Shown piece after piece: positions 1 through 64,000 of a DNA stretch of 64,000 nt (positions within the stretch are counted from its first letter, which is position 1; each line of letters begins with the position of its first letter). This DNA is from Dehalogenimonas sp. W. GTDB lineage: Bacteria > Chloroflexota > Dehalococcoidia > Dehalococcoidales > Dehalococcoidaceae. Below the pieces are notes generated by a model. That model saw only the letters and a list, made by a program, of their open reading frames with translations. It was not told where the DNA came from and ran no database searches. The translations under genes and the position numbers were made by a program. The stretch lies in the NCBI RefSeq assembly GCF_037094495.1, contig NZ_CP146612.1, positions 124,001-188,000 of the forward strand, written 5' to 3'.

Positions 1-2
1 TG

Positions 3-377
3 GATCACGCCTCAATTCTGCGCCATCTATCCGAACTGCCGTGGCTGCCGACAGCCCTGCTGGCCGACAACATCCACTGGGACAATATTGATGACCGTTC
101 CGCCAAAGCTACCATTACCGACGGCGATTTGAGCGCATCCGGCACTTTTTATTTCAACGAACAAGATGAAATTACCGGTTTCGCTGCGCCGGAGCGCTTT
201 CGCTCCGACAGCGGAAAAATGGAGCCGTGGTCAGGAAATTTCAGTAATTATCAGGAGTTCGGCGGTTACCGGATACCCACCGCGGCCAGAGCCGTTTGGA
301 ACGCCCCGGACGGTGATTTTGAGTATATCCAGCTTGCCATCAGCGAGGCCGCGTTTAACCTGCCGCCAGGCGATTAA
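3..377 (+). CDS. C-terminal part of a DUF6544-like protein (partial)
   Basis: An open frame enters from the left edge and ends at the TAA at 375-377, giving about 124 C-terminal residues; the start lies outside the window. The end of the protein carries a W-x-G ... Y-x-x-x-G-G-Y-x-I-P-T ... W pattern followed by a YIQLAI stretch, as in the uncharacterised DUF6544/DUF6920 family of bacterial proteins. No catalytic motif is visible and function is unknown. It converges with the HAD phosphatase gene, overlapping its stop by 4 bases. The family assignment is from memory of the motif spacing and is tentative; that the region is coding is secure. Confidence 0.6.
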   Translation, partial: DHASILRHLSELPWLPTALLADNIHWDNIDDRSAKATITDGDLSASGTFYFNEQDEITGFAAPERFRSDSGKMEPWSGNFSNYQEFGGYRIPTAARAVWNAPDGDFEYIQLAISEAAFNLPPGD

Positions 378-1192
378 ATCAGGTAACGCTCTATCGCTGC
401 CGCTACGCCGGACTCCTCCACTCCGAGGGTAATATGGTCGGCAACAGCCTTTAGTTCGTCACGGGCATTACCCATCGCCACCTTCAGTCCGGCTCTCGCC
501 AAGAGTGGCAGGTCGTTGGTGCCGTCACCGATAGCCATAACCCGATCCAGTCCGATGCCAAAATGTTCCGCCAGCCGGTCCAAAGCCGCACCCTTGGAAA
601 CACCGGGGTCTACTACATTAATAAATTTCATCTCCGGATAGGCCGGCGTCCGGGCTTCGGAACCATGCAACCGGCCGTTGAAGTGTTCCATAAATAACCG
701 GGCTTTGGCTTCTTCAAGGTCATTATGAACCATGAGTTCACACTTGATAATCGTTTGCTGCCCGATTATGTCATCAAAATCAGCCAGTGTACTCCGCAGG
801 CCAAAGAACTCACGATGAATTTTATCCGCCCAGGTTATCTCCTCCACAAAGTAGCGGTCAATGGCGTAAAGCTCCAGATAAACATCATTAGCCCGGGCAA
901 AGGCCACTCCGGACTGAAGTGTCGCTGAGTTGATCGGCTGCATATGCACCGTCTCCCGGCGGCTCAGGTCATATACCAGGGCCCCGTCAAAGAAAATATG
1001 GACGCCGTTCAAACCAAGCTCAGCGATAACCCCCCGGCTGGCTTCAATGACCCTTCCGGTTGAAAGCGCCACTTTGACGCCGGCGGCCTGTGCCCCGGCG
1101 ATAGCGGTCTTATCAGCCTCGGAAATACCGCCGCGGGCGTTCACCAGTGTTCCGTCAATATCCACAACCAGTAATTCGTATTTCAGCTTCAA
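374..1192 (-). CDS. HAD-superfamily phosphatase, Cof type
   Basis: A 272-residue cytosolic Mg-dependent phosphohydrolase, normal length for the Cof/YbiV subgroup. All HAD motifs are visible: motif I DIDGTLV near residues 11-17 (nucleophile and acid/base Asp), motif II STGR near 44-47, motif III Lys in VSKGAAL near 198-204, and motif IV GDGTND near 222-227. The region between motifs II and III is the type II cap that sets substrate choice, typically sugar phosphates or FMN/PLP-type phosphates; the exact substrate cannot be read. It stands alone between the convergent upstream gene and the divergent mutS, with about 90 bases separating the two starts, which must hold both promoters. Confidence 0.9.
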   Translation of the reverse strand: MKLKYELLVVDIDGTLVNARGGISEADKTAIAGAQAAGVKVALSTGRVIEASRGVIAELGLNGVHIFFDGALVYDLSRRETVHMQPINSATLQSGVAFARANDVYLELYAIDRYFVEEITWADKIHREFFGLRSTLADFDDIIGQQTIIKCELMVHNDLEEAKARLFMEHFNGRLHGSEARTPAYPEMKFINVVDPGVSKGAALDRLAEHFGIGLDRVMAIGDGTNDLPLLARAGLKVAMGNARDELKAVADHITLGVEESGVAAAIERYLI

Positions 1193-1281
1193 TCAATCCC
1201 CCCAGTCAAGACTTCAAATAATACCAGAAATTCCGTCTTAAATGCTGACAGCCGCCGCCGCCATCAGGTACAATAACCGCC

Positions 1282-3834
1282 ATGAGCCAATCAAGCCTCA
1301 CGCCGTTACGCGCCCAGTACCTGAGCATCAAAAAACGTTACCCGGAAGCCATTGTTTTCTTCCGGCTGGGGGACTTTTACGAGACCTTTGACACCGATGC
1401 CGAAATTACCGCCCGGGAACTGGAAATCGTCCTGACCGGGCGCGAAATGGGGAAAGGCGTCAAGGTGCCCATGGCCGGCATACCGTACCATGCGGTGGAC
1501 AATTACCTGGCGCGGCTCATCAGCCGCGGCCACAAGGTAGCAATCTGTGAGCAGACCACCCGCCCGGATGATAATAAAGGCTTGATGGAACGGGAGGTGG
1601 TGCGGTTGGTCACGCCGGGTACTGTCGTGGAACCGGGTCTATTGGACGGCCGGCGGAACAATTATCTGACCGCAGTGGCCCCCGGAGACAGTGAAGCCGG
1701 GATCGCCTTTATTGATATTTCCACCGGCGAATTTGCGGCCGCCCAGATGCCGCTGGCAAGAATAGAATCAGAACTGGAACGGTTGCGTCCGGCCGAGATA
1801 ATTCTGCCGCAGGACAGCCTTTTCCAACCGATTTTTAAAACTCCTCTGACCCGGGCTGACGCCCGGGATTTTGAACCGGAATCAGCCGCCGAATTGCTCA
1901 AAGAGACGTTCAGCGTCAATACCCTTGAAGGATATGGGGTCGCCGCCTTGCCGCTGGCCACTGCGGCCGCCGGTGCCGTCATCAGCTATTTGCGGGAAAC
2001 CCACCAGGGAGCAGTTAACGGCATCAGTCATCTGTCGGCTTACTCCGTCAGTGATTATATGGCGCTGGATGAAAACACCGTCGTCAATCTGGAAATCTTT
2101 CAGAACGCCACCACTCGGAATACGGCCGGCTCCCTCCTGGGTATCCTGGACGTTACCCGCACTCCAATGGGCGCCCGCCTGCTGCGGCGGTGGCTGGGAC
2201 AACCTTTGTTAAGTATCCCGTCCATCAGGGAACGTCAGGACGCGGTGGACTGGCTGTTCAGCCAGCACCAAGTGCTGGCTGAACTGGAGCGGTGGCTGAA
2301 GTCATTCACTGATCTGGAACGCCTGGCCAACCGGGTCCGCGCCGGTTCCGCCCTGCCACGGGAAATCATCGCTCTCAAACGATCCCTGGAGGCGGCTCCG
2401 GAATTGGGGCGTGCCCTGAACGATAAGTCAGTTGCCGAACTTAAAGCCAATCTCAAGGAACACACCGACCTGATTGCCTTAATTGAACAAGGTCTTGAAG
2501 CCGAACCATCAGGCACGGTGGGCGAAGGCGGCACAATCCGTGCTGGTTTTTCCGCAGAACTGGATGAATTGCGCGATATGGCTACCGGCGCCAAAGGATA
2601 TATCACCCGGCTGGAAACCGAAGAAAGAGCCGCCACCGGCATCAAAAATCTCAAAGTGGGCTACAATCAGGTTTTCGGTTACTATCTGGAGGTATCCGCC
2701 GCTAATCTGGCCCAGGTTCCGGAACGCTTCATACGCAAGCAGACACTGGCCAATGCTGAACGTTACATTACACCGGAACTGAAGGAATATGAAGCCCAAA
2801 TCCTTAGCTCCCGCGAACGGCTGGCCGATATGGAAACAGCCATCTACCGCCGCATACTGGGTCAAATCACCGAATTTCATCAGTCCTTGCTGGCGCTGGC
2901 CGACGCCGTCGCCAGATTAGACACACTGACCGCCTTTGCCTCAGTGGCAGCAGCCAATAGTTATGTTAAGCCTGCCATCACTGACAGTTCCGACCTGCTC
3001 GTTGTCGGCGGCCGGCACCCGGTGGTTGAAGCCGGCCTGCCGCCCGGTCAATTTATCGCCAACGACTCCACGCTGTCGGTAGACAAAGGGCTGCTGGTGA
3101 TTCTTACCGGTCCCAATATGGCTGGTAAATCCACTTATCTCAAGCAAACGGCGCTGATTGTGCTCATGGCCCAGATAGGTTGCTTTGTACCGGCGGCCGC
3201 CGCCGAAATCGGCCTGTGCGACCGTATTTTCACCCGTATCGGCGCCCACGAAGATCTGGCTGCCGGTAAATCCACCTTTATGGTGGAAATGGTAGAAACG
3301 GCGAATATCCTGACCAATGCCACCGGCAAAAGCCTGCTGATTCTGGATGAAATCGGCCGCGGTACGTCCACTTATGACGGGCTGGCCATTGCCCGCGCTG
3401 TAGTGGAATATATCCATACCCATTTGCACGCCAGAACACTCTTCGCCACTCATTATCATGAACTGGTTGCCATGGCCAACCATCTGCCGGGCATTCGCAA
3501 TTTCAATGTCGCTGTGTCTGAAGACCGGGGAGAAGTGGTCTTCCTGCACCATATCGTGCCGGGCGGTGTGGACAAAAGCTACGGCATCCATGTGGCCAAA
3601 CTGGCTGGTCTGCCCAAACCGGTCATAAAACGGGCTAATGAAGTCCTGCTGGAATTGGAATCCCTAAAAACAGGAGCCCAACCAGCCCGAAGTAAACAAG
3701 CCCCGCCACAGTTGTCCCTGTTCCAGCCGCCACAGCCCCGGGTCGCTGTTGAACTGGCAAAATTAGATGTGGATGCCCTGACGCCGCGTCAGGCATTGGA
3801 GAAGTTATACGAGCTGAAGGATATAGTGGAATGA
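1282..3834 (+). CDS. mutS: DNA mismatch repair ATPase MutS
   Basis: 850 residues, full MutS1 length. The N-terminal mismatch-sensing domain has the G-D-F-Y-E motif (Phe32-Tyr-Glu34) that stacks on mispaired bases. The connector and lever/clamp domains follow. The C-terminal ABC-type ATPase has Walker A GPNMAGKST near 609-617, Walker B LLILDEIGRGTS near 685 and the FATHYHEL switch. It binds mismatches as a dimer and recruits MutL after ATP binding. A C-terminal tail rich in Q/P precedes a short helical end resembling the tetramerisation segment. No mutL follows here; a transposase remnant and a minus-strand operon lie downstream. No strong Shine-Dalgarno is seen before the ATG, but the start agrees with the family N-terminus. 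Confidence 0.97.
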   Translation: MSQSSLTPLRAQYLSIKKRYPEAIVFFRLGDFYETFDTDAEITARELEIVLTGREMGKGVKVPMAGIPYHAVDNYLARLISRGHKVAICEQTTRPDDNKGLMEREVVRLVTPGTVVEPGLLDGRRNNYLTAVAPGDSEAGIAFIDISTGEFAAAQMPLARIESELERLRPAEIILPQDSLFQPIFKTPLTRADARDFEPESAAELLKETFSVNTLEGYGVAALPLATAAAGAVISYLRETHQGAVNGISHLSAYSVSDYMALDENTVVNLEIFQNATTRNTAGSLLGILDVTRTPMGARLLRRWLGQPLLSIPSIRERQDAVDWLFSQHQVLAELERWLKSFTDLERLANRVRAGSALPREIIALKRSLEAAPELGRALNDKSVAELKANLKEHTDLIALIEQGLEAEPSGTVGEGGTIRAGFSAELDELRDMATGAKGYITRLETEERAATGIKNLKVGYNQVFGYYLEVSAANLAQVPERFIRKQTLANAERYITPELKEYEAQILSSRERLADMETAIYRRILGQITEFHQSLLALADAVARLDTLTAFASVAAANSYVKPAITDSSDLLVVGGRHPVVEAGLPPGQFIANDSTLSVDKGLLVILTGPNMAGKSTYLKQTALIVLMAQIGCFVPAAAAEIGLCDRIFTRIGAHEDLAAGKSTFMVEMVETANILTNATGKSLLILDEIGRGTSTYDGLAIARAVVEYIHTHLHARTLFATHYHELVAMANHLPGIRNFNVAVSEDRGEVVFLHHIVPGGVDKSYGIHVAKLAGLPKPVIKRANEVLLELESLKTGAQPARSKQAPPQLSLFQPPQPRVAVELAKLDVDALTPRQALEKLYELKDIVE

Positions 3835-3851
3835 ATGACCACGGAGGATAA

Positions 3852-3989
3852 CAGGGCATCCAAGTCTGGCAAAGAAATCACTACGAACATATTATTCGCA
3901 CCAAACAGGACTTAGCCCAACTCTGCGAATACGTGAATACTAACCATTTGCGGTGGCTGGAAGACAACGAAAATCCAGCCACCGCGTAA
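3852..3989 (+). pseudogene. remnant of REP-associated (Y1/IS200-like) transposase C-terminus
   Basis: In the gap after mutS, frame 3852-3989 reads 45 residues beginning QGIQVWQRNHYEHIIRT and ending in a typical E-Y-V-x-x-N-x-L-R-W-x-x-D-x-E-N-P tail. This is the characteristic C-terminal end of REP-associated tyrosine transposases (RAYT). The frame is closed by a TAA directly upstream at 3849-3851, and no HUH or catalytic Tyr domain is present, so it is a fragment of a mostly deleted gene, not a functional transposase. Confidence 0.7.
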
Positions 3990-4027
3990 ATTTGTATCTA
4001 CTTAAACGGATCTATCGCCACCCTTTG

Positions 4028-5302
4028 TTATTCGTACCGCAGCGCCTCCACCGGGTCCAGCCTGGCTGCACGCCCGGCGGGATACAACCCGGCCAGCAGA
4101 CTGACGGCGGTGGTTAATAATATTACCCCAGGAATCAGCCAAACCGGAAAGGCCGTCAACTCAAATCCGGGGAAATCCGACAGGAAGGTTCGTGCTCCAA
4201 TGAAGTTAAGCGCTTGTCCGGCCAGCAGCGCCAAACCGCCGCCGATGGCCCCGCCCAGAAAGCCTAATGTAGCGCCCTCGGTGGTGAACAGCCAGCGGAT
4301 GTTGCCGCGAGTGGCTCCCACTGCTTTCATCACGCCAATCTCCCGGGTCCGTTCATGGATGGCCATCAGCAATGTGTTAATGATGCCGATGGCGGCCACA
4401 ATCAGGGCAATCACCCCGAAAGCCGACAGACCAACCTGAATCACGCCGAAAACGCTGTTTATCTGCGCCAGTATGTCTTCCGGAGTAGTAGCGGAAAAGC
4501 CCATATCTTTAACCGCCTGGGCAATGGCCGGTACCTGTTCAGCAGTATCAGCCTTCAGCTGCAGAAAAAATCCCGGCTGGGCTTCGGAATACCGCTGCGG
4601 ATTGCCCTGGTAATAGCGCGCCATTTCAATAGCATCCGCCTGAGGGATCAGCACTTCGGCACTGGAAACCTGTTTATCTATGACGCCGGCCACCGTAAAG
4701 GTATAATCCCGCGACTCCAGCGTATAAGCGTTCTGGGTGCCGACATTGATGGTAATGGTACGCCCCACAGCTGAACCGTCATCCGGCCAGCCGAAAGCCT
4801 CCAGATAGTTGTAGGCAATCAGGGCGACACCGGTGTCGCCATCCTTAAACGTGTCACCCTGGAACAGCGGCCTGATGGCGGCTTCATATCCGGCCACTCC
4901 GCTCACACTGACGGTATATATTTTGCCGGAGGTCTCAGGTTGAATATATCGTGCGGAAACATTAACCAGATAATCCACCCGCTCCACGCCGGGAATGGCT
5001 TTTAAGGCCGTTACATCGTCCGGAGTGAACGGATTGACTACGATGGTCTCCGTCGTCTTGATTTCCTGGGGCCCGCCGCCACCGAAACCGCTGAGTTCCT
5101 GCCCGGAGGAAACAATTATGGCCGTGTCAGGAAAATTAAGCCCGAACTGCCCGACCACAAAAGACTGCAAACCCGACCCCAGCGATACCACCAGTGAGAT
5201 CAACGTTGCACCGATAACCACGGCCAGCACCGTCAGCGAGGTACGCAACTTGCGGCGCCACAGGTTGGAAAAGGCCATACTTAATAATTCGTTAATTTTC
5301 AT
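4028..5302 (-). CDS. MacB/FtsX-type ABC transporter permease
   Basis: 424-residue inner-membrane permease of the MacB/LolC/FtsX type. There is a single N-terminal membrane helix (about residues 21-43) after a positively charged start containing NLWRRKLRT, a large extracytoplasmic MacB_PCD domain (about 45-290), then three C-terminal helices (about 292-315, 345-365, 385-410) with the ERTREIGVMKAVGAT coupling motif between the first two. It overlaps the ATPase gene upstream by 11 bases, so the pair is co-translated. Family members act mechanically on lipoproteins, peptides or antibiotics; the cargo is not evident. It is the last gene of the padR-led operon. Confidence 0.93.
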   Translation of the reverse strand: MKINELLSMAFSNLWRRKLRTSLTVLAVVIGATLISLVVSLGSGLQSFVVGQFGLNFPDTAIIVSSGQELSGFGGGGPQEIKTTETIVVNPFTPDDVTALKAIPGVERVDYLVNVSARYIQPETSGKIYTVSVSGVAGYEAAIRPLFQGDTFKDGDTGVALIAYNYLEAFGWPDDGSAVGRTITINVGTQNAYTLESRDYTFTVAGVIDKQVSSAEVLIPQADAIEMARYYQGNPQRYSEAQPGFFLQLKADTAEQVPAIAQAVKDMGFSATTPEDILAQINSVFGVIQVGLSAFGVIALIVAAIGIINTLLMAIHERTREIGVMKAVGATRGNIRWLFTTEGATLGFLGGAIGGGLALLAGQALNFIGARTFLSDFPGFELTAFPVWLIPGVILLTTAVSLLAGLYPAGRAARLDPVEALRYE

Positions 5303-5975
5303 GCTGGGTATCTCCAGTAATCAGTCCGTCTCGTAAATTCACCACCCGGCGCGCCCGGCCGGCCAGTTCGGCATCATGGGTCGCCACCAGCAGCGTAATG
5401 CCCTTTTCCTTATTAAGGGCGCCCAGTAAATCCATTATCCGGCCACCGTTGGCGGTATCCAGATTGCCGGTGGGCTCATCCGCCACAATCAGTCCGGGAT
5501 CGGTCACCAAAGCCCGGGCAATACTCACGCGCTGGCGTTCGCCGCCGGAAAGCTGGTTAGGCCGGTGATCAGCCCGGTGTGCCATGCCCACGGCTTCAAG
5601 CGCCTCCCTGGCCTTTTTTAGGCGCTCTGTCTTTCCCAGTCCGGCAAAAATCAGCGGAATAGCCACATTTTCAACGGCCGAATAGGTCGGATGAAGATGA
5701 AATGCCTGGAAAACAAACCCGATATTGTGGTTGCGATAAGCCGCAAGTTGCCCATCGGAAGCCCGGCTCAAATCCTTGCCGTCAACCACGATACTGCCGG
5801 AGGAAGGGGTATCCAGCCCGCCGATAAGGTGCAGCAGCGTACTCTTGCCGGAGCCGGAAGGCCCGACAAAGGCGGCAAATTCGCCCTTTTCAATCTCCAA
5901 ACTCACCCCGGCCAATGCATGCACCGTTTCCTCGCCCAGCCGGTAGTCTTTTTTCAAATTTTCTACTTGTATCAT
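5292..5975 (-). CDS. ABC transporter ATP-binding protein (MacB/LolD type)
   Basis: 227 residues, a single ABC ATPase domain. Walker A is GPSGSGKST near residues 38-46. The ABC signature is LSGGERQRV near 142-150. Walker B is LIVADEPTGNLD near 158-169, with the TGNLD D-loop typical of the LolD/MacB/FtsE clade, and the H-loop is ATHD. It powers the permease encoded just downstream, with which it overlaps. It starts 11 bases after the stop of the ABC-2 permease gene, so all five minus-strand genes from 8360 down to 4028 form a plausible single transcript under the PadR repressor. Confidence 0.95.
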   Translation of the reverse strand: MIQVENLKKDYRLGEETVHALAGVSLEIEKGEFAAFVGPSGSGKSTLLHLIGGLDTPSSGSIVVDGKDLSRASDGQLAAYRNHNIGFVFQAFHLHPTYSAVENVAIPLIFAGLGKTERLKKAREALEAVGMAHRADHRPNQLSGGERQRVSIARALVTDPGLIVADEPTGNLDTANGGRIMDLLGALNKEKGITLLVATHDAELAGRARRVVNLRDGLITGDTQHEN

Positions 5976-5986
5976 TTACTCCTCAA

Positions 5987-6781
5987 TCAGTCGCGTCGGC
6001 TGAATGCCGCCGCCGCCGTTAATAGAAATACCAGACCGAACGCCACCACCACCATCATATCATCCATCACGCTCATCGTATGATTAAATACCGTTACCCC
6101 GATGACCGACCCATCGGCCGGTGCGCCCAGAAACAGCTGCCTTACCGCATCGGCACCGTAAGTCAGCGGATTTACCTTGGACAGCGCTCCCAGCCAGGCC
6201 GGCACATTGCCCAGTGGAAAAAATACCCCGGAGGCAAACATCAAGGGCAACAACAATACCTGCATCACCATCTGGAAACCCTGCTGACTTTTCATCCGGG
6301 AACCCAGCAAAAGCCCCATGCCGGAGAATGAGAGTGAAATCAGCACCAGCACCGGTATCAGTTGCAATACCAGAGCCACATCCAGCGGCACATCAAGAAA
6401 AGGTGCCAGTACCAGCATGATCAGCCCCTGGAACAAAGCAACAATGGCCGTGCCGATAGCTTTGCCGGCAATAATGCCGCTGCGCGGCAGCGGTGCCACC
6501 AACACTTCTTTCAGGAAGCCGAACTCCCGGTCCCAGACGATGGATAAACCGCTCATCAGCGAAATCTGAAAGGCCGTCATAGCGATAATACCGGGATACA
6601 TGAACTGGGTAAAATTGACACCGGGCAACAGTGCGCCGATAGTATTGGTGAAACCGGCACCAAAAACGATGAGCAACAGCACCGGCATGGTAAACGAGGA
6701 TATCAACCTGGTCTTGTTGTTGAAAAACCGCAGCAACTCCCGATACGCGGTAACCCAGACCGCACGATATACCATAGTCAT
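5987..6781 (-). CDS. ABC-2 type transporter permease (DrrB-like)
   Basis: 264 residues with six predicted membrane helices. The ABC-2 family segment contains DREFGFLKEVLVAPLPRSGIIAGK between helices 2 and 3 and an LLLPLMFASGVFFPL helix, as in daunorubicin-resistance-type DrrB permeases. The start codon overlaps the last base of the ATPase gene upstream (6781), so translation is coupled. Together the two genes encode a two-component multidrug or lipid exporter. The substrate is unknown. The adjacent PadR gene fits the common arrangement in which a PadR repressor controls a DrrAB-like pump in response to a toxic ligand. Confidence 0.93.
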   Translation of the reverse strand: MTMVYRAVWVTAYRELLRFFNNKTRLISSFTMPVLLLIVFGAGFTNTIGALLPGVNFTQFMYPGIIAMTAFQISLMSGLSIVWDREFGFLKEVLVAPLPRSGIIAGKAIGTAIVALFQGLIMLVLAPFLDVPLDVALVLQLIPVLVLISLSFSGMGLLLGSRMKSQQGFQMVMQVLLLPLMFASGVFFPLGNVPAWLGALSKVNPLTYGADAVRQLFLGAPADGSVIGVTVFNHTMSVMDDMMVVVAFGLVFLLTAAAAFSRRD

Positions 6782-7776
6782 TAGTGCATTCCCCCCTGAA
6801 TCCGTCGTTGCCGTTTGATCATGGCCAGCGGATCGGCGGCTTCCGCCCGAATCTCACGACCGGTATGCTTGAGGAAAACGTCATCCAGTGTCGGCCGCCG
6901 AATGCCGACCGACAACAAACTGCCGGTAAATTGCCTGACGAATTCCGGCAAAAACTGCTCGCCGTGCTGCACGCTGAAGACCACATTGTCGTCCTTGAGG
7001 CCGGCTTCAATACCGAACTGCTGCCGGATTTCGGCTATAGCGGCATTATTGTCGGCGGTCTTGATGGTCACCAGATCCCCGCCGACACTGTCCTTGAGCT
7101 TCTCCGGAGTGCCCAGCGCCACAATTTTGCCATAATCAATAATAGCGATGCGGTCACAGTTCTCGGCTTCTTCCATATAGTGGGTGGTCATGAAAATGGT
7201 CAGACCGGTTTGCTCTTGCAGCCGTTTGATATGATCCCATATATTACGGCGGGTCTGCGGGTCCAGGCCAATCGTCGGCTCATCCAGAAACAGTACTTTG
7301 GGCTGATGGATCAGGCCCCGAGCAATTTCCAGCCGCCGCTTCATCCCGCCGGAAAAAGTATTGATCTGGTCTTTACGACGGTCCCACAGTTCCACCATCT
7401 CCATGAGTTCCCGGATCCGGGTCTCCCGCTCCGCCGGCGGCACTCCATAAGCATAGGCATGAAACCGCAGGTTTTGTTCCGCGTTCAGGTAGTCATCCAG
7501 CGTCGGTTCTTGAAAAACCAGACCAATAGAACGTCGGACGTCATCAGTCTGCATAATGACATCGTAACCGTTGACTTTGGCGTTGCCGCTGGTCGGCAGA
7601 AGCAGCGTACACAGGATGTTGATGGTGGTTGTTTTCCCGGCCCCGTTAGGTCCCAGAAAACCGAATATCTCCCCCTCACCAACGGTGAAACTGACATCTT
7701 TGACCGCTTCCAGTTTTCCGAAGGAGCGATGCAGCCCGGATACTTCAATTATGGGTGACTTGCTGTTATCAGCCAT
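6781..7776 (-). CDS. ABC exporter ATP-binding protein (DrrA-like)
   Basis: 331 residues. The ABC domain (1-240) has Walker A GPNGAGKTTT, signature FSGGMKRRLE, Walker B VLFLDEPTIGLDPQTRR and H-loop TTHYMEEAE; the C-terminal 90 residues are the DUF4162-like extension typical of daunorubicin-resistance DrrA proteins. It energises the permease encoded by the overlapping next gene. It lies 17 bases downstream of the padR stop, consistent with PadR-controlled co-transcription. Confidence 0.95.
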   Translation of the reverse strand: MADNSKSPIIEVSGLHRSFGKLEAVKDVSFTVGEGEIFGFLGPNGAGKTTTINILCTLLLPTSGNAKVNGYDVIMQTDDVRRSIGLVFQEPTLDDYLNAEQNLRFHAYAYGVPPAERETRIRELMEMVELWDRRKDQINTFSGGMKRRLEIARGLIHQPKVLFLDEPTIGLDPQTRRNIWDHIKRLQEQTGLTIFMTTHYMEEAENCDRIAIIDYGKIVALGTPEKLKDSVGGDLVTIKTADNNAAIAEIRQQFGIEAGLKDDNVVFSVQHGEQFLPEFVRQFTGSLLSVGIRRPTLDDVFLKHTGREIRAEAADPLAMIKRQRRIQGGMH

Positions 7777-7793
7777 GCAACCCCCTGGCTCTT

Positions 7794-8342
7794 TTAATTT
7801 TCATCATTTGGCTCTTCCAGAATTTTCTCAATGTCGCGGCAAGCCTCGGCGATGCTCTTCTTGATGCCGGATATCTGCCGCTGGGATAAATTACCCATCT
7901 TTTTGCCGAACAACTGACGCAGACGCTGCAAGTCGCCGATAGTGTCCTGCCACTCGGCCTTGTTGAACTGTTGCATCCGGTGTTCCGAGATATGCTTGAG
8001 ATGGTCAATAACCAGGTGGCGTTCCTTGAGTAATTTCAGGCCGGCCTCGGTGATGGTATAGGTCTTGCGCCCTTCCTGATCCTCGGAACTGACCATACCG
8101 TTGTCCTGGAGTTTTTGCAGCACCGGATAAATACTGCCCGGACTGGGAGTATAAAAGCCGTGAGACCGTTCCTCCATTTCCCGGATTAAATCATATCCAT
8201 GGCTGGGCTTTTCCCGCAGCATGTCCAGTAAAATAAACTTGAGGACACCCTTTTCAAAAAAGCGGTGCGCCCGCCCCGGACCGAACGACGGCCAGCCGGG
8301 GGCCATGTGCCGCCGAATGCATAATCTATGTAAAATATTCAT
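7794..8342 (-). CDS. PadR family transcriptional regulator
   Basis: Winged-helix repressor. The PadR domain contains ILLDMLREKPSHGYDLIREMEERS, the PGSIYPVLQKLQDNGMV recognition part and the wing EGRKTYTITEAG; a C-terminal helical dimerisation segment follows. An in-frame ATG exists at 8358-8360, but a 16-bp palindrome (8342-8357) would then lie inside the coding region. I place the start at the ATG at 8340-8342; a still later ATG at about 8304-8306 (MAPGWPSFGPG) also matches how many family members begin. It heads the ABC-transporter operon and most likely represses it by binding the adjacent palindrome until a toxic compound is sensed. Confidence 0.88.
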   Translation of the reverse strand: MNILHRLCIRRHMAPGWPSFGPGRAHRFFEKGVLKFILLDMLREKPSHGYDLIREMEERSHGFYTPSPGSIYPVLQKLQDNGMVSSEDQEGRKTYTITEAGLKLLKERHLVIDHLKHISEHRMQQFNKAEWQDTIGDLQRLRQLFGKKMGNLSQRQISGIKKSIAEACRDIEKILEEPNDEN

Positions 8343-8357
8343 TACGATATATCGTAA
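8342..8357. promoter_or_regulatory. probable PadR operator palindrome
   Basis: TTACGATATATCGTAA is a perfect 16-bp palindrome immediately upstream of the proposed padR start. A further related half-site, ACATATCGTTT, lies at 8358-8368. The position is that expected of an autoregulatory operator for the padR-ABC operon. That PadR binds it is inference. Confidence 0.55.
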
Positions 8358-8448
8358 CATATCGTTTTGATTTGGTCAAAATCAGACCTGCATAAACTAC
8401 GTCAAAGCTGATTTACCGAATCGCCTGATCCTGTGGTCGGGATCCTGC

Positions 8449-9879
8449 CTAATCTACTTCCTGCACCTTCAGCAGATTAGTCGTGCCGGCAATACCTATG
8501 GGAACACCGCCGGTGACAATAATCTTATCACCTGGTTTGGCCAGTTTAAGTTTCTTGACCAGCCTTACGGCGGTCACAAACAAATCATCAACTGTTTTGG
8601 GAGTCGGTATCTGGCTGGCCTGAACTCCCCAGTTCAGAATAAGACGGCGGCAGATGTCACCGTTGGGGGAAATGGCCAGTATCGGCGCGCTGGGCCGGTA
8701 CTTGGACACCCGGCCGGCTGTGGAGCCGGATGAGGTGAAGGCCACAATAGCCGCCGCCTCCAGCCGGCGCGCGGTCAGAATGGCATTGTAACTGATTAAT
8801 TCCTCTGTCTGCCCGGTCAGCCAGGAATCGCGCTCCGTTATCCATAAGTCATACGGCAAAGTTTTTTCGGTTTCCAGGGCCACAGCAGCCATCATTGCTA
8901 CCGCCTGAACCGGATACTTGCCGATAGAGGTCTCCGCCGAAAGCATCACCGCGTCACTGCCATCAAGAATGGCGTTGGCGACGTCGGTGACTTCAGCCCG
9001 GGTCGGCCGGGCGGCGGAGATCATGGATTCCAGCATCTGAGTGGCGGTGATCACCGGCTTACCGGCCTTGTTGGACTTATGAATAATTTCTTTCTGCACC
9101 AGCGGCAGACGCTCCAGCGGTATATCCACCCCCAGGTCACCCCGTGCCACCATGACGCCATCGGCCTCAGCCAGGATAGCGTCAAAAACCGTTACCGCCG
9201 CCCCTCGTTCAATTTTGGCGATAATGGGAATATCGGCCTTTAATTTTTTTAAAATCTGACGCACGTGCCGGATTTCCGAAGCCCGGCTGACAAACGAAAG
9301 GGCCAAATAATCCGGCCGCTGGTTCACGGCAAAGTCAAGATACTTTTTAAGCGCCTCTGTCATAAACGGTACACTGGATTTGCGACCGGGAATGGCGATG
9401 CCCCGGCCGCCGGTCAGCGCGCCGCCCACCAAAATGGTGCAAAACACATCTTCACCCTTGATTTCCCGGCATTTTAGCTGGATTGCCCCGTCGTCCAGTA
9501 GGACCAGGTCACCCGGCCTGACATCTTTGGGCAGCGCGGTCAGATTAACGGATACTTCCTTTTCAGATCCGGCGACCGTTCTGGTAGTCAAAATGATCTC
9601 TTCACCCTTTACCAGCCAGACACTGCCAGCCGCCAGCGCACCGGTACGGTACTTGGGGCCGGGTATATCTATCAGCACAGCCACCGCCGCCTTTAAACAT
9701 TTTGCCTCGGCGCGTACCCGCCTGACCTGCTCTTCATGCTCATCCAGTGAACCGTGAGACAGGTTAAACCGGGCCACATTCATCCCGGCCGTTATCAGCT
9801 CCGCCAGCACTTCCGGTGCGGCGGAAGCCGGCCCGATGGTGGCAATTATCTTGGTTCGGCGGTCAATTTTCTGTTTCAT
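8449..9879 (-). CDS. pyk: pyruvate kinase
   Basis: About 476 residues, usual bacterial pyruvate kinase length. It transfers phosphate from phosphoenolpyruvate to ADP. The N-terminus RRTKIIATIGPAS with the downstream NLSHGS holds substrate/K+-binding residues. IIAKIERGAAV carries the catalytic Lys, and VMVARGDLGVDIP plus KPVITATQMLESM complete the active site. The B-domain cap and the C-terminal regulatory domain are present. An upstream in-frame ATG at 9895-9897 would add six residues (MCDNFN); I prefer the ATG at 9877-9879, which matches the family start, though neither has a clear ribosome-binding site. It is monocistronic. Confidence 0.95.
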   Translation of the reverse strand: MKQKIDRRTKIIATIGPASAAPEVLAELITAGMNVARFNLSHGSLDEHEEQVRRVRAEAKCLKAAVAVLIDIPGPKYRTGALAAGSVWLVKGEEIILTTRTVAGSEKEVSVNLTALPKDVRPGDLVLLDDGAIQLKCREIKGEDVFCTILVGGALTGGRGIAIPGRKSSVPFMTEALKKYLDFAVNQRPDYLALSFVSRASEIRHVRQILKKLKADIPIIAKIERGAAVTVFDAILAEADGVMVARGDLGVDIPLERLPLVQKEIIHKSNKAGKPVITATQMLESMISAARPTRAEVTDVANAILDGSDAVMLSAETSIGKYPVQAVAMMAAVALETEKTLPYDLWITERDSWLTGQTEELISYNAILTARRLEAAAIVAFTSSGSTAGRVSKYRPSAPILAISPNGDICRRLILNWGVQASQIPTPKTVDDLFVTAVRLVKKLKLAKPGDKIIVTGGVPIGIAGTTNLLKVQEVD

Positions 9880-10001
9880 ATTAAAATTATCACACATGAA
9901 CCGCCTTCACTCAAGATATAAAATAATATCAAGCCCCGGCATGCATTTCATGACCAAAATCAGACGGCATTGTCAGCCGTGATTCAAAGTATTAATCCAG
10001 A

Positions 10002-10029
10002 TTGGCACTCTTGAATCGCATGCTATAAT
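10002..10029 (+). promoter_or_regulatory. sigma-70-like promoter
   Basis: TTGGCA (10002-10007), 16-bp spacer, TATAAT (10024-10029), 36 bases before the ATG of the 76-residue protein. Sequence match only. Confidence 0.5.
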
Positions 10030-10065
10030 ATATGTGTCAAATAGTCACTTCTGAAAAGGCAGGTC

Positions 10066-10296
10066 ATGCTTAAAAAAGGCGATCGCATTTCCATTTCCTA
10101 CCGCACCGGCAAGGATGCCAAAGGCAATTACATCATTGATACCCTGACTGACGCTGAAGTTGAAGAATATACCGGCAGTATTTTACGGGTTCGCACCTTT
10201 GAACAGGTGCCCGGGGCCCACGGTGATGAGGTGGAAATCAAGCATTTTACTTTTGACGTCAACTCTCCGGAGTTCGTTGGCGCGATACCGGAGTAA
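10066..10296 (+). CDS. small conserved hypothetical protein
   Basis: 76 residues, acidic and soluble, with no membrane segment or recognisable catalytic motif. It looks like a small beta-rich protein: alternating hydrophobic stretches RISISYRTG, YIIDTLTDA, EVEIKHFTFDV. It has its own promoter-like sequence and lies upstream of dnaN on the same strand, but dnaN has a separate promoter. I do not recognise the family. The good core-like codon use suggests a real chromosomal gene rather than island cargo. Confidence 0.7.
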   Translation: MLKKGDRISISYRTGKDAKGNYIIDTLTDAEVEEYTGSILRVRTFEQVPGAHGDEVEIKHFTFDVNSPEFVGAIPE

Positions 10297-10367
10297 ATCG
10301 CTCAATATAAACTAAAGTTTTCCCCGGCATACTGGCCGGCTAACCTGAAACAACTGAAAAATAATGA

Positions 10368-10396
10368 TTGCCTCCCCGCCCCTCCCGTTATATAAT
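10368..10396 (+). promoter_or_regulatory. dnaN promoter
   Basis: TTGCCT (10368-10373), 17-bp spacer, TATAAT (10391-10396). A strong GGAGG at 10420-10424 precedes the dnaN ATG at 10435 by ten bases. Confidence 0.55.
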
Positions 10397-10434
10397 CATA
10401 TACCATTTGATTTAGAACCGGAGGAACCACCAAC

Positions 10435-11565
10435 ATGCGCTTATCTTGTCTTCAGGAAAACCTGGCTAAAGGCCTTAATATTGTCGGCCGTGCCGCGGCC
10501 AGCCGCTCAACATTGCCGATAACCACTAACGTGTTACTGGCTACCGATGAAGGCCGGCTGAAACTTTCCGCCACTAACCTGGAAATGGCCGTAACCTGCT
10601 GGCTGGGTGCCAAGGTTGAGGAAGACGGGGCCACTACCGTACCCGCCAAGCTGATGACTGAGTTTGTCGGTTCCCTGCCCAGCGACAAAGTTGACATGAT
10701 TCTGACCGCCAACAAAACCCTCACCCTTAAATGCGGCCGCTTTGAAGCCCGGATGACCGGTGTAGACGCCAAAGATTTCCCGCCGGTACCGCGGGTTGAG
10801 GGCGGCGTCACCGCCAAAGTGGACGTCAGCGAATTCAAAAAAGGTGTGTCCCGCGTCGTCTTCGCCGCCGCTACCGACGAATCACGCCCGGTACTTACCG
10901 GTATTGATGCCCAGTTTGAAGGCTCCGTGCTGACACTGGCCGCCGCTGACGGTTTCCGTCTGGCGGTCTACAAAATGGCCCTTGCTGAACCGGTTGCCCA
11001 GAAGGTTAAAGCCATCATCCCGTCCAAGACTCTGGCCGAGGTGTCCCGCCTTATCGCTGACGCAGACGAAGCCATCAGCATTACCGTTGATACCCAGAAG
11101 AGCCAGATTCTCTTCAAACTTAAGAACGTTGAACTGGTTTCCCAACTTTTACAGGGTTCATTCCCGCAGTATTCCCAGATTATCCCGCAGTCTCACACCA
11201 CCCGGGTGGTGCTTGACGTGCCCCAGTTCCTGCGCGCCGCCCGTGCCGCCCAGATTTTCGCCCGCGACGGCGGCGGTATCGTCCGGCTGATTATGACCCC
11301 GGGCAGCGGCAAAACGCCCGGCCGTCTTTCCATCACCGCCCGCTCTGAGGAGATCGGCGATGATCAGGCAGAACTGGACGCCGCAGTTTCCGGTGAGGAA
11401 GCCAAGATTGCCTTCAACGGCAAGTATCTGCTGGATGTACTAAGCGTGTTGACCGAGGACCAGGTCGCCTTGGAAGTTACGGGACCATCAAGCCCCGGTG
11501 TAATCCGGCCGGTGGGCACTGATAATTATATTCACGTTGTGATGCCGATGTTTGTTCAGTGGTAG
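10435..11565 (+). CDS. dnaN: DNA polymerase III beta subunit (sliding clamp)
   Basis: 376 residues, the normal length for the ring-forming processivity clamp, with three repeated clamp folds. The N-terminal segment resembles the family start (LQENLAKGLNIVGRAAAS), ETGVDAKDFP-like clamp motifs occur in the middle (TGVDAKDFPPVP), and the C-terminus ends VMPMFVQW where the family usually ends M-P-M-R-L-like. The last 26 bases are one copy of the direct repeat that bounds the 38-kb island. The integrated copy still encodes a complete C-terminus because the element supplies equivalent codons. The downstream serine recombinase gene on the other strand overlaps the last 89 bases. Confidence 0.97.
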   Translation: MRLSCLQENLAKGLNIVGRAAASRSTLPITTNVLLATDEGRLKLSATNLEMAVTCWLGAKVEEDGATTVPAKLMTEFVGSLPSDKVDMILTANKTLTLKCGRFEARMTGVDAKDFPPVPRVEGGVTAKVDVSEFKKGVSRVVFAAATDESRPVLTGIDAQFEGSVLTLAAADGFRLAVYKMALAEPVAQKVKAIIPSKTLAEVSRLIADADEAISITVDTQKSQILFKLKNVELVSQLLQGSFPQYSQIIPQSHTTRVVLDVPQFLRAARAAQIFARDGGGIVRLIMTPGSGKTPGRLSITARSEEIGDDQAELDAAVSGEEAKIAFNGKYLLDVLSVLTEDQVALEVTGPSSPGVIRPVGTDNYIHVVMPMFVQW

Positions 11566-13192
11566 GTGAAGTTAATTCCAGTGGAATGACTCCTTGAATT
11601 CTAATGTCGTTGGTACCTTTAGCATAGACCTTCACGTCCAACGCATCCAGTGCCAAGGCTTTTAATTCCGGAGTGCTCTGCTCAAGTTCATCCAGTACCC
11701 TCTGATGGAGTACAGATACTTTGATATGAGCTGTGGCTAGGCTCTCCGCATATTTTTTTGTTTTTACTAATTCTTTTAATTTAACCTCGTCATCACTACG
11801 CAGTCGTTTAAGGATATTCAATCGGTCTAAGATTTCATCTTTTTCGAATTCGCCCCATTCTATAGCTTCGAGTAGTTTATTCCTCCTCTGTTCGTAATTA
11901 TTCAGAGTCCCGCCAAGTTCTTGTATCTCAGCTTCAAGCGCATCTTGATTGATTCGATCACCCAATTTGGCTAATTCATTGAGCAGAATTTTCGGATTTT
12001 TAAAGATCTCTAGCGTCTTATCCCACACTATTTTTTCCAGATCATCAGCCCGTATATATGTGGCATTACATTTTTTACCGCTATTCTCATACGGTCTGGC
12101 ACTACTGCACTGGTAATAACGATACTTCTTGTTCAAACAGTGGCCGACTAAAGGCCGATTACATATTGCACAAAAAGCATGGTTTTTCAGCGGATACGGA
12201 TTTTGAGGTCGACCGGTACGAATTTTTGGTTTTTCCAGCTGAGCATTAGCTTCATTGAATATTTCGTCAGTGACAATCGCTGGTGTCACATCGGGCAATA
12301 AAACCCATTTTTCCTCTGGATGGGCCACAGTATGCCCACGATCCACTCTGGTGGTCATACCAAAGTAGGTTTTACCCACAAAAGCTGGATTACGGATCAT
12401 CCGCCGGATGGTTAAACTGTGCCAATGCTTGATCTGGTCGGGTGGAGAATCAGCTTTCGTGCATTTCGTTCGAATGTGACGGTTATTGAGATCACGGGCG
12501 ATCGAGATTGGTGAATCTCCTGATGCAATCCTTTGGAAGATCTCCTGGACTATTCCCGCCTCAAACGGTTCAATAACCCTCTTCTTAGTCATGCGGTCGT
12601 AGGTGGTGCCATACAAGCCAACTCCTGTACCTTGCGGCAATTTCCCTTCCCGAAGCAGCTTTTTCTTAGCCCGTCCGGTATTTAATTTCATGGTTTGAAC
12701 GTAAGCCTGGGCTTGAGTAGCTTTGCTTAAATATCGCTCGATACTCTCAGGATCATCTGGGTCGAGTGCCAATTTTTCCCTAGCAAAGTACACTTTAAGT
12801 CCTGATTTCACTACTTCCGCTAGTAGCGGTATGCTACCAAATATAAACCTCGTTTCACGATCAACCCTAGGAAATAGAAGGGCTTTTATAACCCCTTGCT
12901 GATACAGGGCTAAGGCTTCTCTCACAGCGGCTTCAAACTTGGTGCGCTCCCATTTAGTAGCAGATTCTTGAATCACACGCCGGTATTCGTCGGTCACTAA
13001 TAACCCGAGGCCTGGCGCATTGGGGAGAATATCATCCTCCCATTGTACGTCGGGGCCATAACCCTTTAATTGATCTTCAGCACTAACCCTGACAATGACA
13101 AAAGCAGTCAAAGCCTTCTTGGCTACAAGACTAGGAGTTTCTGCTCCCTGATCCAGTTTATCATAGACGGATGGACAAGAAAGTTTATACAT
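11477..13192 (-). CDS. large serine recombinase (site-specific integrase)
   Basis: 571 residues. The N-terminal resolvase domain has the catalytic serine in VRVSAEDQ (Ser37) and downstream R-V-D-R-E-T-R arginines. The 'recombinase' domain contains GTGVGLYG and the LTIRRMIRNPAFVGKTYFG motif. A four-cysteine zinc ribbon (CAICN ... YYQCSS ... KKC) follows and then a coiled coil, the architecture of phage and ICE integrases such as phiC31 type. The stop lies 89 bases inside dnaN, so the last 27-30 residues are encoded by host DNA in the integrated state. It very likely integrated the 38-kb island; no recombination-directionality factor is recognisable. Confidence 0.93.
   Translation of the reverse strand: MYKLSCPSVYDKLDQGAETPSLVAKKALTAFVIVRVSAEDQLKGYGPDVQWEDDILPNAPGLGLLVTDEYRRVIQESATKWERTKFEAAVREALALYQQGVIKALLFPRVDRETRFIFGSIPLLAEVVKSGLKVYFAREKLALDPDDPESIERYLSKATQAQAYVQTMKLNTGRAKKKLLREGKLPQGTGVGLYGTTYDRMTKKRVIEPFEAGIVQEIFQRIASGDSPISIARDLNNRHIRTKCTKADSPPDQIKHWHSLTIRRMIRNPAFVGKTYFGMTTRVDRGHTVAHPEEKWVLLPDVTPAIVTDEIFNEANAQLEKPKIRTGRPQNPYPLKNHAFCAICNRPLVGHCLNKKYRYYQCSSARPYENSGKKCNATYIRADDLEKIVWDKTLEIFKNPKILLNELAKLGDRINQDALEAEIQELGGTLNNYEQRRNKLLEAIEWGEFEKDEILDRLNILKRLRSDDEVKLKELVKTKKYAESLATAHIKVSVLHQRVLDELEQSTPELKALALDALDVKVYAKGTNDIRIQGVIPLELTSPTTEQTSASQREYNYQCPPAGLHRGLMVP
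11539..11564. repeat. attL: direct repeat at the dnaN 3' end
   Basis: These 26 bases, ending in the dnaN stop region, match 49789-49814 at 24 of 26 positions, with differences at 11544 (G/C) and 11556 (T/G). Both copies read V-[M/I]-P-M-F-V-Q-W. The serine recombinase gene starts from this end, as expected for an integrase next to its att site. The exact crossover point cannot be set from one sequence; it most likely falls in the 11 identical bases 11545-11555. Confidence 0.75.
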
Positions 13193-13211
13193 TTTTTCAA
13201 CCCTCCCGATC

Positions 13212-13255
13212 TTAGTTAACTAAATTATCTTATCGTTATTTTTACATTATCTTAT
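13212..13255. promoter_or_regulatory. operator-like palindrome and direct repeats
   Basis: Between the divergent recombinase and XRE genes are a perfect 12-bp palindrome TTAGTTAACTAA (13212-13223) and two copies of ATTATCTTAT (13224-13233 and 13246-13255) spaced 22 bp start to start, two helical turns. The arrangement suits a bound dimeric regulator, perhaps the XRE protein, controlling the integrase. Binding is inferred. Confidence 0.4.
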
Positions 13256-13323
13256 TTTTACTTTATTGTCAATAACTTATTTAAATGTTGACGCTGTGTC
13301 TAAATTATGATGCAATAACTATC

Positions 13324-13524
13324 ATGGCAACATTGAAAGAGCTAAGGATCCAACGGGTTATGAGCCAGGCCGACTTATCCCGAGCCTCCGGAGTCACGGT
13401 GGCCGCTATCTGCCGGTTGGAAAGAGGCCAACGTAAACCACAATTCGTTACTATCAGGAAATTAGCCAAAGGATTGAACGTCGATCCGAATGAAATTGAA
13501 TTCAACTTTGCTCAAAGAATCTAG
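13324..13524 (+). CDS. small XRE/Cro-type HTH regulator
   Basis: 66 residues forming little more than one XRE helix-turn-helix: LKELRIQRVMSQADLSRAS, then VTVAAICRLERGQRKP as recognition helix. An in-frame ATG exists at 13285, but the HTH begins right at the ATG at 13324, which I take as the start. It is divergent from the recombinase gene, the usual place for a phage-repressor-like switch controlling integrase expression. The intervening 130 bases hold repeated operator-like motifs. Confidence 0.85.
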   Translation: MATLKELRIQRVMSQADLSRASGVTVAAICRLERGQRKPQFVTIRKLAKGLNVDPNEIEFNFAQRI

Positions 13525-14182
13525 ATAATTGCCAACGGTTTTGTAATCTTCAGGGTTCCTCTTTTCCGATCTCCATTCCTGCGATTTGTTTTTGATGCTG
13601 GGGTTCATCATTGCGAGCATTTACCAGTAATTGACTCCATAGCTTCCTCCATGCCACTATTTGAGACCGGGAAACCGAGCCTGCTTGGATATTGACCTGT
13701 ACCGTTATTGGCGACTTTTTTGCCTGTCCCACTTGGCATTCCTTTGTTCGCAAACAAAAGGGCACCAGAGAAATCTCTGGCGCCCTTCCTTACGTCTATC
13801 AAAGGACCAACTTGGGCTTTGCCTTCAGTTCGGATATTTATTTTATTGGGAATATCGTACCTCCGTTTTGAATGCCTGTCAACCTATAAGTAACGTCCTG
13901 GTCAATGATTATCGCATTCTATCAAATCTCATAAGTTTATGTTAACTGCCTCGTGTGCTGTCAATGCATAATGCATAGTGAAGAAATCCGGCAATCTTGC
14001 TCATCTCGTCATCAGATTTTGCTTTGTCAGGTGTGTCGGGGCATACTACACGGCAGAAAGCCGCTATCTGCAGATTCCACCGAAAAATCAGGCTATAGCT
14101 AATTGGATATATCGAAAACACTATTCCAGTACTGTAATTCACCTTATCATCAGCCCCTCACCATATCTATCTTCTATACCTA
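13525..14182. other. intergenic stretch without a convincing gene
   Basis: About 660 bases, AT-rich, separating the XRE gene from the ABC operon. Short frames on both strands have no family resemblance. The only clear structure is the hairpin at 13760-13785. The stretch probably consists of decayed island DNA. Confidence 0.5.
13760..13785 (-). terminator. orphan rho-independent terminator
   Basis: GGGC-A-CCAGAGA, AA loop, TCTCTGG-C-GCCC: 11 paired bases with one A/C mismatch. Read on the minus strand it is followed by TTTTGTTT, a good terminator tail. No minus-strand gene lies to its right before the plus-strand ABC operon, so it probably outlived a deleted gene. Confidence 0.55.
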
Positions 14183-14227
14183 TGGGATGAGACTAACCTA
14201 TTGACATCCCATCCATTGGGATATAGA
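14183..14227 (+). promoter_or_regulatory. promoter with overlapping operator for the first ABC exporter
   Basis: TTGACA (14201-14206) and TATAGA (14222-14227), 15-bp spacer. Three TGGGAT half-sites surround it: direct at 14183-14188, inverted ATCCCA at 14206-14211 and direct at 14217-14222. The last two form TCCCA-N5-TGGGA within the spacer. A repressor bound there would block RNA polymerase. The cognate regulator is not obvious nearby. Confidence 0.45.
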
Positions 14228-14246
14228 TTGGTATTTGAGTATTTTA

Positions 14247-14990
14247 ATGACCGACAAAAATGCCGTTGCCGTTTCCCGGCTTACCTTCAATTATGGACAC
14301 TTGCGTGTCATCGATAATTTGTCGATTGACATCCCCTGTGGACAATCATTCGGATTTTTGGGGCCTAACGGTTCCGGCAAAACAACATTAATTAGATTAA
14401 TGATCGGATTGCTTAAACCGAACAATGGCCGTATTGAGGTATTCAATCAACCACTTTCCAGACATCACTCGTCCTTCATTGGCTATATGCCACAATTGAC
14501 ATCGCTGTATCAAGAACTCTCAGTACGTCAAAATATCGAATTTTTTGCTCATATTTATGGCATGGCCGACAGATTGGCGCGTAAGAATAGGGTAGACGAA
14601 GTCATCAATTTGGTGGAACTATGGCCAAAGCGCGACACATCGGTACATCAGCTTTCAGGTGGCATGCGCCAGCGGCTATCTCTGGCTTGCGCCATTGTCC
14701 ACGATCCGTCCCTCATTTTCCTTGACGAACCTACTGTGGGTCTCGATCCGGACTTGAGGGCTCATTTTTGGGAATATTTCAAAAACCTAACCGCCTTAGG
14801 GCGAACACTGATCATTTCTTCTCACACAATGGACGACGCTGCGCATTGCGACTGTCTGGCCTTCCTACGCGAAGGCAAGATTATTGCCAGCGGCCCTCCA
14901 AGCATACTGGTAGCTGCCACCGGCAACGATCGAGCCACATTAGAGGATGCTTTCCTTTATTACATCCGCAAGGGTACCGGCCATGCCTAA
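14247..14990 (+). CDS. ABC exporter ATP-binding protein
   Basis: 247 residues, one ABC domain: Walker A GPNGSGKTT, signature LSGGMRQRLSL, Walker B LIFLDEPTVGLDPDLR and H-loop SSHTMDDA, most like the CcmA/DrrA group of ABC-2 exporter ATPases. A TTG at 14235 is also in frame; the ATG at 14247 is the natural start. The stop overlaps the permease start by 8 bases. The island location, lower GC and an operator-like promoter suggest a horizontally acquired, inducible exporter. The substrate is unknown. Confidence 0.92.
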   Translation: MTDKNAVAVSRLTFNYGHLRVIDNLSIDIPCGQSFGFLGPNGSGKTTLIRLMIGLLKPNNGRIEVFNQPLSRHHSSFIGYMPQLTSLYQELSVRQNIEFFAHIYGMADRLARKNRVDEVINLVELWPKRDTSVHQLSGGMRQRLSLACAIVHDPSLIFLDEPTVGLDPDLRAHFWEYFKNLTALGRTLIISSHTMDDAAHCDCLAFLREGKIIASGPPSILVAATGNDRATLEDAFLYYIRKGTGHA

Positions 14991-15717
14991 GTACGCCATA
15001 GCTATAGCGAGTAGAGTCATTAAACAAATTTGGCGTGATCACCGCACGCTGGGTTTAATCTTTATTGTACCAGTCGTTGTCATGACTCTTATTGGATACA
15101 GCCTTCCGGATCGTACCCTCCTCAATTCGGTGGCGCCAGCCCTCATCGCCATGATGGCCTTATTTATGAGTTTTCTACTCACAGGCATAAGTTTTCTGCG
15201 GGAACGCTCCCAGGGTACCATGGAACGCCTGATGGCCTCGCCAGTTTCACAGCTCGATATCGTCCTCGGGTATCTCCTCGGTTTCATGGTATTCGCACTT
15301 ATTCAAACGCTGATCATCTTCTTTTTCACCGTGCAGGTATTTGAAGTGCCTTATCGCGGTGAGTTGTGGCAGATTCTCATCTTCCAAATCGCCATCGTTG
15401 TTGGATCAGTGACACTTGGTATTTTCACCTCTACCTTTGCCCGCAACGAGTTCCAGATGGTTCAGTTTATTCCGTTAGTTATTATGCCGCAGGTATTCCT
15501 AGGTGGTGTCCTCTGGCCAGTTGACCAGATGAACGGATTTCTCCAGAGTGTGTCCCAATTACTACCAATGACCTATGCTGTTGAGGGCCTTAGAAATATT
15601 ATGCTTGCCGGTCAGTCTCTGGGCGATGTAGCCCAAGACCTGCTATACCTGATTGGATTCGCTGCATTCATGTCTGTATTGGCCGCGCTAACTATTAGAC
15701 GCGGCGTGAATGCCTAA
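14983..15717 (+). CDS. ABC-2 type transporter permease
   Basis: 244 residues with six hydrophobic segments and the ABC-2 hallmark LRERSQGTMERLMASPVSQLDIVLGYLLGF between helices 2 and 3, resembling the DrrB/NodJ branch. The start is the ATG at 14983, overlapping the ATPase stop by 8 bases; a longer upstream frame would read through the ATPase end and is not needed. It forms a transporter with the preceding ATPase. Confidence 0.9.
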   Translation: MPKYAIAIASRVIKQIWRDHRTLGLIFIVPVVVMTLIGYSLPDRTLLNSVAPALIAMMALFMSFLLTGISFLRERSQGTMERLMASPVSQLDIVLGYLLGFMVFALIQTLIIFFFTVQVFEVPYRGELWQILIFQIAIVVGSVTLGIFTSTFARNEFQMVQFIPLVIMPQVFLGGVLWPVDQMNGFLQSVSQLLPMTYAVEGLRNIMLAGQSLGDVAQDLLYLIGFAAFMSVLAALTIRRGVNA

Positions 15718-15778
15718 CTGGCTGGAAGGTCAAAGGCGTTAAAATCTTAAACGATAGTTATTGCTAACTGCTCGTTGT

Positions 15779-15808
15779 TTGTACAGTGTGCCTGACAGCG
15801 GATATAAT
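15779..15808 (+). promoter_or_regulatory. promoter of the second ABC exporter operon
   Basis: TTGTAC (15779-15784), 18-bp spacer, perfect TATAAT (15803-15808), 38 bases before the ATG. AAGGAGA at 15834-15840 serves as ribosome-binding site. Confidence 0.5.
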
Positions 15809-15845
15809 TAGCTTAACCTGCAACCGTTCTAACAAGGAGACGTTT

Positions 15846-16598
15846 ATGGCCAAAGCATACCTGGACGTCAAAGATTTACACAAGAGCTTTGGTGATTTCA
15901 AGGCCGTCAACGGCGTCTCATTCACCATTGAAAAAGGCGAGATTTTTGGACTGCTCGGCCCCAATGGCGCGGGCAAAACCACCACCATCCGCATGCTGAC
16001 TACCGTCCTGGCTGCCGACGCAGGGGAGATTCTCATCGGCGGTCATTCAGTTAAGAAGGATTCCGAGAAAGTCCGCAGCCTCATCGGAGTCTGCCCGCAG
16101 GACTTAGCCCTCTACGAAGACCTCAACGCCATCGACAACTTGGTGTTTTTCGGCCGGATGGCCGGCCTCAGCGGCCTGGCCGCCAAGTCTCAGGCAATGA
16201 CCAACTTGGAACTCATGGGCTTGCAGGAACGGGCTAAAGGCAAGGTAGCCAAGTTCTCCGGCGGTATGAAGCGCCGCATCAACCTGGCTATCACCCTGAT
16301 GGGTGATCCACAGATCCTCTTTCTTGACGAGCCGACCGTCGGTATCGACCCGCAGTCCCGCAATCACATCTATGAAAGCATCCTCAATCTGCAGAAACAG
16401 GGCAAGACCATTCTCTACACAACCCACTACATGGAAGAAGCCGAGCGCCTCTGCCAGCGGGTGGCCATCATGGACGGCGGTGTTATTATCGCCATAGATA
16501 CGCCGCGGCACCTCAAGGCACAGATAGGAGATCCAGACAAGGTGACGCTGGAAGACGTCTTTCTTCACCTGACCGGCCGGAGTCTGAGAGACTCATAA
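15846..16598 (+). CDS. ABC exporter ATP-binding protein
   Basis: 250 residues. Walker A GPNGAGKTTT, signature FSGGMKRRINLA, Walker B ILFLDEPTVGIDPQSRN and H-loop TTHYMEEAERL are of the YhbH/YbhF-NatA exporter type. The start is fixed at the ATG 15846 by AAGGAGA six bases upstream. Two different ABC-2 permease genes follow (gaps of 4 and 6 bases), so the product is probably a heterodimeric-permease exporter. GC and codon use are closer to the core than those of the first exporter cluster, suggesting a separate origin. Confidence 0.93.
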   Translation: MAKAYLDVKDLHKSFGDFKAVNGVSFTIEKGEIFGLLGPNGAGKTTTIRMLTTVLAADAGEILIGGHSVKKDSEKVRSLIGVCPQDLALYEDLNAIDNLVFFGRMAGLSGLAAKSQAMTNLELMGLQERAKGKVAKFSGGMKRRINLAITLMGDPQILFLDEPTVGIDPQSRNHIYESILNLQKQGKTILYTTHYMEEAERLCQRVAIMDGGVIIAIDTPRHLKAQIGDPDKVTLEDVFLHLTGRSLRDS

Positions 16599-16602
16599 GA
16601 AT

Positions 16603-17781
16603 ATGAAACGGGCGCTGGCGATTCTTCTCAACGAAATCAAACTGTATGTACAGGACAGGGGCGACCTTGCCTTCGGTCTGCTCCTACCAATCGTTACCTT
16701 CGCCCTCATGTATGGAGCGTTCGGCGGACAAACCACCTTCACCGGCATCTGCCGTATCGTTAATGAAGACGGCGGCGTCTATGCCCAACGACTCATCAAT
16801 GATATCGATAGCGCTGACGGCGTCAGTATTTCGCTGCTGACTCGCCAGGACGCCGATGACAAGCTCGACCGTTCCGACATAACCTTCGCTCTGTACATCC
16901 CCGCCGGTTTTTCCACCGCCCTTGAGGCCGGCAATAACACCGGGCTTGTTTTTAAACAGAGAGGCAACGGTGGCACGGAAGGCCAGATACTGGCCAGTAT
17001 CATCCGCGGCGCGGTGGCCGATATTGAGCAGCAATTCCTCGTCCAGCGGCAGACAACTGCCGCCCTGGCTGAGTACAATCTGTCTGGGGATCTCGTCGAA
17101 CTAAGCGTGTCAGAAGTCATCGCTTTACGGGAAGCCAAGCCGGTGGTCACCGTCAACGAAACCACCACCGGCGGCAAGCCTGATTTCATCTACCAATTCC
17201 TGCCGGGGATTGTTACCATGTACGTGCTGTTCGCCCTTTCACTCAGTGCCAGGACCATCGTGGAGGAACGGCGGCGTGGCACTCTAGAACGGCTGCTGAC
17301 TACCCAACTTACCGTCGGCGAGATGTTTTTCGGAAAGTATATTTCCTTTGTGGCACGCGGTTTTATCCAGACACTGCTTCTTCTGCTGCTGTCCTACGCG
17401 GTTTTCCAGATGTTCACCCCGCTTTCCTTTGTTACCGCACTGCTCATCGCTCTCATTTTTAGTGCTGCAGCCACCGCCGTGGGCATGATAATCGCCTCTA
17501 TGGCGAGAACTGAAGACGGGGCAACGTGGTTCGGGGTGGTCTTCACTATGGCTATGGTCATGCTAGGCGGTACGTTCTTTGAAGTAAGCCAGGGCACCAT
17601 CTTCGCCACTATAAGCAAGTTTTCCATCAATACCTACGCCAACGATGCCTTCCGCGCCGTCATTGCTGAGGGTGGTTCACTGGTGGACACCGGCTATAAC
17701 CTGGTGGTATTGGCCATAGTGGCTGTGGCCGGCCTGGTACTCAGCCGGTGGCTGTTCAGAGCCGTGGGCGGGAGGAAATAG
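16603..17781 (+). CDS. ABC-2 type permease, large (YhgE/YbhR-like), subunit 1
   Basis: 392 residues. One N-terminal membrane helix (about 20-40) is followed by a roughly 170-residue extracytoplasmic domain, then five C-terminal helices from about residue 205. The conserved EERRRGTLERLLTTQLTVGEMFFGKY loop couples to the ATPase. This is the ABC2_membrane_3 layout of YbhR/YbhS-type exporters. It lies directly after the ATPase gene and is paired with the similar next gene, suggesting a heterodimeric channel. Confidence 0.9.
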   Translation: MKRALAILLNEIKLYVQDRGDLAFGLLLPIVTFALMYGAFGGQTTFTGICRIVNEDGGVYAQRLINDIDSADGVSISLLTRQDADDKLDRSDITFALYIPAGFSTALEAGNNTGLVFKQRGNGGTEGQILASIIRGAVADIEQQFLVQRQTTAALAEYNLSGDLVELSVSEVIALREAKPVVTVNETTTGGKPDFIYQFLPGIVTMYVLFALSLSARTIVEERRRGTLERLLTTQLTVGEMFFGKYISFVARGFIQTLLLLLLSYAVFQMFTPLSFVTALLIALIFSAAATAVGMIIASMARTEDGATWFGVVFTMAMVMLGGTFFEVSQGTIFATISKFSINTYANDAFRAVIAEGGSLVDTGYNLVVLAIVAVAGLVLSRWLFRAVGGRK

Positions 17782-17787
17782 GACGGG

Positions 17788-19035
17788 ATGAAAGCGCTCA
17801 GGCACATCTGGTTCATTGCCCTTAAGGACCTTAAAATATTCGCCAGCGACCGCGGCGCGGTGTTCTTTTTCATCATCTTCCCGCTGCTGTTCATCACGTT
17901 CTTCAATTTTCTGATGGCGGGAGTTGGTTCGGAAGACTCACGGTTAAACCTCAGGTTTGTGACCCTTGAAAAACCTGACGGCATCAGCCACCAGATACTC
18001 GTATCCATGGAAACCACCGACGAAACGACGCTGGCGCCGGGAGAACCGGTAATTATCTGGGAACGGGATTTTGAAGCTGCACAGCAGGCCGTCGATGATG
18101 GAGATATTGCTGGGTTCATCTACTTCCCAGCGGATTTCACGGCCAGGCTGCTGGCTGAAGCACCTACCAACCTGGAAATCTACGTCAACGCAGAGAACAC
18201 TAACATGCGAGCCGCCCTCCACGGTATCGCCGGGGCTATCGCATCGCAGATAAATACACACCAAACAGTCATTCAGGCCAGTGTTACAGCGCTTATTAGC
18301 AGCGGCGTCCTCGCCAATGATCCAGCCGCCATCGGCATGGTGGTAGAAGAGATCATGGCTGGAATGGCTGGGAGCGCGACGACCGATACCGCGGTCATCG
18401 CCATCGAAACAGATAAAGTCGGCGAGGTGGGTACTGAAAACCCGGCCAACTGGGTGATTCCCGGCTACCTGGTGATGTTCGTCTTTTTTGCCGCCGCCCT
18501 TGCTGCCGAGATGATTGTGAAGGAACGCACCAATCATACACTTGAGCGGTTGCTTTCAACCTCGGTAAGAAAAGAGGCAATTCTTGGCGGCATCTATACC
18601 GGTACGGTCATCCGAGGTATTATCCAGATAATCATTTTCTGGACAGTCGGCATACTGGTATTCAAGGTCGACCTCGGTCTGTCACCGGGTGGAGTGATTA
18701 TGCTGTCCCTATTGATGGTTGTCATGTCCTCAGCCTTTGCCGTGATGCTGGCGACGCTGGCGAAAACACAGCGCTCTGCAGGTTCGCTGGCGGTCATAAC
18801 CGCGTTGGTATTGGCTCCCCTCGGCGGGTGCTGGTGGCCGTCGTTCCTCTACCCCCAATGGCTGCAAACAGTAGCGAAAATCACACCTCATGCCTGGGCG
18901 ACGTCCGGCTTTAACAAGCTGATGGTCTTCGGGGCTGATTTCGGGGCGGCAGTGCCGGAAATGCTGGCATTGGTGGTATTTACCGTCATCTTTGCAGGAG
19001 TCGCCATCACCCGGTTCCGCATTAGTTCAAATTGA
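17788..19035 (+). CDS. ABC-2 type permease, large (YhgE/YbhR-like), subunit 2
   Basis: 415 residues with the same layout as the preceding permease: N-terminal helix (about 28-48), an extracytoplasmic domain of some 190 residues, and five or six C-terminal helices beginning near residue 225 with KERTNHTLERLLSTSVRKEAILGG as the coupling loop. It probably pairs with the 392-residue subunit. The cargo is unknown; exporters of this type move drugs or lipids. Confidence 0.9.
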   Translation: MKALRHIWFIALKDLKIFASDRGAVFFFIIFPLLFITFFNFLMAGVGSEDSRLNLRFVTLEKPDGISHQILVSMETTDETTLAPGEPVIIWERDFEAAQQAVDDGDIAGFIYFPADFTARLLAEAPTNLEIYVNAENTNMRAALHGIAGAIASQINTHQTVIQASVTALISSGVLANDPAAIGMVVEEIMAGMAGSATTDTAVIAIETDKVGEVGTENPANWVIPGYLVMFVFFAAALAAEMIVKERTNHTLERLLSTSVRKEAILGGIYTGTVIRGIIQIIIFWTVGILVFKVDLGLSPGGVIMLSLLMVVMSSAFAVMLATLAKTQRSAGSLAVITALVLAPLGGCWWPSFLYPQWLQTVAKITPHAWATSGFNKLMVFGADFGAAVPEMLALVVFTVIFAGVAITRFRISSN

Positions 19036-19442
19036 GTGACCACTAAGCCTGCTGCCTGGTTTGTTCGCTGATTCAATAATCTCTGTTGCTTGCATCAATC
19101 GGTGACTGACATCTTCCCACAAAAATAGCAGCCCTTGAGTTAGCATTTCATGGTAGTCTCTTTCTTGGGCAATACGACATATTCGGACTTCCTGTTTTAG
19201 ATCGTGGGAATTCGCCTATTTTTTCAACAATTATTCTCCCAGAGACTTTCATTTGCAGGCATATAAAATAGGGCAAGTCTATGATATAATTTATGATATA
19301 TATTACATAGCCCTTGGCAGTAACGGCTCTTTAGCAACAGTAACAGCAACGGGCGATAACCCCCAAGTTTATTGTATACGTTACCTCCCCCTTTTTGCAC
19401 CAAGGGTTATCTGGCAAATATTATTGTAACGGAGTTTATGAA
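19036..19442. other. AT-rich intergenic region upstream of the HTH/coiled-coil gene
   Basis: About 400 bases. Near the right end, repeated TATGATATAA-type sequence at 19279-19310 may hold a promoter. On the minus strand, about 19042-19205 is open for some 55 residues but lacks a usable start, so I do not call a gene. Confidence 0.4.
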
Positions 19443-21050
19443 ATGCCACCTAAACTATCACCCAAAACGGTAAAAAGAATGTTTGCCCTCCTTGCCAGCG
19501 GTCACACTCAGGCCGAGATCGCAAAGATACTAGAGATAGACCAGACTACCATCTCCAAATACCTGAAGGAGTATAAAAAACTGGTATCAGAAAAAGGCAT
19601 AATCGCCGCCTCTGAAGAGTACAACATTGAGGATACGGTGGAAGACTTGTTCGAACTCAGTGCTCAGCTGAAGAAACATGACTTGACTGTGGCGGAGTCC
19701 AAGGCCGGAGTGAAGGCCACCCAGGTTTTAAAGAAACTGGGTTTCAATCCATCGGAATATCCCAAGGTTATCAATACCTGCAAATGGATGGCAAAAGAAG
19801 GCTTTGCCAGCGCCGCAATCAAATTGGCAGACATGGAAGACACAACCGGCGTAACTTATGAGCAGGTACTAACTCAATTCAGTGGAATCCAGGAAAATCT
19901 GGGGAAAACGGATGCCCTGCTCAAAACTAAGACCGCTGAGCTGGAAACGATTAAAAATGAACTGGCAGTCCTCGCATCAAAGAAAGCCGCCGCTGACGAT
20001 CAGTTCGAGATCGATATGCAACAACTTGGCGTCAATATGGACCGTCTGAAGCTCGTAGAACACCTAGCAAAAGAACTCAAAGCTGCAGCCATTCCCGATA
20101 AAGACATCAAAACTGCTATCGAGCATCTTACGGCTCTCAACAAGACAGGCTTCGATCTGAACTTTTTATCGGCCATTCTGAATAAGGCGAAAGCCATCAC
20201 TTTTCTCGATCACGGTAAAGGCTTACTGAAGGATCTGACAGATTACGGAGGATTACTTGAAACCCGCGCAGGGTTTAACGCTGAGATTAAAGCCATCAAA
20301 ACACAACTAAGTGGCCTGGAACAACAGGCGGCATTGAAGTCAAGCTTAGAGCTTGCGGTTACCAAATTAAAGGCGGAAAAAGCCGGCCTGGAACCTCTTG
20401 TCACAGATCTGGAGGAGAAACATAAAACCTCTATCCAGCTAAAGAAGGATATTAGTGTTCTGGCGCCTGTAAAAAAGGCGTTGGAACAGCACATTGAGAT
20501 GTTAAAAACGCAGTTCAATAAACTCGCGTCCGATATTCAAGACAAAGAAAGCAAGGTCGCCCACCTCTCAGAGCTCAAGAGCGAGCAAGAGAGCCTGCTT
20601 GGGGAAATCCAGAGGTTAAAAGACGCCGTTCAGCATGATCAGCATAGGTGGCAAGTTTACCAGTGGTTTCTGGGTCTGGTTCATTCAGTATCCAAAGAGG
20701 ACTTGCAGAAATCCAGCAAAGAACTTCCAGCATTGGTTGAACAAATGCCGGAGAATACTTCCGCAAAAAATATTGAGGTGGGCGCCGAATATATACTTGA
20801 AACGATAACTGGTAAGCATCTGCCGGTTCTCCTCAGATGCCAAACTTGCGGAGCAGGATTTGGGGTAGAGAAACCAAATCCAAGCGGAAAATATCAATGC
20901 CCATTTGCTAAACCAATCGAGGATAACCCTCATAATGTCGTTGTTGAAAAGAACTCAATTGCCGTGCTCAAGCAGGCATTAAAGGAAACGCCGATCCCGG
21001 GAACACTGCCTCCTGGAGTAATTTGTACAAACCCCGACGAGCATAAATGA
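19443..21050 (+). CDS. HTH / coiled-coil / zinc-motif protein, function unknown
   Basis: 535 residues. Residues 1-45 form a homeodomain-like HTH (TVKRMFALLASGHTQAEIAKILEIDQ then TTISKYLKEYKK), the kind found in transposase and resolvase DNA-binding domains. Residues 130-430 are long coiled coil rich in K/E/L/A/Q. The C-terminus has a four-cysteine arrangement (CQTCGAGF about 20 residues before YQCPF, plus a late Cys in GVICTNPDEHK). The start is set by GGAG at 19431-19434 before the ATG at 19443. No enzymatic motif is seen. An HTH joined to a long coiled coil suggests a DNA-tethered structural or sensory protein. No neighbour is co-oriented closely enough to form an operon. Confidence 0.8.
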   Translation: MPPKLSPKTVKRMFALLASGHTQAEIAKILEIDQTTISKYLKEYKKLVSEKGIIAASEEYNIEDTVEDLFELSAQLKKHDLTVAESKAGVKATQVLKKLGFNPSEYPKVINTCKWMAKEGFASAAIKLADMEDTTGVTYEQVLTQFSGIQENLGKTDALLKTKTAELETIKNELAVLASKKAAADDQFEIDMQQLGVNMDRLKLVEHLAKELKAAAIPDKDIKTAIEHLTALNKTGFDLNFLSAILNKAKAITFLDHGKGLLKDLTDYGGLLETRAGFNAEIKAIKTQLSGLEQQAALKSSLELAVTKLKAEKAGLEPLVTDLEEKHKTSIQLKKDISVLAPVKKALEQHIEMLKTQFNKLASDIQDKESKVAHLSELKSEQESLLGEIQRLKDAVQHDQHRWQVYQWFLGLVHSVSKEDLQKSSKELPALVEQMPENTSAKNIEVGAEYILETITGKHLPVLLRCQTCGAGFGVEKPNPSGKYQCPFAKPIEDNPHNVVVEKNSIAVLKQALKETPIPGTLPPGVICTNPDEHK

Positions 21051-21317
21051 CGGATATGTAAAGCGTATATAAACGTTTCCCGCAATGGAACGTTGCTATT
21101 TGGAACAGGACTGAGTGGTCAAAACCACCGAGGAAACCAGATCCAGAACACACTATAAGGATTGTGTATCGAGGGAAAAACTCTTAGCTGCAAATCTTAA
21201 TCGATAAGTGATGCACTTTGTAACAAAAAGTTCAGGCCTAAGGTCTTTAAGGTTCGAGTCCCATACGGTGGCGTCAGCAGCCAAGACACCGAACATTGGA
21301 TCGGATCAACAGCTGAG
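21051..21317. other. intergenic region with tRNA T-arm-like fragment
   Basis: No gene. GGTTCGAGTCCC at about 21250-21261 looks like a tRNA T-loop, but the surrounding bases do not fold into a tRNA. The same 12-mer with the AAG before it recurs at about 49506-49520 in the island's right flank. Confidence 0.4.
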
Positions 21318-22088
21318 TTATCTTTGGTAACAATCGCAATCCGCTGATCTGGCGGCTGGCGATGCAGGTTCCTCTATGAAGGGCTCGTTCAGGAACCACC
21401 GGCTGATAACCATTTTGTGATCGAGGTCATCCCTCACTATTCCAGCGATTTTAAGAGACTTCATGACGTTCGTAATCATGACCCGGGAGGACCCAACCAG
21501 CGCACCGAGATCATCATGGGTCAACCGGAAATTCAATTTCATTCCATCCGCGGTTTCTTGCCCATGCTCTCGAGCCAGTCTGACAAGTGTGCGGGATAAG
21601 CTGGAGCGTGTATCGTAAATTGCAACATCCGCAAACTGCTCGGTGATACGCCGGATTTTTTCACCTAATCCTTTTATCACCTTCAGGGAAAGTTGACTAT
21701 TCTGCGCAAGCAAGCTCTCAAAATCACTCTTGTAACAAGCGCACAACCGTGTATCCTCCACTGCCACGGCTGCAAAAGAATGCACTGAATCATCGAATAA
21801 CACTTCTTCGCCAAACAGTTGATTGGGGGTAATATATCCGAGGGCGATTTCTTTGCCACCTTCCGAGGTTTTTAATAGCTTGACCCTGCCCTGGGTGACC
21901 AGGAAAATCGAGCTCGCCGGCTCGCCTTCGTTAAATAGGTATTCGCCCTTCAGGTATTCCGGGCGGTGAAAAAGCTTTCGAATGTCTCCTTTTTCTGTTT
22001 CGTTCAAGGAGTCGAAGAGCCACAAGTCAGCCATACAGTTCAAATACGTCATATCATTCCTCCAGACGATTCGATAGTCATTGTACAC
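21318..22088 (-). CDS. Crp/Fnr family transcriptional regulator
   Basis: Up to 256 residues. An N-terminal cyclic-nucleotide-binding-type beta barrel (EYLKGEYLFNEGEPASSIFLVTQGRVKLLKTS ... FGEEVLFDD) precedes the dimer helix and a C-terminal HTH_Crp (LTHDDLGALVGSSRVMITNVMKSLKIAGIV). No cysteine cluster typical of oxygen-sensing Fnr is present at the N-terminus, so the signal is unknown. Starts at 22052 (MTYLNC) or 22034 (MADLWLF) fit the family better than the most distal one. It is divergent from the small membrane/PNPOx pair, and the 80-base gap between them is a likely target of this regulator. Confidence 0.9.
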   Translation of the reverse strand: MYNDYRIVWRNDMTYLNCMADLWLFDSLNETEKGDIRKLFHRPEYLKGEYLFNEGEPASSIFLVTQGRVKLLKTSEGGKEIALGYITPNQLFGEEVLFDDSVHSFAAVAVEDTRLCACYKSDFESLLAQNSQLSLKVIKGLGEKIRRITEQFADVAIYDTRSSLSRTLVRLAREHGQETADGMKLNFRLTHDDLGALVGSSRVMITNVMKSLKIAGIVRDDLDHKMVISRWFLNEPFIEEPASPAARSADCDCYQR

Positions 22089-22170
22089 TAACTCACGACA
22101 TAAACTGTGTATACTTTTTTACAGACTTCACCTTCATTTAGTGCCAGAATGGTAAAAAAGGAGGTAATTC

Positions 22171-22338
22171 ATGGAAACTTTAGCAGCCATCTTCATCCTT
22201 GCGGCCGGTATCTGCGGTTTCACGCTGAAAACAAGCAATAATCCTTTGAAGGGATTCATTACGGTCAAATTGTTCTGGGTTCATCTCTTGCTGGGAGTTA
22301 CAGCGATGGTTTTGGCTGTATTGGCTCTTATCGGTTAG
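22171..22338 (+). CDS. tiny two-helix membrane protein
   Basis: 55 residues: METLAAIFILAAGICGFTLK, a short polar turn, then a second helix VKLFWVHLLLGVTAMVLAVL. A perfect AAGGAGGT at 22158-22165 lies five bases before the ATG. The gene sits between the divergent Crp/Fnr gene and the PNPOx gene (52 bases downstream), probably in one transcript with the latter. Function is unknown; it may be a membrane partner or chaperone-like small subunit. Confidence 0.75.
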   Translation: METLAAIFILAAGICGFTLKTSNNPLKGFITVKLFWVHLLLGVTAMVLAVLALIG

Positions 22339-22390
22339 TCTTTAAAAATAGGTCTCGACCAAATCTAAAAGGGAATAAGGAGAAAATAAC

Positions 22391-22810
22391 ATGGCTAAAA
22401 TGCCCAAGGAAGTAATCGCTCTCTTTCAAGACGCCTCGGTTCCAAAGATGGTTGCCACCGTAGGTAGAAATGGCGAACTCAATGTCACCCCCAAAACGAG
22501 TATGACTGCCATTGACGACGAGACTTTAGCCTTCGCTGACCTCTACGGTCGTACTACGCGGACGTTCAAGAACTTGGAGGAAACCAAAAAGGTCGCCATT
22601 GTCGCGATGAAAATCCCGGTTGCACCTCCCTTCACAACCTATCAGGTCAAAGGTACCTTTTCGAGTTACCTGACTTCTGGCCCGGTCTTCGAACAGTTCG
22701 CCAAGGCGCTCAAAGACGCTATGGGTGTGACCATCAGTGGTGTGGGCACCGTGAAGGTAGAATCCATCTACTCTCAAGCCCCCCAAGACAAAGGCAAACT
22801 CTTGGCTTAG
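22391..22810 (+). CDS. pyridoxamine 5'-phosphate oxidase-like flavin protein
   Basis: 139 residues with a split-barrel fold. PKMVATVGRNGELNVTPKTSMTAIDDETLAFADLYGRTTRTFKNLEETKKVAIVAM gives the N-terminal strands and the loop that binds FMN phosphate in this superfamily. The family includes FMN/F420-dependent reductases and heme-binding members; which applies is unclear. It has a good AAGGAG ribosome site and its own terminator. Next to a Crp/Fnr regulator it may belong to a redox or oxygen-stress response. Confidence 0.85.
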   Translation: MAKMPKEVIALFQDASVPKMVATVGRNGELNVTPKTSMTAIDDETLAFADLYGRTTRTFKNLEETKKVAIVAMKIPVAPPFTTYQVKGTFSSYLTSGPVFEQFAKALKDAMGVTISGVGTVKVESIYSQAPQDKGKLLA

Positions 22811-22830
22811 TCGCGGAGACTCAAATCAGA

Positions 22831-22861
22831 AGAAGAGGGCTTAATGCCCTCTTCTTTGTTG
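22831..22861 (+). terminator. rho-independent terminator after PNPOx gene
   Basis: Perfect 10-bp stem AGAAGAGGGC/GCCCTCTTCT with a TTAAT loop and a TTGTTG tail, 20 bases after the stop. Confidence 0.8.
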
Positions 22862-23033
22862 TGAAAAAATGTGTCGATATTCACTGCACGATATAACAAA
22901 AGGTTCAATTCTAACAAATAATGGGGTTGCCCTTTTCGAACTTCAGGTCACCAATTCAGGTCAGATCTGAAGCGTGATAAACTTGCTTTCCTGAGTTATC
23001 AATATATCTAGCCCGAATTCATTCTTGGAACAC

Positions 23034-23657
23034 CTATGGAGACCCCCTATGAGCCTTCAAGTGGGCAAATAAATCAACAACGATCTTCACAACGATAAGA
23101 AATACTAATCCCATGGTTGCGGTGTTGAATGCCATCACCAGAAATCCCCCAAAGATGATTGTCACATGCAGAATGACAATTCGGGCATACGGTTGTGCCA
23201 TGAGTTCTGAAACTGATACTTGTCTGTACTCTCCCCGCTGAATGTAATTGCTGACAAAAGAAAAACCATGGCTCAGGGCCAGGGCTAATACTCCCCATTC
23301 CAAGTGCAGCCCTGTGAATGAGTTAAAATCGAAACTGGCGCCGTTTTCACTCAACATGCCCCCAAATATGACGAAGATGAAGATGCCATGGACTAATGTG
23401 AAGATCCCATAATGAATAAGGAAAAAAGGGATCATGAACAGTTTTGCAGACGTCGGTGAGTTCTTTTTGGCCATTGCCATTTTGAATGCATTTAGAATAC
23501 CAATAACCACGTTTTCCATCCAAAATAGAAACATGATCGGAAAAACTTGCCAATGAAAGAATACAACGCCCAAGAGTGGCACCATGTTGGCGATGATCAA
23601 TACCAATGCCGACGGGCTTTTCCAATTGAAATGATTCAAGTCATTCGCGTTAGTCAT
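23034..23657 (-). CDS. DUF6498-type integral membrane protein
   Basis: 207 residues from the ATG at 23657 (MTNANDLNHF); an ATG 26 codons upstream is possible but adds a non-membrane, Arg/His-rich tail unlike the family. Six or so membrane helices are present, including MFLFWMENVVIGILNAFKM, which matches the conserved first block of DUF6498. Function is unknown. It is a lone gene flanked by stretches with no genes. Confidence 0.75.
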   Translation of the reverse strand: MTNANDLNHFNWKSPSALVLIIANMVPLLGVVFFHWQVFPIMFLFWMENVVIGILNAFKMAMAKKNSPTSAKLFMIPFFLIHYGIFTLVHGIFIFVIFGGMLSENGASFDFNSFTGLHLEWGVLALALSHGFSFVSNYIQRGEYRQVSVSELMAQPYARIVILHVTIIFGGFLVMAFNTATMGLVFLIVVKIVVDLFAHLKAHRGSP

Positions 23658-24167
23658 GTCGTATTCATGTCTTGATGTGTGAGTTAGACAGCCTGTTCCA
23701 TATTGTCGGCGAACTCTGTGAGGTAAGTATATCACGTGGTAGAAAAAGAGACGCTCTTAAAGTCGCAGATATCAAACAATCATAGGGATCACAAAAGTCA
23801 GCATTGCTGGATGTCATTCTTTGAACGGTCCTTGGTACCAGGTTTGACTCGAACCGGTGACGCGTAGTTTAGGAATGCGCGCGTCCAAGTGCTTTTAGCT
23901 TTAATTTAGCGCCTTTTGTCACCAGGCCTGATAATCAAATTACGTTTAATGGTGACTAATGGTTGTAAAAAAAGAGTAGCAAGTGGAATAGCAAACCTCA
24001 AGGTAAGAACCAACTCGAATCCTCTCAACTGGAGCTGAGGGTGGAATCCATCTTCGCTTCCTTACAGCGTTTCCACCGCGTGGGAGCGAGCCCCTTTCGG
24101 ATGGATAATTTCCTCTCACGTCAGCTGAGACTGGTTGGCCATGTCTAACTCGCTCCGGCACCGCAAC
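23658..24167. other. intergenic region with degenerate tRNA-like sequence
   Basis: No credible protein gene. On the minus strand about 23838-23900 resembles the 3' half of a tRNA or tmRNA: GGACGCGCGCATTCC, then CACCGGTTCGAGTC, ending CCTGGTACCA. The T-stem does not pair properly, so it is a decayed gene fragment or att-site remnant at best. Confidence 0.35.
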
Positions 24168-25370
24168 TCACACCGCACTCTTTGGGTCTTCGGGCTTCAG
24201 CTCTTTAAACTTTGCGGCCATCGTCGGGTTTCCCCTGGTTAGCTTTTTAATTGTTAAGTCGTCCGCCTTATTATTCGCTAGCCGGAGATTGTTCTCTGAG
24301 CCCAGCAGAGCGTCCTTTGTCTTTTGAAGGTGGTCGATTGTCTTGTCGATCTCGTCGATTGCCGTCTTGAACTTCATCGATGCCAGGTCATAATTCCGAG
24401 CGAAGCCAACCTTGAACGCGTCGAGCTCGCTCTCGAACTTAGTAATGTCGATGTTTTGCTCCCGGACACGTGCGAGTTCCGTCTTGTGCACCAACGTAGC
24501 TTTTGCCGCATTCCGCAGAAGCGTAACAATCGGAATGAAAAACTGAGGACGAACGACATACATCTTCGGATAGCGGTGGGATACGTCGACGATGCCCGCG
24601 TTGTACAACTCACTATCCGGCTCGAGTAACGACACCAGCACGGCGTATTCACAGCCCTTTTCATTGCGGTCCTTGTCGAGCTCTTTGATGAAATCCTCGT
24701 TTTTCTTCTTCGTTGCTGTCGTGTCGCACTCGTTCTTCATCTCGAATATGATGGAAATAAATTCGGTGTTATTTTCATCCGAGTCACGGAAAATATAATC
24801 ACCTTTGCTACCGGCTCGGACATCAGAGTCCTTCTCGAAGTAGGCGAGCGAGAATCCGGTGGCTCGCAGGCGGTTAAACTCAATCTCGCAGTGTTGCTCA
24901 AGAGTTTCTCCGACCATCTTTGTCGAAAGCTTGGCCTTGAGGTCCTTATAATAGGCGATCTGTTCGTCCTTCGACTTGAGTTCAACCGAGTGCGTCTCCT
25001 TTAAGGCCGACTCGCACAACTTCCGTTCTATTTCCTTCACCTCCAAGTTCCGAGCAAAGTCGTCCCGTTCCTTCTCAACGGCGCTGACCGCCTCCTTCAC
25101 AGCCAGTTGCCTCGCTACTTCGGTCAACTTGAGTTCGGCCTTTAGCCGCTCGATTTCTGCGTCGCTCTTGGCTGCCGCCTTTTCTAGTTTGCTAGTCACT
25201 TTGGACTCGGCAAGCTCGATTGCCGTCTTCTTCTCCTTCTCGGCGAGTTCAAGTTGCTCATGGAGAGCCTTGTCAAATTCGCGATCGCGGATCTGTTTCA
25301 GGATGTCTGCATATCCAGCCTCATCGATCTTAAATGCCTTTCCGCAATGCGGGCAGATAATCTCATTCAT
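24168..25370 (-). CDS. DUF2130 domain protein (RmuC-like nuclease superfamily)
   Basis: 400 residues from the ATG at 25370. It starts with a zinc-finger-like [15 protein letters not shown], then a coiled coil (about 20-150), then the DUF2130 core (about 150-310) with [12 protein letters not shown] and [19 protein letters not shown]. This has the D...E-x-K pattern of PD-(D/E)xK nucleases (D of GDYIF, E-M-K). The family is common near defence and mobile genes, but no enzymatic role is firmly known to me. It is the last minus-strand gene of the defence region and is separated from it by about 460 bases. Confidence 0.85.
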
Positions 25371-25834
25371 ATGGATGTTTCCTCTCAAGCCGAAGTTCAT
25401 TGCTATGTTTTTTTGCCGCCATTATACACCTTGGGAATGGCTATCTAAATGAAATTGACACTATAAAACCAGGCTGCTTGTTTCGGTCCGGTTGGTTGAC
25501 TGATGGTCAAATCCTCGGCATGTTCATAAATGCGTTAATTATAAACGTATCAAATCGAGGGGATTCCCTAGGGGTTACACCATTTACTGGTATTGAGATA
25601 AATCAGTTGATCAGACGGTCTTTGATAACACATTAAAAGCAAGAAGATCGATTTAATCAAGGCGAAATTCAACGACGGTATAAATACCGTCGTGTGGTAG
25701 AGTTCGCTTTGGCGGAGCCGGGGTACCAATGGGTAGAACTCCGATAGATTTTGACCATCACTTTTGTACTTCGTCTGGCCTAGATTATTAGATTCGATCC
25801 CTTGAATGTGGGGCATTTGTGGACTTATCCCCGT
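25371..25834. other. intergenic region with a perfect hairpin
   Basis: No gene is supported. It holds ACGACGGTA-TAAA-TACCGTCGT (25672-25693), a perfect 9-bp inverted repeat without a T-run, so more likely an operator or recombination site than a terminator. GAGTTCGC ... GGGGTACCA at about 25700-25733 is weakly tRNA-3'-end-like. Confidence 0.45.
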
Positions 25835-26206
25835 CTAGGAATCGTCAGCCTCGTTAACGGGATCCTCTAATTGAGACCTTATTTTTTCGAAGAGATCGTC
25901 ATTGGTTACTCCGTTATTTAGCGTCGCCAGTTCATCTTTCATATACTTTTTCGCAGTAATGGCAGGTGCTCCCTCAAGAAGGCTCGCACGCATCAGGCCG
26001 AATCCTCCCCGATGCAACTCAATTAAGATTAGGCCGATGTCCTCCAGACAGCCCTTGAGATCCTCTAGAAATTTATTCCGCAGAAGCGTTCTTCCTGAAA
26101 GACGACGGATCGTGGCCTCACTGACACGGCCTCGCTTCTGGTTGGAGTTCTCTAGTAGCTGGTAAAGTAGTAGGGCCGTTTCCTCGGCAGTTTGGTAGCT
26201 CATCAT
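25835..26206 (-). CDS. small conserved protein, possible winged-helix regulator
   Basis: 123 residues, no membrane segment. The pattern RVSEATIRRLSGRTLLRNKFLEDLKGCLEDIGLILIELHRGGFGLMRASLLEGAP resembles a conserved family of small unnamed proteins that I recall beside restriction/defence genes. S-E-A-T-I-R-R-L could be a recognition helix. Two palindromes in the promoter region (26213-26249) suggest it represses its own gene. It lies on the same strand 400 bases downstream of the TrlF-type gene. Confidence 0.65.
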   Translation of the reverse strand: MMSYQTAEETALLLYQLLENSNQKRGRVSEATIRRLSGRTLLRNKFLEDLKGCLEDIGLILIELHRGGFGLMRASLLEGAPAITAKKYMKDELATLNNGVTNDDLFEKIRSQLEDPVNEADDS

Positions 26207-26212
26207 TTATCT

Positions 26213-26249
26213 CCTATAATAGGGTGTTATAAATCCTATTTTAGGATTT
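26213..26249. promoter_or_regulatory. paired operator palindromes
   Basis: CCTATAATAGG (26213-26223) and AAATCCTATTTTAGGATTT (26231-26249), both with the half-site CCTAT/ATAGG or CCTA/TAGG. Their centres are 22 bp apart, two helical turns, just upstream of the 123-residue gene. This suits cooperative binding of a dimeric repressor. Confidence 0.5.
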
Positions 26250-26606
26250 TCCCGTAGTAGATGTCAAATCTTCAAAAGTGTTGTGGGGTGCAACGCGTGA
26301 GGTATGCGTTACTGTTTTGAACGGCTGAACTCTTGAATCTTTATATCGTCACTTCACCCCCACCAAAGGGGACGATACCGAGAACTATTCAGCAGTGTAG
26401 TGTAGGGTCTTTTCAACAACCTTTCTTTGGCTGACTCAAGCCGATGCCCAACGGCAACAAAGTTCGAATCCAGTCTGCTAGCCCAATCTGTTTAAAATCT
26501 AGGACTTTTAGGGATGAGTTAGCTTTAATCGTTTAGATTCGAATGCAGCGTCTTTGAGATAAATTCCCATGCGCCGGGAGAAAACTTCTAACTGTCTCGC
26601 TATATT
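26250..26606. other. intergenic region holding one copy of a tRNA-3'-end-like repeat
   Basis: No gene. 26349-26440 is similar to 47093-47185 (see repeats). At 26462-26475 AAGTTCGAATCCAG looks like an isolated tRNA T-loop. Confidence 0.45.
26349..26440. repeat. diverged repeat, copy 1
   Basis: TCACTTCA, then ACCAAAGGGGACGATACC (26362-26379) and GCAGTGTA are shared with copy 2 at 47093-47185, the 18-mer being identical. A weaker third copy, CTCCACCAAAGGAGAC, lies at about 49699-49714. The ...CACCA-AAG core looks like the acceptor end of a tRNA or tmRNA followed by flank, as left by integrations at such genes. Confidence 0.55.
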
Positions 26607-29546
26607 TTATTTGGTTTTTGTTACGCGTGAATACCTTTGACTTCTCTTCTCAAATGCAATATTCCCACCGTCCAGTTCCAACAGGTGCTCTACAATATCT
26701 ACATCCTCGAGAGAACCGCAGCACCCCTTTTCGGATTTCTTCTGGCTCTCTCTGATTTTCTGCTCCATGTATAGCACCTGCTCGCTGTCGGCTAACACTG
26801 GTATGTTAGGAACATGTGTTACGAATATTAGTTGTCTCTCCGACTTAACCTTACGTATTTGCTCGACCAATTCATGAGTTATCAAGCCGGGACCCAATTC
26901 GTCCTCAGGTTGATCTATGATTAGCGGCAATCCCTTTGGCACCATAGCCACAGATATTAGTGCAAGCGCCTGTTCTCCTCCAGATAGCCCCGAATCGACT
27001 GGGGTATATTCCGTATCTCCTTCTCTTTGGTAACTTATGACAAATCTGTCATCCAGTAGGCACTCCTCCAACTGCAATATGTCTGCATCATTCATGCAAA
27101 ACAGCACGGTCTCTGTATTAGGAGTAACTCCTACGCATTTGTCTGTCACCCCTTTGCTAACACGCCCCCTCACGAGGTCAGCTAATTCTTTGGGGGACAG
27201 GCCGTCGGTCACAAGAGTCAACTGGTCTTCTTTGTGCGAAATCCTTACAGCCACGCTCGTCAGGCGGTCTACGATTTCTGTCAGTTTGCCCCTGTATCCT
27301 GTTCTTTCTACATTGATTATCAATTCAGCTTTAATAGTGGATGCTGAGCCTCTTGAGATCATCTCGACCACCATTTGCCGCTTTTTCTTAATCTCGCTCC
27401 ACCTGTCACCAAATCTTTGCAGAAGCGCTTTGCGTTGTTTGAAAAGTCCCGCAATCTCTTTCTCCGCTTGCTCAAATTCCCTTTTTTGGTCCAGCAATCC
27501 TGCAAGAGTTTTGCGTCTTTCCGTAATGTGATCTATTAGCCCGTCACCTACAGCTCTCGCATCCCCAGGTTTCACCGCTTTCTTGATCTTTTCATCCAAT
27601 TCATCAGATCGTGCTTTTCTCAGATTTTCTAGCCCTGACAAACCCTCAATGCCCTTGGTGATAGCAGTACTCCCATACAAAGTACTTTCTTTCAGCTTCT
27701 TGACTGTTGTCTCGAATATCTCTGATGCCCGCATTGAGTAATCCGACGGCGATGCAGACTCCGGCTTGAATTCAGTGCCCTTCATCGCATTTTCCCCTAC
27801 TACCACTTCAACAGGCTTGTCCTCCGCAAACTCAATCTGCGGCACCAAATTACCTGGTTTCCACCTGGGCTCAAGACGTAGCAACTCCTTCTTACACCCA
27901 TCTATCTTCAGTTCCTCCTCAGCCCAGAGTTTCTTTTCAACGACTGCTGGAGATGTACTCAACTGCTCAAGTTCTTCTATCTCTTTCTGCAACTGGTCAA
28001 TCCCCGAAGCTGCTTCCTTCAACTCATCCCTTCTTTTCAGTTTGCCTACAATGCTTTCACGGTTATCCTTAAGCTCACCCTTGACGGTTTTAGCCCCATT
28101 CAGCTCTAACAATTCCACGTCCCGCTTTGCCAGGTCGATTCCGCCAAGTGAGTCAACAATATTCATCTGTTGGTCAGCATTTTCCTTGATTTTCGTCACT
28201 TCGCCTTGGGGGTAGACTTCAATGGGGAACACTTCACGCACGTCCCGACCACTATCGCGCTTGAATTCAGATCCATTCCATAGCAGATACACTTCGGGGG
28301 TGCCAGTTATCTGAAATGCCGGCTTCGCACTTTTGCCAAGCTTAGTCCAGGTAAATACTCTTGTGACGGCATAGAACTTCTCTCTGATAGACAGATACAA
28401 GGTCACGTCTCCGCCATCTCCAATAAATGCCTTCATCCTATCCGTAAACTTGGCTAGTTTATCCGGGTCGCTCGGAACTGCATTCAAAGCAAATCTGATA
28501 CAATCCAATAACGCAGATTTTCCAGCATAATTACGCCCAATGATGCTGTTTTGATTTGGGCTTAACGCCACCTTTAATCCGTCCAACATAGCTCCATTAA
28601 CAGAAATCCCGATGATGTGTGGATGTGAGTAAGCCGTTCGGCTGGGATCCGTAAAGAAGAAGCCCTCCCGGAATTCTAGCCTACCCTCCTTGTCGTGGAT
28701 TTCGGTGATCTCGTGGCACACACGTAATTCAGGCTCATAAATGACTTGCTGAACGCCCTCAAGGCTCGGCTTCGTCATCTTAATCCACGTCACCTTTTCT
28801 TCGAAGTCATCCAAACGGTGACAATCTGATACGTTTACGAATCCGAAAGAATTTGTAATGACACTCGTGTCCATGTTCTTATACAGCAACCGCACTGAAC
28901 CCCCAGCCTCGCTCACCTTCTTTATACTTCCAGAAGGTGCTGCTAATATCCGGATGAGTCGGTTATTCAAGACTTCGTTGCGCGACCTGAATCCCTTAAA
29001 TCCCCAAAGCCCATCTGAATTATCTACGTGCGGTCCTACAACTATTCCGCCCAACGAGTCGATCTCCTCGAATACCTCTTGAATAGTGTGCGGTGATTTG
29101 GCACTTAGAAACCGACCGACCTTGTCTTCCTTTTCACCTTTGCCAGACATTCCGAGCCGGCTCAACATAAGCTCAATCTTCCCCAAGTCCGCAGACTCGT
29201 CGAAAATCCCAACTACGTGCGGCCCTTCATAGGTTGTTATTTCAACACCGGGGAGAATATGAATCCTGCTTGTGCCCGCTTTACGCGCCGCAGCCGCTAA
29301 TTCAATCAGCCGTCCGCACCAAGAGACGCAATTGTGGTCTGTAATCGCTACTAAATCAAGAGAGGTTTTGCTCAACGCTTCGAAGTAGTCCGCTACGCTC
29401 ACACTTCTGGCTTTCCTAGTCTGCCCCTCAACCGCATCCCAGTCCCATGGCGTCGCGGGAGTGTGAAGATGCAGATTCGTCTTCACGAATCTAGCCCCAC
29501 CCGGAGAATCCAAGAATATTTTCAGTTCTGATATTGAGACAGGCAT
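26607..29546 (-). CDS. PHP-domain/SMC-like ATPase (TrlF type)
   Basis: 979 residues. The N-terminal PHP phosphoesterase (about 20-270) has metal ligands in NLHLHTP, ITDHN, GVEITTYEGPHVVG and VVGPHVD. An SMC/ABC-type ATPase follows: Walker A GRNYAGKSALLD near 340, a long coiled coil (about 490-730), the signature SGLSGGEQALAL and Walker B PLIIDQPEDEL near 890, then FVTHVPNIPVL. This is the PHP-AAA fusion called TrlF, often in defence islands; the PHP part probably hydrolyses a phosphodiester in nucleic acid or nucleotide under ATPase control. It lies 122 bases after the type III res gene on the same strand and may act with it. Confidence 0.85.
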   Translation of the reverse strand: MPVSISELKIFLDSPGGARFVKTNLHLHTPATPWDWDAVEGQTRKARSVSVADYFEALSKTSLDLVAITDHNCVSWCGRLIELAAAARKAGTSRIHILPGVEITTYEGPHVVGIFDESADLGKIELMLSRLGMSGKGEKEDKVGRFLSAKSPHTIQEVFEEIDSLGGIVVGPHVDNSDGLWGFKGFRSRNEVLNNRLIRILAAPSGSIKKVSEAGGSVRLLYKNMDTSVITNSFGFVNVSDCHRLDDFEEKVTWIKMTKPSLEGVQQVIYEPELRVCHEITEIHDKEGRLEFREGFFFTDPSRTAYSHPHIIGISVNGAMLDGLKVALSPNQNSIIGRNYAGKSALLDCIRFALNAVPSDPDKLAKFTDRMKAFIGDGGDVTLYLSIREKFYAVTRVFTWTKLGKSAKPAFQITGTPEVYLLWNGSEFKRDSGRDVREVFPIEVYPQGEVTKIKENADQQMNIVDSLGGIDLAKRDVELLELNGAKTVKGELKDNRESIVGKLKRRDELKEAASGIDQLQKEIEELEQLSTSPAVVEKKLWAEEELKIDGCKKELLRLEPRWKPGNLVPQIEFAEDKPVEVVVGENAMKGTEFKPESASPSDYSMRASEIFETTVKKLKESTLYGSTAITKGIEGLSGLENLRKARSDELDEKIKKAVKPGDARAVGDGLIDHITERRKTLAGLLDQKREFEQAEKEIAGLFKQRKALLQRFGDRWSEIKKKRQMVVEMISRGSASTIKAELIINVERTGYRGKLTEIVDRLTSVAVRISHKEDQLTLVTDGLSPKELADLVRGRVSKGVTDKCVGVTPNTETVLFCMNDADILQLEECLLDDRFVISYQREGDTEYTPVDSGLSGGEQALALISVAMVPKGLPLIIDQPEDELGPGLITHELVEQIRKVKSERQLIFVTHVPNIPVLADSEQVLYMEQKIRESQKKSEKGCCGSLEDVDIVEHLLELDGGNIAFEKRSQRYSRVTKTK

Positions 29547-29668
29547 CTCTCCCCCCGTTCGTCGAACTTTATACTAACCAACCGTGCTCGGTTCCGATTC
29601 ATTTATAACAGGCTTGCGACCCAGTCGGTGCTTTCCAAACAATAGATCCAATGTGGCAGCTTGGGCCT

Positions 29669-32600
29669 TCAATTGTTTGCCCCTCCCATGCCGACAATCT
29701 CCATCAGCTTCCCGTAGCTGGTTACCACGTCGTATTTCACGTGCTCCGGATCAACCTTGCGGTTGACCTCTGCGAAAAACTTGCGGGCGCATTCGATTTT
29801 CGTATCCTCAATTGCACGCAGCTGCATGCTGGACATGGAGCCTTTGGTCTCGGCGACGAAATAGATGTGTTTAACCGAGCCTTCCTTAAAGGAAATGGCC
29901 CAGTCCGGGTTATAGTCGCCAACTGGGGTAGGAATCAGGAACCCCCTTGGAAGCTTTGCGTAGACAACCACCTCGGCGCTGGAATCTAGCTCTTTCACAA
30001 ACTCTCGTTCAACCTTGGAGTCGGTAATCACGTAGTCGTAAATGTGATGCTTCAGCTTCTCGCTGGCTTTGGTGAAGTCTTGCTTGCTTTGACCGGCAGT
30101 GAAAATATCGGTATCGTGGGTCTCGGCGATGCTGTCGTAGCTCAGCTTTTCAATAATGATTGTGGCCTTCTGCTCGTTGATAAGCCGTGAGCTTTCAGCA
30201 ATGAAATGCTCCGGGTTCTGTTTGAATTGCTTGAACACCACCGCCTGAACGCCGCTCAATACCTCTGCGATAGTCTTTCTTGTCAGTTGGGTGTTTTCGG
30301 CAATTTTGCCGAGTAGGTCATAGGTAACCATGGAATGGATTGACGCTTTATGGGTTTCGACCGAAGTATTGGTCAGAGCAAATCCATCGCCGTTTCTGAG
30401 TTGGGCATCAGTAATCTGCTCACCCTGAACGCCACTTTGGATGGTGTACTGCAGTGGAGTTACCCTCAGTTCTTTGTCCAGAGCCCAGATGCTGTTTCGG
30501 ATGAGTTCACTGGAATCGAATTCCACACGGTAGACCGCCTTCTGATTGATGCGGCTCCAGAGCGCCTTGAACTCTTTCTTCTCAAAGTTGGCATTCAGTG
30601 GATTGGTTTTCGGCTTGCGGTCATCGCCCAAGTCAGGTAGCTGGGATTCGCTGAAGACGCTATCAATAAGGGCGTATATCTGCTTTGTATGAGGGGCCAG
30701 ATCAGGAGGAAGGGTTGCCAGGGTACCGTTGGCTTTTGCCTCGTGGTAAGCCTCGGCAACTTGGTCCACGTCATCGGTATAGTCGTTCTTGAGCAAGTAC
30801 TTGTAAATTTGCTTGGCCATGACCGGAGTAATTTCCACTGTCCCAGTTTCCGTAGTGATGACTTTCGAAGTGAAGTAGGCCTCATCCGCCTTGCGGGGGC
30901 GCGCAGAGAGTGAGTCGGCGATCTCGCGCTGAAGGTTTCCGACAAAGTCCTTATAGCTCTCGCTGGCAACAACGGTCAGGATATTCACATCATGAACCGT
31001 CGCCGGGTTGTCCATGCGGTCTCCAAGCTGGTTGACGCTAATCCGCAATCCCCGGCCAACTTCCTGGCGGCGCGAGATCGTGTTGTCGCTATGTTTCAGC
31101 ATGCACATAACGAAGACATTGGGATTGTCCCAGCCTTCACGCAAGGCTGAATGCGAGAAGATGAACCGGACCGGTTCCGCGAAAGAAAGCAGCCGTTCTT
31201 TATTTTTCAAGATCAAATCATAGGCATCGACGTCATCGGAAAGCCCGGCATCCTCTCCGCGCGTTTTAAAGGTCGGGTCGGCGAGCTTCTTCGTTTTCTT
31301 GTCGATGGAAAAATACCCATCATGGGTGCGGCTAACCTGAATACCGTCAAGATATTTCTGGTATCTGCCACCGTCCAAAGGGAGTTGACTCAAGAATTCA
31401 GATTTGAGTTGTTCGTACTCTTCTTCAAATATCCGCGCATACTCTCCTTTTTCATCGGCTTGGTCGTAGTCTCGGTATTTAGCGACCTCATCGATGAAGA
31501 AAAGGGACAGCACCTTGATCTCCTGAGCAAAGAGACCCCGCTCTTTCTCAAGATGTGCCTTAATCGCTTCCCTGATCTGAATCCGACGGATGGTTTTCTC
31601 CGTAATGTCGCCGGCCGCATCGCCCGCATTCAGAACCTGGCCATTGGTGAACTCGACCATGTCCCTGCTGGCGTCGATCTGGGCGATGACAAAGCCGCGA
31701 TATTGATCCAGCTCGTTTGATTCAACGAATAGATCCTTGCCTCGCTCCAGCCGCTTGATGACTCGTTTGATTCCATCTCCCTGGCGCATTTCCATCTCAA
31801 TCCGCGCAACCGGTGCTTTCTTGGAGATTTCGATGGACTCCAGATAAAGATAGGCGTTAGTGCCCGCCAGACCTTTTACGGCGATGCCGCGTACCGCGAT
31901 CTTCTTCACCAGCTTCTGGTTAAAGGCGTCTAGGGCGTCAAGGCGATGAATTTTGTTGTACGTAGTCCGGTGGGTGGCCGAGTAACGCAGGATCACTAGA
32001 GGTTTAAACTTGGCCAGTGCCTCCAGCGTCTTTTGGCCTTCCATCTTCTGAGGTTCATCCAGGATCAGGATGGGTCGGTTGCTACTGATCACATCAATAG
32101 GCTTACGCGACTGGAAATCGTCCAACTCGTCGTAGATGCGGCGGTTATCCGCTCCCGTGGCATTGAACGCCTGGATATTGATGACCATGACGTTGATGCC
32201 TGCATCGGAGGAGAAGCCTTCCAGGTGGTGCAGCTGCTTGGAGTTGTAAGCGAAAAAACGGACCTTCTTGCCGTAGCTCTCGGTAAAATGCTCGGCGGTG
32301 ATTTCCAGTGACTTGAGCACCCCTTCGCGGATGGCGATACTGGGCACCACCACAATGAACTTGGTCCAGCCGTACCGCTTGTTCATCTCAAAAACGGTCT
32401 TGATGTAGCAGTAAGTCTTGCCGGTACCGGTTTCCATTTCCACATCAAGATTGACCTTGCATCCGGCGCTGGATGTAAGCTTGTCGGACAGAGTCAGGTT
32501 CTGCCGCCGCTGTACGGCCCGGATATTGGTAAGCAACCGAGCATCGGTCAGCTGAAGATCGGAGTTCTTAAAGCCGGTCTGTTCAACATCCATGCCCGGC

Positions 32601-32749
32601 AATACTGGCCTGTGTGCCAGTAGCTTGTTGTTCATGCCGGGATCAATTCGGTACGCGATACCCGAGGTATTCACCTGTCCCGCAAAACAGTCAACTACAG
32701 ATTCAACCGCGCTGGTCTGGTAGGGCTGGACTTTGAACTTAAGTTTCAT
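29669..32749 (-). CDS. res: type III restriction enzyme, Res subunit (helicase-nuclease)
   Basis: 1026 residues. The SF2 helicase core has motif [13 protein letters not shown] near residue 107, motif II ILDEPQK (a DEPQ box, typical of Res) and SATHR. Motif VI-type VGRGLRI is near 590. The C-terminal PD-(D/E)xK nuclease is seen in [12 protein letters not shown] ... [10 protein letters not shown] near 960-990 (D, then E-x-K). It cleaves DNA after ATP-driven communication between two unmethylated sites in complex with Mod. It starts 12 bases after the mod stop, so it is in the same operon. Confidence 0.93.
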
Positions 32750-32761
32750 GCCAAGCCCTCC

Positions 32762-34621
32762 TTATATCGATTTCACTTCGGTGCTCGGAGACATCTGCTT
32801 GAAGATCTGCTCCACGTTGATCTTTACAGCGTCGGAAACAAAGCCGCTATCACGGAACACAACCCGCAACGGCTCAAACTTAGCCAGTTCCTTGACCAAG
32901 TCCTCGTTCACGCCGGTATCAAAGCAGGCGATGAGGTCGTATGGCGGTTGGTTTACGAAGAGGACGGTTTTGTCCTGGATGGTCTCTCTTCGGATAGGTA
33001 AAGAAAGATCCACGCCCCAGTCCAATAACACCTGGAAGAGCAGGTCTTCAGGATTGCGATCAGGCTTGATATTACCGGTAAAGATTTTCAGCTGAGCTTG
33101 CTCTATTGAGTCTGGAGTGTAGTAGACGTCGGCCATGTTAGATGAATCCACCTTGAGTACGCGGAAGCCGATATCCTTGTTCCACGCTTCATGGCATTCG
33201 CCTTCTAGAATCTTCTCGCCAGCCCGGCGGATACGATCCTTACTTATCTCGGTAATGGTGTTGTATCCAGCCTTGAAGGACTCAGACTTTTCATCGCAAG
33301 GTTCAGGGATCTGTACCAAGATGAATTTGCGTTTGGCTCCGTCTATCGCATTGAGTTGCATTACAGCATCGGCAGTGGTTGCAGAACCTGCGAAAAAGTC
33401 GAGAACGATGTCGTCTGTCGTGCAACCACATAAATAACAAAGAGCCCTTATTAACAAGGTTGGCTTAGGATTTTCGAAAAATTTATCGAATCCGAAATAT
33501 GATTTAATTTCTTTTGCCGAATCGCTATTCGTTACTTCAGAATAAATTGATCTAAAAACTCTTCCTTCTGGTTGATACACCTTATGTTGAACTGTCCATT
33601 GGTCATCTTTTCCGTGTATAATTCTAATCTGCCCTGAATCCTTTTTTTCTCGAAAAGATCTTTCTGAAACTTGCCATGTGCCATTTTTTATTATACTACC
33701 GTCAGGGCACTCAACATCATAGATAATTGGACTTTGTAAACCACCTCTATGCAAAGTGTCCCAGTAGAATATTCCTTGATAATCCTCCTCCTTGTATCTT
33801 TTCAAATAATCTTCATCATATGGGACTCGCCATTTTTTATCTTGGTGAACAACCGATTTTCCATAAATCATAATAAATTCATGGTCGACGGCGATAAATT
33901 TAGAGTCGTTTCCTCCCCCCTTCCTTTTTTGCCAGATCAAATCGCTAATGAAGTTATCAGACCCAAATATTTCATCACCAACTTTACGAACATTGTGAAC
34001 CTCATTCTCATCAATGCTTATAAAAATAACTCCATCATCCCGCAGTAGATTTCTAGCCAGTTTCAAACGCGGATATATCATGGAAAGCCAATCAGAATGG
34101 AACCGCCCATTGGCTTCGGTGTTTGCCACCAGCCGATTGCCTTCCTCATCCTTCTGATTCGACCGCTTCAGGAATTCACCTGAAGTTTCGGCAAAGTCGT
34201 CTTCGTATATGAAGTCATTCCCCGTGTTATAGGGAGGGTCAATGTAGATCATTTTGACCTTGCCGAGGTAGGTCTCTTGGATAAGTTTGAGCGCATCGAG
34301 GTTGTCACCCTCGATAAACAGGTTCTTCGTGGTGTCAAATCCCACGCTCTCTTCCCGACAGGGGCGCAGGGTCTTGGCAATTGGCGCGTTGGCGGTAATT
34401 AGTGCCTCGCGTTTGCCAGGCCAGTTGAGGTGGTAGCGCTCCTGCGGACCTTCTACGATGGATTCGGAAAGCTCCTGCCGTAACAAATCAAAATCCACAC
34501 CCAGCTTCAACCGGCCGGCTTCATCTTTGGCCTCGGTCACACAGCCGGGGAACAATTCGCGAATACGAGCGATGTTCTCCTGGGTCAGGTTCGGGGAGTG
34601 CATTTTCATCTTATCCATCAT
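32762..34621 (-). CDS. mod: type III DNA N6-adenine methyltransferase, Mod subunit
   Basis: 619 residues, beta-class methyltransferase. The catalytic DPPY motif is in MIYIDPPYNTGNDFIY near residue 135. The SAM-binding motif is in VLDFFAGSATTADAV near 400. Between them (about 190-395) lies the target-recognition domain; this part of the gene (about 33440-34070) is visibly more AT-rich than both ends, suggesting TRD replacement by recombination. Mod sets the recognition site for both methylation and Res cleavage. Its ATG overlaps the DUF4391 stop by 4 bases. Confidence 0.95.
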   Translation of the reverse strand: MMDKMKMHSPNLTQENIARIRELFPGCVTEAKDEAGRLKLGVDFDLLRQELSESIVEGPQERYHLNWPGKREALITANAPIAKTLRPCREESVGFDTTKNLFIEGDNLDALKLIQETYLGKVKMIYIDPPYNTGNDFIYEDDFAETSGEFLKRSNQKDEEGNRLVANTEANGRFHSDWLSMIYPRLKLARNLLRDDGVIFISIDENEVHNVRKVGDEIFGSDNFISDLIWQKRKGGGNDSKFIAVDHEFIMIYGKSVVHQDKKWRVPYDEDYLKRYKEEDYQGIFYWDTLHRGGLQSPIIYDVECPDGSIIKNGTWQVSERSFREKKDSGQIRIIHGKDDQWTVQHKVYQPEGRVFRSIYSEVTNSDSAKEIKSYFGFDKFFENPKPTLLIRALCYLCGCTTDDIVLDFFAGSATTADAVMQLNAIDGAKRKFILVQIPEPCDEKSESFKAGYNTITEISKDRIRRAGEKILEGECHEAWNKDIGFRVLKVDSSNMADVYYTPDSIEQAQLKIFTGNIKPDRNPEDLLFQVLLDWGVDLSLPIRRETIQDKTVLFVNQPPYDLIACFDTGVNEDLVKELAKFEPLRVVFRDSGFVSDAVKINVEQIFKQMSPSTEVKSI

Positions 34622-35331
34622 GTCCGTCCTTTAAGCGTGACTAGCGCTCCGTGTAAACTAAGCGGATGGGTTAGCTTTTTAAGTTCTTGTTTCAGGTCAC
34701 GCAGTTCTGCGTTGATCGCGACTTTGCGGTTGAATTGTTTTTCTTTACGTAGCCTTATCTTGCATCGTTCCAGCTCTCGTTGTTTGAGTCGAATAAGTTC
34801 TATTCTTTCCACCCACGCCGGAAAACCTTCAGCCGGCCGTTGCGGAAATGGCATCAGGGGTGTTAGCAAATGGCCGTAAAGGGCCTCGAGGTCGAAAACC
34901 AACGGCAGGGACTTGCGTGGCGTATCGCTGGGTGCCCAGTCACCATCGAAATATTCGCTGATGACCCACCCCGCAGAATTCGCTTCACTCGGCCGCTTAA
35001 AGGCAGCAACAGCTTTTACTTTGCCGTCGAACCGAAGCTCAAAGAGGATCGGAAAGGGAATGGCATAGTCAATGCAGCGCAACACTTCGGGTTTGAGTTC
35101 GCCATCTTTAAGGGCAATGCTGAAAACCTGAATCTCTGGAACAGACAGAGTGCCTTTGATATTGATGGTTTCCGGGGCGAGCTTATATTGCCAGGCGATC
35201 TGCTCCACCTGCCGGACAAAAAGCTCCTTTATCGCCGAGCTTGGGTGGGCATGCTCATAGATCTTGTTCTTGGGCAGCACACGACCAAAGGCGGCATTCC
35301 TCGGGTATTCGAAAAGCGTTGTCGTCGTCAT
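34618..35331 (-). CDS. DUF4391 domain protein
   Basis: 237 residues. The N-terminal half has NAAFGRVLPKNKIYEHAHPSSAIKELFVRQVEQIAWQYKLAPETINI followed by a PFPILFELRFDGKVKAVAAFKRP block, the conserved core of DUF4391, and the C-terminus is a Lys/Arg/Glu-rich helical tail. F-E-L-R ... K-A-V-A-A-F-K resembles the strands of a nuclease-like fold, but no catalytic residues can be assigned. The gene is coupled on both sides by 4-base ATGA overlaps, with the helicase upstream and mod downstream, so it is an integral part of this system. Confidence 0.88.
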   Translation of the reverse strand: MTTTTLFEYPRNAAFGRVLPKNKIYEHAHPSSAIKELFVRQVEQIAWQYKLAPETINIKGTLSVPEIQVFSIALKDGELKPEVLRCIDYAIPFPILFELRFDGKVKAVAAFKRPSEANSAGWVISEYFDGDWAPSDTPRKSLPLVFDLEALYGHLLTPLMPFPQRPAEGFPAWVERIELIRLKQRELERCKIRLRKEKQFNRKVAINAELRDLKQELKKLTHPLSLHGALVTLKGRT

Positions 35332-38300
35332 CCTTCCCCCTGTACCACTAGGAAGGCGATGAGTTCGAAGTCGTCAAGACCTGAAATTGTGTTGAGCAGC
35401 GCTGTTGTTTGGCCATCGGTAAAGAGGCTGTCCAGATCCTTCTCCTCTTTCACTTCAATCATGGAGCGGATAGAGGAGCCCAGCAGGTCGGAATAGACCT
35501 TCATGTTACGACCGTCGTCTGTCTGCTGATTGAAAAAACGACAGACATTGGCGATGGGTGCGCTTTGTTCCTTGCAACTGGTACGTACTAAGTCGAGCAG
35601 TTTTTTCACTTCGGTGTGGTTGGCGATGATCTCGCCATCCCTCCCGATATAGACCAGATAGTATGGATGCAGTCGATTGTGTTGGTTGATATTCACGCTG
35701 TCATTGCGGTTGCGCAATGCAAAGATGAGCCCGGGTTTGAGGCCTAGTTCCAGCTGAGCTGGGACCACGGCGTGCATCCCCTTGGGGGCAAGCTCAAGGT
35801 CACCGTGTGCTTTAACGTAGTTGAGCAGGTCCATTCGGAAGTCATTCAATCCCAGATCCGTGATCGAAACACCGGTTTTCAGGTCCTCGAGTTCAATAAC
35901 CTCATCCTGAAGACGGCGGAGCTGCTCCTTACGGTAGCTTACTTCGCTACTCTGGGCGGTGAGCACATTATCGTCGCCAGTTGCTGTGACGTCGGCAATC
36001 ATCATCCGGTTTTCGACACGTTCCTTGAGGTTGATATACTCATCAAGGCTTATATCAGGCCAATAATTGACCAGTTGAATAACTTTGTTCCGGGATCCTA
36101 TACGGTCGATTCGCCCAAATCGCTGAATGATTCGAACCGGGTTCCAATGAATGTCATAGTTAATCAAATAGTCGCAATCTTGAAGGTTCTGACCTTCGGA
36201 AATACAGTCAGTACCAATGAGCAGATCAATATCATCTGGCTCGTTCGGCATCACCAGTGCTTTTTCCTTGGCGATTGGTGAGAACAACGTCAACAGCGAC
36301 TGGAAATCATATGGCTTTTTCAACGTGGACTTGGGCGCGTCCCGGCCGGTTACTTTTCCGACGTGCAGCCCCTTGGACTTTAAAAGCTCCGCCAGGTTGT
36401 CATAGAGGTAGTTGGCCGTGTCTGCGAATGCAGTGAATAAAAGGGTTTTTTTATTGTTGCCGTTGATGGGATTCTCGATCTTCTCCAGAATCAGCTTCTG
36501 GAGGTGTTGCAGCTTGGCGTCGTGCTCGGGTTTGATTTTGTCCATCGAGGACAGCAAGCCGTCAATAATTGCAAGATCCGCATAGAGGTCGTTCTCCCAC
36601 GACGGAAGATCCATATCGGCAAGGCTGATCTTCACCTTGCCTCCAATCTCATCTCCGCCAAGAATCGGAAGTTCGTCATCCTCGGCTTCCATAGTTTCCA
36701 GCCGTTCGGTCCAGTCCGTGACAATACCGCAACCCGACTGCTTGAATGTCTGGATTCGAGACAGCATCTGGACATGCTTTTCATGTAAACTTCTCAGAGT
36801 AAGTCGGAATGCCTCCACAGAGCTTTCGAGACGCTTGAGAAGATTCGTGATCATCAAGGCCTGCAGGCTGCGTTCGCGGTCGGCCTGTTTCAGTTTTCCT
36901 TTCCCACCCTCCACCTGAGTATCGTAAAGCTCCTCATATTTACGGAGGCGGCTGGGAAGGATGTAGCTGATAGGGGCGTAAACAGGCAGTTTGAGCAAAG
37001 ACAGTTCGGTGAAGATGATATTGAAGCCAGGTACATCATCCCGTTTGGTCAGAGGACAACGGAACGACAGAGGTTTGAGGCGTTCCGGAAATTGCCCTAT
37101 GTCCCGCGTGTCGTAAAATGTCTGGATATGTTTTCTGGATCTGGCGATTGTCACGCTGTCCAATAACTCGTAAAAGTCGAAATCCAATGAGTCAAGGATG
37201 GCTTTCGCGGTGCGCTTCTCCACCGGGAGTCTGGCCCACTGGTTGAAGGCGATCTGAGCCTGCCGAAAGACCTCTTCCACACTGCGTTTTCCGTTCAGTT
37301 TTTTACTGAGACTCTCTGAATCCCCTTCATAAGCCAGGGCAAGCTGGTTGCGTAAATCGCTGAACCGGTTGTTGACTGGGGTTGCGGAAAGCATCAGGAC
37401 TTTGGTTTTTACGCCGTCTCGGATAACTTTGTTCATCAATTTCTGGTATCGCGTTTCCCGGTCCTTGAAGGCATCGTTGTTCCGAAAATTATGGGATTCG
37501 TCGATGACGACCAGGTCGTAGTTGCCCCAATTGATCCGGTTAAGCGGGATGCCAAGAGATTCGCCCGATGTTCGGGAAAGATCCGTGTGGCAAAGGACAT
37601 CGTAATTTAAACGATCTTTCGCAAAGATATTGGTTTTGAGGTTGGTATTGTAGTTCAGCCAGTTATCCGCAAGCTTCTTCGGACATAAGACCAAAACTGC
37701 ACGGTTTCTCAGTTCGTAATATTTGATGACAGCCAAGGCAGTGAACGTTTTTCCCAGGCCTACACTGTCTGCGAGAATGCAACCATTATAGGTTTCAAGC
37801 TTGTTGATTATGCCAACGGCAGCATCTTTTTGAAAGTTGAAGAGCTTTTTCCAGACCTGGGTGTCCTGATAACCGGTTCTGTCATTGGGTAATACATCTT
37901 CGTCAATATCACTGAGGAACTCGCTAAAGATGTTGTAGAGCATCAGAAAATAGATGCGTTCGGGTGAGTTCTCCTGATACACTGATGCTATGTGGTCGCA
38001 AATGACCGCCGTGACATCCTCTAGCTTCTCGGAGTCGTTCCAGATCTGCTCGAAGAGTTGGAGATAGGTGGCCGTGAAGATAGACTCGTCAAACCTGTTG
38101 ACGATATTGGAAATGGCATCACCGCGCTGATATCCAAGATCCACTGCCGTGAAGCCGTGCAATGGCATATAGGCAATATCCTGTTGCCCCTGCTTGACAC
38201 AGGCAAACTGCTGCATCGGCGCCTTGGTCTTATTGGAGCGAAACGTTGCTTTATGCTGCATCCATTCGGCGCACTCACGCGCAATCGCTCGTTGAGTGAG

Positions 38301-38594
38301 TTTGTTTCTAAGTTGTATCTCAAATTCGGAACCGTAAAGGCTTCGCTCTCGATCCACTTTTGGAATAAAAAATTCCCTGTGTTCTTTTCTGATTTTGTCC
38401 GTCACTTCGTTGGGGATGAAAGTGGGTACTGTGAAGATAAACTCCAGCGACTCAACTTTAGAAAGCTCCGATTTGAGGGCTTGATAGGCATAAATCGAGA
38501 AGCAGGATGCCGCTATTTTCAGTTTACTTTTCGAATGCAGAGATACTTTCAGATCATCGCCAAGCAAAGAGTTAATGTTGTCGATGATTTTCAT
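35328..38594 (-). CDS. PLD-like/SNF2-type helicase of the defence operon
   Basis: 1088 residues from the ATG at 38594. The first 240 residues look like a phospholipase-D-type module (LKIAASCFSIYAYQALKSEL; later NRFDESIFTATYLQLFEQIW), though the HKD histidines are not evident. The SF2/SNF2 core follows: motif I ILADSVGLGKTFTAL near residue 280, motif II VVIDESHNF, motif III LMLSATPVNN, and the C-terminal lobe LLIGTDCISEGQNLQDCDYLINYDIHWNP with IQRFGRIDRIGS. It resembles RapA/DrmD-like helicases of anti-phage systems. The start overlaps the upstream HTH gene by 4 bases; a frame extending further upstream would run through that gene and is not used. Confidence 0.9.
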   Translation of the reverse strand: MKIIDNINSLLGDDLKVSLHSKSKLKIAASCFSIYAYQALKSELSKVESLEFIFTVPTFIPNEVTDKIRKEHREFFIPKVDRERSLYGSEFEIQLRNKLTQRAIARECAEWMQHKATFRSNKTKAPMQQFACVKQGQQDIAYMPLHGFTAVDLGYQRGDAISNIVNRFDESIFTATYLQLFEQIWNDSEKLEDVTAVICDHIASVYQENSPERIYFLMLYNIFSEFLSDIDEDVLPNDRTGYQDTQVWKKLFNFQKDAAVGIINKLETYNGCILADSVGLGKTFTALAVIKYYELRNRAVLVLCPKKLADNWLNYNTNLKTNIFAKDRLNYDVLCHTDLSRTSGESLGIPLNRINWGNYDLVVIDESHNFRNNDAFKDRETRYQKLMNKVIRDGVKTKVLMLSATPVNNRFSDLRNQLALAYEGDSESLSKKLNGKRSVEEVFRQAQIAFNQWARLPVEKRTAKAILDSLDFDFYELLDSVTIARSRKHIQTFYDTRDIGQFPERLKPLSFRCPLTKRDDVPGFNIIFTELSLLKLPVYAPISYILPSRLRKYEELYDTQVEGGKGKLKQADRERSLQALMITNLLKRLESSVEAFRLTLRSLHEKHVQMLSRIQTFKQSGCGIVTDWTERLETMEAEDDELPILGGDEIGGKVKISLADMDLPSWENDLYADLAIIDGLLSSMDKIKPEHDAKLQHLQKLILEKIENPINGNNKKTLLFTAFADTANYLYDNLAELLKSKGLHVGKVTGRDAPKSTLKKPYDFQSLLTLFSPIAKEKALVMPNEPDDIDLLIGTDCISEGQNLQDCDYLINYDIHWNPVRIIQRFGRIDRIGSRNKVIQLVNYWPDISLDEYINLKERVENRMMIADVTATGDDNVLTAQSSEVSYRKEQLRRLQDEVIELEDLKTGVSITDLGLNDFRMDLLNYVKAHGDLELAPKGMHAVVPAQLELGLKPGLIFALRNRNDSVNINQHNRLHPYYLVYIGRDGEIIANHTEVKKLLDLVRTSCKEQSAPIANVCRFFNQQTDDGRNMKVYSDLLGSSIRSMIEVKEEKDLDSLFTDGQTTALLNTISGLDDFELIAFLVVQGEG

Positions 38595-38800
38595 CGGCCA
38601 GAGTCCTTTTTGTTGTTTTCCGCCGCACCGCCAGCCTGCACCCAATTGTCGACCTGGTCCTTCTTAAATTTCCAAAGCCGGCCCATTCGATGGGCCGGCA
38701 TACTGAATCGGTCAATCCAGCGGTACACAGTATCACTGCTAACCCCGAGATATTTGCATATCTCATCTACTGATAACCATCGGTCTCGTATATCGGTCAT
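38591..38800 (-). CDS. excisionase-type HTH protein heading the defence operon
   Basis: 69 residues with a MerR/excisionase-type winged helix: WLSVDEICKYLGVSSDTVYRWIDRFSMPAHRMGRLWKFKKDQVDNWV, the HTH_17 fold. Such small proteins either act as excisionases or as regulators of the genes they precede. Its stop overlaps the helicase ATG (38591-38594), so it is the first gene of a coupled operon and more probably a regulator or subunit of the defence system. It lies 27 kb from the serine integrase, so a role as directionality factor is possible but less likely. Confidence 0.88.
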   Translation of the reverse strand: MTDIRDRWLSVDEICKYLGVSSDTVYRWIDRFSMPAHRMGRLWKFKKDQVDNWVQAGGAAENNKKDSGR

Positions 38801-39564
38801 TTCCTTCCCATTACCCTCAAGTGTCGTCGGGGCTTTCCGCCTCCTATTTGAAGTTAGGTTTTTCAGAAACTACAATCTAGTTTGATAGCTTAAGATACAT
38901 TCGTCGTAACCGGTTGTCAACCGTTTTTACCCGCAAAAGGACGCATACACTTGCCCGCTTTCTCTCTTGAACCCCGAAACAAATTCTAACCTAACAAAAT
39001 CAGCCAAAAGATAGTGGTGATAACCCGGGTACTTCTGCTCCCGAACGGCCAACAGGCATCGAAACGACGAAGGACTGTAAGGGGGAGAAGCACTTGCGAT
39101 ATTCGTTGCTCTTATAATGACCGCGAGGAAGGTTGCAGATGCTCCAGATGAAGCCGCCCAATTCTCTGTGAATCTGGCCGTTCACTGATAACCTCGTTCT
39201 GGTATAAGTGGGCGATTGCAGAATCGTCAATGCCTTTGCGGCGGAGTATAACCACAAGACCAATAATGAGCGAAGTTAAAAAGGTTCCTTTTTCGATCTT
39301 ACCACTCAGCTTTGGCTGGATAGCTTTAGAACTGGGCGGACCTTTTTTCTAGATCTACGACACCCTTGAAGCGTAGCGTGCTGTTCCTCACCAACTCACG
39401 AGCTCCATTGACAAAGTCGTTGGAAAGGTAGTTATAATCAAGAAGTGTATACAAAGGAGGCGGCTGAGATAATAGAAAAAGACCCACGATCGACCTTGTC
39501 CCAAAAAATCAAACCTGCACTGAACAATTACTAAGGCAATTGTATGAGTGAAGGGGCTTAGTAC
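38801..39564. other. 764-base stretch without a confident gene
   Basis: It contains the promoter region of the leftward defence operon and, on the plus strand, a good promoter with TTGACA (39408-39413), 19-bp spacer and TATAAT (39433-39438), followed by AAAGGAGG at about 39450-39457. Behind that ribosome-binding site there is no ATG/GTG/TTG; in frame it reads ATA-ATA-GAA-AAA and stops after about 20 codons, so a small gene seems to have been lost or uses an unusual start. The rest shows nothing recognisable. Confidence 0.45.
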
Positions 39565-39828
39565 GTGGAAATCTTACCTCTTTGGGCTAGGGTATGTCCT
39601 GTATGCGGCATTTCACGACTCAGGTCTGCAGTAACCAAAGTGTTGTGGGAGGCACCTCAATTGACACCTGGTCTGCGATGTGATAATTGCCGTGCTCTTT
39701 TTACTCGCCATGGGAATAAATATGAATTGACCTATGTTAAAAATACTACCAGGGAATTCTGGTTAAAATATCACAATAAACCGATGTCATCAGAAGAATG
39801 GGATGTTATTGTCCGACGGAAAGAATAA
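39565..39828 (+). CDS. small zinc-ribbon protein
   Basis: 87 residues from a GTG with AAGGGG eight bases upstream. Two C-x-x-C pairs (VCPVCGIS near residue 11 and RCDNCRALF near 39) form a likely zinc ribbon; the remainder is a basic, aromatic-rich tail. Function is unknown. It is on the plus strand between the defence operon and the convergent surface-protein gene. Confidence 0.6.
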   Translation: MEILPLWARVCPVCGISRLRSAVTKVLWEAPQLTPGLRCDNCRALFTRHGNKYELTYVKNTTREFWLKYHNKPMSSEEWDVIVRRKE

Positions 39829-39844
39829 AACAATCAGTATATGG

Positions 39845-41716
39845 TTATTCGGCTTTGGGATTGCTTTTCGTGACAGAAAAACGGCGGATAATCATCAAGG
39901 ATAGCCCAACCAGAACCAGTGGCCCCACCGCACCTCCCAAGAACATAGCAGCGGGTGGTATCATATCAAAAACAGACCCGACAATGAAAGTTCTCTGTTC
40001 GGCTGCCTGACTGGTATTGCCAGCCCCATCGATCGCCAACACCCGCCAATAATATGGGTTGGCACTTGTGTTGCCAGGCAACTTTTCGGCTTCCTCCATT
40101 ATGTATATCGTATCATTCATCAGCCTTTTCTCATTAAGAATACTATTAAAATCCTGGTCTTGAGAAATTTGTAACAGATAATATACTTCAGAAGGATCAG
40201 AAACCGGACTCCATTCAAATATAAGCGGTTGTTTGACTAAAGCTTGATCCAGCGGTGCCATCAGAGCAGGAGCAAGTGGCGGAGTAGAATCCATAAAATA
40301 CGAAAAAGTCTTGGTGTTTATTCCATCGCTAAGGGTAATCACATGTTCGCCGGCGCTTGAGCTCTTTGCCTTAAATTTAATTGTAACTGAACCGTTAGAA
40401 CTTGAAGTAACCGAGGAAACCGTGGCAGTCCCATATTTGACTGTTACTATGGAGTTAGGGATGAATCCCTTTCCTTCAATGATAATTTCTTGCCCGACAT
40501 AACCGTGTGCTGTAGCGCTGGTGACCGGCACCATATTAGCCGTTAACATAGACACGAAGACCGCGGAAGAAGTATTGATGCCGTCTGAAGCCATTATTAT
40601 ATGGTCTCCGGCAAAGGAACCCGGGATTTTAAAAGTTGAGTTAAATGCCCCGGTCGCGGTTGAAGTGACAGCAACTGTGGTGACAAGCGTACCGTCATAG
40701 GTGATTGATATCGGACGAAGGCCGTTGAAACCGCTACCTTTGATTGTAACGGTCTCGCCGGCGAACCCTGTACCGGGGTTTAACTGAAGACTGATTCCAA
40801 ACATAAAGGTTGCGATTGGAGAAGTATTTTTAGAACTGTCCACTGCAACAACATTATGATTTCCTCGTGAAAGAGCTGGCAAGGTGATAGTGTTGGCAAA
40901 ACTGCCATCTGCTAACACTGCCGCATTGAATCCCTGCAGGACAAGATTATCAATTTTAAATGTCACCGTACTCCCGGCAGCGAAACCTGTCCCTGCTATT
41001 GCTAATTGGTTTCCTTCGGTGAATGTTTTCGTTCCTCCAGCCGAATCCGGTAAAGAGATACTGGGTATGATACTGAACGAAATCGCCGTTGCTGCCATTC
41101 TATCATCTGCAGCAACAATTGAATAACTACCCTGGGGGTATTTAGGCACGGTGATTATCTCATAAATAGCCCCGGACTCTGATGAACTGGTAGGCGGTGA
41201 TTGGATCGGTTCCGGGTTTATACTGCTTGGAGAACTGCCATAACTTGAATTGAAGAAATATATGTCAACAGGCTTACTTGGGGCAAATCCTCTGCCGCTG
41301 ATGATGAACTGCTCCCCCACCCTCCCGCTGGATATATTAATGGAGATTTTGGGAAGGATCGTTAAAGCCCCATAAGCCACCTCCCCCGTAAGACTACTGC
41401 TTACAATAACTGAGGATACGCCTCCGGGGACCTCAAGTCCGATACTAACACTTGCAGTATACTTGCCATTACTTGGGACAATTAAAGAATAGGTGCCGAT
41501 ATTTGATATTTCAATTGTAATAAGATTAGGGGTGGTGGAGTTGTATTCCGCTGTCCCCGAAATATTAATGGTATCTCCCGGATAAGCCGATGCCGGGATT
41601 GCAACGGTTAACGCAGCTGCGCTGACCGAAAACACCGTCAGCCAGCAGATCAGGCATAAGCCTGTTATAATACCGCCCAAAAAGCTGGCTGGTTTATGTA
41701 TAGTTCTGTGATTCAT
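39845..41716 (-). CDS. membrane-anchored surface protein with Ig-like/IPT repeats
   Basis: 623 residues. A Sec signal peptide (LGGIITGLCLICWLTVFSVSAAA, about 14-36) precedes four or five repeats of about 85 residues with the IPT/TIG pattern G-x-x-I-x-I-x-G-x-G-F-x-x-x-x-x-V-x-I (for example AGETVTIKGSGFNG and VGQEIIIEGKGFIP). A fibronectin-III-like domain (about 480-580) and a C-terminal membrane helix (MFLGGAVGPLVLVGLSLMIIRRF) with a short basic tail end the protein. It is an extracellular stalk anchored in the membrane. Next to a response regulator and an archaellin gene, it may belong to a surface filament or adhesion system. Confidence 0.82.
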   Translation of the reverse strand: MNHRTIHKPASFLGGIITGLCLICWLTVFSVSAAALTVAIPASAYPGDTINISGTAEYNSTTPNLITIEISNIGTYSLIVPSNGKYTASVSIGLEVPGGVSSVIVSSSLTGEVAYGALTILPKISINISSGRVGEQFIISGRGFAPSKPVDIYFFNSSYGSSPSSINPEPIQSPPTSSSESGAIYEIITVPKYPQGSYSIVAADDRMAATAISFSIIPSISLPDSAGGTKTFTEGNQLAIAGTGFAAGSTVTFKIDNLVLQGFNAAVLADGSFANTITLPALSRGNHNVVAVDSSKNTSPIATFMFGISLQLNPGTGFAGETVTIKGSGFNGLRPISITYDGTLVTTVAVTSTATGAFNSTFKIPGSFAGDHIIMASDGINTSSAVFVSMLTANMVPVTSATAHGYVGQEIIIEGKGFIPNSIVTVKYGTATVSSVTSSSNGSVTIKFKAKSSSAGEHVITLSDGINTKTFSYFMDSTPPLAPALMAPLDQALVKQPLIFEWSPVSDPSEVYYLLQISQDQDFNSILNEKRLMNDTIYIMEEAEKLPGNTSANPYYWRVLAIDGAGNTSQAAEQRTFIVGSVFDMIPPAAMFLGGAVGPLVLVGLSLMIIRRFSVTKSNPKAE

Positions 41717-41823
41717 AAATGCTTATTTTCAGGGGGTACCCTTGATCAACGCCACCACTCTCCTCAAAACAAAATGTACAAGCCGCGTGGTGCGATATTT
41801 ATACGTCAAACTTCTGCCCATTT

Positions 41824-42546
41824 TCAGACTTTGATGGGTATAGTCAATTGGTCCGGCACCCAATTCGGAGGTAGTGTGATTTTTTCAACATATTTCAGCC
41901 AGTAGTACTCATCAAGATATTTGACCACCGATTTTGTCACCCCTTTTTCCTGGTAGCCGAGTTTATTCGACAGGTATTTTTCCAGGGTGTCGCTGGGATG
42001 ATTAGATTGATGGAAATCATCGATTACCAAATGCGCATCATGCTTAATTTGCTTGAGCCATATTCTATGATCGAAGGTTTGTCCTGTGCTTATTTTCTGG
42101 AAGTGCTCGATAACGTCCAATCCGCAGATCGGAAGAAGCCGGTCGTTTAATAAGTGCGCTATCTTTGATGCGCCGGTGATCCAAAGTCCTTGGATTGTTG
42201 TCAGCTCAGCATATATACGGCCGATACTATCAATTAACGCTCGATCTTCAATATCGATATCCGTTATTGAAGACGCCAGCAGGACTGTTATGTCTGGTTG
42301 TAATCTATCAATCGTCGCCAATACTGTCTCGGCCAGTTTACAACCTACCAATAAGTCATAATTGACCACATTTACATATCCGAATAGTACTTTGTGTTCA
42401 AATTCTTTAGGGCTGATTTCTTGGGGGAAAAAACGGAGACGGCTAATAAACTGCCGATCAGCGAGGAGTTTAATATACGGCCGATCTCCGCAAGTACGGT
42501 AGTAGTTACAAAATGCTGCCCAAGCCAGAGTATTGAAATTCAACAT
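41824..42546 (-). CDS. conserved hypothetical protein
   Basis: 240 soluble residues. The segment ASKIAHLLNDRLLPICGLDVIEHF recalls the helical 'SK-hLhh.P.lFPhhD' motif of uncharacterised HhH-like proteins, but I cannot name a family. The gene lies 12 bases after the response regulator stop on the same strand, so the two are probably co-transcribed. The start gives MLNFNTLAWAAFCNYY; no strong ribosome site was seen. Confidence 0.65.
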   Translation of the reverse strand: MLNFNTLAWAAFCNYYRTCGDRPYIKLLADRQFISRLRFFPQEISPKEFEHKVLFGYVNVVNYDLLVGCKLAETVLATIDRLQPDITVLLASSITDIDIEDRALIDSIGRIYAELTTIQGLWITGASKIAHLLNDRLLPICGLDVIEHFQKISTGQTFDHRIWLKQIKHDAHLVIDDFHQSNHPSDTLEKYLSNKLGYQEKGVTKSVVKYLDEYYWLKYVEKITLPPNWVPDQLTIPIKV

Positions 42547-42558
42547 TTATTCCCCCAC

Positions 42559-43239
42559 TCATATCAGCTCCCACTGGACCGCTTTGGAGACGGCTTGAGC
42601 ACGATCGCGAGCCTCAAGTACCTGCAGAATCTGCCGTATCTCACGTTTAGTGGTTGATTGACTGGTAAAAATCTGCGTAGCAATATCTTTGCTGCAATAA
42701 CCCTCGGACATGAGCTTCAATATTTCCAACTGCCTGTTTGTTAGAGCCGTGGTATTCTGATTTACAAGCAACGCCGGAAAGTCTGATATTATATGTTGGA
42801 TAATCGTAGGGGATATTGGAAAACCACCGCTATTGGTTTGATGCACAGCTTCAATGATTGACTCTGCATCGCTGTCCTTCAATATAAATCCTGAGGCTCC
42901 TGCTTCCAAGGCGTCATGGAGAAACTCATTGATAAACAGGCTGAACATCATGATTTTTATGTTCGAATGATTTTCCTTGATTTGTTTGGTCGCGCCTATG
43001 CCGTCTAGTTCTGGCATTCGCACGTCCATAATTACTATGTCAGGTAACAATGACCTAGTTAACATCACCGCCTGAACCCCATTGATCGCTTCGCCTACAA
43101 TTTCGATGGCGCCATCCATAGCCATTATCCGCTTTAGTCCTTCTCTCGCTATCTGATGGTCATCGGCTATTAAAACACGGACGCGCTCCTGTTTCAGTTG
43201 AAATTCGTGTCTAGGCACCGGCTTGTCATATACGATCAT
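42559..43239 (-). CDS. NarL/LuxR-type response regulator
   Basis: 226 residues. The receiver domain (about 20-140) has acidic residues DDH, phospho-acceptor Asp in IVIMDVRMPELDG, Ser in MFSLF and Lys in FILKDSD. The C-terminal HTH_LuxR (LTNRQLEILKLMSEGYCSKDIATQIFTSQSTTKREIRQIL) is slightly unusual, with QSTTKREI where V-K-x-H is common. No histidine kinase is adjacent, so it is an orphan here. It is divergent from the archaellin gene, which is its most obvious target. Confidence 0.92.
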   Translation of the reverse strand: MIVYDKPVPRHEFQLKQERVRVLIADDHQIAREGLKRIMAMDGAIEIVGEAINGVQAVMLTRSLLPDIVIMDVRMPELDGIGATKQIKENHSNIKIMMFSLFINEFLHDALEAGASGFILKDSDAESIIEAVHQTNSGGFPISPTIIQHIISDFPALLVNQNTTALTNRQLEILKLMSEGYCSKDIATQIFTSQSTTKREIRQILQVLEARDRAQAVSKAVQWELI

Positions 43240-43738
43240 GTTTCAGTTCTTGCTCGGTTGATACAAAAGATAGCGTCAATATAAACCAAATATTGGCTTC
43301 TGAGAAGACCAAAAAGGGTCATCTTTTTAAGCCTTCTAAATTAAAATCCTTTTAATTAAGGCCCTCAGTATTTTGCGATAATAGCCAGTTAACCAGCATT
43401 TTTTACTCTTTAATCGTGTTAACTATGACTGAGTCATCAATCATTTTGGAAAACACAAAAAGGCCGGAATTTTTGGTTCGTTAGTGTCATATTAACGATA
43501 CTCTTATTGATGTAAGTTTAATCTTTTGCACCTTAAGCCGGTTCGTTTTTTCTGTCACAATCATGCCCAAAGATGTTGGGCGTCTTATTTGACAGGTCGC
43601 TTGGCTTGATCAGATCCAATACGCCAGAGACACCCGGCAGATTCGCAGCAGGAGGTGAATGGTATGTAATGATGGACCCTGAGGTGACCCTGACATTAAA
43701 CCAGAAAACAATAATTGAAAATTAAAAAAGGAGTTGTC
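43240..43738. other. long archaellin leader/promoter region
   Basis: About 500 AT-rich bases between the divergent regulator and archaellin genes. It contains GGAGG at 43651-43655 followed by ATG-TAA (43664-43669) and then a short frame 43669-43725 (18 codons) ending ten bases before the archaellin ribosome-binding site. This arrangement could be a translated leader. No riboswitch class was recognised. Confidence 0.4.
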
Positions 43739-44314
43739 ATGCTTTCAAAACTTATCAATAGAATAATGAAAGGCAAAAAGGGTATTACCGGCCTTGAGAC
43801 GGCCATTATCCTGATCGCTTTCGTCACCGTAGCTGCCGTGCTGGCCTACACTGTGCTCTCAGCCGGCTTGTTTTCTTCAGAACGCGGCAAGGAAGCCGTC
43901 TATGGTGGCTTAGAGAGTGCCCAGAGCACCCTGACCCTTAAGGGCTCGGTTATCGGCGAAGCCGCTACCACCGATCTTGATACCGTTACTTTCACTTTGG
44001 CGCTGGCTATTGCCGGGCCTAAGGTGGACATGGGCTCTCTGGTCGTCAACTACCTCGATGTCGATGAAGTTGTTATGGGTACTACCGATTTCACTTTTGC
44101 CCTTAGTGATGGTAGCACCGAACGCGGCGCCGCAGACATCCTTGAAGGTGATGAACAGATGGTCATAGTCTTAGACATCGCTACTATCGCTGCTACTACT
44201 CCACCCCAAGCCTACGACACCTTCACTGTTCAGATCATTCCGCCCACCGGAGCAAGCCTGACCATTCAGCGCACCCTGCCCGGCGGCCTGACTGCAGTGA
44301 TGAATCTGAACTAA
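43739..44314 (+). CDS. archaellin-type flagellin (class III signal peptide)
   Basis: 191 residues. The N-terminus MLSKLINRIMKGKKG-ITGLETAIILIAFVTVAAVLAYTVL is a textbook archaeal flagellin/type-IV-pilin-like signal: a basic segment, cleavage after Gly, then a 20-residue hydrophobic helix that packs the filament core. The C-terminal part is a beta-rich, Thr/Ala/Asp-rich outer domain. AAAAAAGGAG just before the ATG at 43739 fixes the start. It is the structural subunit of an archaellum-like filament, rare in bacteria. No motor ATPase or FlaJ-like platform gene is in this window, so assembly genes must be elsewhere or absent. Confidence 0.88.
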   Translation: MLSKLINRIMKGKKGITGLETAIILIAFVTVAAVLAYTVLSAGLFSSERGKEAVYGGLESAQSTLTLKGSVIGEAATTDLDTVTFTLALAIAGPKVDMGSLVVNYLDVDEVVMGTTDFTFALSDGSTERGAADILEGDEQMVIVLDIATIAATTPPQAYDTFTVQIIPPTGASLTIQRTLPGGLTAVMNLN

Positions 44315-44350
44315 CCGGATACCGGATTTTTAACAGTTAACCAGAGGACA

Positions 44351-44385
44351 GACGAAGCCCTCGAGTCATCCTCGAGGGCTTCGTC
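44351..44385 (+). terminator. strong intercistronic hairpin after archaellin
   Basis: Perfect 15-bp stem (44351-44365 with 44371-44385) and a five-base TCATC loop. It is not followed by a T-run, so it could be a partial terminator or an mRNA-stabilising hairpin lowering expression of the next gene relative to the abundant filament subunit. Confidence 0.6.
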
Positions 44386-44404
44386 ACAAATCAAGGAGAA
44401 TACT

Positions 44405-44857
44405 GTGGACGTCAACAACCGAATCACCCAGATGGAAGACGAAATAAAAGTACTCAAGAACGAGGTACTGGCGGTTTTACTGGACATCAAGGAAAACATG
44501 CTGGAAACTGAAAATCCGTTTTCCAGACCGTCAGCTTTTGAAATGCCTGCGGTAAATATTACCCAATCCATCCCGTCGGCTCCTCCGTTATCCCAACACC
44601 AAGACATTAGCAACGGCAATGGCAATGGGCACAACCGGCATGAGTATTCCAATAACAAACCTAATGAAATCCCGGAGAAAGAGCAGCAGCCGGCTCCTGT
44701 TAATCCCCCAGTTATGGAAACCGAGCCAGAGACTGTCAATAACAGGAAAATCAGTGCTGACAAACCTGCGGGTGACATCCCTTCGCCGAATGGATTTATC
44801 ACAGAAGACACTGACCTGACCCCCTTAAACGAGTCCAGTCTTAATGTTAGACTGTGA
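44405..44857 (+). pseudogene. archaellum-neighbourhood coiled-coil protein, truncated by IS3 element (5' part)
   Basis: It starts at GTG with AAGGAG upstream. Residues 1-32 form a coiled coil (NNRITQMEDEIKVLKNEVLAVLLDI), followed by a long low-complexity linker rich in N, P, E and S. At codon 136 the frame runs into the inverted repeat of the IS element (44812) and ends 15 codons later at an IS-encoded stop. The missing C-terminus is found on the other side at 46026-46151 in the matching frame. The intact protein would have had 176 residues. It was probably an accessory of the archaellin filament, judged from position only. Confidence 0.75.
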
Positions 44858-44878
44858 CCGAAAAAGAAAGGGGGCTAG

Positions 44879-45157
44879 ATGCCTAGAAAAGCTTTTACCG
44901 CGGAACAGATCATCAACAAGCTCCGTGAAGCCGAGCTGCTCTTAAATCAGGGCGCGAAAGTACCCGAGGTCTGCCGTAAGATCGGGGTTACTGACCAGAC
45001 TTACTATCGATGGCGCAAGGAATATGGAGGCTTAAACGTCGACCAGGCCAAGCGACTCAAAGACCTGGAAAAAGAAAACGCCCAGCTGAAGCACCTGGTG
45101 GCCAATCTTTCCCTCGATAATGCCATATTGAAGGAAGCATCCCGGGGAAACTCCTAA
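44879..45157 (+). CDS. IS3-family transposase OrfA
   Basis: 92 residues. The HTH DNA-binding domain (RKAFTAEQIINKLREAELLLNQGAKVPEVCRKIGVTDQTYYRWRKEYGG) is followed by a leucine-zipper coiled coil (LEKENAQLKHLVANLSLDNAILKE). Near the end, GGGAAAC at 45145-45151 lies in the phase G-GGA-AAC required for -1 slippage, producing the OrfAB fusion transposase (44879-45993, about 371 residues). OrfA alone normally acts as a regulator of transposition. Confidence 0.92.
   Translation: MPRKAFTAEQIINKLREAELLLNQGAKVPEVCRKIGVTDQTYYRWRKEYGGLNVDQAKRLKDLEKENAQLKHLVANLSLDNAILKEASRGNS
45145..45151 (+). promoter_or_regulatory. programmed -1 frameshift heptamer (G GGA AAC)
   Basis: In the orfA frame the codons are cGG-GGA-AAC-TCC-TAA. 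Slipping back by one gives GGG-AAA-CTC and continues in the orfB frame as G-K-L-L-S-P-S-R-R-R. This is the standard X-XXY-YYZ arrangement of IS3 elements. Confidence 0.75.
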
Positions 45158-45177
45158 GCCCGTCCCGGCGCCGTCAG

Positions 45178-45993
45178 GTGATAGCAAGAGTGCTTATCAG
45201 CCTGAAAATCTCCGAGAGACGGGCTTGCCAGGTGCTGGGTCAAGCCAGATCCACCCAGCGCCATAAAGAGTCGATCACCGACGATGAGGCACAGGTGACG
45301 GCGCGAATAACTGAATTGGCCAGTCAATACGGCCGATACGGGTACCGGAGAATCACGGCGATGTTGCAAATGGCTGGTTGGAGAGTCAATCACAAGAGGG
45401 TGGAACGGATCTGGAGAAAGGAAGGGCTGAAGGTACCCCAGAAGCAACCAAAGCGCGGTAGACTATGGCTGAATGACGGTTCCTGCATCAGGCTGCGTCC
45501 CGAGCATAGAGACCATGTCTGGAGCTACGATTTCGTTGCCGAAAGAACCGCTAACGGCCGGGCATTCCGAACTCTGAACATCATCGATGAATTCACGCGC
45601 GAGTGTCTGGCAATCAAAGTAGGCCGGCGCATCACCTCCCAGGAGGTCATCGACGCGTTGTTCGAGTTGTTCATCTTACGAGGCATCCCGGAATACATCA
45701 GGTCGGATAACGGACCGGAATTCACGGCCAAGCAGATCAGGAAATGGTTGAACCGAATCGGCGTCAAAACCCTGTTCATCGAGCCGGGGAGCCCCTGGGA
45801 GAACGGTTACATTGAATCCTTCAACGGGAAAATGAGAGACGAGCTGCTCAACCGGGAGATATTTTTTACCCTGACCGAGGCAAAGGTATTGATTGAACAG
45901 TGGAGGAAGGAATACAATCAAATACGCCCGCACAGCGCACTGGGTAACAGACCCCCGGCTCCAGAGGCCGTGATGAGCGCTGCACTAACTTAA
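45178..45993 (+). CDS. IS3-family transposase OrfB (DDE integrase domain)
   Basis: Up to 271 residues from a GTG, but normally made as the C-terminal part of OrfAB; the frame is open from the slippage site. It has an HTH_21 segment (YGRYGYRRITAMLQMAGWRVNHKRVERIWRKEGL) and then an rve integrase core: D in WSYDFVAE, D in IRSDNGPEF, and E in ENGYIESFNGKMRDELL, so the DDE triad is complete, and IRPHSALGNRPP ends the core. It catalyses cut-and-paste/copy-out of the element. Confidence 0.93.
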   Translation: MIARVLISLKISERRACQVLGQARSTQRHKESITDDEAQVTARITELASQYGRYGYRRITAMLQMAGWRVNHKRVERIWRKEGLKVPQKQPKRGRLWLNDGSCIRLRPEHRDHVWSYDFVAERTANGRAFRTLNIIDEFTRECLAIKVGRRITSQEVIDALFELFILRGIPEYIRSDNGPEFTAKQIRKWLNRIGVKTLFIEPGSPWENGYIESFNGKMRDELLNREIFFTLTEAKVLIEQWRKEYNQIRPHSALGNRPPAPEAVMSAALT

Positions 45994-46025
45994 AGAGTGG
46001 TACAACTAATGGGGGCAGGTCAATC

Positions 46026-46151
46026 ACTGAACTTCAATGCACTGATAGGAGCGTGATATATTCCCTGCAGGTTTTATTGGCTAAATCTGAAGTTATGCGC
46101 CATTCAACGTTGATGCCGATATCTGCCATAATTGAGGAAAGAAGTTGGTAA
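46026..46151 (+). pseudogene. 3' part of the IS-disrupted archaellum-neighbourhood gene
   Basis: Beyond the IS right end the frame reads 41 residues, T-E-L-Q-C-T-D-R-S-V-I-Y-S-L-Q and onward to E-E-R-S-W and a TAA. Joining it at the duplicated CACT to the 5' part keeps the reading frame exactly, supporting a single ancestral gene. It has no start of its own and is not expected to be translated. Confidence 0.65.
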
Positions 46152-46256
46152 ACTACCGCGTGGTTCTACCCTATCCGGATAGGCCCAAACTTGCTATGTT
46201 ACTCGTCCAGCACCCGGACAAATTCGCGTCTTTTCACAATGCAATATCGTGGCTGA

Positions 46257-46943
46257 TCAGGTTTTTGTTAATCTAATTCGATCTTTATCCGATGGCACGC
46301 CGTCGCGGATAGTATTCCACTGAGTGTTACAAAATACTTCGTACTCACGGAAGGCACAGGGAATGCCCTGGGCTTGAATAAGATCGGGGTTGTCCATAAG
46401 CTGAAAATGAAGGTGCGGAGCGGTTGAATTACCTGAGTGGCCAACTCTGCCCAACAACTGGCCGTGGGTGACAGTTTGACCGGCGGTGACCACTATGGAA
46501 CCAGTCTGCATGTGGGCCAGCAGGGAGAAGGCACCGTTGTCACACTTCATGATGATATGGTTACCCACTAAGGGGCGCAGCCCGGATTTGTAAGGGTTGA
46601 AAGTGAAAGCATTTTTTATGACGACAAACAGGTCAGAAAATAAATTGACAATTTGCCGTTCTTTAACCCCATCTTCCACCTTGATTACCTTACCGTCACA
46701 TGGAGAGTAAATCGGCTCGCCCCAACCGTAGCACTTCGTTAAAGGGACACCGAAAATCAGATATCGAAGGGGGCTTGAATTGTAGAACTGCATTCCTTTT
46801 TTTTCCCAGTCGAGCCGGATAAAATCGTAGGCATAAGTCTGGCCAAGCTGGTCGGTGCCATGGCTGGGAATCTTCTTGGCAGGGGTGTTGGGCGCCTGCC
46901 ACTCACCGCGGAGGGGAAAGTCGACAATTATCAGGTTTTGCAT
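46257..46943 (-). CDS. M23 (LytM-like) peptidase domain protein
   Basis: 228 residues without a signal peptide. Zinc ligands of the M23 fold are visible: H-x-x-D-like SHGTDQLGQTYAYD near residue 28, the mid-domain GNHIIMK ... LLAHMQTGS, and the final H-L-H in APHLHFQLMD near 182. G-Q-T-V-T-H-G-Q-L-L-G-R-V-G-H-S-G-N-S is the typical loop before it. M23 enzymes cleave peptidoglycan cross-links; in a group lacking a normal wall, other peptides may be the substrate. It is a lone gene. Confidence 0.88.
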   Translation of the reverse strand: MQNLIIVDFPLRGEWQAPNTPAKKIPSHGTDQLGQTYAYDFIRLDWEKKGMQFYNSSPLRYLIFGVPLTKCYGWGEPIYSPCDGKVIKVEDGVKERQIVNLFSDLFVVIKNAFTFNPYKSGLRPLVGNHIIMKCDNGAFSLLAHMQTGSIVVTAGQTVTHGQLLGRVGHSGNSTAPHLHFQLMDNPDLIQAQGIPCAFREYEVFCNTQWNTIRDGVPSDKDRIRLTKT

Positions 46944-47280
46944 AATCTGAATTATTAGCCGGACCTAAAATATAAGCAAATGCAAGAAGAATTAACAAAG
47001 GATTTATTCCGATACTTCAACGTAAGCATGAAATGGCAGACATCCCAATGTTTAAATGATGGTAAAACTGAATTCAGAGGTTCTAGCTATTGTCACTTCA
47101 GCTCTACCAAAGGGGACGATACCAAGAACTACCCGGAATTCTAAAGACTGTCCGGGCAGTGTATTTTCGATAACCTTACTATGGCCCCATAGACAAGACT
47201 AGGCCGCGTAATTGGCTTTTCGGTTATACTCCAACCCTTGCTCTAGTCTATTTGCGAATTAATTATGTTAATATCGGAAA
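46944..47280. other. intergenic region with repeat copy 2
   Basis: No gene. It contains the 47093-47185 copy of the island repeat and AT-rich sequence. Confidence 0.5.
47093..47185. repeat. diverged repeat, copy 2
   Basis: Matches 26349-26440: TCACTTCA, an identical ACCAAAGGGGACGATACC (47106-47123), AGAACTA and GCAGTGTA, with diverged bases between. The preceding TTCAGCTCTACCA resembles the acceptor end of a tmRNA or tRNA. Confidence 0.55.
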
Positions 47281-48480
47281 TTAAAAAGCTTGAATAAAAT
47301 CTTTCAATGCATGTGCTAACTCAACAAGTTTTCTACAATCAACTACATCAGGCGTATCCTTCGGGGAATGGGTTATGGTAGCCATCAACTCTGCTACATT
47401 TTCCGATGTAAATGCGATCGCCGGCTTCTTGTTCTGTACAAAAATCATATGATCGCCTTGGTACCACGGTTCTCCCACGACGATACCATCATATTTACCA
47501 AAAATATTATGTGCTTTCTGCTTGATCTCATCCGGACAATCATACAAAGAATAAGCGGTTTTCCCCTGCTTATAGCCCACATCATCCACGTTGATGGCAA
47601 CTGACATTCCGGCTAAGTCTTTCCCAAAGCGACGTAAATAATCCATCTGCCCGCCGGCACTATAGTAATCCTCCCCGTTAAACGCCACTATCTCGATGCC
47701 CAAATTACCCTTATAATCCTGGAGCATTTCGGCGAGCAGCAGCAGAACGACAGTGCCTGAAGCATCATCCAGTGCGCCGGGGGTGCTCCAATAAGCGTCG
47801 ATATGAGCGCTGACAACGATTTTCTGTGGTGCCGCCTGATTTTTAAGGGCAATGACATTACAAGCCGTTGCAGTGATGCGATTGGCTTCAATTACCAGCC
47901 GGAATACTTCTCCCGTTTTAGCCGAGATTTCCTGTCCGACAACATCGGTGCAATACACTGACGGTATATCAAAATCACCGTCTTCTATTAACGGAAACGG
48001 GTAGAGAGCGCCGACCAATTCCGGATTTTTTGCCGTAGCCGTGATAATGGCTGCCGGCTGTTTCTCCTCCAGTAGTGAATATATTCTCTTGTGCTGATCT
48101 GGATTATAAAAGACAAAGTTTTTCGGCATCAACTGCTCGGCACAAATACTGCCTCTCATCAATAGAATTTCACCCTTGCACTGGCAGCTTTCGAGTTCTT
48201 CGATTGTCGACACTGTTACCAGTTTGGCGGTCACGTCACATCCTGGAGAAAACTGGCTGACGTATACCTCATAGACCTGATTGTTACAGGCTAGTGATAT
48301 CTCTCCACTTTTATAGTCCAGACAGAGAAAAGGAGTTGTATCCACCGTGTAACCCCACTTCTTAACCATAGCCGCGAAGAAGTCTGTCGCCGCGCGGTTC
48401 CCCGGCGAGCCGGTGCGCCGGTTTGGTTTTACGCTACACAATGTGTTCAAATACTCTTCTGCTTTTTCTAATTCTTGCAT
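47281..48480 (-). CDS. M28-family zinc aminopeptidase
   Basis: About 399 residues. A PA-like insert (about 95-195) sits within an M28 metallopeptidase. Zinc ligands are His and Asp in SAHIDAY and GALDDASGT, the catalytic/bridging Glu in FNGEDYYSAGG, Asp in INVDDVG, and a late His in ITHSPKDTPD. No signal peptide, so probably cytosolic peptide turnover. I take the ATG at 48480, five bases from GGAGG; ATGs at 48483 and 48492 are also in frame. It is divergent from the MerR-like regulator, which may control it. Confidence 0.88.
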   Translation of the reverse strand: MQELEKAEEYLNTLCSVKPNRRTGSPGNRAATDFFAAMVKKWGYTVDTTPFLCLDYKSGEISLACNNQVYEVYVSQFSPGCDVTAKLVTVSTIEELESCQCKGEILLMRGSICAEQLMPKNFVFYNPDQHKRIYSLLEEKQPAAIITATAKNPELVGALYPFPLIEDGDFDIPSVYCTDVVGQEISAKTGEVFRLVIEANRITATACNVIALKNQAAPQKIVVSAHIDAYWSTPGALDDASGTVVLLLLAEMLQDYKGNLGIEIVAFNGEDYYSAGGQMDYLRRFGKDLAGMSVAINVDDVGYKQGKTAYSLYDCPDEIKQKAHNIFGKYDGIVVGEPWYQGDHMIFVQNKKPAIAFTSENVAELMATITHSPKDTPDVVDCRKLVELAHALKDFIQAF

Positions 48481-48595
48481 CATAACCTCCATTCATATCC
48501 ATTATACAGGCTAACTATAACCATGGTGTTCTAATGGAGGGTTTTAGCGTAATAGGATATAATGAAACTCCCAATATTAGGAGACAAACATCCCG

Positions 48596-49372
48596 ATGGC
48601 CGAGTTGAAGTACTACAAGACTTCTGAGGTTGCTAAAGCCGCAGGTGTTCATCCTAACACTGTGCGTCTCTACGAAGCTTTGGGTTTGCTGCAACCCGTC
48701 CGGCGCAGTTACAACAACTACCGGCTTTATACTTTGGCACATATGGAACAGATGCGCCTGTCTAGAATTGCGTTAAAAAGTGCATGCGTAGAAGGTGATA
48801 TCCGCAAAAAGGCTATTTCAATCATTAAAACAGCCGCCAAAGGCAATCTCAAACTTGCGCTCGAAGAAGCCTATGAGTATCTGGCCCATATAAATAATGA
48901 GCAGAGTAAAGCTGACGAGGCTTTAATTATAATGCAAAAATGGCTGAACCAAACGAATGAACCTAGTGTTGTGGATATCTTTCTGGGGAGAAAAGAGACC
49001 TCCAGACTACTGGGCATATCCATTGACGTTCTCAGGAACTGGGAGCGTAATGGATTGCTTGATGTCCCGAGAAACATTAAAAACGGTTATCGTGTGTATG
49101 GACAGAAGGCAGTTGACAGGGCAAAGGTAATCCGTACCTTAAGAATGGCAAACTATAGCATGATGGCAATTATGAGGATGTTGAAAGCTATAGATATAAA
49201 CAGTGGAGAGCCCGATATTTTCCAAATTGTCAGTTCCCCACGCCCGGACGAGGATATGGTCTACGCTACTGATCGCTGGATATTGACATTGTTAGACACA
49301 GAAAAGAACGCCAACGAACTTATAATGCAGATTAAGAGAATGCTAAATAATCAATCTCTTGGGAATCTTTAG
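48596..49372 (+). CDS. regulator with two MerR-type DNA-binding domains
   Basis: 258 residues. Residues 5-75 form one MerR winged helix (YKTSEVAKAAGVHPNTVRLYEALGLLQPVRRSYNNYRLYT). Residues 130-200 form a second (GRKETSRLLGISIDVLRNWERNGLLDVPRNIKNGYRVYG). A helical linker joins them, and a short C-terminal helix follows the second. Ordinary MerR proteins have one such domain plus a ligand-binding tail and work as dimers; this one could bind a full operator as a monomer. TAGGAGA precedes the ATG. It is divergent from the M28 peptidase and lies near the right end of the island. Confidence 0.88.
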   Translation: MAELKYYKTSEVAKAAGVHPNTVRLYEALGLLQPVRRSYNNYRLYTLAHMEQMRLSRIALKSACVEGDIRKKAISIIKTAAKGNLKLALEEAYEYLAHINNEQSKADEALIIMQKWLNQTNEPSVVDIFLGRKETSRLLGISIDVLRNWERNGLLDVPRNIKNGYRVYGQKAVDRAKVIRTLRMANYSMMAIMRMLKAIDINSGEPDIFQIVSSPRPDEDMVYATDRWILTLLDTEKNANELIMQIKRMLNNQSLGNL

Positions 49373-49788
49373 AAAAGATTTTCGGCAACTTTTAACAACC
49401 TCTTAAAACAAAATGGCATTCTAAAAGTTCACCAAAAATAAACTGGCCGGTACTGTAGAAATATAGAACCGCCACCATCTTCGAATTATCGTTTAAAGTG
49501 TTGCATAATCTCTCGTAAGGTTCGAGTCCCCTTTTCTGGGGCTGAGGGGACAATATACAGACACAAAGGCTCGCAGGAGTCACCCACCCGGAAGTCTGGT
49601 AGCGCTTGGATCCACATAGACGATCTAGGGGAGCCATTCAGATATTCAAGCAGAAGGAAACCTCAAATTCCTCCAGAGTTCTACTATTGATACCCCGGCT
49701 CCACCAAAGGAGACTCTAACTATTTAAGTTTATACCAAGGCGAAAGAATAACCGCTTCCCGGAAGGTAGGTATATCTACAACAGAACG
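49373..49788. other. right-flank junk of the island with tRNA-like scraps
   Basis: No gene. Several pieces look like parts of tRNA or tmRNA genes: AAGGTTCGAGTCCCC (about 49506-49520, T-loop-like), AGTCTGGTAGCGC (about 49593-49605, identical to a typical tRNA-Pro D-arm sequence) and CCCCGGCTCCACCA (about 49694-49707, acceptor-end-like). None folds as a whole tRNA. They look like remnants of successive integration or deletion events. Confidence 0.4.
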
Positions 49789-49814
49789 GTGATCCCGATG
49801 TTTGTGCAGTGGTA
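49789..49814. repeat. attR: second copy of the dnaN tail
   Basis: 24 of 26 bases equal 11539-11564; it reads V-I-P-M-F-V-Q-W-stop, the same end as DnaN, although no dnaN body precedes it. The sequence after it (TTAGACCACATTG and a terminator) is probably the original dnaN downstream region. Confidence 0.75.
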
Positions 49815-49844
49815 ATTAGACCACATTGTCCGTTTAGATTAATT

Positions 49845-49879
49845 AGAGCGCTTGGTGCTGAGTGCCTAGGCGCTCTTTT
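49845..49879 (+). terminator. probable native dnaN terminator, separated by the island
   Basis: AGAGCGC/GCGCTCT stem extended by G-T pairs, loop of about ten bases, then TTTTGTATTT. It lies 31 bases after the attR dnaN tail, where a dnaN terminator would be expected in the empty site. Confidence 0.65.
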
Positions 49880-49896
49880 GTATTTAGGAGTGATAT

Positions 49897-51267
49897 ATGC
49901 AAAACAAATTAATTCATACTAATCCCATAACTATCACAGGGATATATGTCGAACGTCTTTTCGGAAAGTACACGTATCGTATTCCAGAGCATAAGAATAT
50001 TGGCTTATTCACGAACTTGATAATTCTGTACGGTGAAAATGGCACAGGTAAGACCAAATTGCTTAGTATTCTTTATCACATTCTCTCTCCTGCGAGAGCC
50101 GGTGGTCACAGGTCATATATCGCTAAAATCCCATTTGGATTATTCCGTGTGGATTTAAGCAACGGAATGAGCGTTTCAGCCGAACGAACAACGAGTAAAA
50201 TTATAGGGGATTTTACCTGGTCTATCTCAAAAGGTAAAAAGGTACTAGCCTCAGCCTCATTACAAGCGGATTCGCGGGGTAGTATTCCCAAAGAATTACC
50301 ACCAGACATCGAAGAAGATCATAGCAAAGTTGTCGAAATTCTCGAAACGTTGGGAATAAACTTAGTTTTCTTAGCAGATAATAGAGAGATTCAAGGCACT
50401 TCCCCAATTACAGAGACCATTGATTTCCATGGCGATAAATTGGTACTTGAGCGACCATTCACGTTATTTGAGAGGGATTTGCTTTTTAGATCAACTCAAA
50501 GGGATAAAGCTGATTCAGTACCACTCCTAGAAGCAATCAATCAATTAACAACTTGGATTAGGGATAGAGTAGTAGAAGCGTCTAACCGGGGGGATACAAA
50601 TGCGAGTACTATCTACACAGATTTAATAAAAACGATTGCATCAATAAAAAGAAATGAAATTGACGTAACAGATGTCCAAGTAGCCGATTTAAGAAACACA
50701 TTACTATCGCTCTCAGAAATCAACAAACAATACTCTGATCTGGGTTTGTTACCCCAGATGAATTTAGAAACTGTCGCAGAGACAATAAAATCTGTAGATA
50801 ACCAAGCCGCCAAAAATGCTCTATACAGTGTGACCAAACCGTATATCGATGGAATTACCGCTCGTTTCAAAGCACTGGAAGAAATAAAGGATATCATAAA
50901 TATCTTTCTTCGCAACATAAACGGCTTCTATAAAGATAAACTGATCCAATACAATTATTCGACCGGAATATCTATAAAAACGAACGAAGGGCAGGCGCTC
51001 GATCAGGCTGTTTTGTCTTCTGGGGAAAAGCAGCTATTACTATTGTTCTGCCATGCCGTAGCAGTCACAAATACATCACGCATTTTCGTAATTGATGAGC
51101 CTGAGATTTCTTTGAACGTAACATGGCAAAGAAAGTTGGTGAGAGCTCTACTTGAATGTACATCGAAGAGTCAATTCCAACTTATCCTTGCAACCCACTC
51201 AATAGAATTGTTGACCCAACATTCTGACCATGTTGCCGAGTTAAATAACTTGATGATTAAACAATGA
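49897..51267 (+). CDS. AAA ATPase of a PARIS-like defence pair (AriA-like)
   Basis: 456 residues. Walker A LYGENGTGKTKLL (residues 45-57), an ABC-like signature LSSGEKQLLLLF near 370 and Walker B IFVIDEPEISLN near 392, then LATHSIELL, the OLD/AAA_15 ATPase pattern. The middle (about 180-340) is helical. TAGGAGTG precedes the ATG. The stop overlaps the DUF4435 gene by 4 bases. In PARIS, AriA senses a phage anti-restriction protein and sequesters AriB until triggered. The sequence is AT-rich compared with both neighbours, suggesting recent acquisition. Other AAA+DUF4435 pairs exist, so the PARIS label is an inference. Confidence 0.8.
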   Translation: MQNKLIHTNPITITGIYVERLFGKYTYRIPEHKNIGLFTNLIILYGENGTGKTKLLSILYHILSPARAGGHRSYIAKIPFGLFRVDLSNGMSVSAERTTSKIIGDFTWSISKGKKVLASASLQADSRGSIPKELPPDIEEDHSKVVEILETLGINLVFLADNREIQGTSPITETIDFHGDKLVLERPFTLFERDLLFRSTQRDKADSVPLLEAINQLTTWIRDRVVEASNRGDTNASTIYTDLIKTIASIKRNEIDVTDVQVADLRNTLLSLSEINKQYSDLGLLPQMNLETVAETIKSVDNQAAKNALYSVTKPYIDGITARFKALEEIKDIINIFLRNINGFYKDKLIQYNYSTGISIKTNEGQALDQAVLSSGEKQLLLLFCHAVAVTNTSRIFVIDEPEISLNVTWQRKLVRALLECTSKSQFQLILATHSIELLTQHSDHVAELNNLMIKQ

Positions 51268-52142
51268 CATCAGGCCGCCAACGGAAAATTGATGAGCTAG
51301 CAGAACTCTACAAACGCCATCCTGATTTCAGGGATTTTTATGTAGAAGGTCTACGCGATCGTGAATTTTTTCGTTGGTTCTTTGAAACCGCTGATATCCA
51401 TCATGTCAATGTATACGACGTTGGTGCAATAGATGTTCCACCTGAATGTTCCAGAGAGCATTGTCAACCTAATAACAACAGGGGACGTATTGCAGCTTTG
51501 GCTAAAACGTTGGAAATATTATCAGGTCCAGGTACCACCCAAGCAACATGTATAATCGATAAAGATTTTGATTCTATTTTACAAATTGTTCATGAGCCGA
51601 ATATATTGTGTTGTACTGATTATGCTTGTTTAGAAATGTATTTTGTTAATGAGAAATGCCTCGACAAGTTTTGTAAACTTTTTTTAAACACATCGGCTCT
51701 AACAGGTATTAACATTTTAACAATGCTAGTTCCAATATTGCAAGCACTTTTTATTATTCGTTTTGTTAACGAAACACTCGATTTATCTTTAAATTATATG
51801 TCTTTTGAACGCTGTTGTGCTTTCCACCCACCGCAAATAACGTTTAATGAGTGCGAATACATCGAAAGGTACCTGTCAAAAAACGGGAGGCTTGATCAGA
51901 AAGATGTTTTTATAAAGATGGTGGAGGAATCAACAATTAAACTGGAAAGAGAGTATAGAAATCAAATCCATGGGCATGATTTTGTCAACTTGATTGCCTG
52001 GTTCCTTTTGAAAAACGGAGTAGAAAGAAAATTATGTGACCCTGGCGTTGTCGAACGGGGACTAATAGCATGTATAGAATACGACTCATTACTTGCCTAC
52101 CCTTTATTCAGCTATTTGACCAAACGTTCAATTGTTAATTAA
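51264..52142 (+). CDS. DUF4435/TOPRIM-like effector (AriB-like)
   Basis: 292 residues. FYVEGLRDREFFRWFF (about residues 22-37) supplies the TOPRIM-type Glu; TCIIDKDFDSI near 92-103 supplies the D-x-D; TDYACLEMYFVN follows with the conserved acidic residue of DUF4435. The C-terminal half is helical. AriB of PARIS is a TOPRIM-type nuclease reported to cleave tRNA; the same is proposed here by similarity of arrangement. It is coupled to the ATPase gene by an ATGA overlap. GC is low, like its partner. Confidence 0.78.
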   Translation: MTSGRQRKIDELAELYKRHPDFRDFYVEGLRDREFFRWFFETADIHHVNVYDVGAIDVPPECSREHCQPNNNRGRIAALAKTLEILSGPGTTQATCIIDKDFDSILQIVHEPNILCCTDYACLEMYFVNEKCLDKFCKLFLNTSALTGINILTMLVPILQALFIIRFVNETLDLSLNYMSFERCCAFHPPQITFNECEYIERYLSKNGRLDQKDVFIKMVEESTIKLEREYRNQIHGHDFVNLIAWFLLKNGVERKLCDPGVVERGLIACIEYDSLLAYPLFSYLTKRSIVN

Positions 52143-52497
52143 TCTTACACGTTCCCCCAACCCTTCAGATCACCTCTGACATCAGGTTGTAACAGTATTA
52201 GATTGAGTAGCGTTACACCCAACATCCAATTACTTCACACATATCCCTTAGCGATATTTGCACTCTGGGACGCGGTGGGGGTGCGACTCTATAGGAGTCG
52301 CACCCCCTCCCTTACCACCCCTCCATCTCATCCTGCATCTCCTGCTTCTGGTTTAACCACTTGATCTCAATGTTTCCTTTTTGGTTTCCCCTCCAAAGGA
52401 TATATAATTTGAAGGTCGTGATTCATTTGAAGCCATTCTTTGATTCGGCTATCAATGTATCACTCTCAAATAATAACCATAAGGCGGGAAGCTAGTG
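52143..52497. other. intergenic region with long hairpin
   Basis: No gene. 52277-52289 and 52295-52307 form a perfect 13-bp stem (GGGGGTGCGACTC) with a TATAG loop, not followed by a T-run. AAGGCGG at 52481-52487 is the ribosome site of the peroxiredoxin gene. Confidence 0.55.
52277..52307. terminator. GC-rich 13-bp hairpin
   Basis: Perfect inverted repeat located 135 bases after the DUF4435 gene. The very stable stem may end transcription, but without a U-tract the assignment is weak. Confidence 0.4.
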
Positions 52498-52980
52498 ATG
52501 ATTGCTGCAGGTGACAGGTCTCCGGAATTCAAACTCAGAGACCAAAACGCGCATTTCGTTAGCCTCTCTTCCCTGCGCGGCAAAAAGGTGCTGCTGTCTT
52601 TCAGGCCGCTGGCCTGGACGCCCGTTTGAACTGACCAGATGAAGTCTCTGGAAGAGGCTTATGAACAGTTAGCCCAACTCAATACGGTGCCTTTTGGTAT
52701 CGGCGTGGATTCTGATCCTTCCAACAAGGCGTGGGCCAAAACAATCGGGGTGGTGAAAACCAGGTTGCTGGCCGATTTCTGGCCTCACGGGCGTGTCGCC
52801 ATGCAGTATGGCGTATTTGAGGAAATACAGGGTGTCTCTAAACGCTCTAATGTACTCATAGACGAAAACGGAGTGGTATTGTTTTCAAAGTTATACCCTG
52901 GAGACGAGTTGCCCGATATTCAGGAGATAATTCAGGTTATTCAAAATCGTTCTCCTGGTTGTTTGGAGAAGTTTGACTAA
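52498..52980 (+). CDS. peroxiredoxin, probable selenoprotein (Sec at in-frame TGA)
   Basis: 160 residues if the TGA at 52627-52629 (codon 44) is read as selenocysteine. The frame is otherwise continuous: IAAGDRSPEFKLRDQNAHFVSLSSLRGKKVLLSF before it, then PLAWTPV-[TGA]-TDQMKSLEEAY, VGVDSDPSNKAWAKTIGV-like strands and VLIDENGVVLFSKLYP. The TGA is exactly where AhpC/TSA peroxiredoxins have the peroxidatic Cys (T-x-x-C). A CCAGA/TCTGG hairpin with a GT-containing loop starts five bases after it. Peroxiredoxins reduce peroxides; Sec versions are known in anaerobes. The alternative is a nonsense mutation removing the first 47 residues. A lone late Cys lies near the C-terminus. Confidence 0.8.
52635..52651 (+). 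promoter_or_regulatory. SECIS-like hairpin
   Basis: CCAGA (52635-52639), seven-base loop TGAAGTC, TCTGG (52647-52651), starting five bases after the in-frame TGA. Bacterial SECIS elements are short stem-loops just after the UGA with G and U in the apical loop, read by SelB. The 5-bp stem is short and the spacing slightly tighter than in E. coli fdhF, so this is a candidate. Confidence 0.5.
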
Positions 52981-53008
52981 GGGGCCGGATTACATCGGTT
53001 TAAGGAAA

Positions 53009-53392
53009 ATGAAGACCTTATTTCTGCTGTTCCTGTGTACTGCAACGTTGTTAGCCGGGTGTAAAGCCTCACCCGTTGACCCGGGTCTGGAAGTTCTGCC
53101 TGCACCAATCCATGAAATAGAAGTTAGAATAGCGGAAAGCTTCCCGCCCCAGGTATTTCTCTACATTAAGGGCGGCCTGAGCGATAGCTGCACCACCTTT
53201 CGGGAAGTCAAGACCAGCCGCAGCGGTGAGACGATAAATATTGAGGTCACGGTGCAACGTCCCAAAAATCAATTCTGTGCCCAGGTGTATAGCTTTTTTG
53301 AAAAGAACGTGGCGCTTGGTAGTGATTTTGTGTCCGGGAAAACGTACACGGTGAAAGTGAATACACAAACAACCACCTTTGTGTTTCCGTAA
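53009..53392 (+). CDS. lipoprotein of unknown function
   Basis: 127 residues. A signal peptide with lipobox LLAGC (MKTLFLLFLCTATLLAGCKAS) anchors it on the outer face of the membrane. The rest is a single beta-rich domain of about 100 residues with two cysteines (SDSCTTF and NQFCAQV) that could form a disulfide. It follows the peroxiredoxin gene by 28 bases and may be co-transcribed. The start at ATG 53009 gives the perfect signal; a frame from 52973 would only add residues before it. Confidence 0.82.
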   Translation: MKTLFLLFLCTATLLAGCKASPVDPGLEVLPAPIHEIEVRIAESFPPQVFLYIKGGLSDSCTTFREVKTSRSGETINIEVTVQRPKNQFCAQVYSFFEKNVALGSDFVSGKTYTVKVNTQTTTFVFP

Positions 53393-53545
53393 TACCCAAA
53401 CCAAAGCATCATTAAACCCCAAGTTTTCAGCTTGATGTTTCGGTTGTCATCTTAAGTACGTCTCGCCTGTATATTCACAATAACTCATTTTGACATCACA
53501 AGCGTTGGTGTTTTAATGTATTCAACGGTTTTCACTGGAGGAAAA

Positions 53546-53905
53546 ATGCATTGGACCGGTAAATCCATCCTGTTTACAGTAACCAACATCTTCTTCATCG
53601 GCTGGCTGGCTTTAATTTTGGAAATGCTGCTGCGGGTGCTCCGTGGGGAAGATCCGCTGGCGCTATTGGGCATCCTGGTGGCGGACATCGCTTTCCTGGG
53701 GGTAGGCATCGCCCTGGCGGTGCTGAATCAATCTTATCCCGTTGGAGCTGCTAACCGCGCTCTGCCTTTCATCGCTATTATCGGACTGACCATTGTCGCC
53801 GTGATGGATGTCTCAGACTTCACCCTGTGGCTTGGGGTTGCCCTGTCCGTCGCGCTTATTGTCACCGTCTTAACCGCGAGCTTCATGACTCTGGCCAGAC
53901 GTTAA
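53546..53905 (+). CDS. four-helix membrane protein, unknown function
   Basis: 119 residues with four hydrophobic helices (about 10-30, 42-62, 72-92, 96-115) joined by very short loops. CTGGAGG eight bases upstream selects the ATG at 53546 over one ten codons earlier. No family was recognised. Confidence 0.7.
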   Translation: MHWTGKSILFTVTNIFFIGWLALILEMLLRVLRGEDPLALLGILVADIAFLGVGIALAVLNQSYPVGAANRALPFIAIIGLTIVAVMDVSDFTLWLGVALSVALIVTVLTASFMTLARR

Positions 53906-53968
53906 ATGTCCAAATGGTCTCTTAACTGAAAAGGGCGCGACTTGTCCTACGTTCTGCAGCCCCTCCGC

Positions 53969-54151
53969 CTATTCAACATCATGATTCCACATATACTTAA
54001 CGGACTGAAAGATACCGACGATTATCAATACCGCACCGATGACATAGAGCAGTTCAAAACCGATGACGGCGCCAATCGCCTGAATCACGATTCCCAGACC
54101 GGCCAGGGCCAGCCTTTTTAATAATTCATTTGAGAGTGCTTTTCGTATCAC
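53969..54151 (-). CDS. small membrane protein
   Basis: 60 residues: a short basic N-terminus (IRKALSNELLKRLAL) and two helices (AGLGIVIQAIGAVIGFELL and YVIGAVLIIVGIFQSVKYMW). The GTG at 54151 is chosen because AGGAGG lies six bases before it; an ATG eight codons upstream would place that ribosome site inside the gene. Function is unknown. It is divergent from amt. Confidence 0.65.
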   Translation of the reverse strand: MIRKALSNELLKRLALAGLGIVIQAIGAVIGFELLYVIGAVLIIVGIFQSVKYMWNHDVE

Positions 54152-54393
54152 TTTGTTCCTCCTGTGTCCGCACATTTCGCTGAAAAAGCTTTTTGATACT
54201 TGGATGCATTCTTAAACATCATACTGAACTTGTCATCAGTACTCTATCATATAATTACCTAAATTCAAGGACTTTCACCTTTTTCCAGCCGCTAATTCAC
54301 CGTGTAGATTTCCTAAATGACCGATTCCGTAATCTTTTGGAAACACTTTTGGCATACAATTTTCGGTGAGAATAACACTGAAAGGCAGAATAT

Positions 54394-55623
54394 ATGGTCA
54401 GTTCCGGTGATACTGGTTGGATATTAATGTCAACCGCCCTTGTGCTGCTGATGACGCCCGGAGTGGCGCTGTTTTACGGCGGCATGGTTCGTAAAAAGAG
54501 CGTTATTTCCACGCTGATGATGAGCTTCGCAATGTTGGGAATCATCGGGCTTTTGTGGGTTTTCTTCGGTTATTCCTTGGCCTTCGGTCCTGACCTCGGC
54601 GGCATTATCGGCACCCTGAAATACGCGTTTCTGAATAATGTCACCGGTGATCCTTCCGATATCTATGCCACAACAGTGCCCCACCTGGCTTTCATGATGT
54701 TTCAAGGTATGTTCGCCATCATTACCGTTGCTCTAATTACAGGTGCCGTCGTTGAACGCATCAAATTCGGCGCTCTGATGGTTTTCGCCGTGGCCTGGAT
54801 GACGCTTATTTATACCCCCGTGGCGCACTGGGTCTGGGGTGACGGTGGCTGGCTGCTGAACCTGGGAACGCTGGATTTTGCCGGTGGCATCGTGGTACAC
54901 ATCAACGCCGGTTTATCAGCACTGGCTTTGGTATTCGTGTTAGGCTCCCGGCGCGGGTTTCGTCATGAGCCGATGGAACCTTCCAGTATTCCGCTGGTCA
55001 TGCTGGGCGCGGCTTTACTGTGGTTCGGCTGGTTCGGCTTTAACGCCGGGAGCGCCTTAAGCTCCGGTTCGCTGGCTTCAACTGCCCTGGTGGCCACTAA
55101 TACCGCCGGCGCAGCAGCGGCCACCACCTGGATGCTTTTAGCCTGGAATCACCGCCGGCCGACACTGCTGGGCATCGCCACCGGCGCGGTGGCCGGTCTG
55201 GCAGCGGTCACTCCAGCCGCCGGTTTTATTCATCCGATATATGGCGCCATAATCGGAATCGTTGCTGCAGTCATCTGTTACTATGCCATGATTGCCAAAA
55301 TGAAAATGGGTATTGATGATTCACTTGATGTGATGGCGGTACACGGTGTCGGCGGCATTCTTGGCGTTTTAGCGGTCGGTATATTTGCAACTACCGCTGT
55401 TAATCCCGCTGGAGCGGACGGCTTACTGTTCGGCGGCGGATTAGCATTAATGGGGAAACAACTGGTAGGCACGCTGGCTGTGGGCGCTTTCGCTTTTGGC
55501 GGCACCTGGATTATTGCCAAAGTAATTGATGCCACCATGGGACTCAGAGTCAATGAAATGGAAGAGGTGGTTGGTTTAGACCTGTCGCAACATGGCGAAC
55601 GTGCGCTCGGAGGAATCAGATAA
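54394..55623 (+). CDS. amt: ammonium transporter
   Basis: 409 residues with 11 predicted membrane helices. The twin-histidine pore residues are visible in GGIVVHINAGLSAL (near 168) and VMAVHGVGGILG (near 315). The aromatic gate and the WFGWFGFNAGSAL block are typical of Amt. It conducts NH4+/NH3 into the cell and is closed by the PII protein encoded by the next gene, whose ATG follows the amt stop with no gap. The pair is probably nitrogen-regulated, though no operator is evident in the 240 bases upstream. Confidence 0.96.
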   Translation: MVSSGDTGWILMSTALVLLMTPGVALFYGGMVRKKSVISTLMMSFAMLGIIGLLWVFFGYSLAFGPDLGGIIGTLKYAFLNNVTGDPSDIYATTVPHLAFMMFQGMFAIITVALITGAVVERIKFGALMVFAVAWMTLIYTPVAHWVWGDGGWLLNLGTLDFAGGIVVHINAGLSALALVFVLGSRRGFRHEPMEPSSIPLVMLGAALLWFGWFGFNAGSALSSGSLASTALVATNTAGAAAATTWMLLAWNHRRPTLLGIATGAVAGLAAVTPAAGFIHPIYGAIIGIVAAVICYYAMIAKMKMGIDDSLDVMAVHGVGGILGVLAVGIFATTAVNPAGADGLLFGGGLALMGKQLVGTLAVGAFAFGGTWIIAKVIDATMGLRVNEMEEVVGLDLSQHGERALGGIR

Positions 55624-55962
55624 ATGAAAAAGATAGAAGCAGTCATTCGAGAGGAACGGCTTGACGCCGTCAAAAAGGCCCTTGAGGGTCACGGGATTCA
55701 CGGTATGACGGTGACCGAAGTTTCCGGCCGCGGCCAGCAAAAGGGTATTTCACTGCAATGGCGGGTCGGCGAATACCGAGTGGATTTTCTGCCGAAATTA
55801 AAAGTTGAAGTAGTCTGCCATGATGACGACTGCAACGTCGTGGTTGAGTCCATAATGAAAGCCGGCAAAACCGGCCGCATCGGCGACGGCAAAGTATTCG
55901 TATTACCGGTTGAAGCCGCCTATCGGATCCGTACCGGAGAAACAGGGGAAGCGGTAATCTAG
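55624..55962 (+). CDS. glnK: nitrogen regulatory PII protein
   Basis: 112 residues, standard PII length. It starts MKKIEAVIREERLDAVKKALE. The T-loop contains GRGQQKGISLQWRVGEYRVDFLPK with the Tyr that is uridylylated in many species. The B-loop TGRIGDGKVFVLPVEAAYRIRTGE binds ATP/ADP and 2-oxoglutarate. The T-loop carries Trp and Val where most PII proteins have E-L-Y-R-G, so contacts with the transporter may differ. Being joined to amt marks it as GlnK type. Confidence 0.95.
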   Translation: MKKIEAVIREERLDAVKKALEGHGIHGMTVTEVSGRGQQKGISLQWRVGEYRVDFLPKLKVEVVCHDDDCNVVVESIMKAGKTGRIGDGKVFVLPVEAAYRIRTGETGEAVI

Positions 55963-56023
55963 CCCCGTCAGCCCTTAAACCACTTTATTCATCGGATTGC
56001 CAGGGTAATTCGTGTTTGACTCG

Positions 56024-57274
56024 TCATACCAGAAACATAGTCAACAACAGCAAAGCAGCCGCTATCGGCAGGTAACGCCCGATTTGTACAATCCAACTGG
56101 CCGAAAACACAATCGGGCCTAACTTTATGTTTGGTGAATTGATGGAGTCAAGCATGCTTTGCCGCGGCAGTAACCAGGTAATTAAAGCCGCACCAGCAAT
56201 ACCGGCCACCACAATAACCCCGGAACCGGTCAGCTGGTCAACCATCTCCAGAAAAGGCCGGTCGCCAAGGGACAATCCAATCGGGGTAAAACTCAACGCT
56301 GAAGGTATGCCAAGGAGCGTCACCACGGCCGTTACCGCCAGGGCGGCTTTGCGTTTTGTCATCTTGAATTCATCCTGCAACGGCACCATCGCCACCGCCA
56401 TGCCTCCCACGCAGGAGGTGAACGCCGCCAGCATTAACAGCATATAAAAGGCAATCCCGATGAAAAACCCTCCGGGAATTTCCAAAAAAAGCCTGGGCAG
56501 TGCGGTAAAGGAGAGTTCGCTGCCGGCATCCGGAGCAATGCCGAAGGTAAAGACGATGGGAAATATCATCAGCCCGGCCGTGATAGAAATGCCGGAATTG
56601 GTCAACGCGACCGCCGCGGAGGTGGTTATCATGTTGAATTGTTTGGGTACATAACTGCCGTAAGCTATCAGGAAACCCATACCGATTGCCAGCGAGTAAA
56701 AAGCCTGCCCCGCGGCATTACGCCAGGTATTGACGTCCATGAATCTGGCGGGATCAAAATTAAAATAGAAATCCCGAGCTTCACTTGCTCCGGATAACGT
56801 CTGGGTGTACACCGCCAGCCCGCCGACAATCAACACCAGCAGAGGCAGCAGAAAGCGACTCATTTGTTCCAACCCCTTGAGCCCTTTGGATAAAATCCAA
56901 AACACCGGAACAGCAATTATCAGAAGGTACCATAAAGAGGCAAAGCCTGAAGTGAAATCCTTAAATGTTTTAAGGTTCCCACCCACCGAATCAACCGCAT
57001 AACCTAGCGTCCAGCCGCTGATCACCAGGTAATAACTCATGATAGCGATGGTTATCAGGATCAGAAACCGCCCGAACCATGGCCCCCATTTAGCGTTTAC
57101 CCGCCGGAACGTTCCCACCGGCCCCCTGCCGGCCATCTTGCCGGCACCGGCTTCAATAATATACAGCGGGATGCCCATTAACAGCATACAGATAATATAA
57201 ACCAGAATAAACGTACCGCCGCCGTTCTCCCCGACCATGTACGGGAAGCGCCACAGATTACCCAAACCAACCAC
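56024..57274 (-). CDS. sodium-dependent transporter, NSS (SNF) family
   Basis: At least 416 residues with about 11 membrane helices. The first canonical start, GTG at 57274, falls inside helix 1: GLGNLWRFPYMVGENGGGTFILVY is the NSS signature that binds Na+ and substrate. The frame stays open 36 codons further to about 57382 and reads a proper family N-terminus (RSLWTSQRSYILASVAG), but offers no ATG, GTG or TTG; an ATT at 57380-57382 behind AGAGGG is the best candidate. NSS proteins import amino acids with Na+. The real CDS is therefore probably 56024-57382. Confidence 0.9.
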   Translation of the reverse strand: MVGLGNLWRFPYMVGENGGGTFILVYIICMLLMGIPLYIIEAGAGKMAGRGPVGTFRRVNAKWGPWFGRFLILITIAIMSYYLVISGWTLGYAVDSVGGNLKTFKDFTSGFASLWYLLIIAVPVFWILSKGLKGLEQMSRFLLPLLVLIVGGLAVYTQTLSGASEARDFYFNFDPARFMDVNTWRNAAGQAFYSLAIGMGFLIAYGSYVPKQFNMITTSAAVALTNSGISITAGLMIFPIVFTFGIAPDAGSELSFTALPRLFLEIPGGFFIGIAFYMLLMLAAFTSCVGGMAVAMVPLQDEFKMTKRKAALAVTAVVTLLGIPSALSFTPIGLSLGDRPFLEMVDQLTGSGVIVVAGIAGAALITWLLPRQSMLDSINSPNIKLGPIVFSASWIVQIGRYLPIAAALLLLTMFLV

Positions 57275-57433
57275 GCCGGCAACCGAAGCCAGAATGTAGG
57301 ACCTTTGTGAGGTCCATAATGAACGCGGCGGTACCAGATCAGCTACCGGGTCTTTTGAAGATCGGAACAGTTTAAAATTAATAAGGCAACCCTCTGTATT
57401 TGAGAATCCGGTGACACGGAGGCTCGTTACACC

Positions 57434-57712
57434 TTAGCGCCGGGAGATGCGCTCCCGTTGACGCCAACCACCGCCGTAAGAGCCTAAATCCGCCATGATA
57501 GCAATAATGAGCAGAACGACATCCAGACCGGTGACACCGCCGGAAAAAATTAGGACATAGGCCAGTGTGGTCCAGGGCAAAAAAATAAAGCCTAAAACCG
57601 GAATCAGAAAAACATCAAAAGCCTGAGACCATCGGCCGGAATCAAACAACCACCAGATAACGATGGTAGCCCGCGGACCAACCAGCATCAGCAGCGCAAC
57701 CAGACAGCACAT
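57434..57712 (-). CDS. small conserved membrane protein
   Basis: 92 residues: two or three hydrophobic helices (about 2-22, 35-60, 62-78) and an Arg-rich tail (GGWRQRERISRR). GGGGAGGAAG precedes the ATG. The WWLFDSGRW and FLPWTTLAYVL motifs are found in small uncharacterised membrane proteins common in this group. It lies between the NSS transporter gene and the toroid-like protein gene on the same strand. Confidence 0.75.
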   Translation of the reverse strand: MCCLVALLMLVGPRATIVIWWLFDSGRWSQAFDVFLIPVLGFIFLPWTTLAYVLIFSGGVTGLDVVLLIIAIMADLGSYGGGWRQRERISRR

Positions 57713-57741
57713 AGATTCTTCCTCCCCGGTTAATTTTCTAT

Positions 57742-58758
57742 TTAGTGATGGTCAGCCCGACCGGACAAGGCTTGCAGTACCCGCAACGCCCTGAGGGTGA
57801 CCCATTTATCAGGCTGTTTTTTGACGCCAAAGTCAACACAGGTTTTGCCGTTATAATCGTATTCCATAGCCCAACGGCCTTGATCATCCTGTTTTTCCGT
57901 AATAAGTCGCATCGTCTTTTCCAATCGCGGGTCATCGCCGTAACCCAGTCCGACCAAAGATTCCGCTAATTGTAATAGATCGGTGACATAAAAGACCGGA
58001 AAGCCGAATTTCCACCAGTTCCCGCTGGGCTTATCGTTATAACCGCAAGGATATGCCGCACTGGCCGGTTCGGTACTAAACAGGAAAGCCGTTCCGGCGG
58101 TGATGGCTTCATTGATTAGCGGTGTCTTCTTTGCTTCGGGCAGCTTGCCGAAAGCCAGCATCACTTTCACCGCGCCCCAGGCGCAGGGGAGTTTGTTATT
58201 TGAACCACAGGCGAAGCCGGGGCCGCACTTGCCGGCATAATAACGCAGGCTTGCCTTTTTATCGGACATCGGCGCCACACCTTCACCGGTGACGCTCCTG
58301 GCCATCCACTCAAACGCTTCATCCAGACGCGTATCCCGGCAGCCCAAATCAAGCATCGCGGCACACAGATTGCCCTGCAAACAGTCGGCCGTTCCGGAAG
58401 CAAGCCCGTTCACCGTGAATCGACCGCCTTCCGTCAGGGCATGATCCAGAACGTACGAACAGGCAGTTGAAATCCGTTCGTCCAAGCCCGAAACGGCCCC
58501 CAGTTGCGCCAGCAAAACCACCGACCATACTGTTCCGGTGTACTTGGGATAATACCCGGCACCCGGCGATACCCAATAACCTTGGCTGTGCATCTCCGAC
58601 AGAACCCGGGCAATCGGACCTGACTGGTGCGCCTGCTTCCCGGCCTCATTCAAATCTTTGACGTCGGCATCAATCAAGTCCCGTAAAGCCAGGTATCTCA
58701 CCCCCGGATCACCGGCTTCCAACAACCAGTTTATGGCCTTTGCAGTGTTTCGGTTCAT
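57742..58758 (-). CDS. alpha/alpha-toroid (terpene-cyclase-like) domain protein
   Basis: 338 residues from ATG 58758; a GTG eight codons earlier is also possible. NTAKAINWLLEAGDPGVRYLALRDL at the N-terminus and repeated helical units such as YPKYTGTVWSVVLLAQLGA, GNLCAAMLDLG and DPRLEKTMRLITEKQDDQGRWAMEYDYNGK resemble prenyltransferase/squalene-cyclase repeat folds. Databases often give such proteins misleading nitrogen-fixation names. Several cysteines (KCGPGFACGSNNKLPC) cluster near the middle, perhaps binding metal. The catalytic DxDD of cyclases is absent, so no reaction is claimed. Confidence 0.78.
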   Translation of the reverse strand: MNRNTAKAINWLLEAGDPGVRYLALRDLIDADVKDLNEAGKQAHQSGPIARVLSEMHSQGYWVSPGAGYYPKYTGTVWSVVLLAQLGAVSGLDERISTACSYVLDHALTEGGRFTVNGLASGTADCLQGNLCAAMLDLGCRDTRLDEAFEWMARSVTGEGVAPMSDKKASLRYYAGKCGPGFACGSNNKLPCAWGAVKVMLAFGKLPEAKKTPLINEAITAGTAFLFSTEPASAAYPCGYNDKPSGNWWKFGFPVFYVTDLLQLAESLVGLGYGDDPRLEKTMRLITEKQDDQGRWAMEYDYNGKTCVDFGVKKQPDKWVTLRALRVLQALSGRADHH

Positions 58759-58958
58759 TTTAAGTTCACAGCCCTCCGTCACCCGAAGGTGAGGGACTCC
58801 ACATATTCCTGTTGTGATTGTACCAGCTTATCCGGCTAAAAAGAACCATTTATATTTAAAACCGCAGAGCACGGTAACGGGACGCCGGTCACAGAATTAT
58901 GCTATATTCCTGTTAATCGGAACGGCAACAACTCGTCCGTTTGAAGGGGCAAGGCTTC

Positions 58959-59315
58959 ATGAAGGTTGAAATCAGCCACGGTTTCCTGAATATAAAATTG
59001 AACCCTTTGGAAAAGTTTTTCGCTCTTCACGGAGATCTAAAAATCCCCGTGAACCGGGTAATCCACGCCGCTCCGGAAAAAGCCGGTTGGCAAGTAGCTG
59101 CTGTTCGGGCTCCCGGCACCCATATCCCTTTCCTGCTGAAAGCCGGTACTTACCACACCGCTTTAGGTCGCGAATTCTGGTTCGTGACCGCCGGACGCCC
59201 CCACCTGGTGATAGAGATGAACAACTGGGAATTTAACCGGTTGGTATTCTCCCCCGGTGAAGCAGAAGCCCTGGCGACCATTATCAATCAAACCGCAACT
59301 TACGGTTCGGACTGA
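58959..59315 (+). CDS. conserved hypothetical protein
   Basis: 118 residues. Beta-rich, with LEKFFALHGDLKIPVNRVIHA, FLLKAGTYHT and REFWFVTAGRPHLVIEMNNWEFNRLVFSP. This reads like a small PH-like or cytosolic beta-barrel domain, but I cannot assign a family firmly. It precedes the helicase gene by nine bases, so both are likely on one transcript. Confidence 0.72.
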   Translation: MKVEISHGFLNIKLNPLEKFFALHGDLKIPVNRVIHAAPEKAGWQVAAVRAPGTHIPFLLKAGTYHTALGREFWFVTAGRPHLVIEMNNWEFNRLVFSPGEAEALATIINQTATYGSD

Positions 59316-59324
59316 TTCAAGAAC

Positions 59325-60896
59325 ATGTCGTCCGCTAAAGTTGACCTGTCCCACGTAGAATTAAATCAGCGGTTTGCCGAAGCACTGGAGGTGATGGAGC
59401 GCACCGATAAAAGCGTCTTTATCACCGGACGGGCGGGTACCGGTAAATCCACCCTGCTGACCTGGTTCCGCCAAACCACCTCCAAGAGAGCAGTTGTACT
59501 AGCGCCGACCGGCGTAGCCGCGTTGAACGTCAAAGGACAGACCATTCATTCTTTCTTCGGCTTCAAGCCGGACATTACCGTAGACAAGATTAGAAAACGG
59601 AAAAGTACCAAACTGAGTGTCTACCAAACGGTGGAGGCCATCGTCATAGATGAAATCTCCATGGTGCGGGCGGATTTACTGGATTGCGTTGACCGGTTCA
59701 TGCGGCTGAACGGTCGAGATGAGACCAAACCGTTCGGCGGCGTTCAGATGATCTTCATCGGCGACCTGTATCAGTTACCACCGGTGATTACCGGTGAAGA
59801 AAGGCAAGCCTTTCAGGCGCTGTATGATACCCCCTATTTCTACTCCGCCCGGGCCTTTGACGATTTTGCCATGGAAATACTGGAACTGGAAAAGGTGTAT
59901 CGTCAGCGGGATCAGGGTTTTCTGGACATCCTGAATGCCATCCGCAACAATTCCATCACCCCGGAAGGCCTGAATCTGTTAAACCGGCGCTGTCTGCCGG
60001 ATGAAACGCCGCCGACGGACGCCGGCTATATCTGCCTGACCACCACCAACGCCGCCGCCGGAGAAATAAACCAAACCCGACTGAACGGCCTCCGCAGCCG
60101 CCCCCACCGCTTCACGGCTGAAATAAGCGGCAAATTCAGTCGTGAATATTACCCGACAGCAGTTGAGCTTGAGGTGAAAACCGGAGCTCAGGTCATGCTG
60201 CTGAACAATGATGTCCGGGGTCGCTGGGTAAACGGCAGTATCGGCCGGGTTACCGGTATTGCGAAAAATGACGGGGATTATGTCATCCACGTTGAGCTAT
60301 CCGATGGGCAAGGGGTTGAGGTGACACCCCATACCTGGGAAATCTTTCGCTTCTTCGTTGACGGGGGGCAGCTTCAGTCCGAAGCGGCCGGTTCATTTAC
60401 CCAATACCCGTTGATGCTGGCCTGGGCGGTAACCATTCACAAGAGCCAGGGCAAAACCTTTGACCGGGTGATCGTAGATATCGGCCGCGGGGCCTTTGCC
60501 TGCGGTCAGACATATGTGGCGTTGTCCCGTTGTACCACGCTGGAAGGCATGATTCTTAAAAAGCCGATTCTAAAACGTCACGTTATGACTGACTACCGGG
60601 TAATGGATTTCCTGACCCGTTACCGGTACCGGGAAGCCGCCGCACTCTGGCCGGTGGACGATAAAATCAGCCGAATTGAAGACGCCATTGAAAACGGTAG
60701 TGCACTCCGCATCACCTACCTGAAACCCTCGGACGAAAAGTCAGTCCGGATTATCATGCCACTTGAGGTAGGCGAAATGGATTACCACGGCAAAAGCTAC
60801 CTGGGGGTGCAGGCCTTTTGCCTGTCGCGGCGGGAAAACCGGGTTTTCAGGGTTGACCGGATACTGGAACTGGAAGCCGTCAGTCTGCCGGAATAA
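59325..60896 (+). CDS. PIF1-like helicase with C-terminal WYL domain
   Basis: 523 residues, SF1B helicase. Walker A ITGRAGTGKSTLL near 34-46, APTGVAAL, Walker B-like VIDEISMVRADLLD near 106, IFIGDLYQLPPV, the C-terminal VTIHKSQGKTFDRV near 375 and YVALSRCTTLEG near 398 are all conserved PIF1/RecD2 motifs. After residue 440 a WYL domain is visible: ALRITYLKPSDEKSVRIIMPLEVG then SYLGVQAFCLSRRENRVFRVDRI. WYL domains bind nucleic acid or nucleotides and often regulate helicases. It unwinds DNA 5'-3' in repair or replication restart. Confidence 0.9.
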   Translation: MSSAKVDLSHVELNQRFAEALEVMERTDKSVFITGRAGTGKSTLLTWFRQTTSKRAVVLAPTGVAALNVKGQTIHSFFGFKPDITVDKIRKRKSTKLSVYQTVEAIVIDEISMVRADLLDCVDRFMRLNGRDETKPFGGVQMIFIGDLYQLPPVITGEERQAFQALYDTPYFYSARAFDDFAMEILELEKVYRQRDQGFLDILNAIRNNSITPEGLNLLNRRCLPDETPPTDAGYICLTTTNAAAGEINQTRLNGLRSRPHRFTAEISGKFSREYYPTAVELEVKTGAQVMLLNNDVRGRWVNGSIGRVTGIAKNDGDYVIHVELSDGQGVEVTPHTWEIFRFFVDGGQLQSEAAGSFTQYPLMLAWAVTIHKSQGKTFDRVIVDIGRGAFACGQTYVALSRCTTLEGMILKKPILKRHVMTDYRVMDFLTRYRYREAAALWPVDDKISRIEDAIENGSALRITYLKPSDEKSVRIIMPLEVGEMDYHGKSYLGVQAFCLSRRENRVFRVDRILELEAVSLPE

Positions 60897-60905
60897 CGCC
60901 GGTTA

Positions 60906-61442
60906 TCAGCCCCCATCCAGCGACGGGTGCTCGGTATTCACAAACCAGCCCGCCGGGTCGGACAGATACTCATGGTAATCTACCAGCGCCAGTTCATGCT
61001 GCCATTCTTCATTGGCCAGTGTGGTGTAAAATTGCTTTTCCGACTCATACACCGCTTTAGCGGCATGTGCGTTATAAAACGTATAACTCTGTTTTTCTTT
61101 CTCAATGGCGGCTTGCACGGCGTCTTTCTCACTATCAGAGCCGGCCACCGTCATCCCCAGCGCCTGACAGGCCGCGTTCAGATCGGTGCGGATCCGACGA
61201 GAACGTTCGGATTGAAAATCAATGGCCGGCCAGTCATGCCCCTGGCTGATTTTATTATACAGCGCCTCAAAATGGCGCCGATGAGCGTCTTCTTCCTCCG
61301 CCAGCGATAACAGCAGTTCCCGGCCGGCCTCATTGCCGCTGTCCCGACCGGCAGCCAGATAACACTCCTTGCCGTCAATTTCCATCTCAATGGCGGTACT
61401 GATAGCCTCAAGCATTCGGGACTGTTCCTCACTGATCTCCAT
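60906..61442 (-). CDS. ferritin-like di-iron (rubrerythrin-type) protein
   Basis: 178 residues from the ATG at 61442, chosen by GGAGGAAG four bases upstream; an earlier in-frame start would add 39 unrelated residues. A four-helix bundle with E-x-x-H-type ligands: EMEIDGKECYLAAG, SLAEEEDAHRRHFEAL, then IEKEKQSYTFYNAHA and TLANEEWQHELALVDYHEYL. It lacks the rubredoxin domain of classical rubrerythrin. Such proteins handle peroxide or iron in anaerobes. Confidence 0.88.
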   Translation of the reverse strand: MEISEEQSRMLEAISTAIEMEIDGKECYLAAGRDSGNEAGRELLLSLAEEEDAHRRHFEALYNKISQGHDWPAIDFQSERSRRIRTDLNAACQALGMTVAGSDSEKDAVQAAIEKEKQSYTFYNAHAAKAVYESEKQFYTTLANEEWQHELALVDYHEYLSDPAGWFVNTEHPSLDGG

Positions 61443-61604
61443 TACTTCCTCCGACCTTAATATCCTGATTAAACCCTTTCTTCCATGATAACCCAATTTC
61501 GTCCTTGCCTCAAGAAAAACAAACATAGACCTTGCCAAAAATACCACCTGAGAGTACACTTATGGTCATTTTTCAATAATTCTCCTGCTTGGGAACATTT
61601 AATA

Positions 61605-62867
61605 ATGTCGGAACCTGAACAAATACCAAACTCCCCCGGCGGAATTTTCCCCCGGTTCTTCCGGCATTTTCCCGCCAACCTACGCCCGGTGTTCATCCTC
61701 TCTGTTTTGAATTCCGCGGGATTTTCATTCTCGCTCCCATTTTTATCTTTGTATCTGCACCAGCAGCGTGACGTTTCCATGGCTATGGTAGGAATTTTCA
61801 TCCTGGCCAGCGGGCTAATCGCCGCGGCGGTACAGATGTATGCCGGAATGCTGTGCGACCGCTACGGCAGACGGCCTCTGATTATCTGGAGCCAGTTGAC
61901 CAATGCCGTTTTCTACCTGGTAATGGCGGTATTGGTTTACGTGGTCGCACCGGTATGGACGATAATCATTACTTATATCCTGGTTCGGGCCAGCCTGATG
62001 GCGTCCCGCCCGGCTACTTCAGCCCTGGTGGTTGACCTGATGCCGACCGGCCGCCTGGTTGAGGGATACGGCATCTTGCGACTGGGACAAAACCTGGGCT
62101 TCGGCCTCGGACCGGTAATCGGCGGCTATTTCTGGCTTACCACGTCATACGCCTGGCTGTTTGTGGCCGCTGCCTTCATCGGCGTTGCGGCCTTGGTGGT
62201 ATCGTATTTGCAGCTTAAAGAGAGTGTCACCAGCTTGAACATGGAAAAAATCACGCTCAGAGCGATGTTATTGACCACTCAGGATAAAACATTTCTGGGT
62301 TTTACACTGATCAGCATAATCGCTTTCATGGGCCTGGGCCAATTCATCAGCACTCTATCGGTCTATACCGTTGACCGCATCGGTTTGACCACCGTTCAAT
62401 ACGGCTCTTTGTTGATGGTCAATGCCGGATTAGTGGTGACCCTGCAATATCCGCTGAGTCGTCTAATCAATCGAATGAAACGAGCCTCCGCATTGCTCCT
62501 GGGTATGGTGGTCTATGCTGCCGGTTATGTGATGATTGGCCTGGCCGGCGTTTACGGACTGTTTATACTAGCCATGGGTATTATCACTATCGGCGAGGTT
62601 ATCTTCTCTCCAGTCAGCATGACGGTGGTGGGAGAACTATCGCCCGTCAGTTTGCGAGGCCGGTATCAGGGATTTTACGGCCTGGCTGAAACACTGGGCA
62701 TTTCCCTCGGTCCAACCTTGGGCGGAGCGCTGCTGGACACCACCGCCCCTGACGGCCGCATCGCTGTATGGGGGCCGATCGCCGGCCTCATCTTGATATC
62801 CGGATTCGCTTTTTACATCTGGGGCAAACGCCAATATCCGGAGACCATCCGGGAAACATCTACCTGA
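61605..62867 (+). CDS. MFS transporter
   Basis: 420 residues, 12 predicted helices. The motif-A loop AGMLCDRYGRRPLIIWS between helices 2 and 3 and its partner in the second half (SRLINRMKRASALLLG) are present; EYGILRLGQNLGFGLGPVIGGYF is motif-C-like, usual in drug/proton antiporters (helix 5). The start is ATG 61605 (MSEPEQIPNSPGG); a longer frame would begin within the divergent gene's promoter. Probably an efflux protein of unknown substrate. Confidence 0.9.
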   Translation: MSEPEQIPNSPGGIFPRFFRHFPANLRPVFILSVLNSAGFSFSLPFLSLYLHQQRDVSMAMVGIFILASGLIAAAVQMYAGMLCDRYGRRPLIIWSQLTNAVFYLVMAVLVYVVAPVWTIIITYILVRASLMASRPATSALVVDLMPTGRLVEGYGILRLGQNLGFGLGPVIGGYFWLTTSYAWLFVAAAFIGVAALVVSYLQLKESVTSLNMEKITLRAMLLTTQDKTFLGFTLISIIAFMGLGQFISTLSVYTVDRIGLTTVQYGSLLMVNAGLVVTLQYPLSRLINRMKRASALLLGMVVYAAGYVMIGLAGVYGLFILAMGIITIGEVIFSPVSMTVVGELSPVSLRGRYQGFYGLAETLGISLGPTLGGALLDTTAPDGRIAVWGPIAGLILISGFAFYIWGKRQYPETIRETST

Positions 62868-62901
62868 TAAAAGGTCTGTCCTTAACCAACTTCTAAGTCG
62901 T

Positions 62902-63372
62902 TTATGTCAAATCAGAGGTACAGTTGGGGCAACGACGTGCTTTAACCGGTATGGCAGTGAAGCAAAATGGGCACTCTTTGGTTTCCGGTGCCGGGGGCAC
63001 CACAACATCCCGCGCAGCACGACGTTCAGCCATACGGTTAATCGGCCTAACCACGAAGAAGAAGATGGCCGCAGCCAGTATCAGAAAGCTGATAACCGCA
63101 TTGAAAAACACGCCGTAATTCACGGTCACGGCTCCGGCTTCCTGAGCGGCAGTTAAAGAGGCATACGGCCCGGCCGTAGCACCCTCCTCCAGAACAAAGT
63201 ACAAATTTGTAAAATCAACGTTACCCAGCAACATACCGACAGGCGGCATGATAACATCCTTCACCAGGGAATTAACGATGGCACCAAAAGCTGCGCCGAT
63301 GACGATGCCCACCGCCAAATCCACCACGCTACCGCGCATGATGAAAGTTTTAAATTCTTTTAACACTGTCAA
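62902..63372 (-). CDS. mscL: large-conductance mechanosensitive channel with zinc ribbon
   Basis: 156 residues. The N-terminal amphipathic helix and TM1 (LKEFKTFIMRGSVVDLAVGIVIGAAFGAIVNSLVKDVIMPPVG) are textbook MscL. The periplasmic loop holds Y-A-S-L-T-A-A-Q-E-A-G, TM2 is FFNAVISFLILAAAIFFFVV. Unlike E. coli MscL, the C-terminus ends in a C-x-x-C ... C-x-x-C zinc ribbon (ECPFCFTAIPVKARRCPNC). The pentamer opens under hypo-osmotic stress. Confidence 0.95.
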   Translation of the reverse strand: MTVLKEFKTFIMRGSVVDLAVGIVIGAAFGAIVNSLVKDVIMPPVGMLLGNVDFTNLYFVLEEGATAGPYASLTAAQEAGAVTVNYGVFFNAVISFLILAAAIFFFVVRPINRMAERRAARDVVVPPAPETKECPFCFTAIPVKARRCPNCTSDLT

Positions 63373-63439
63373 CGCTCCTGCAAAAAAGCTGCTCTATCTC
63401 TTAAGTTGGGCAAACAGGGTGGAGGACTGGCGTAGTAAA

Positions 63440-63625
63440 TCAGGTCAGTGTAGTATCGTCTATCGCAGCCTTGGGAGCGTTTTCCTTGACTGACTCAATG
63501 CCATTCATGGCACTGGCTTTGGTCTTGTATCCTTCGGAAACAGCAATCGTCTGACCATTGGTGGCTATCAACCGAAATCGGAATTCACCGGCCTTATCCT
63601 TGTAGACCTGAAATTTCGCTGCCAT
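63440..63625 (-). CDS. DUF1508 (YegP-like) protein
   Basis: 61 residues, one DUF1508 repeat: KFQVYKDKAGEFRFRLIATNGQTIAVSEGYKTKASAMNGIESVKENAP, matching the F-x-x-Y-x-D-x-x-G-x-x-R-W-x-L pattern. AAAGGAG before the ATG at 63625 sets the start. Function is unknown; the fold is a small alpha/beta unit often in tandem, here single. Confidence 0.9.
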   Translation of the reverse strand: MAAKFQVYKDKAGEFRFRLIATNGQTIAVSEGYKTKASAMNGIESVKENAPKAAIDDTTLT

Positions 63626-63820
63626 GTTGGTGTCTCCTTTCAAATTTACCGTATCGCCCTGTAACAGTGTCCGAACCCCGCGCCAGTCCTCCCAGCGACG
63701 TTCACACCAGATGATGGTATACCCAGTTTCGGTTAAATTCAATAGGTTTTGAAATATTTTTTATCTATTTGGAGATGATGACTACGCCGATTTATAATCA
63801 ACATGAAAATGAGGTTTGGA

Positions 63821-64000
63821 ATGAATAAGCTGATCAGCCTGTTGCTGCTGGGTTCAGTGATTGCGGTTATCGGTTGCGGCCCCGAGGCGCCGGAGCCGGA
63901 TCCGGTCACCGAAGGATGGCAAGCCGACGGCGTTATCAGCCCCGGCGAGTACAGCCGCCTGAATATCTTTGACAACGGCAATTACGAACTGCATCACCAT
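63821..64000 (+). CDS. lipoprotein, N-terminal part (cut by window end)
   Basis: 60 residues visible. The signal peptide MNKLISLLLLGSVIAVIGC ends with a lipobox-like VIGC, then a P/E-rich linker (GPEAPEPDPVTEG), then WQADGVISPGEYSRLNIFDNGNYELHHH. The D-G-x-I-x-x-G-E-Y pattern is typical of DOMON-type heme/sugar-binding domains. GAGG seven bases upstream favours ATG 63821 over 63803. Confidence 0.7.
   Translation, partial: MNKLISLLLLGSVIAVIGCGPEAPEPDPVTEGWQADGVISPGEYSRLNIFDNGNYELHHH

What the first reader, a model, noticed from the sequence alone, without database searches (positions are those of the whole stretch)
52498..52980. Peroxiredoxin with in-frame TGA at the catalytic cysteine: probable selenoprotein
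Seen: one continuous frame from ATG 52498 to 52980 broken only by TGA at 52627-52629, flanked by PLAWTPV and TDQMKSLE, so the TGA replaces the peroxidatic Cys of the T-x-x-C motif. A CCAGA/TCTGG hairpin with GU in its loop begins five bases later. Known: Sec-containing peroxiredoxins and SelB-dependent recoding exist in anaerobes. Inference: this TGA is decoded as Sec. Gene callers will truncate it to begin at 52639 and lose the active site.
Basis: partly seen in the sequence, partly recalled or inferred. Interest (0 to 1): 0.8.

Follow-up and report, generated by a model that had tools for sequence, protein, structure and literature searches.

The report
Selenocysteine peroxiredoxin, AhpE type
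This bacterium very probably reads an internal stop codon as the rare amino acid selenocysteine at the active site of a small peroxide-destroying enzyme, so ordinary gene finders would cut the enzyme short and lose its catalytic end; such enzymes are already known, but this copy sits in a branch where every other member examined uses plain cysteine.

Summary
Confirmed. The frame 52498-52980 is open except for TGA at 52627-52629. Read through, it is a complete 160-residue peroxiredoxin (Pfam AhpC-TSA, 100.8 bits), closest in sequence and predicted fold to the 1-Cys peroxiredoxin AhpE. The TGA falls exactly on the peroxidatic Cys, which is Cys in 102 of 102 close homologues. The same genome (one contig, 99.75% complete, probably Dehalogenimonas) carries selA, selB, selD and tRNA-Sec(UCA). 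Two other genes there, selD and a formate dehydrogenase, have in-frame TGA with SECIS-like hairpins.

Its loop lies only 10 nt from the TGA, and its 5' arm is largely conserved Gln-Met codons. The minimum-energy fold holds a different hairpin, AAGUCUCU-GGA-AGAGGCUU at 52642-52660, 20 nt from the TGA, which fits the published bSECIS model. Only 0.24% of synonymous recodings, and none of 104 Cys homologues, match its stability.

In trees the protein nests inside an otherwise all-Cys clade, apart from other TGA-bearing peroxiredoxins of the phylum (AU p = 0.02), suggesting a separate Cys-to-Sec change. Sec peroxiredoxins (TxxU) are a known kind, so this is a new member. Sec in the peptide is not shown directly.

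The parts
52498..52980 (+). Peroxiredoxin gene (AhpE type), 160 codons with TGA read as Sec, stop TAA
   Evidence: Pfam AhpC-TSA 100.8 bits; AhpE best in solved structures by sequence and by fold
52627..52629 (+). In-frame TGA at the peroxidatic Cys codon, read as Sec44 (inferred)
   Evidence: Cys in 102/102 close homologues and in all 82 aligned segments
52642..52660 (+). Probable SECIS hairpin AAGUCUCU-GGA-AGAGGCUU, 8 bp, loop starts 20 nt after the TGA
   Evidence: Minimum-energy fold; 0.24% of synonymous recodings hold a qualifying hairpin as stable; 0 of 104 Cys homologues reach -5 kcal/mol
52635..52651 (+).
   Evidence: Loop 10 nt from the TGA, outside the 16-37 nt model; absent from the minimum-energy folds; CAGATG occurs downstream of the site in 84 of 104 Cys homologues as Gln-Met codons
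52483..52489 (+). Possible weak ribosome binding site GGCGGGA, 8 nt before ATG 52498
   Evidence: Read by eye; not tested

Best explanation
The gene encodes a selenocysteine-containing peroxiredoxin of the AhpE (1-Cys) type. Inferred mechanism: SelA, with selenophosphate from SelD, makes Sec-tRNA(Sec); SelB bound to the hairpin at 52642-52660 delivers it at the UGA at 52627; the Sec44 selenolate, set in the PxxxTxxU motif with Arg116 nearby, reduces peroxides and is then regenerated by an outside thiol, because no conserved resolving Cys is present. Shown here: intact frame, TGA on the catalytic position, the full Sec machinery and two further TGA-bearing selenoprotein genes in the genome, a hairpin that fits the SECIS model, and AhpE-like sequence and predicted fold. 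Inferred: Sec insertion itself, the peroxidase activity, the reductant, and a separate Cys-to-Sec change in this lineage.
For: Intact frame and family match. TGA on a Cys conserved in 102/102 close homologues, with 29 of 32 near-invariant columns kept. selA, selB, selD and tRNA-Sec in the genome. selD and a formate dehydrogenase gene with in-frame TGA in the same genome, as reported for the genus. Hairpin fitting the bSECIS model of PMC13188914 with a synonymous-recoding frequency of 0.0024 and no equal among 104 Cys homologues. AhpE-like fold, mean pLDDT 94.1, TM 0.89 to 5c04. UGA still ends other ORFs of the window, so it is not recoded throughout.
Against: No close relative with TGA was found, so conservation of the TGA and of the hairpin cannot be tested. 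The query's end branch is long (0.67 against a median of 0.21), which could reflect relaxed constraint. The looser form of the SECIS test (MFE structure qualifies and is at most -7.5) is met by 11% of synonymous recodings and 20 of 104 Cys homologues. A Cys relative in G003, same genus, appears frame-shifted, so loss of this kind of gene may happen in the genus.
Confidence: 0.92

Rival explanations
1. Pseudogene: an AhpE-type peroxiredoxin recently inactivated by a nonsense change (TGC or TGT to TGA) that happened to strike the catalytic Cys codon.
For: Long end branch; a Cys relative in G003, same genus, is split between two frames, either a real frameshift or a sequencing error.
Against: The change would have to fall on the single catalytic codon out of 160, in a genome with Sec machinery, with no other stop or frameshift, 29 of 32 near-invariant columns kept, and a SECIS-like hairpin seen in 0.24% of synonymous recodings.
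Confidence: 0.05
2. Sequencing or assembly error at a TGC or TGT codon.
For: Only one genome carries this TGA; reads were not available.
Against: An error would have to fall on the catalytic codon and beside a SECIS-like hairpin absent at that strength from 104 Cys homologues.
Confidence: 0.02
3. Two separate products: termination at the TGA, with a truncated protein started at ATG 52639.
For: Mechanical ORF listing starts there.
Against: The first 43 residues align with homologues throughout and include strands of the predicted fold; a product from 52639 would lack the catalytic residue; no Shine-Dalgarno-like sequence is evident by eye before 52639.
Confidence: 0.01

Closest known systems
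Mycobacterium tuberculosis AhpE (Rv2238c), a 1-Cys peroxiredoxin (PDB 5c04, 4x0x, 1xxu)
   Same: Best match among solved structures by sequence (8.4e-27) and by fold (TM 0.89, rmsd 1.3 A, 35% identity); same P-L-A-[FW]-T-x-x-[CU] site
   Different: Cys at the peroxidatic position; about 35% identity
Cys AhpE-type peroxiredoxins of Dehalococcoidia (L137, L138, L108, L140, L027)
   Same: Nearest relatives, 52-59% identical, grouped with the query in the tree (87/95)
   Different: TGC or TGT codon at the site; no qualifying hairpin of -5 kcal/mol or better among 104 Cys homologues
Other TGA-bearing AhpE-like genes of the phylum (L156-L162 with FTGGU; L170-L173 with PLAWTxxU or PVAWTPVU)
   Same: TGA on the same column, in genomes that carry selA where tested
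   Different: 34-45% identical to the query and outside the clade that holds it; a single Sec clade is disfavoured (p-AU 0.022); no hairpin found by my strict criterion in L170-L173
PrxU-type Sec peroxiredoxin (NCBIfam NF040737)
   Same: Peroxiredoxin fold family; TGA at the peroxidatic position in relatives such as L122, L113 and L116
   Different: Query scores 53.6 bits against a cut-off of 270

Membership tests
Bacterial selenoprotein (SelB-dependent) | Sec machinery (selA, selB, selC, selD) in the genome | tested here: met
   all over the curated cut-offs, adjacent on one contig
Bacterial selenoprotein (SelB-dependent) | In-frame TGA aligned to a redox-active Cys of homologues | tested here: met
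   Cys in 102/102 close homologues; Cys codons in all 82 segments
[quoted passage not shown]
   52642-52660: GGA loop, 8 bp, 20 nt, fold -12.5 kcal/mol; model from PMC13188914
Bacterial selenoprotein (SelB-dependent) | Sec present in the protein | not testable with these tools
   Needs 75Se labelling or mass spectrometry
Sec peroxiredoxin (Prx, PF00578, TxxU) | AhpC-TSA domain with PxxxTxxU motif | tested here: met
   100.8 bits, cut-off 26; PLAWTPVU; motif from PMC13188914
Peroxiredoxin, AhpE type | Closest to AhpE in sequence and fold | tested here: met
   the AhpE entries rank first by sequence and by fold
Peroxiredoxin, AhpE type | One peroxidatic residue, no conserved resolving Cys | tested here: inconclusive
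   The query's only other Cys is C155, in a low-confidence tail; about half of the homologues have Cys at column 75, Ser in the query
Peroxiredoxin, AhpE type | Peroxidase activity | not testable with these tools
   Needs an enzyme assay
PrxU (NF040737) | Score above the curated cut-off of 270 bits | tested here: not met
   53.6 bits

The most novel reading that the evidence does not exclude
A single Dehalogenimonas lineage has separately turned the catalytic Cys of an AhpE-type peroxiredoxin into Sec and formed a SECIS within the conserved coding sequence, inside a clade that is otherwise all Cys across many phyla in the sample: a gain of a selenoprotein rather than inheritance from the other TGA-bearing peroxiredoxins of the phylum.
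Probability: 0.6. Interest if true: 0.5.

Novelty: new member of a known kind. Interest (0 to 1): 0.38.

Why it matters
It adds a third likely selenoprotein, besides SelD and formate dehydrogenase, to a strictly anaerobic dehalogenating bacterium, in a gene that mechanical calling truncates at the active site. It is also a candidate for a Cys-to-Sec gain, the direction in which peroxiredoxins were reported to move (five Cys-to-Sec events and no Sec-to-Cys in PMC1794560). Its Cys relatives make the change, and the formation of a SECIS inside coding sequence, open to direct comparison.

Tried and rejected
Membership in PrxU: rejected on score. Inheritance from the other TGA-bearing AhpE-like genes of the phylum: disfavoured by the tree and the AU test, not excluded, since the alignment is short, the query branch long, and a loss at the clade base followed by regain gives the same pattern. 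UGA recoded throughout the genome: rejected, since other ORFs of the window end in TGA. Plasmids gave only matches of 38% identity or less among the rows listed. A scan for further TGA-joined frames in the window gave nine other candidates, which were not checked one by one. Papers with both selenocysteine and AhpE: seven, none relevant by title and abstract.

Full report
Observation. The frame 52498-52980 is open except for TGA at 52627-52629. Read with TGA as Sec, the product is 160 residues and scores 100.8 bits to Pfam AhpC-TSA.

Machinery. The window lies in a one-contig genome of 1,772,240 bases, 99.75% complete. It holds selB (339.7 bits, 520071-521927), selA (524.8 bits, 521955-523289), selD (371.6 bits, 523429-524355) and tRNA-Sec (72 bits, 524407-524497, anticodon TCA) in a row on the - strand. 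selD itself carries an in-frame TGA (AYSG-U-AAK), and so does one of two full-length formate dehydrogenase genes (ARL-U-HSS). This matches reports that Dehalogenimonas genomes carry selCDAB and a Sec FdnG (PMC13390414) and that one strain has a Sec SelD (PMC4918011). Calling the genome Dehalogenimonas, perhaps strain W (1.77 Mb in that paper), is my inference from genome size and the sizes of its relatives.

Position of the TGA. In 80 homologous loci from many phyla the aligned codon is always TGC or TGT. In 102 close homologues the column is Cys without exception. Of 32 near-invariant columns the query keeps 29; the exceptions are R36, N76 and the TGA site. The motif is PLAWTPVU, which matches the PxxxTxxU given for Sec peroxiredoxins (PMC13188914).

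SECIS. The published bacterial model asks for a 3-9 nt loop with G in its first two positions, a 4-16 bp stem, 16-37 nt between TGA and loop, and an MFE of at most -7.5 kcal/mol. The minimum-energy fold puts an 8 bp hairpin, AAGUCUCU-GGA-AGAGGCUU, at 52642-52660, 20 nt after the TGA. Opened by one pair, its loop reads U-GGA-A, the N-GG-N-N pattern of the review. Only 0.24% of 5000 synonymous recodings hold a qualifying hairpin as stable. None of 104 Cys homologues reaches -5 kcal/mol, against 5 of 15 TGA-bearing sequences, the query included. The looser MFE criterion alone is weak: 11% of recodings and 20 of 104 Cys homologues meet it, and the z-score of the fold against dinucleotide shuffles is only -1.64. 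As own-genome controls, selD meets the model, and fdnG has a qualifying hairpin of -6.3 kcal/mol though its minimum-energy fold did not pass my filter.

CCAGA/TCTGG (52635-52651) has its loop 10 nt from the TGA, outside the model. CAGATG, which covers most of its 5' arm, occurs downstream of the site in 84 of 104 Cys homologues as Gln-Met codons. It uses bases of the 52642-52660 hairpin, so the two cannot form together.

What protein it is. A sequence search of solved structures puts M. tuberculosis AhpE first (8.4e-27). The AlphaFold2 model, made with C for U and 27 sequences (mean pLDDT 94.1), matches AhpE best (TM 0.89, rmsd 1.3 A). The protein is far under the PrxU cut-off. Its only other Cys is C155, in a low-confidence tail; about half of the homologues have Cys at column 75, where the query has Ser. 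A one-Sec mechanism with an outside thiol reductant is inferred from this.

Evolution. Other AhpE-like genes with TGA on the same column exist in the class, with the motif FTGGU (L156-L162), and in the phylum, with PLAWTxxU or PVAWTPVU (L170-L173). The genomes tested for them carry selA (G384, G348, G298, G320, G370, G420, G609, G484, G483). In a careful tree with the trait column masked, the query lies inside a 70-row clade (support 100/97) whose other members are all Cys, next to Cys genes of Dehalococcoidia (87/95). Holding all TGA rows together is disfavoured (p-AU 0.022). The alignment is short, the query branch is long, and a first tree had been seen before the test, so this supports a separate change without proving it.

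Judgement. Decoding as Sec is very likely. Sec peroxiredoxins are a known kind; this member, and its place inside an otherwise Cys clade, were not found in the sources searched.

Noticed in passing
window 49897-52142: Just upstream, two overlapping genes of lower G+C (0.37-0.39 against 0.49 for the peroxiredoxin): an AAA_21/AAA_15 ATPase matching PADLOC AriA and a DUF4435 protein matching AriB, so probably a PARIS-like anti-phage pair.
   Followed up: partly
L156-L162: A set of AhpE-like genes with motif FTGGU and TGA on the catalytic column in several families of the same class, with a conserved CCGUG-type loop 21-24 nt after the TGA. L156 stays under every NCBIfam cut-off listed.
   Followed up: partly
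L170-L173: TGA-bearing PLAWTxxU or PVAWTPVU peroxiredoxins in other classes of the phylum, in genomes with selA, but with no hairpin by my strict bSECIS criterion; they may use another SECIS form.
   Followed up: no
L112 (G003:C1:1251947-1252392): The Cys relative in another species of the genus is split between two overlapping matches in different frames: a frameshift or a sequencing error.
   Followed up: no
L122 (G005:C1:61152-61577): Another species of the genus has a different TGA-bearing peroxiredoxin, with motif DFTFVU and a strong CAGUUG-type hairpin.
   Followed up: partly
P0001 column 75 (window 52720-52722): About half of the Cys homologues carry a second Cys here (DSVPCKKAW), a possible resolving Cys; the query has Ser.
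   Followed up: no
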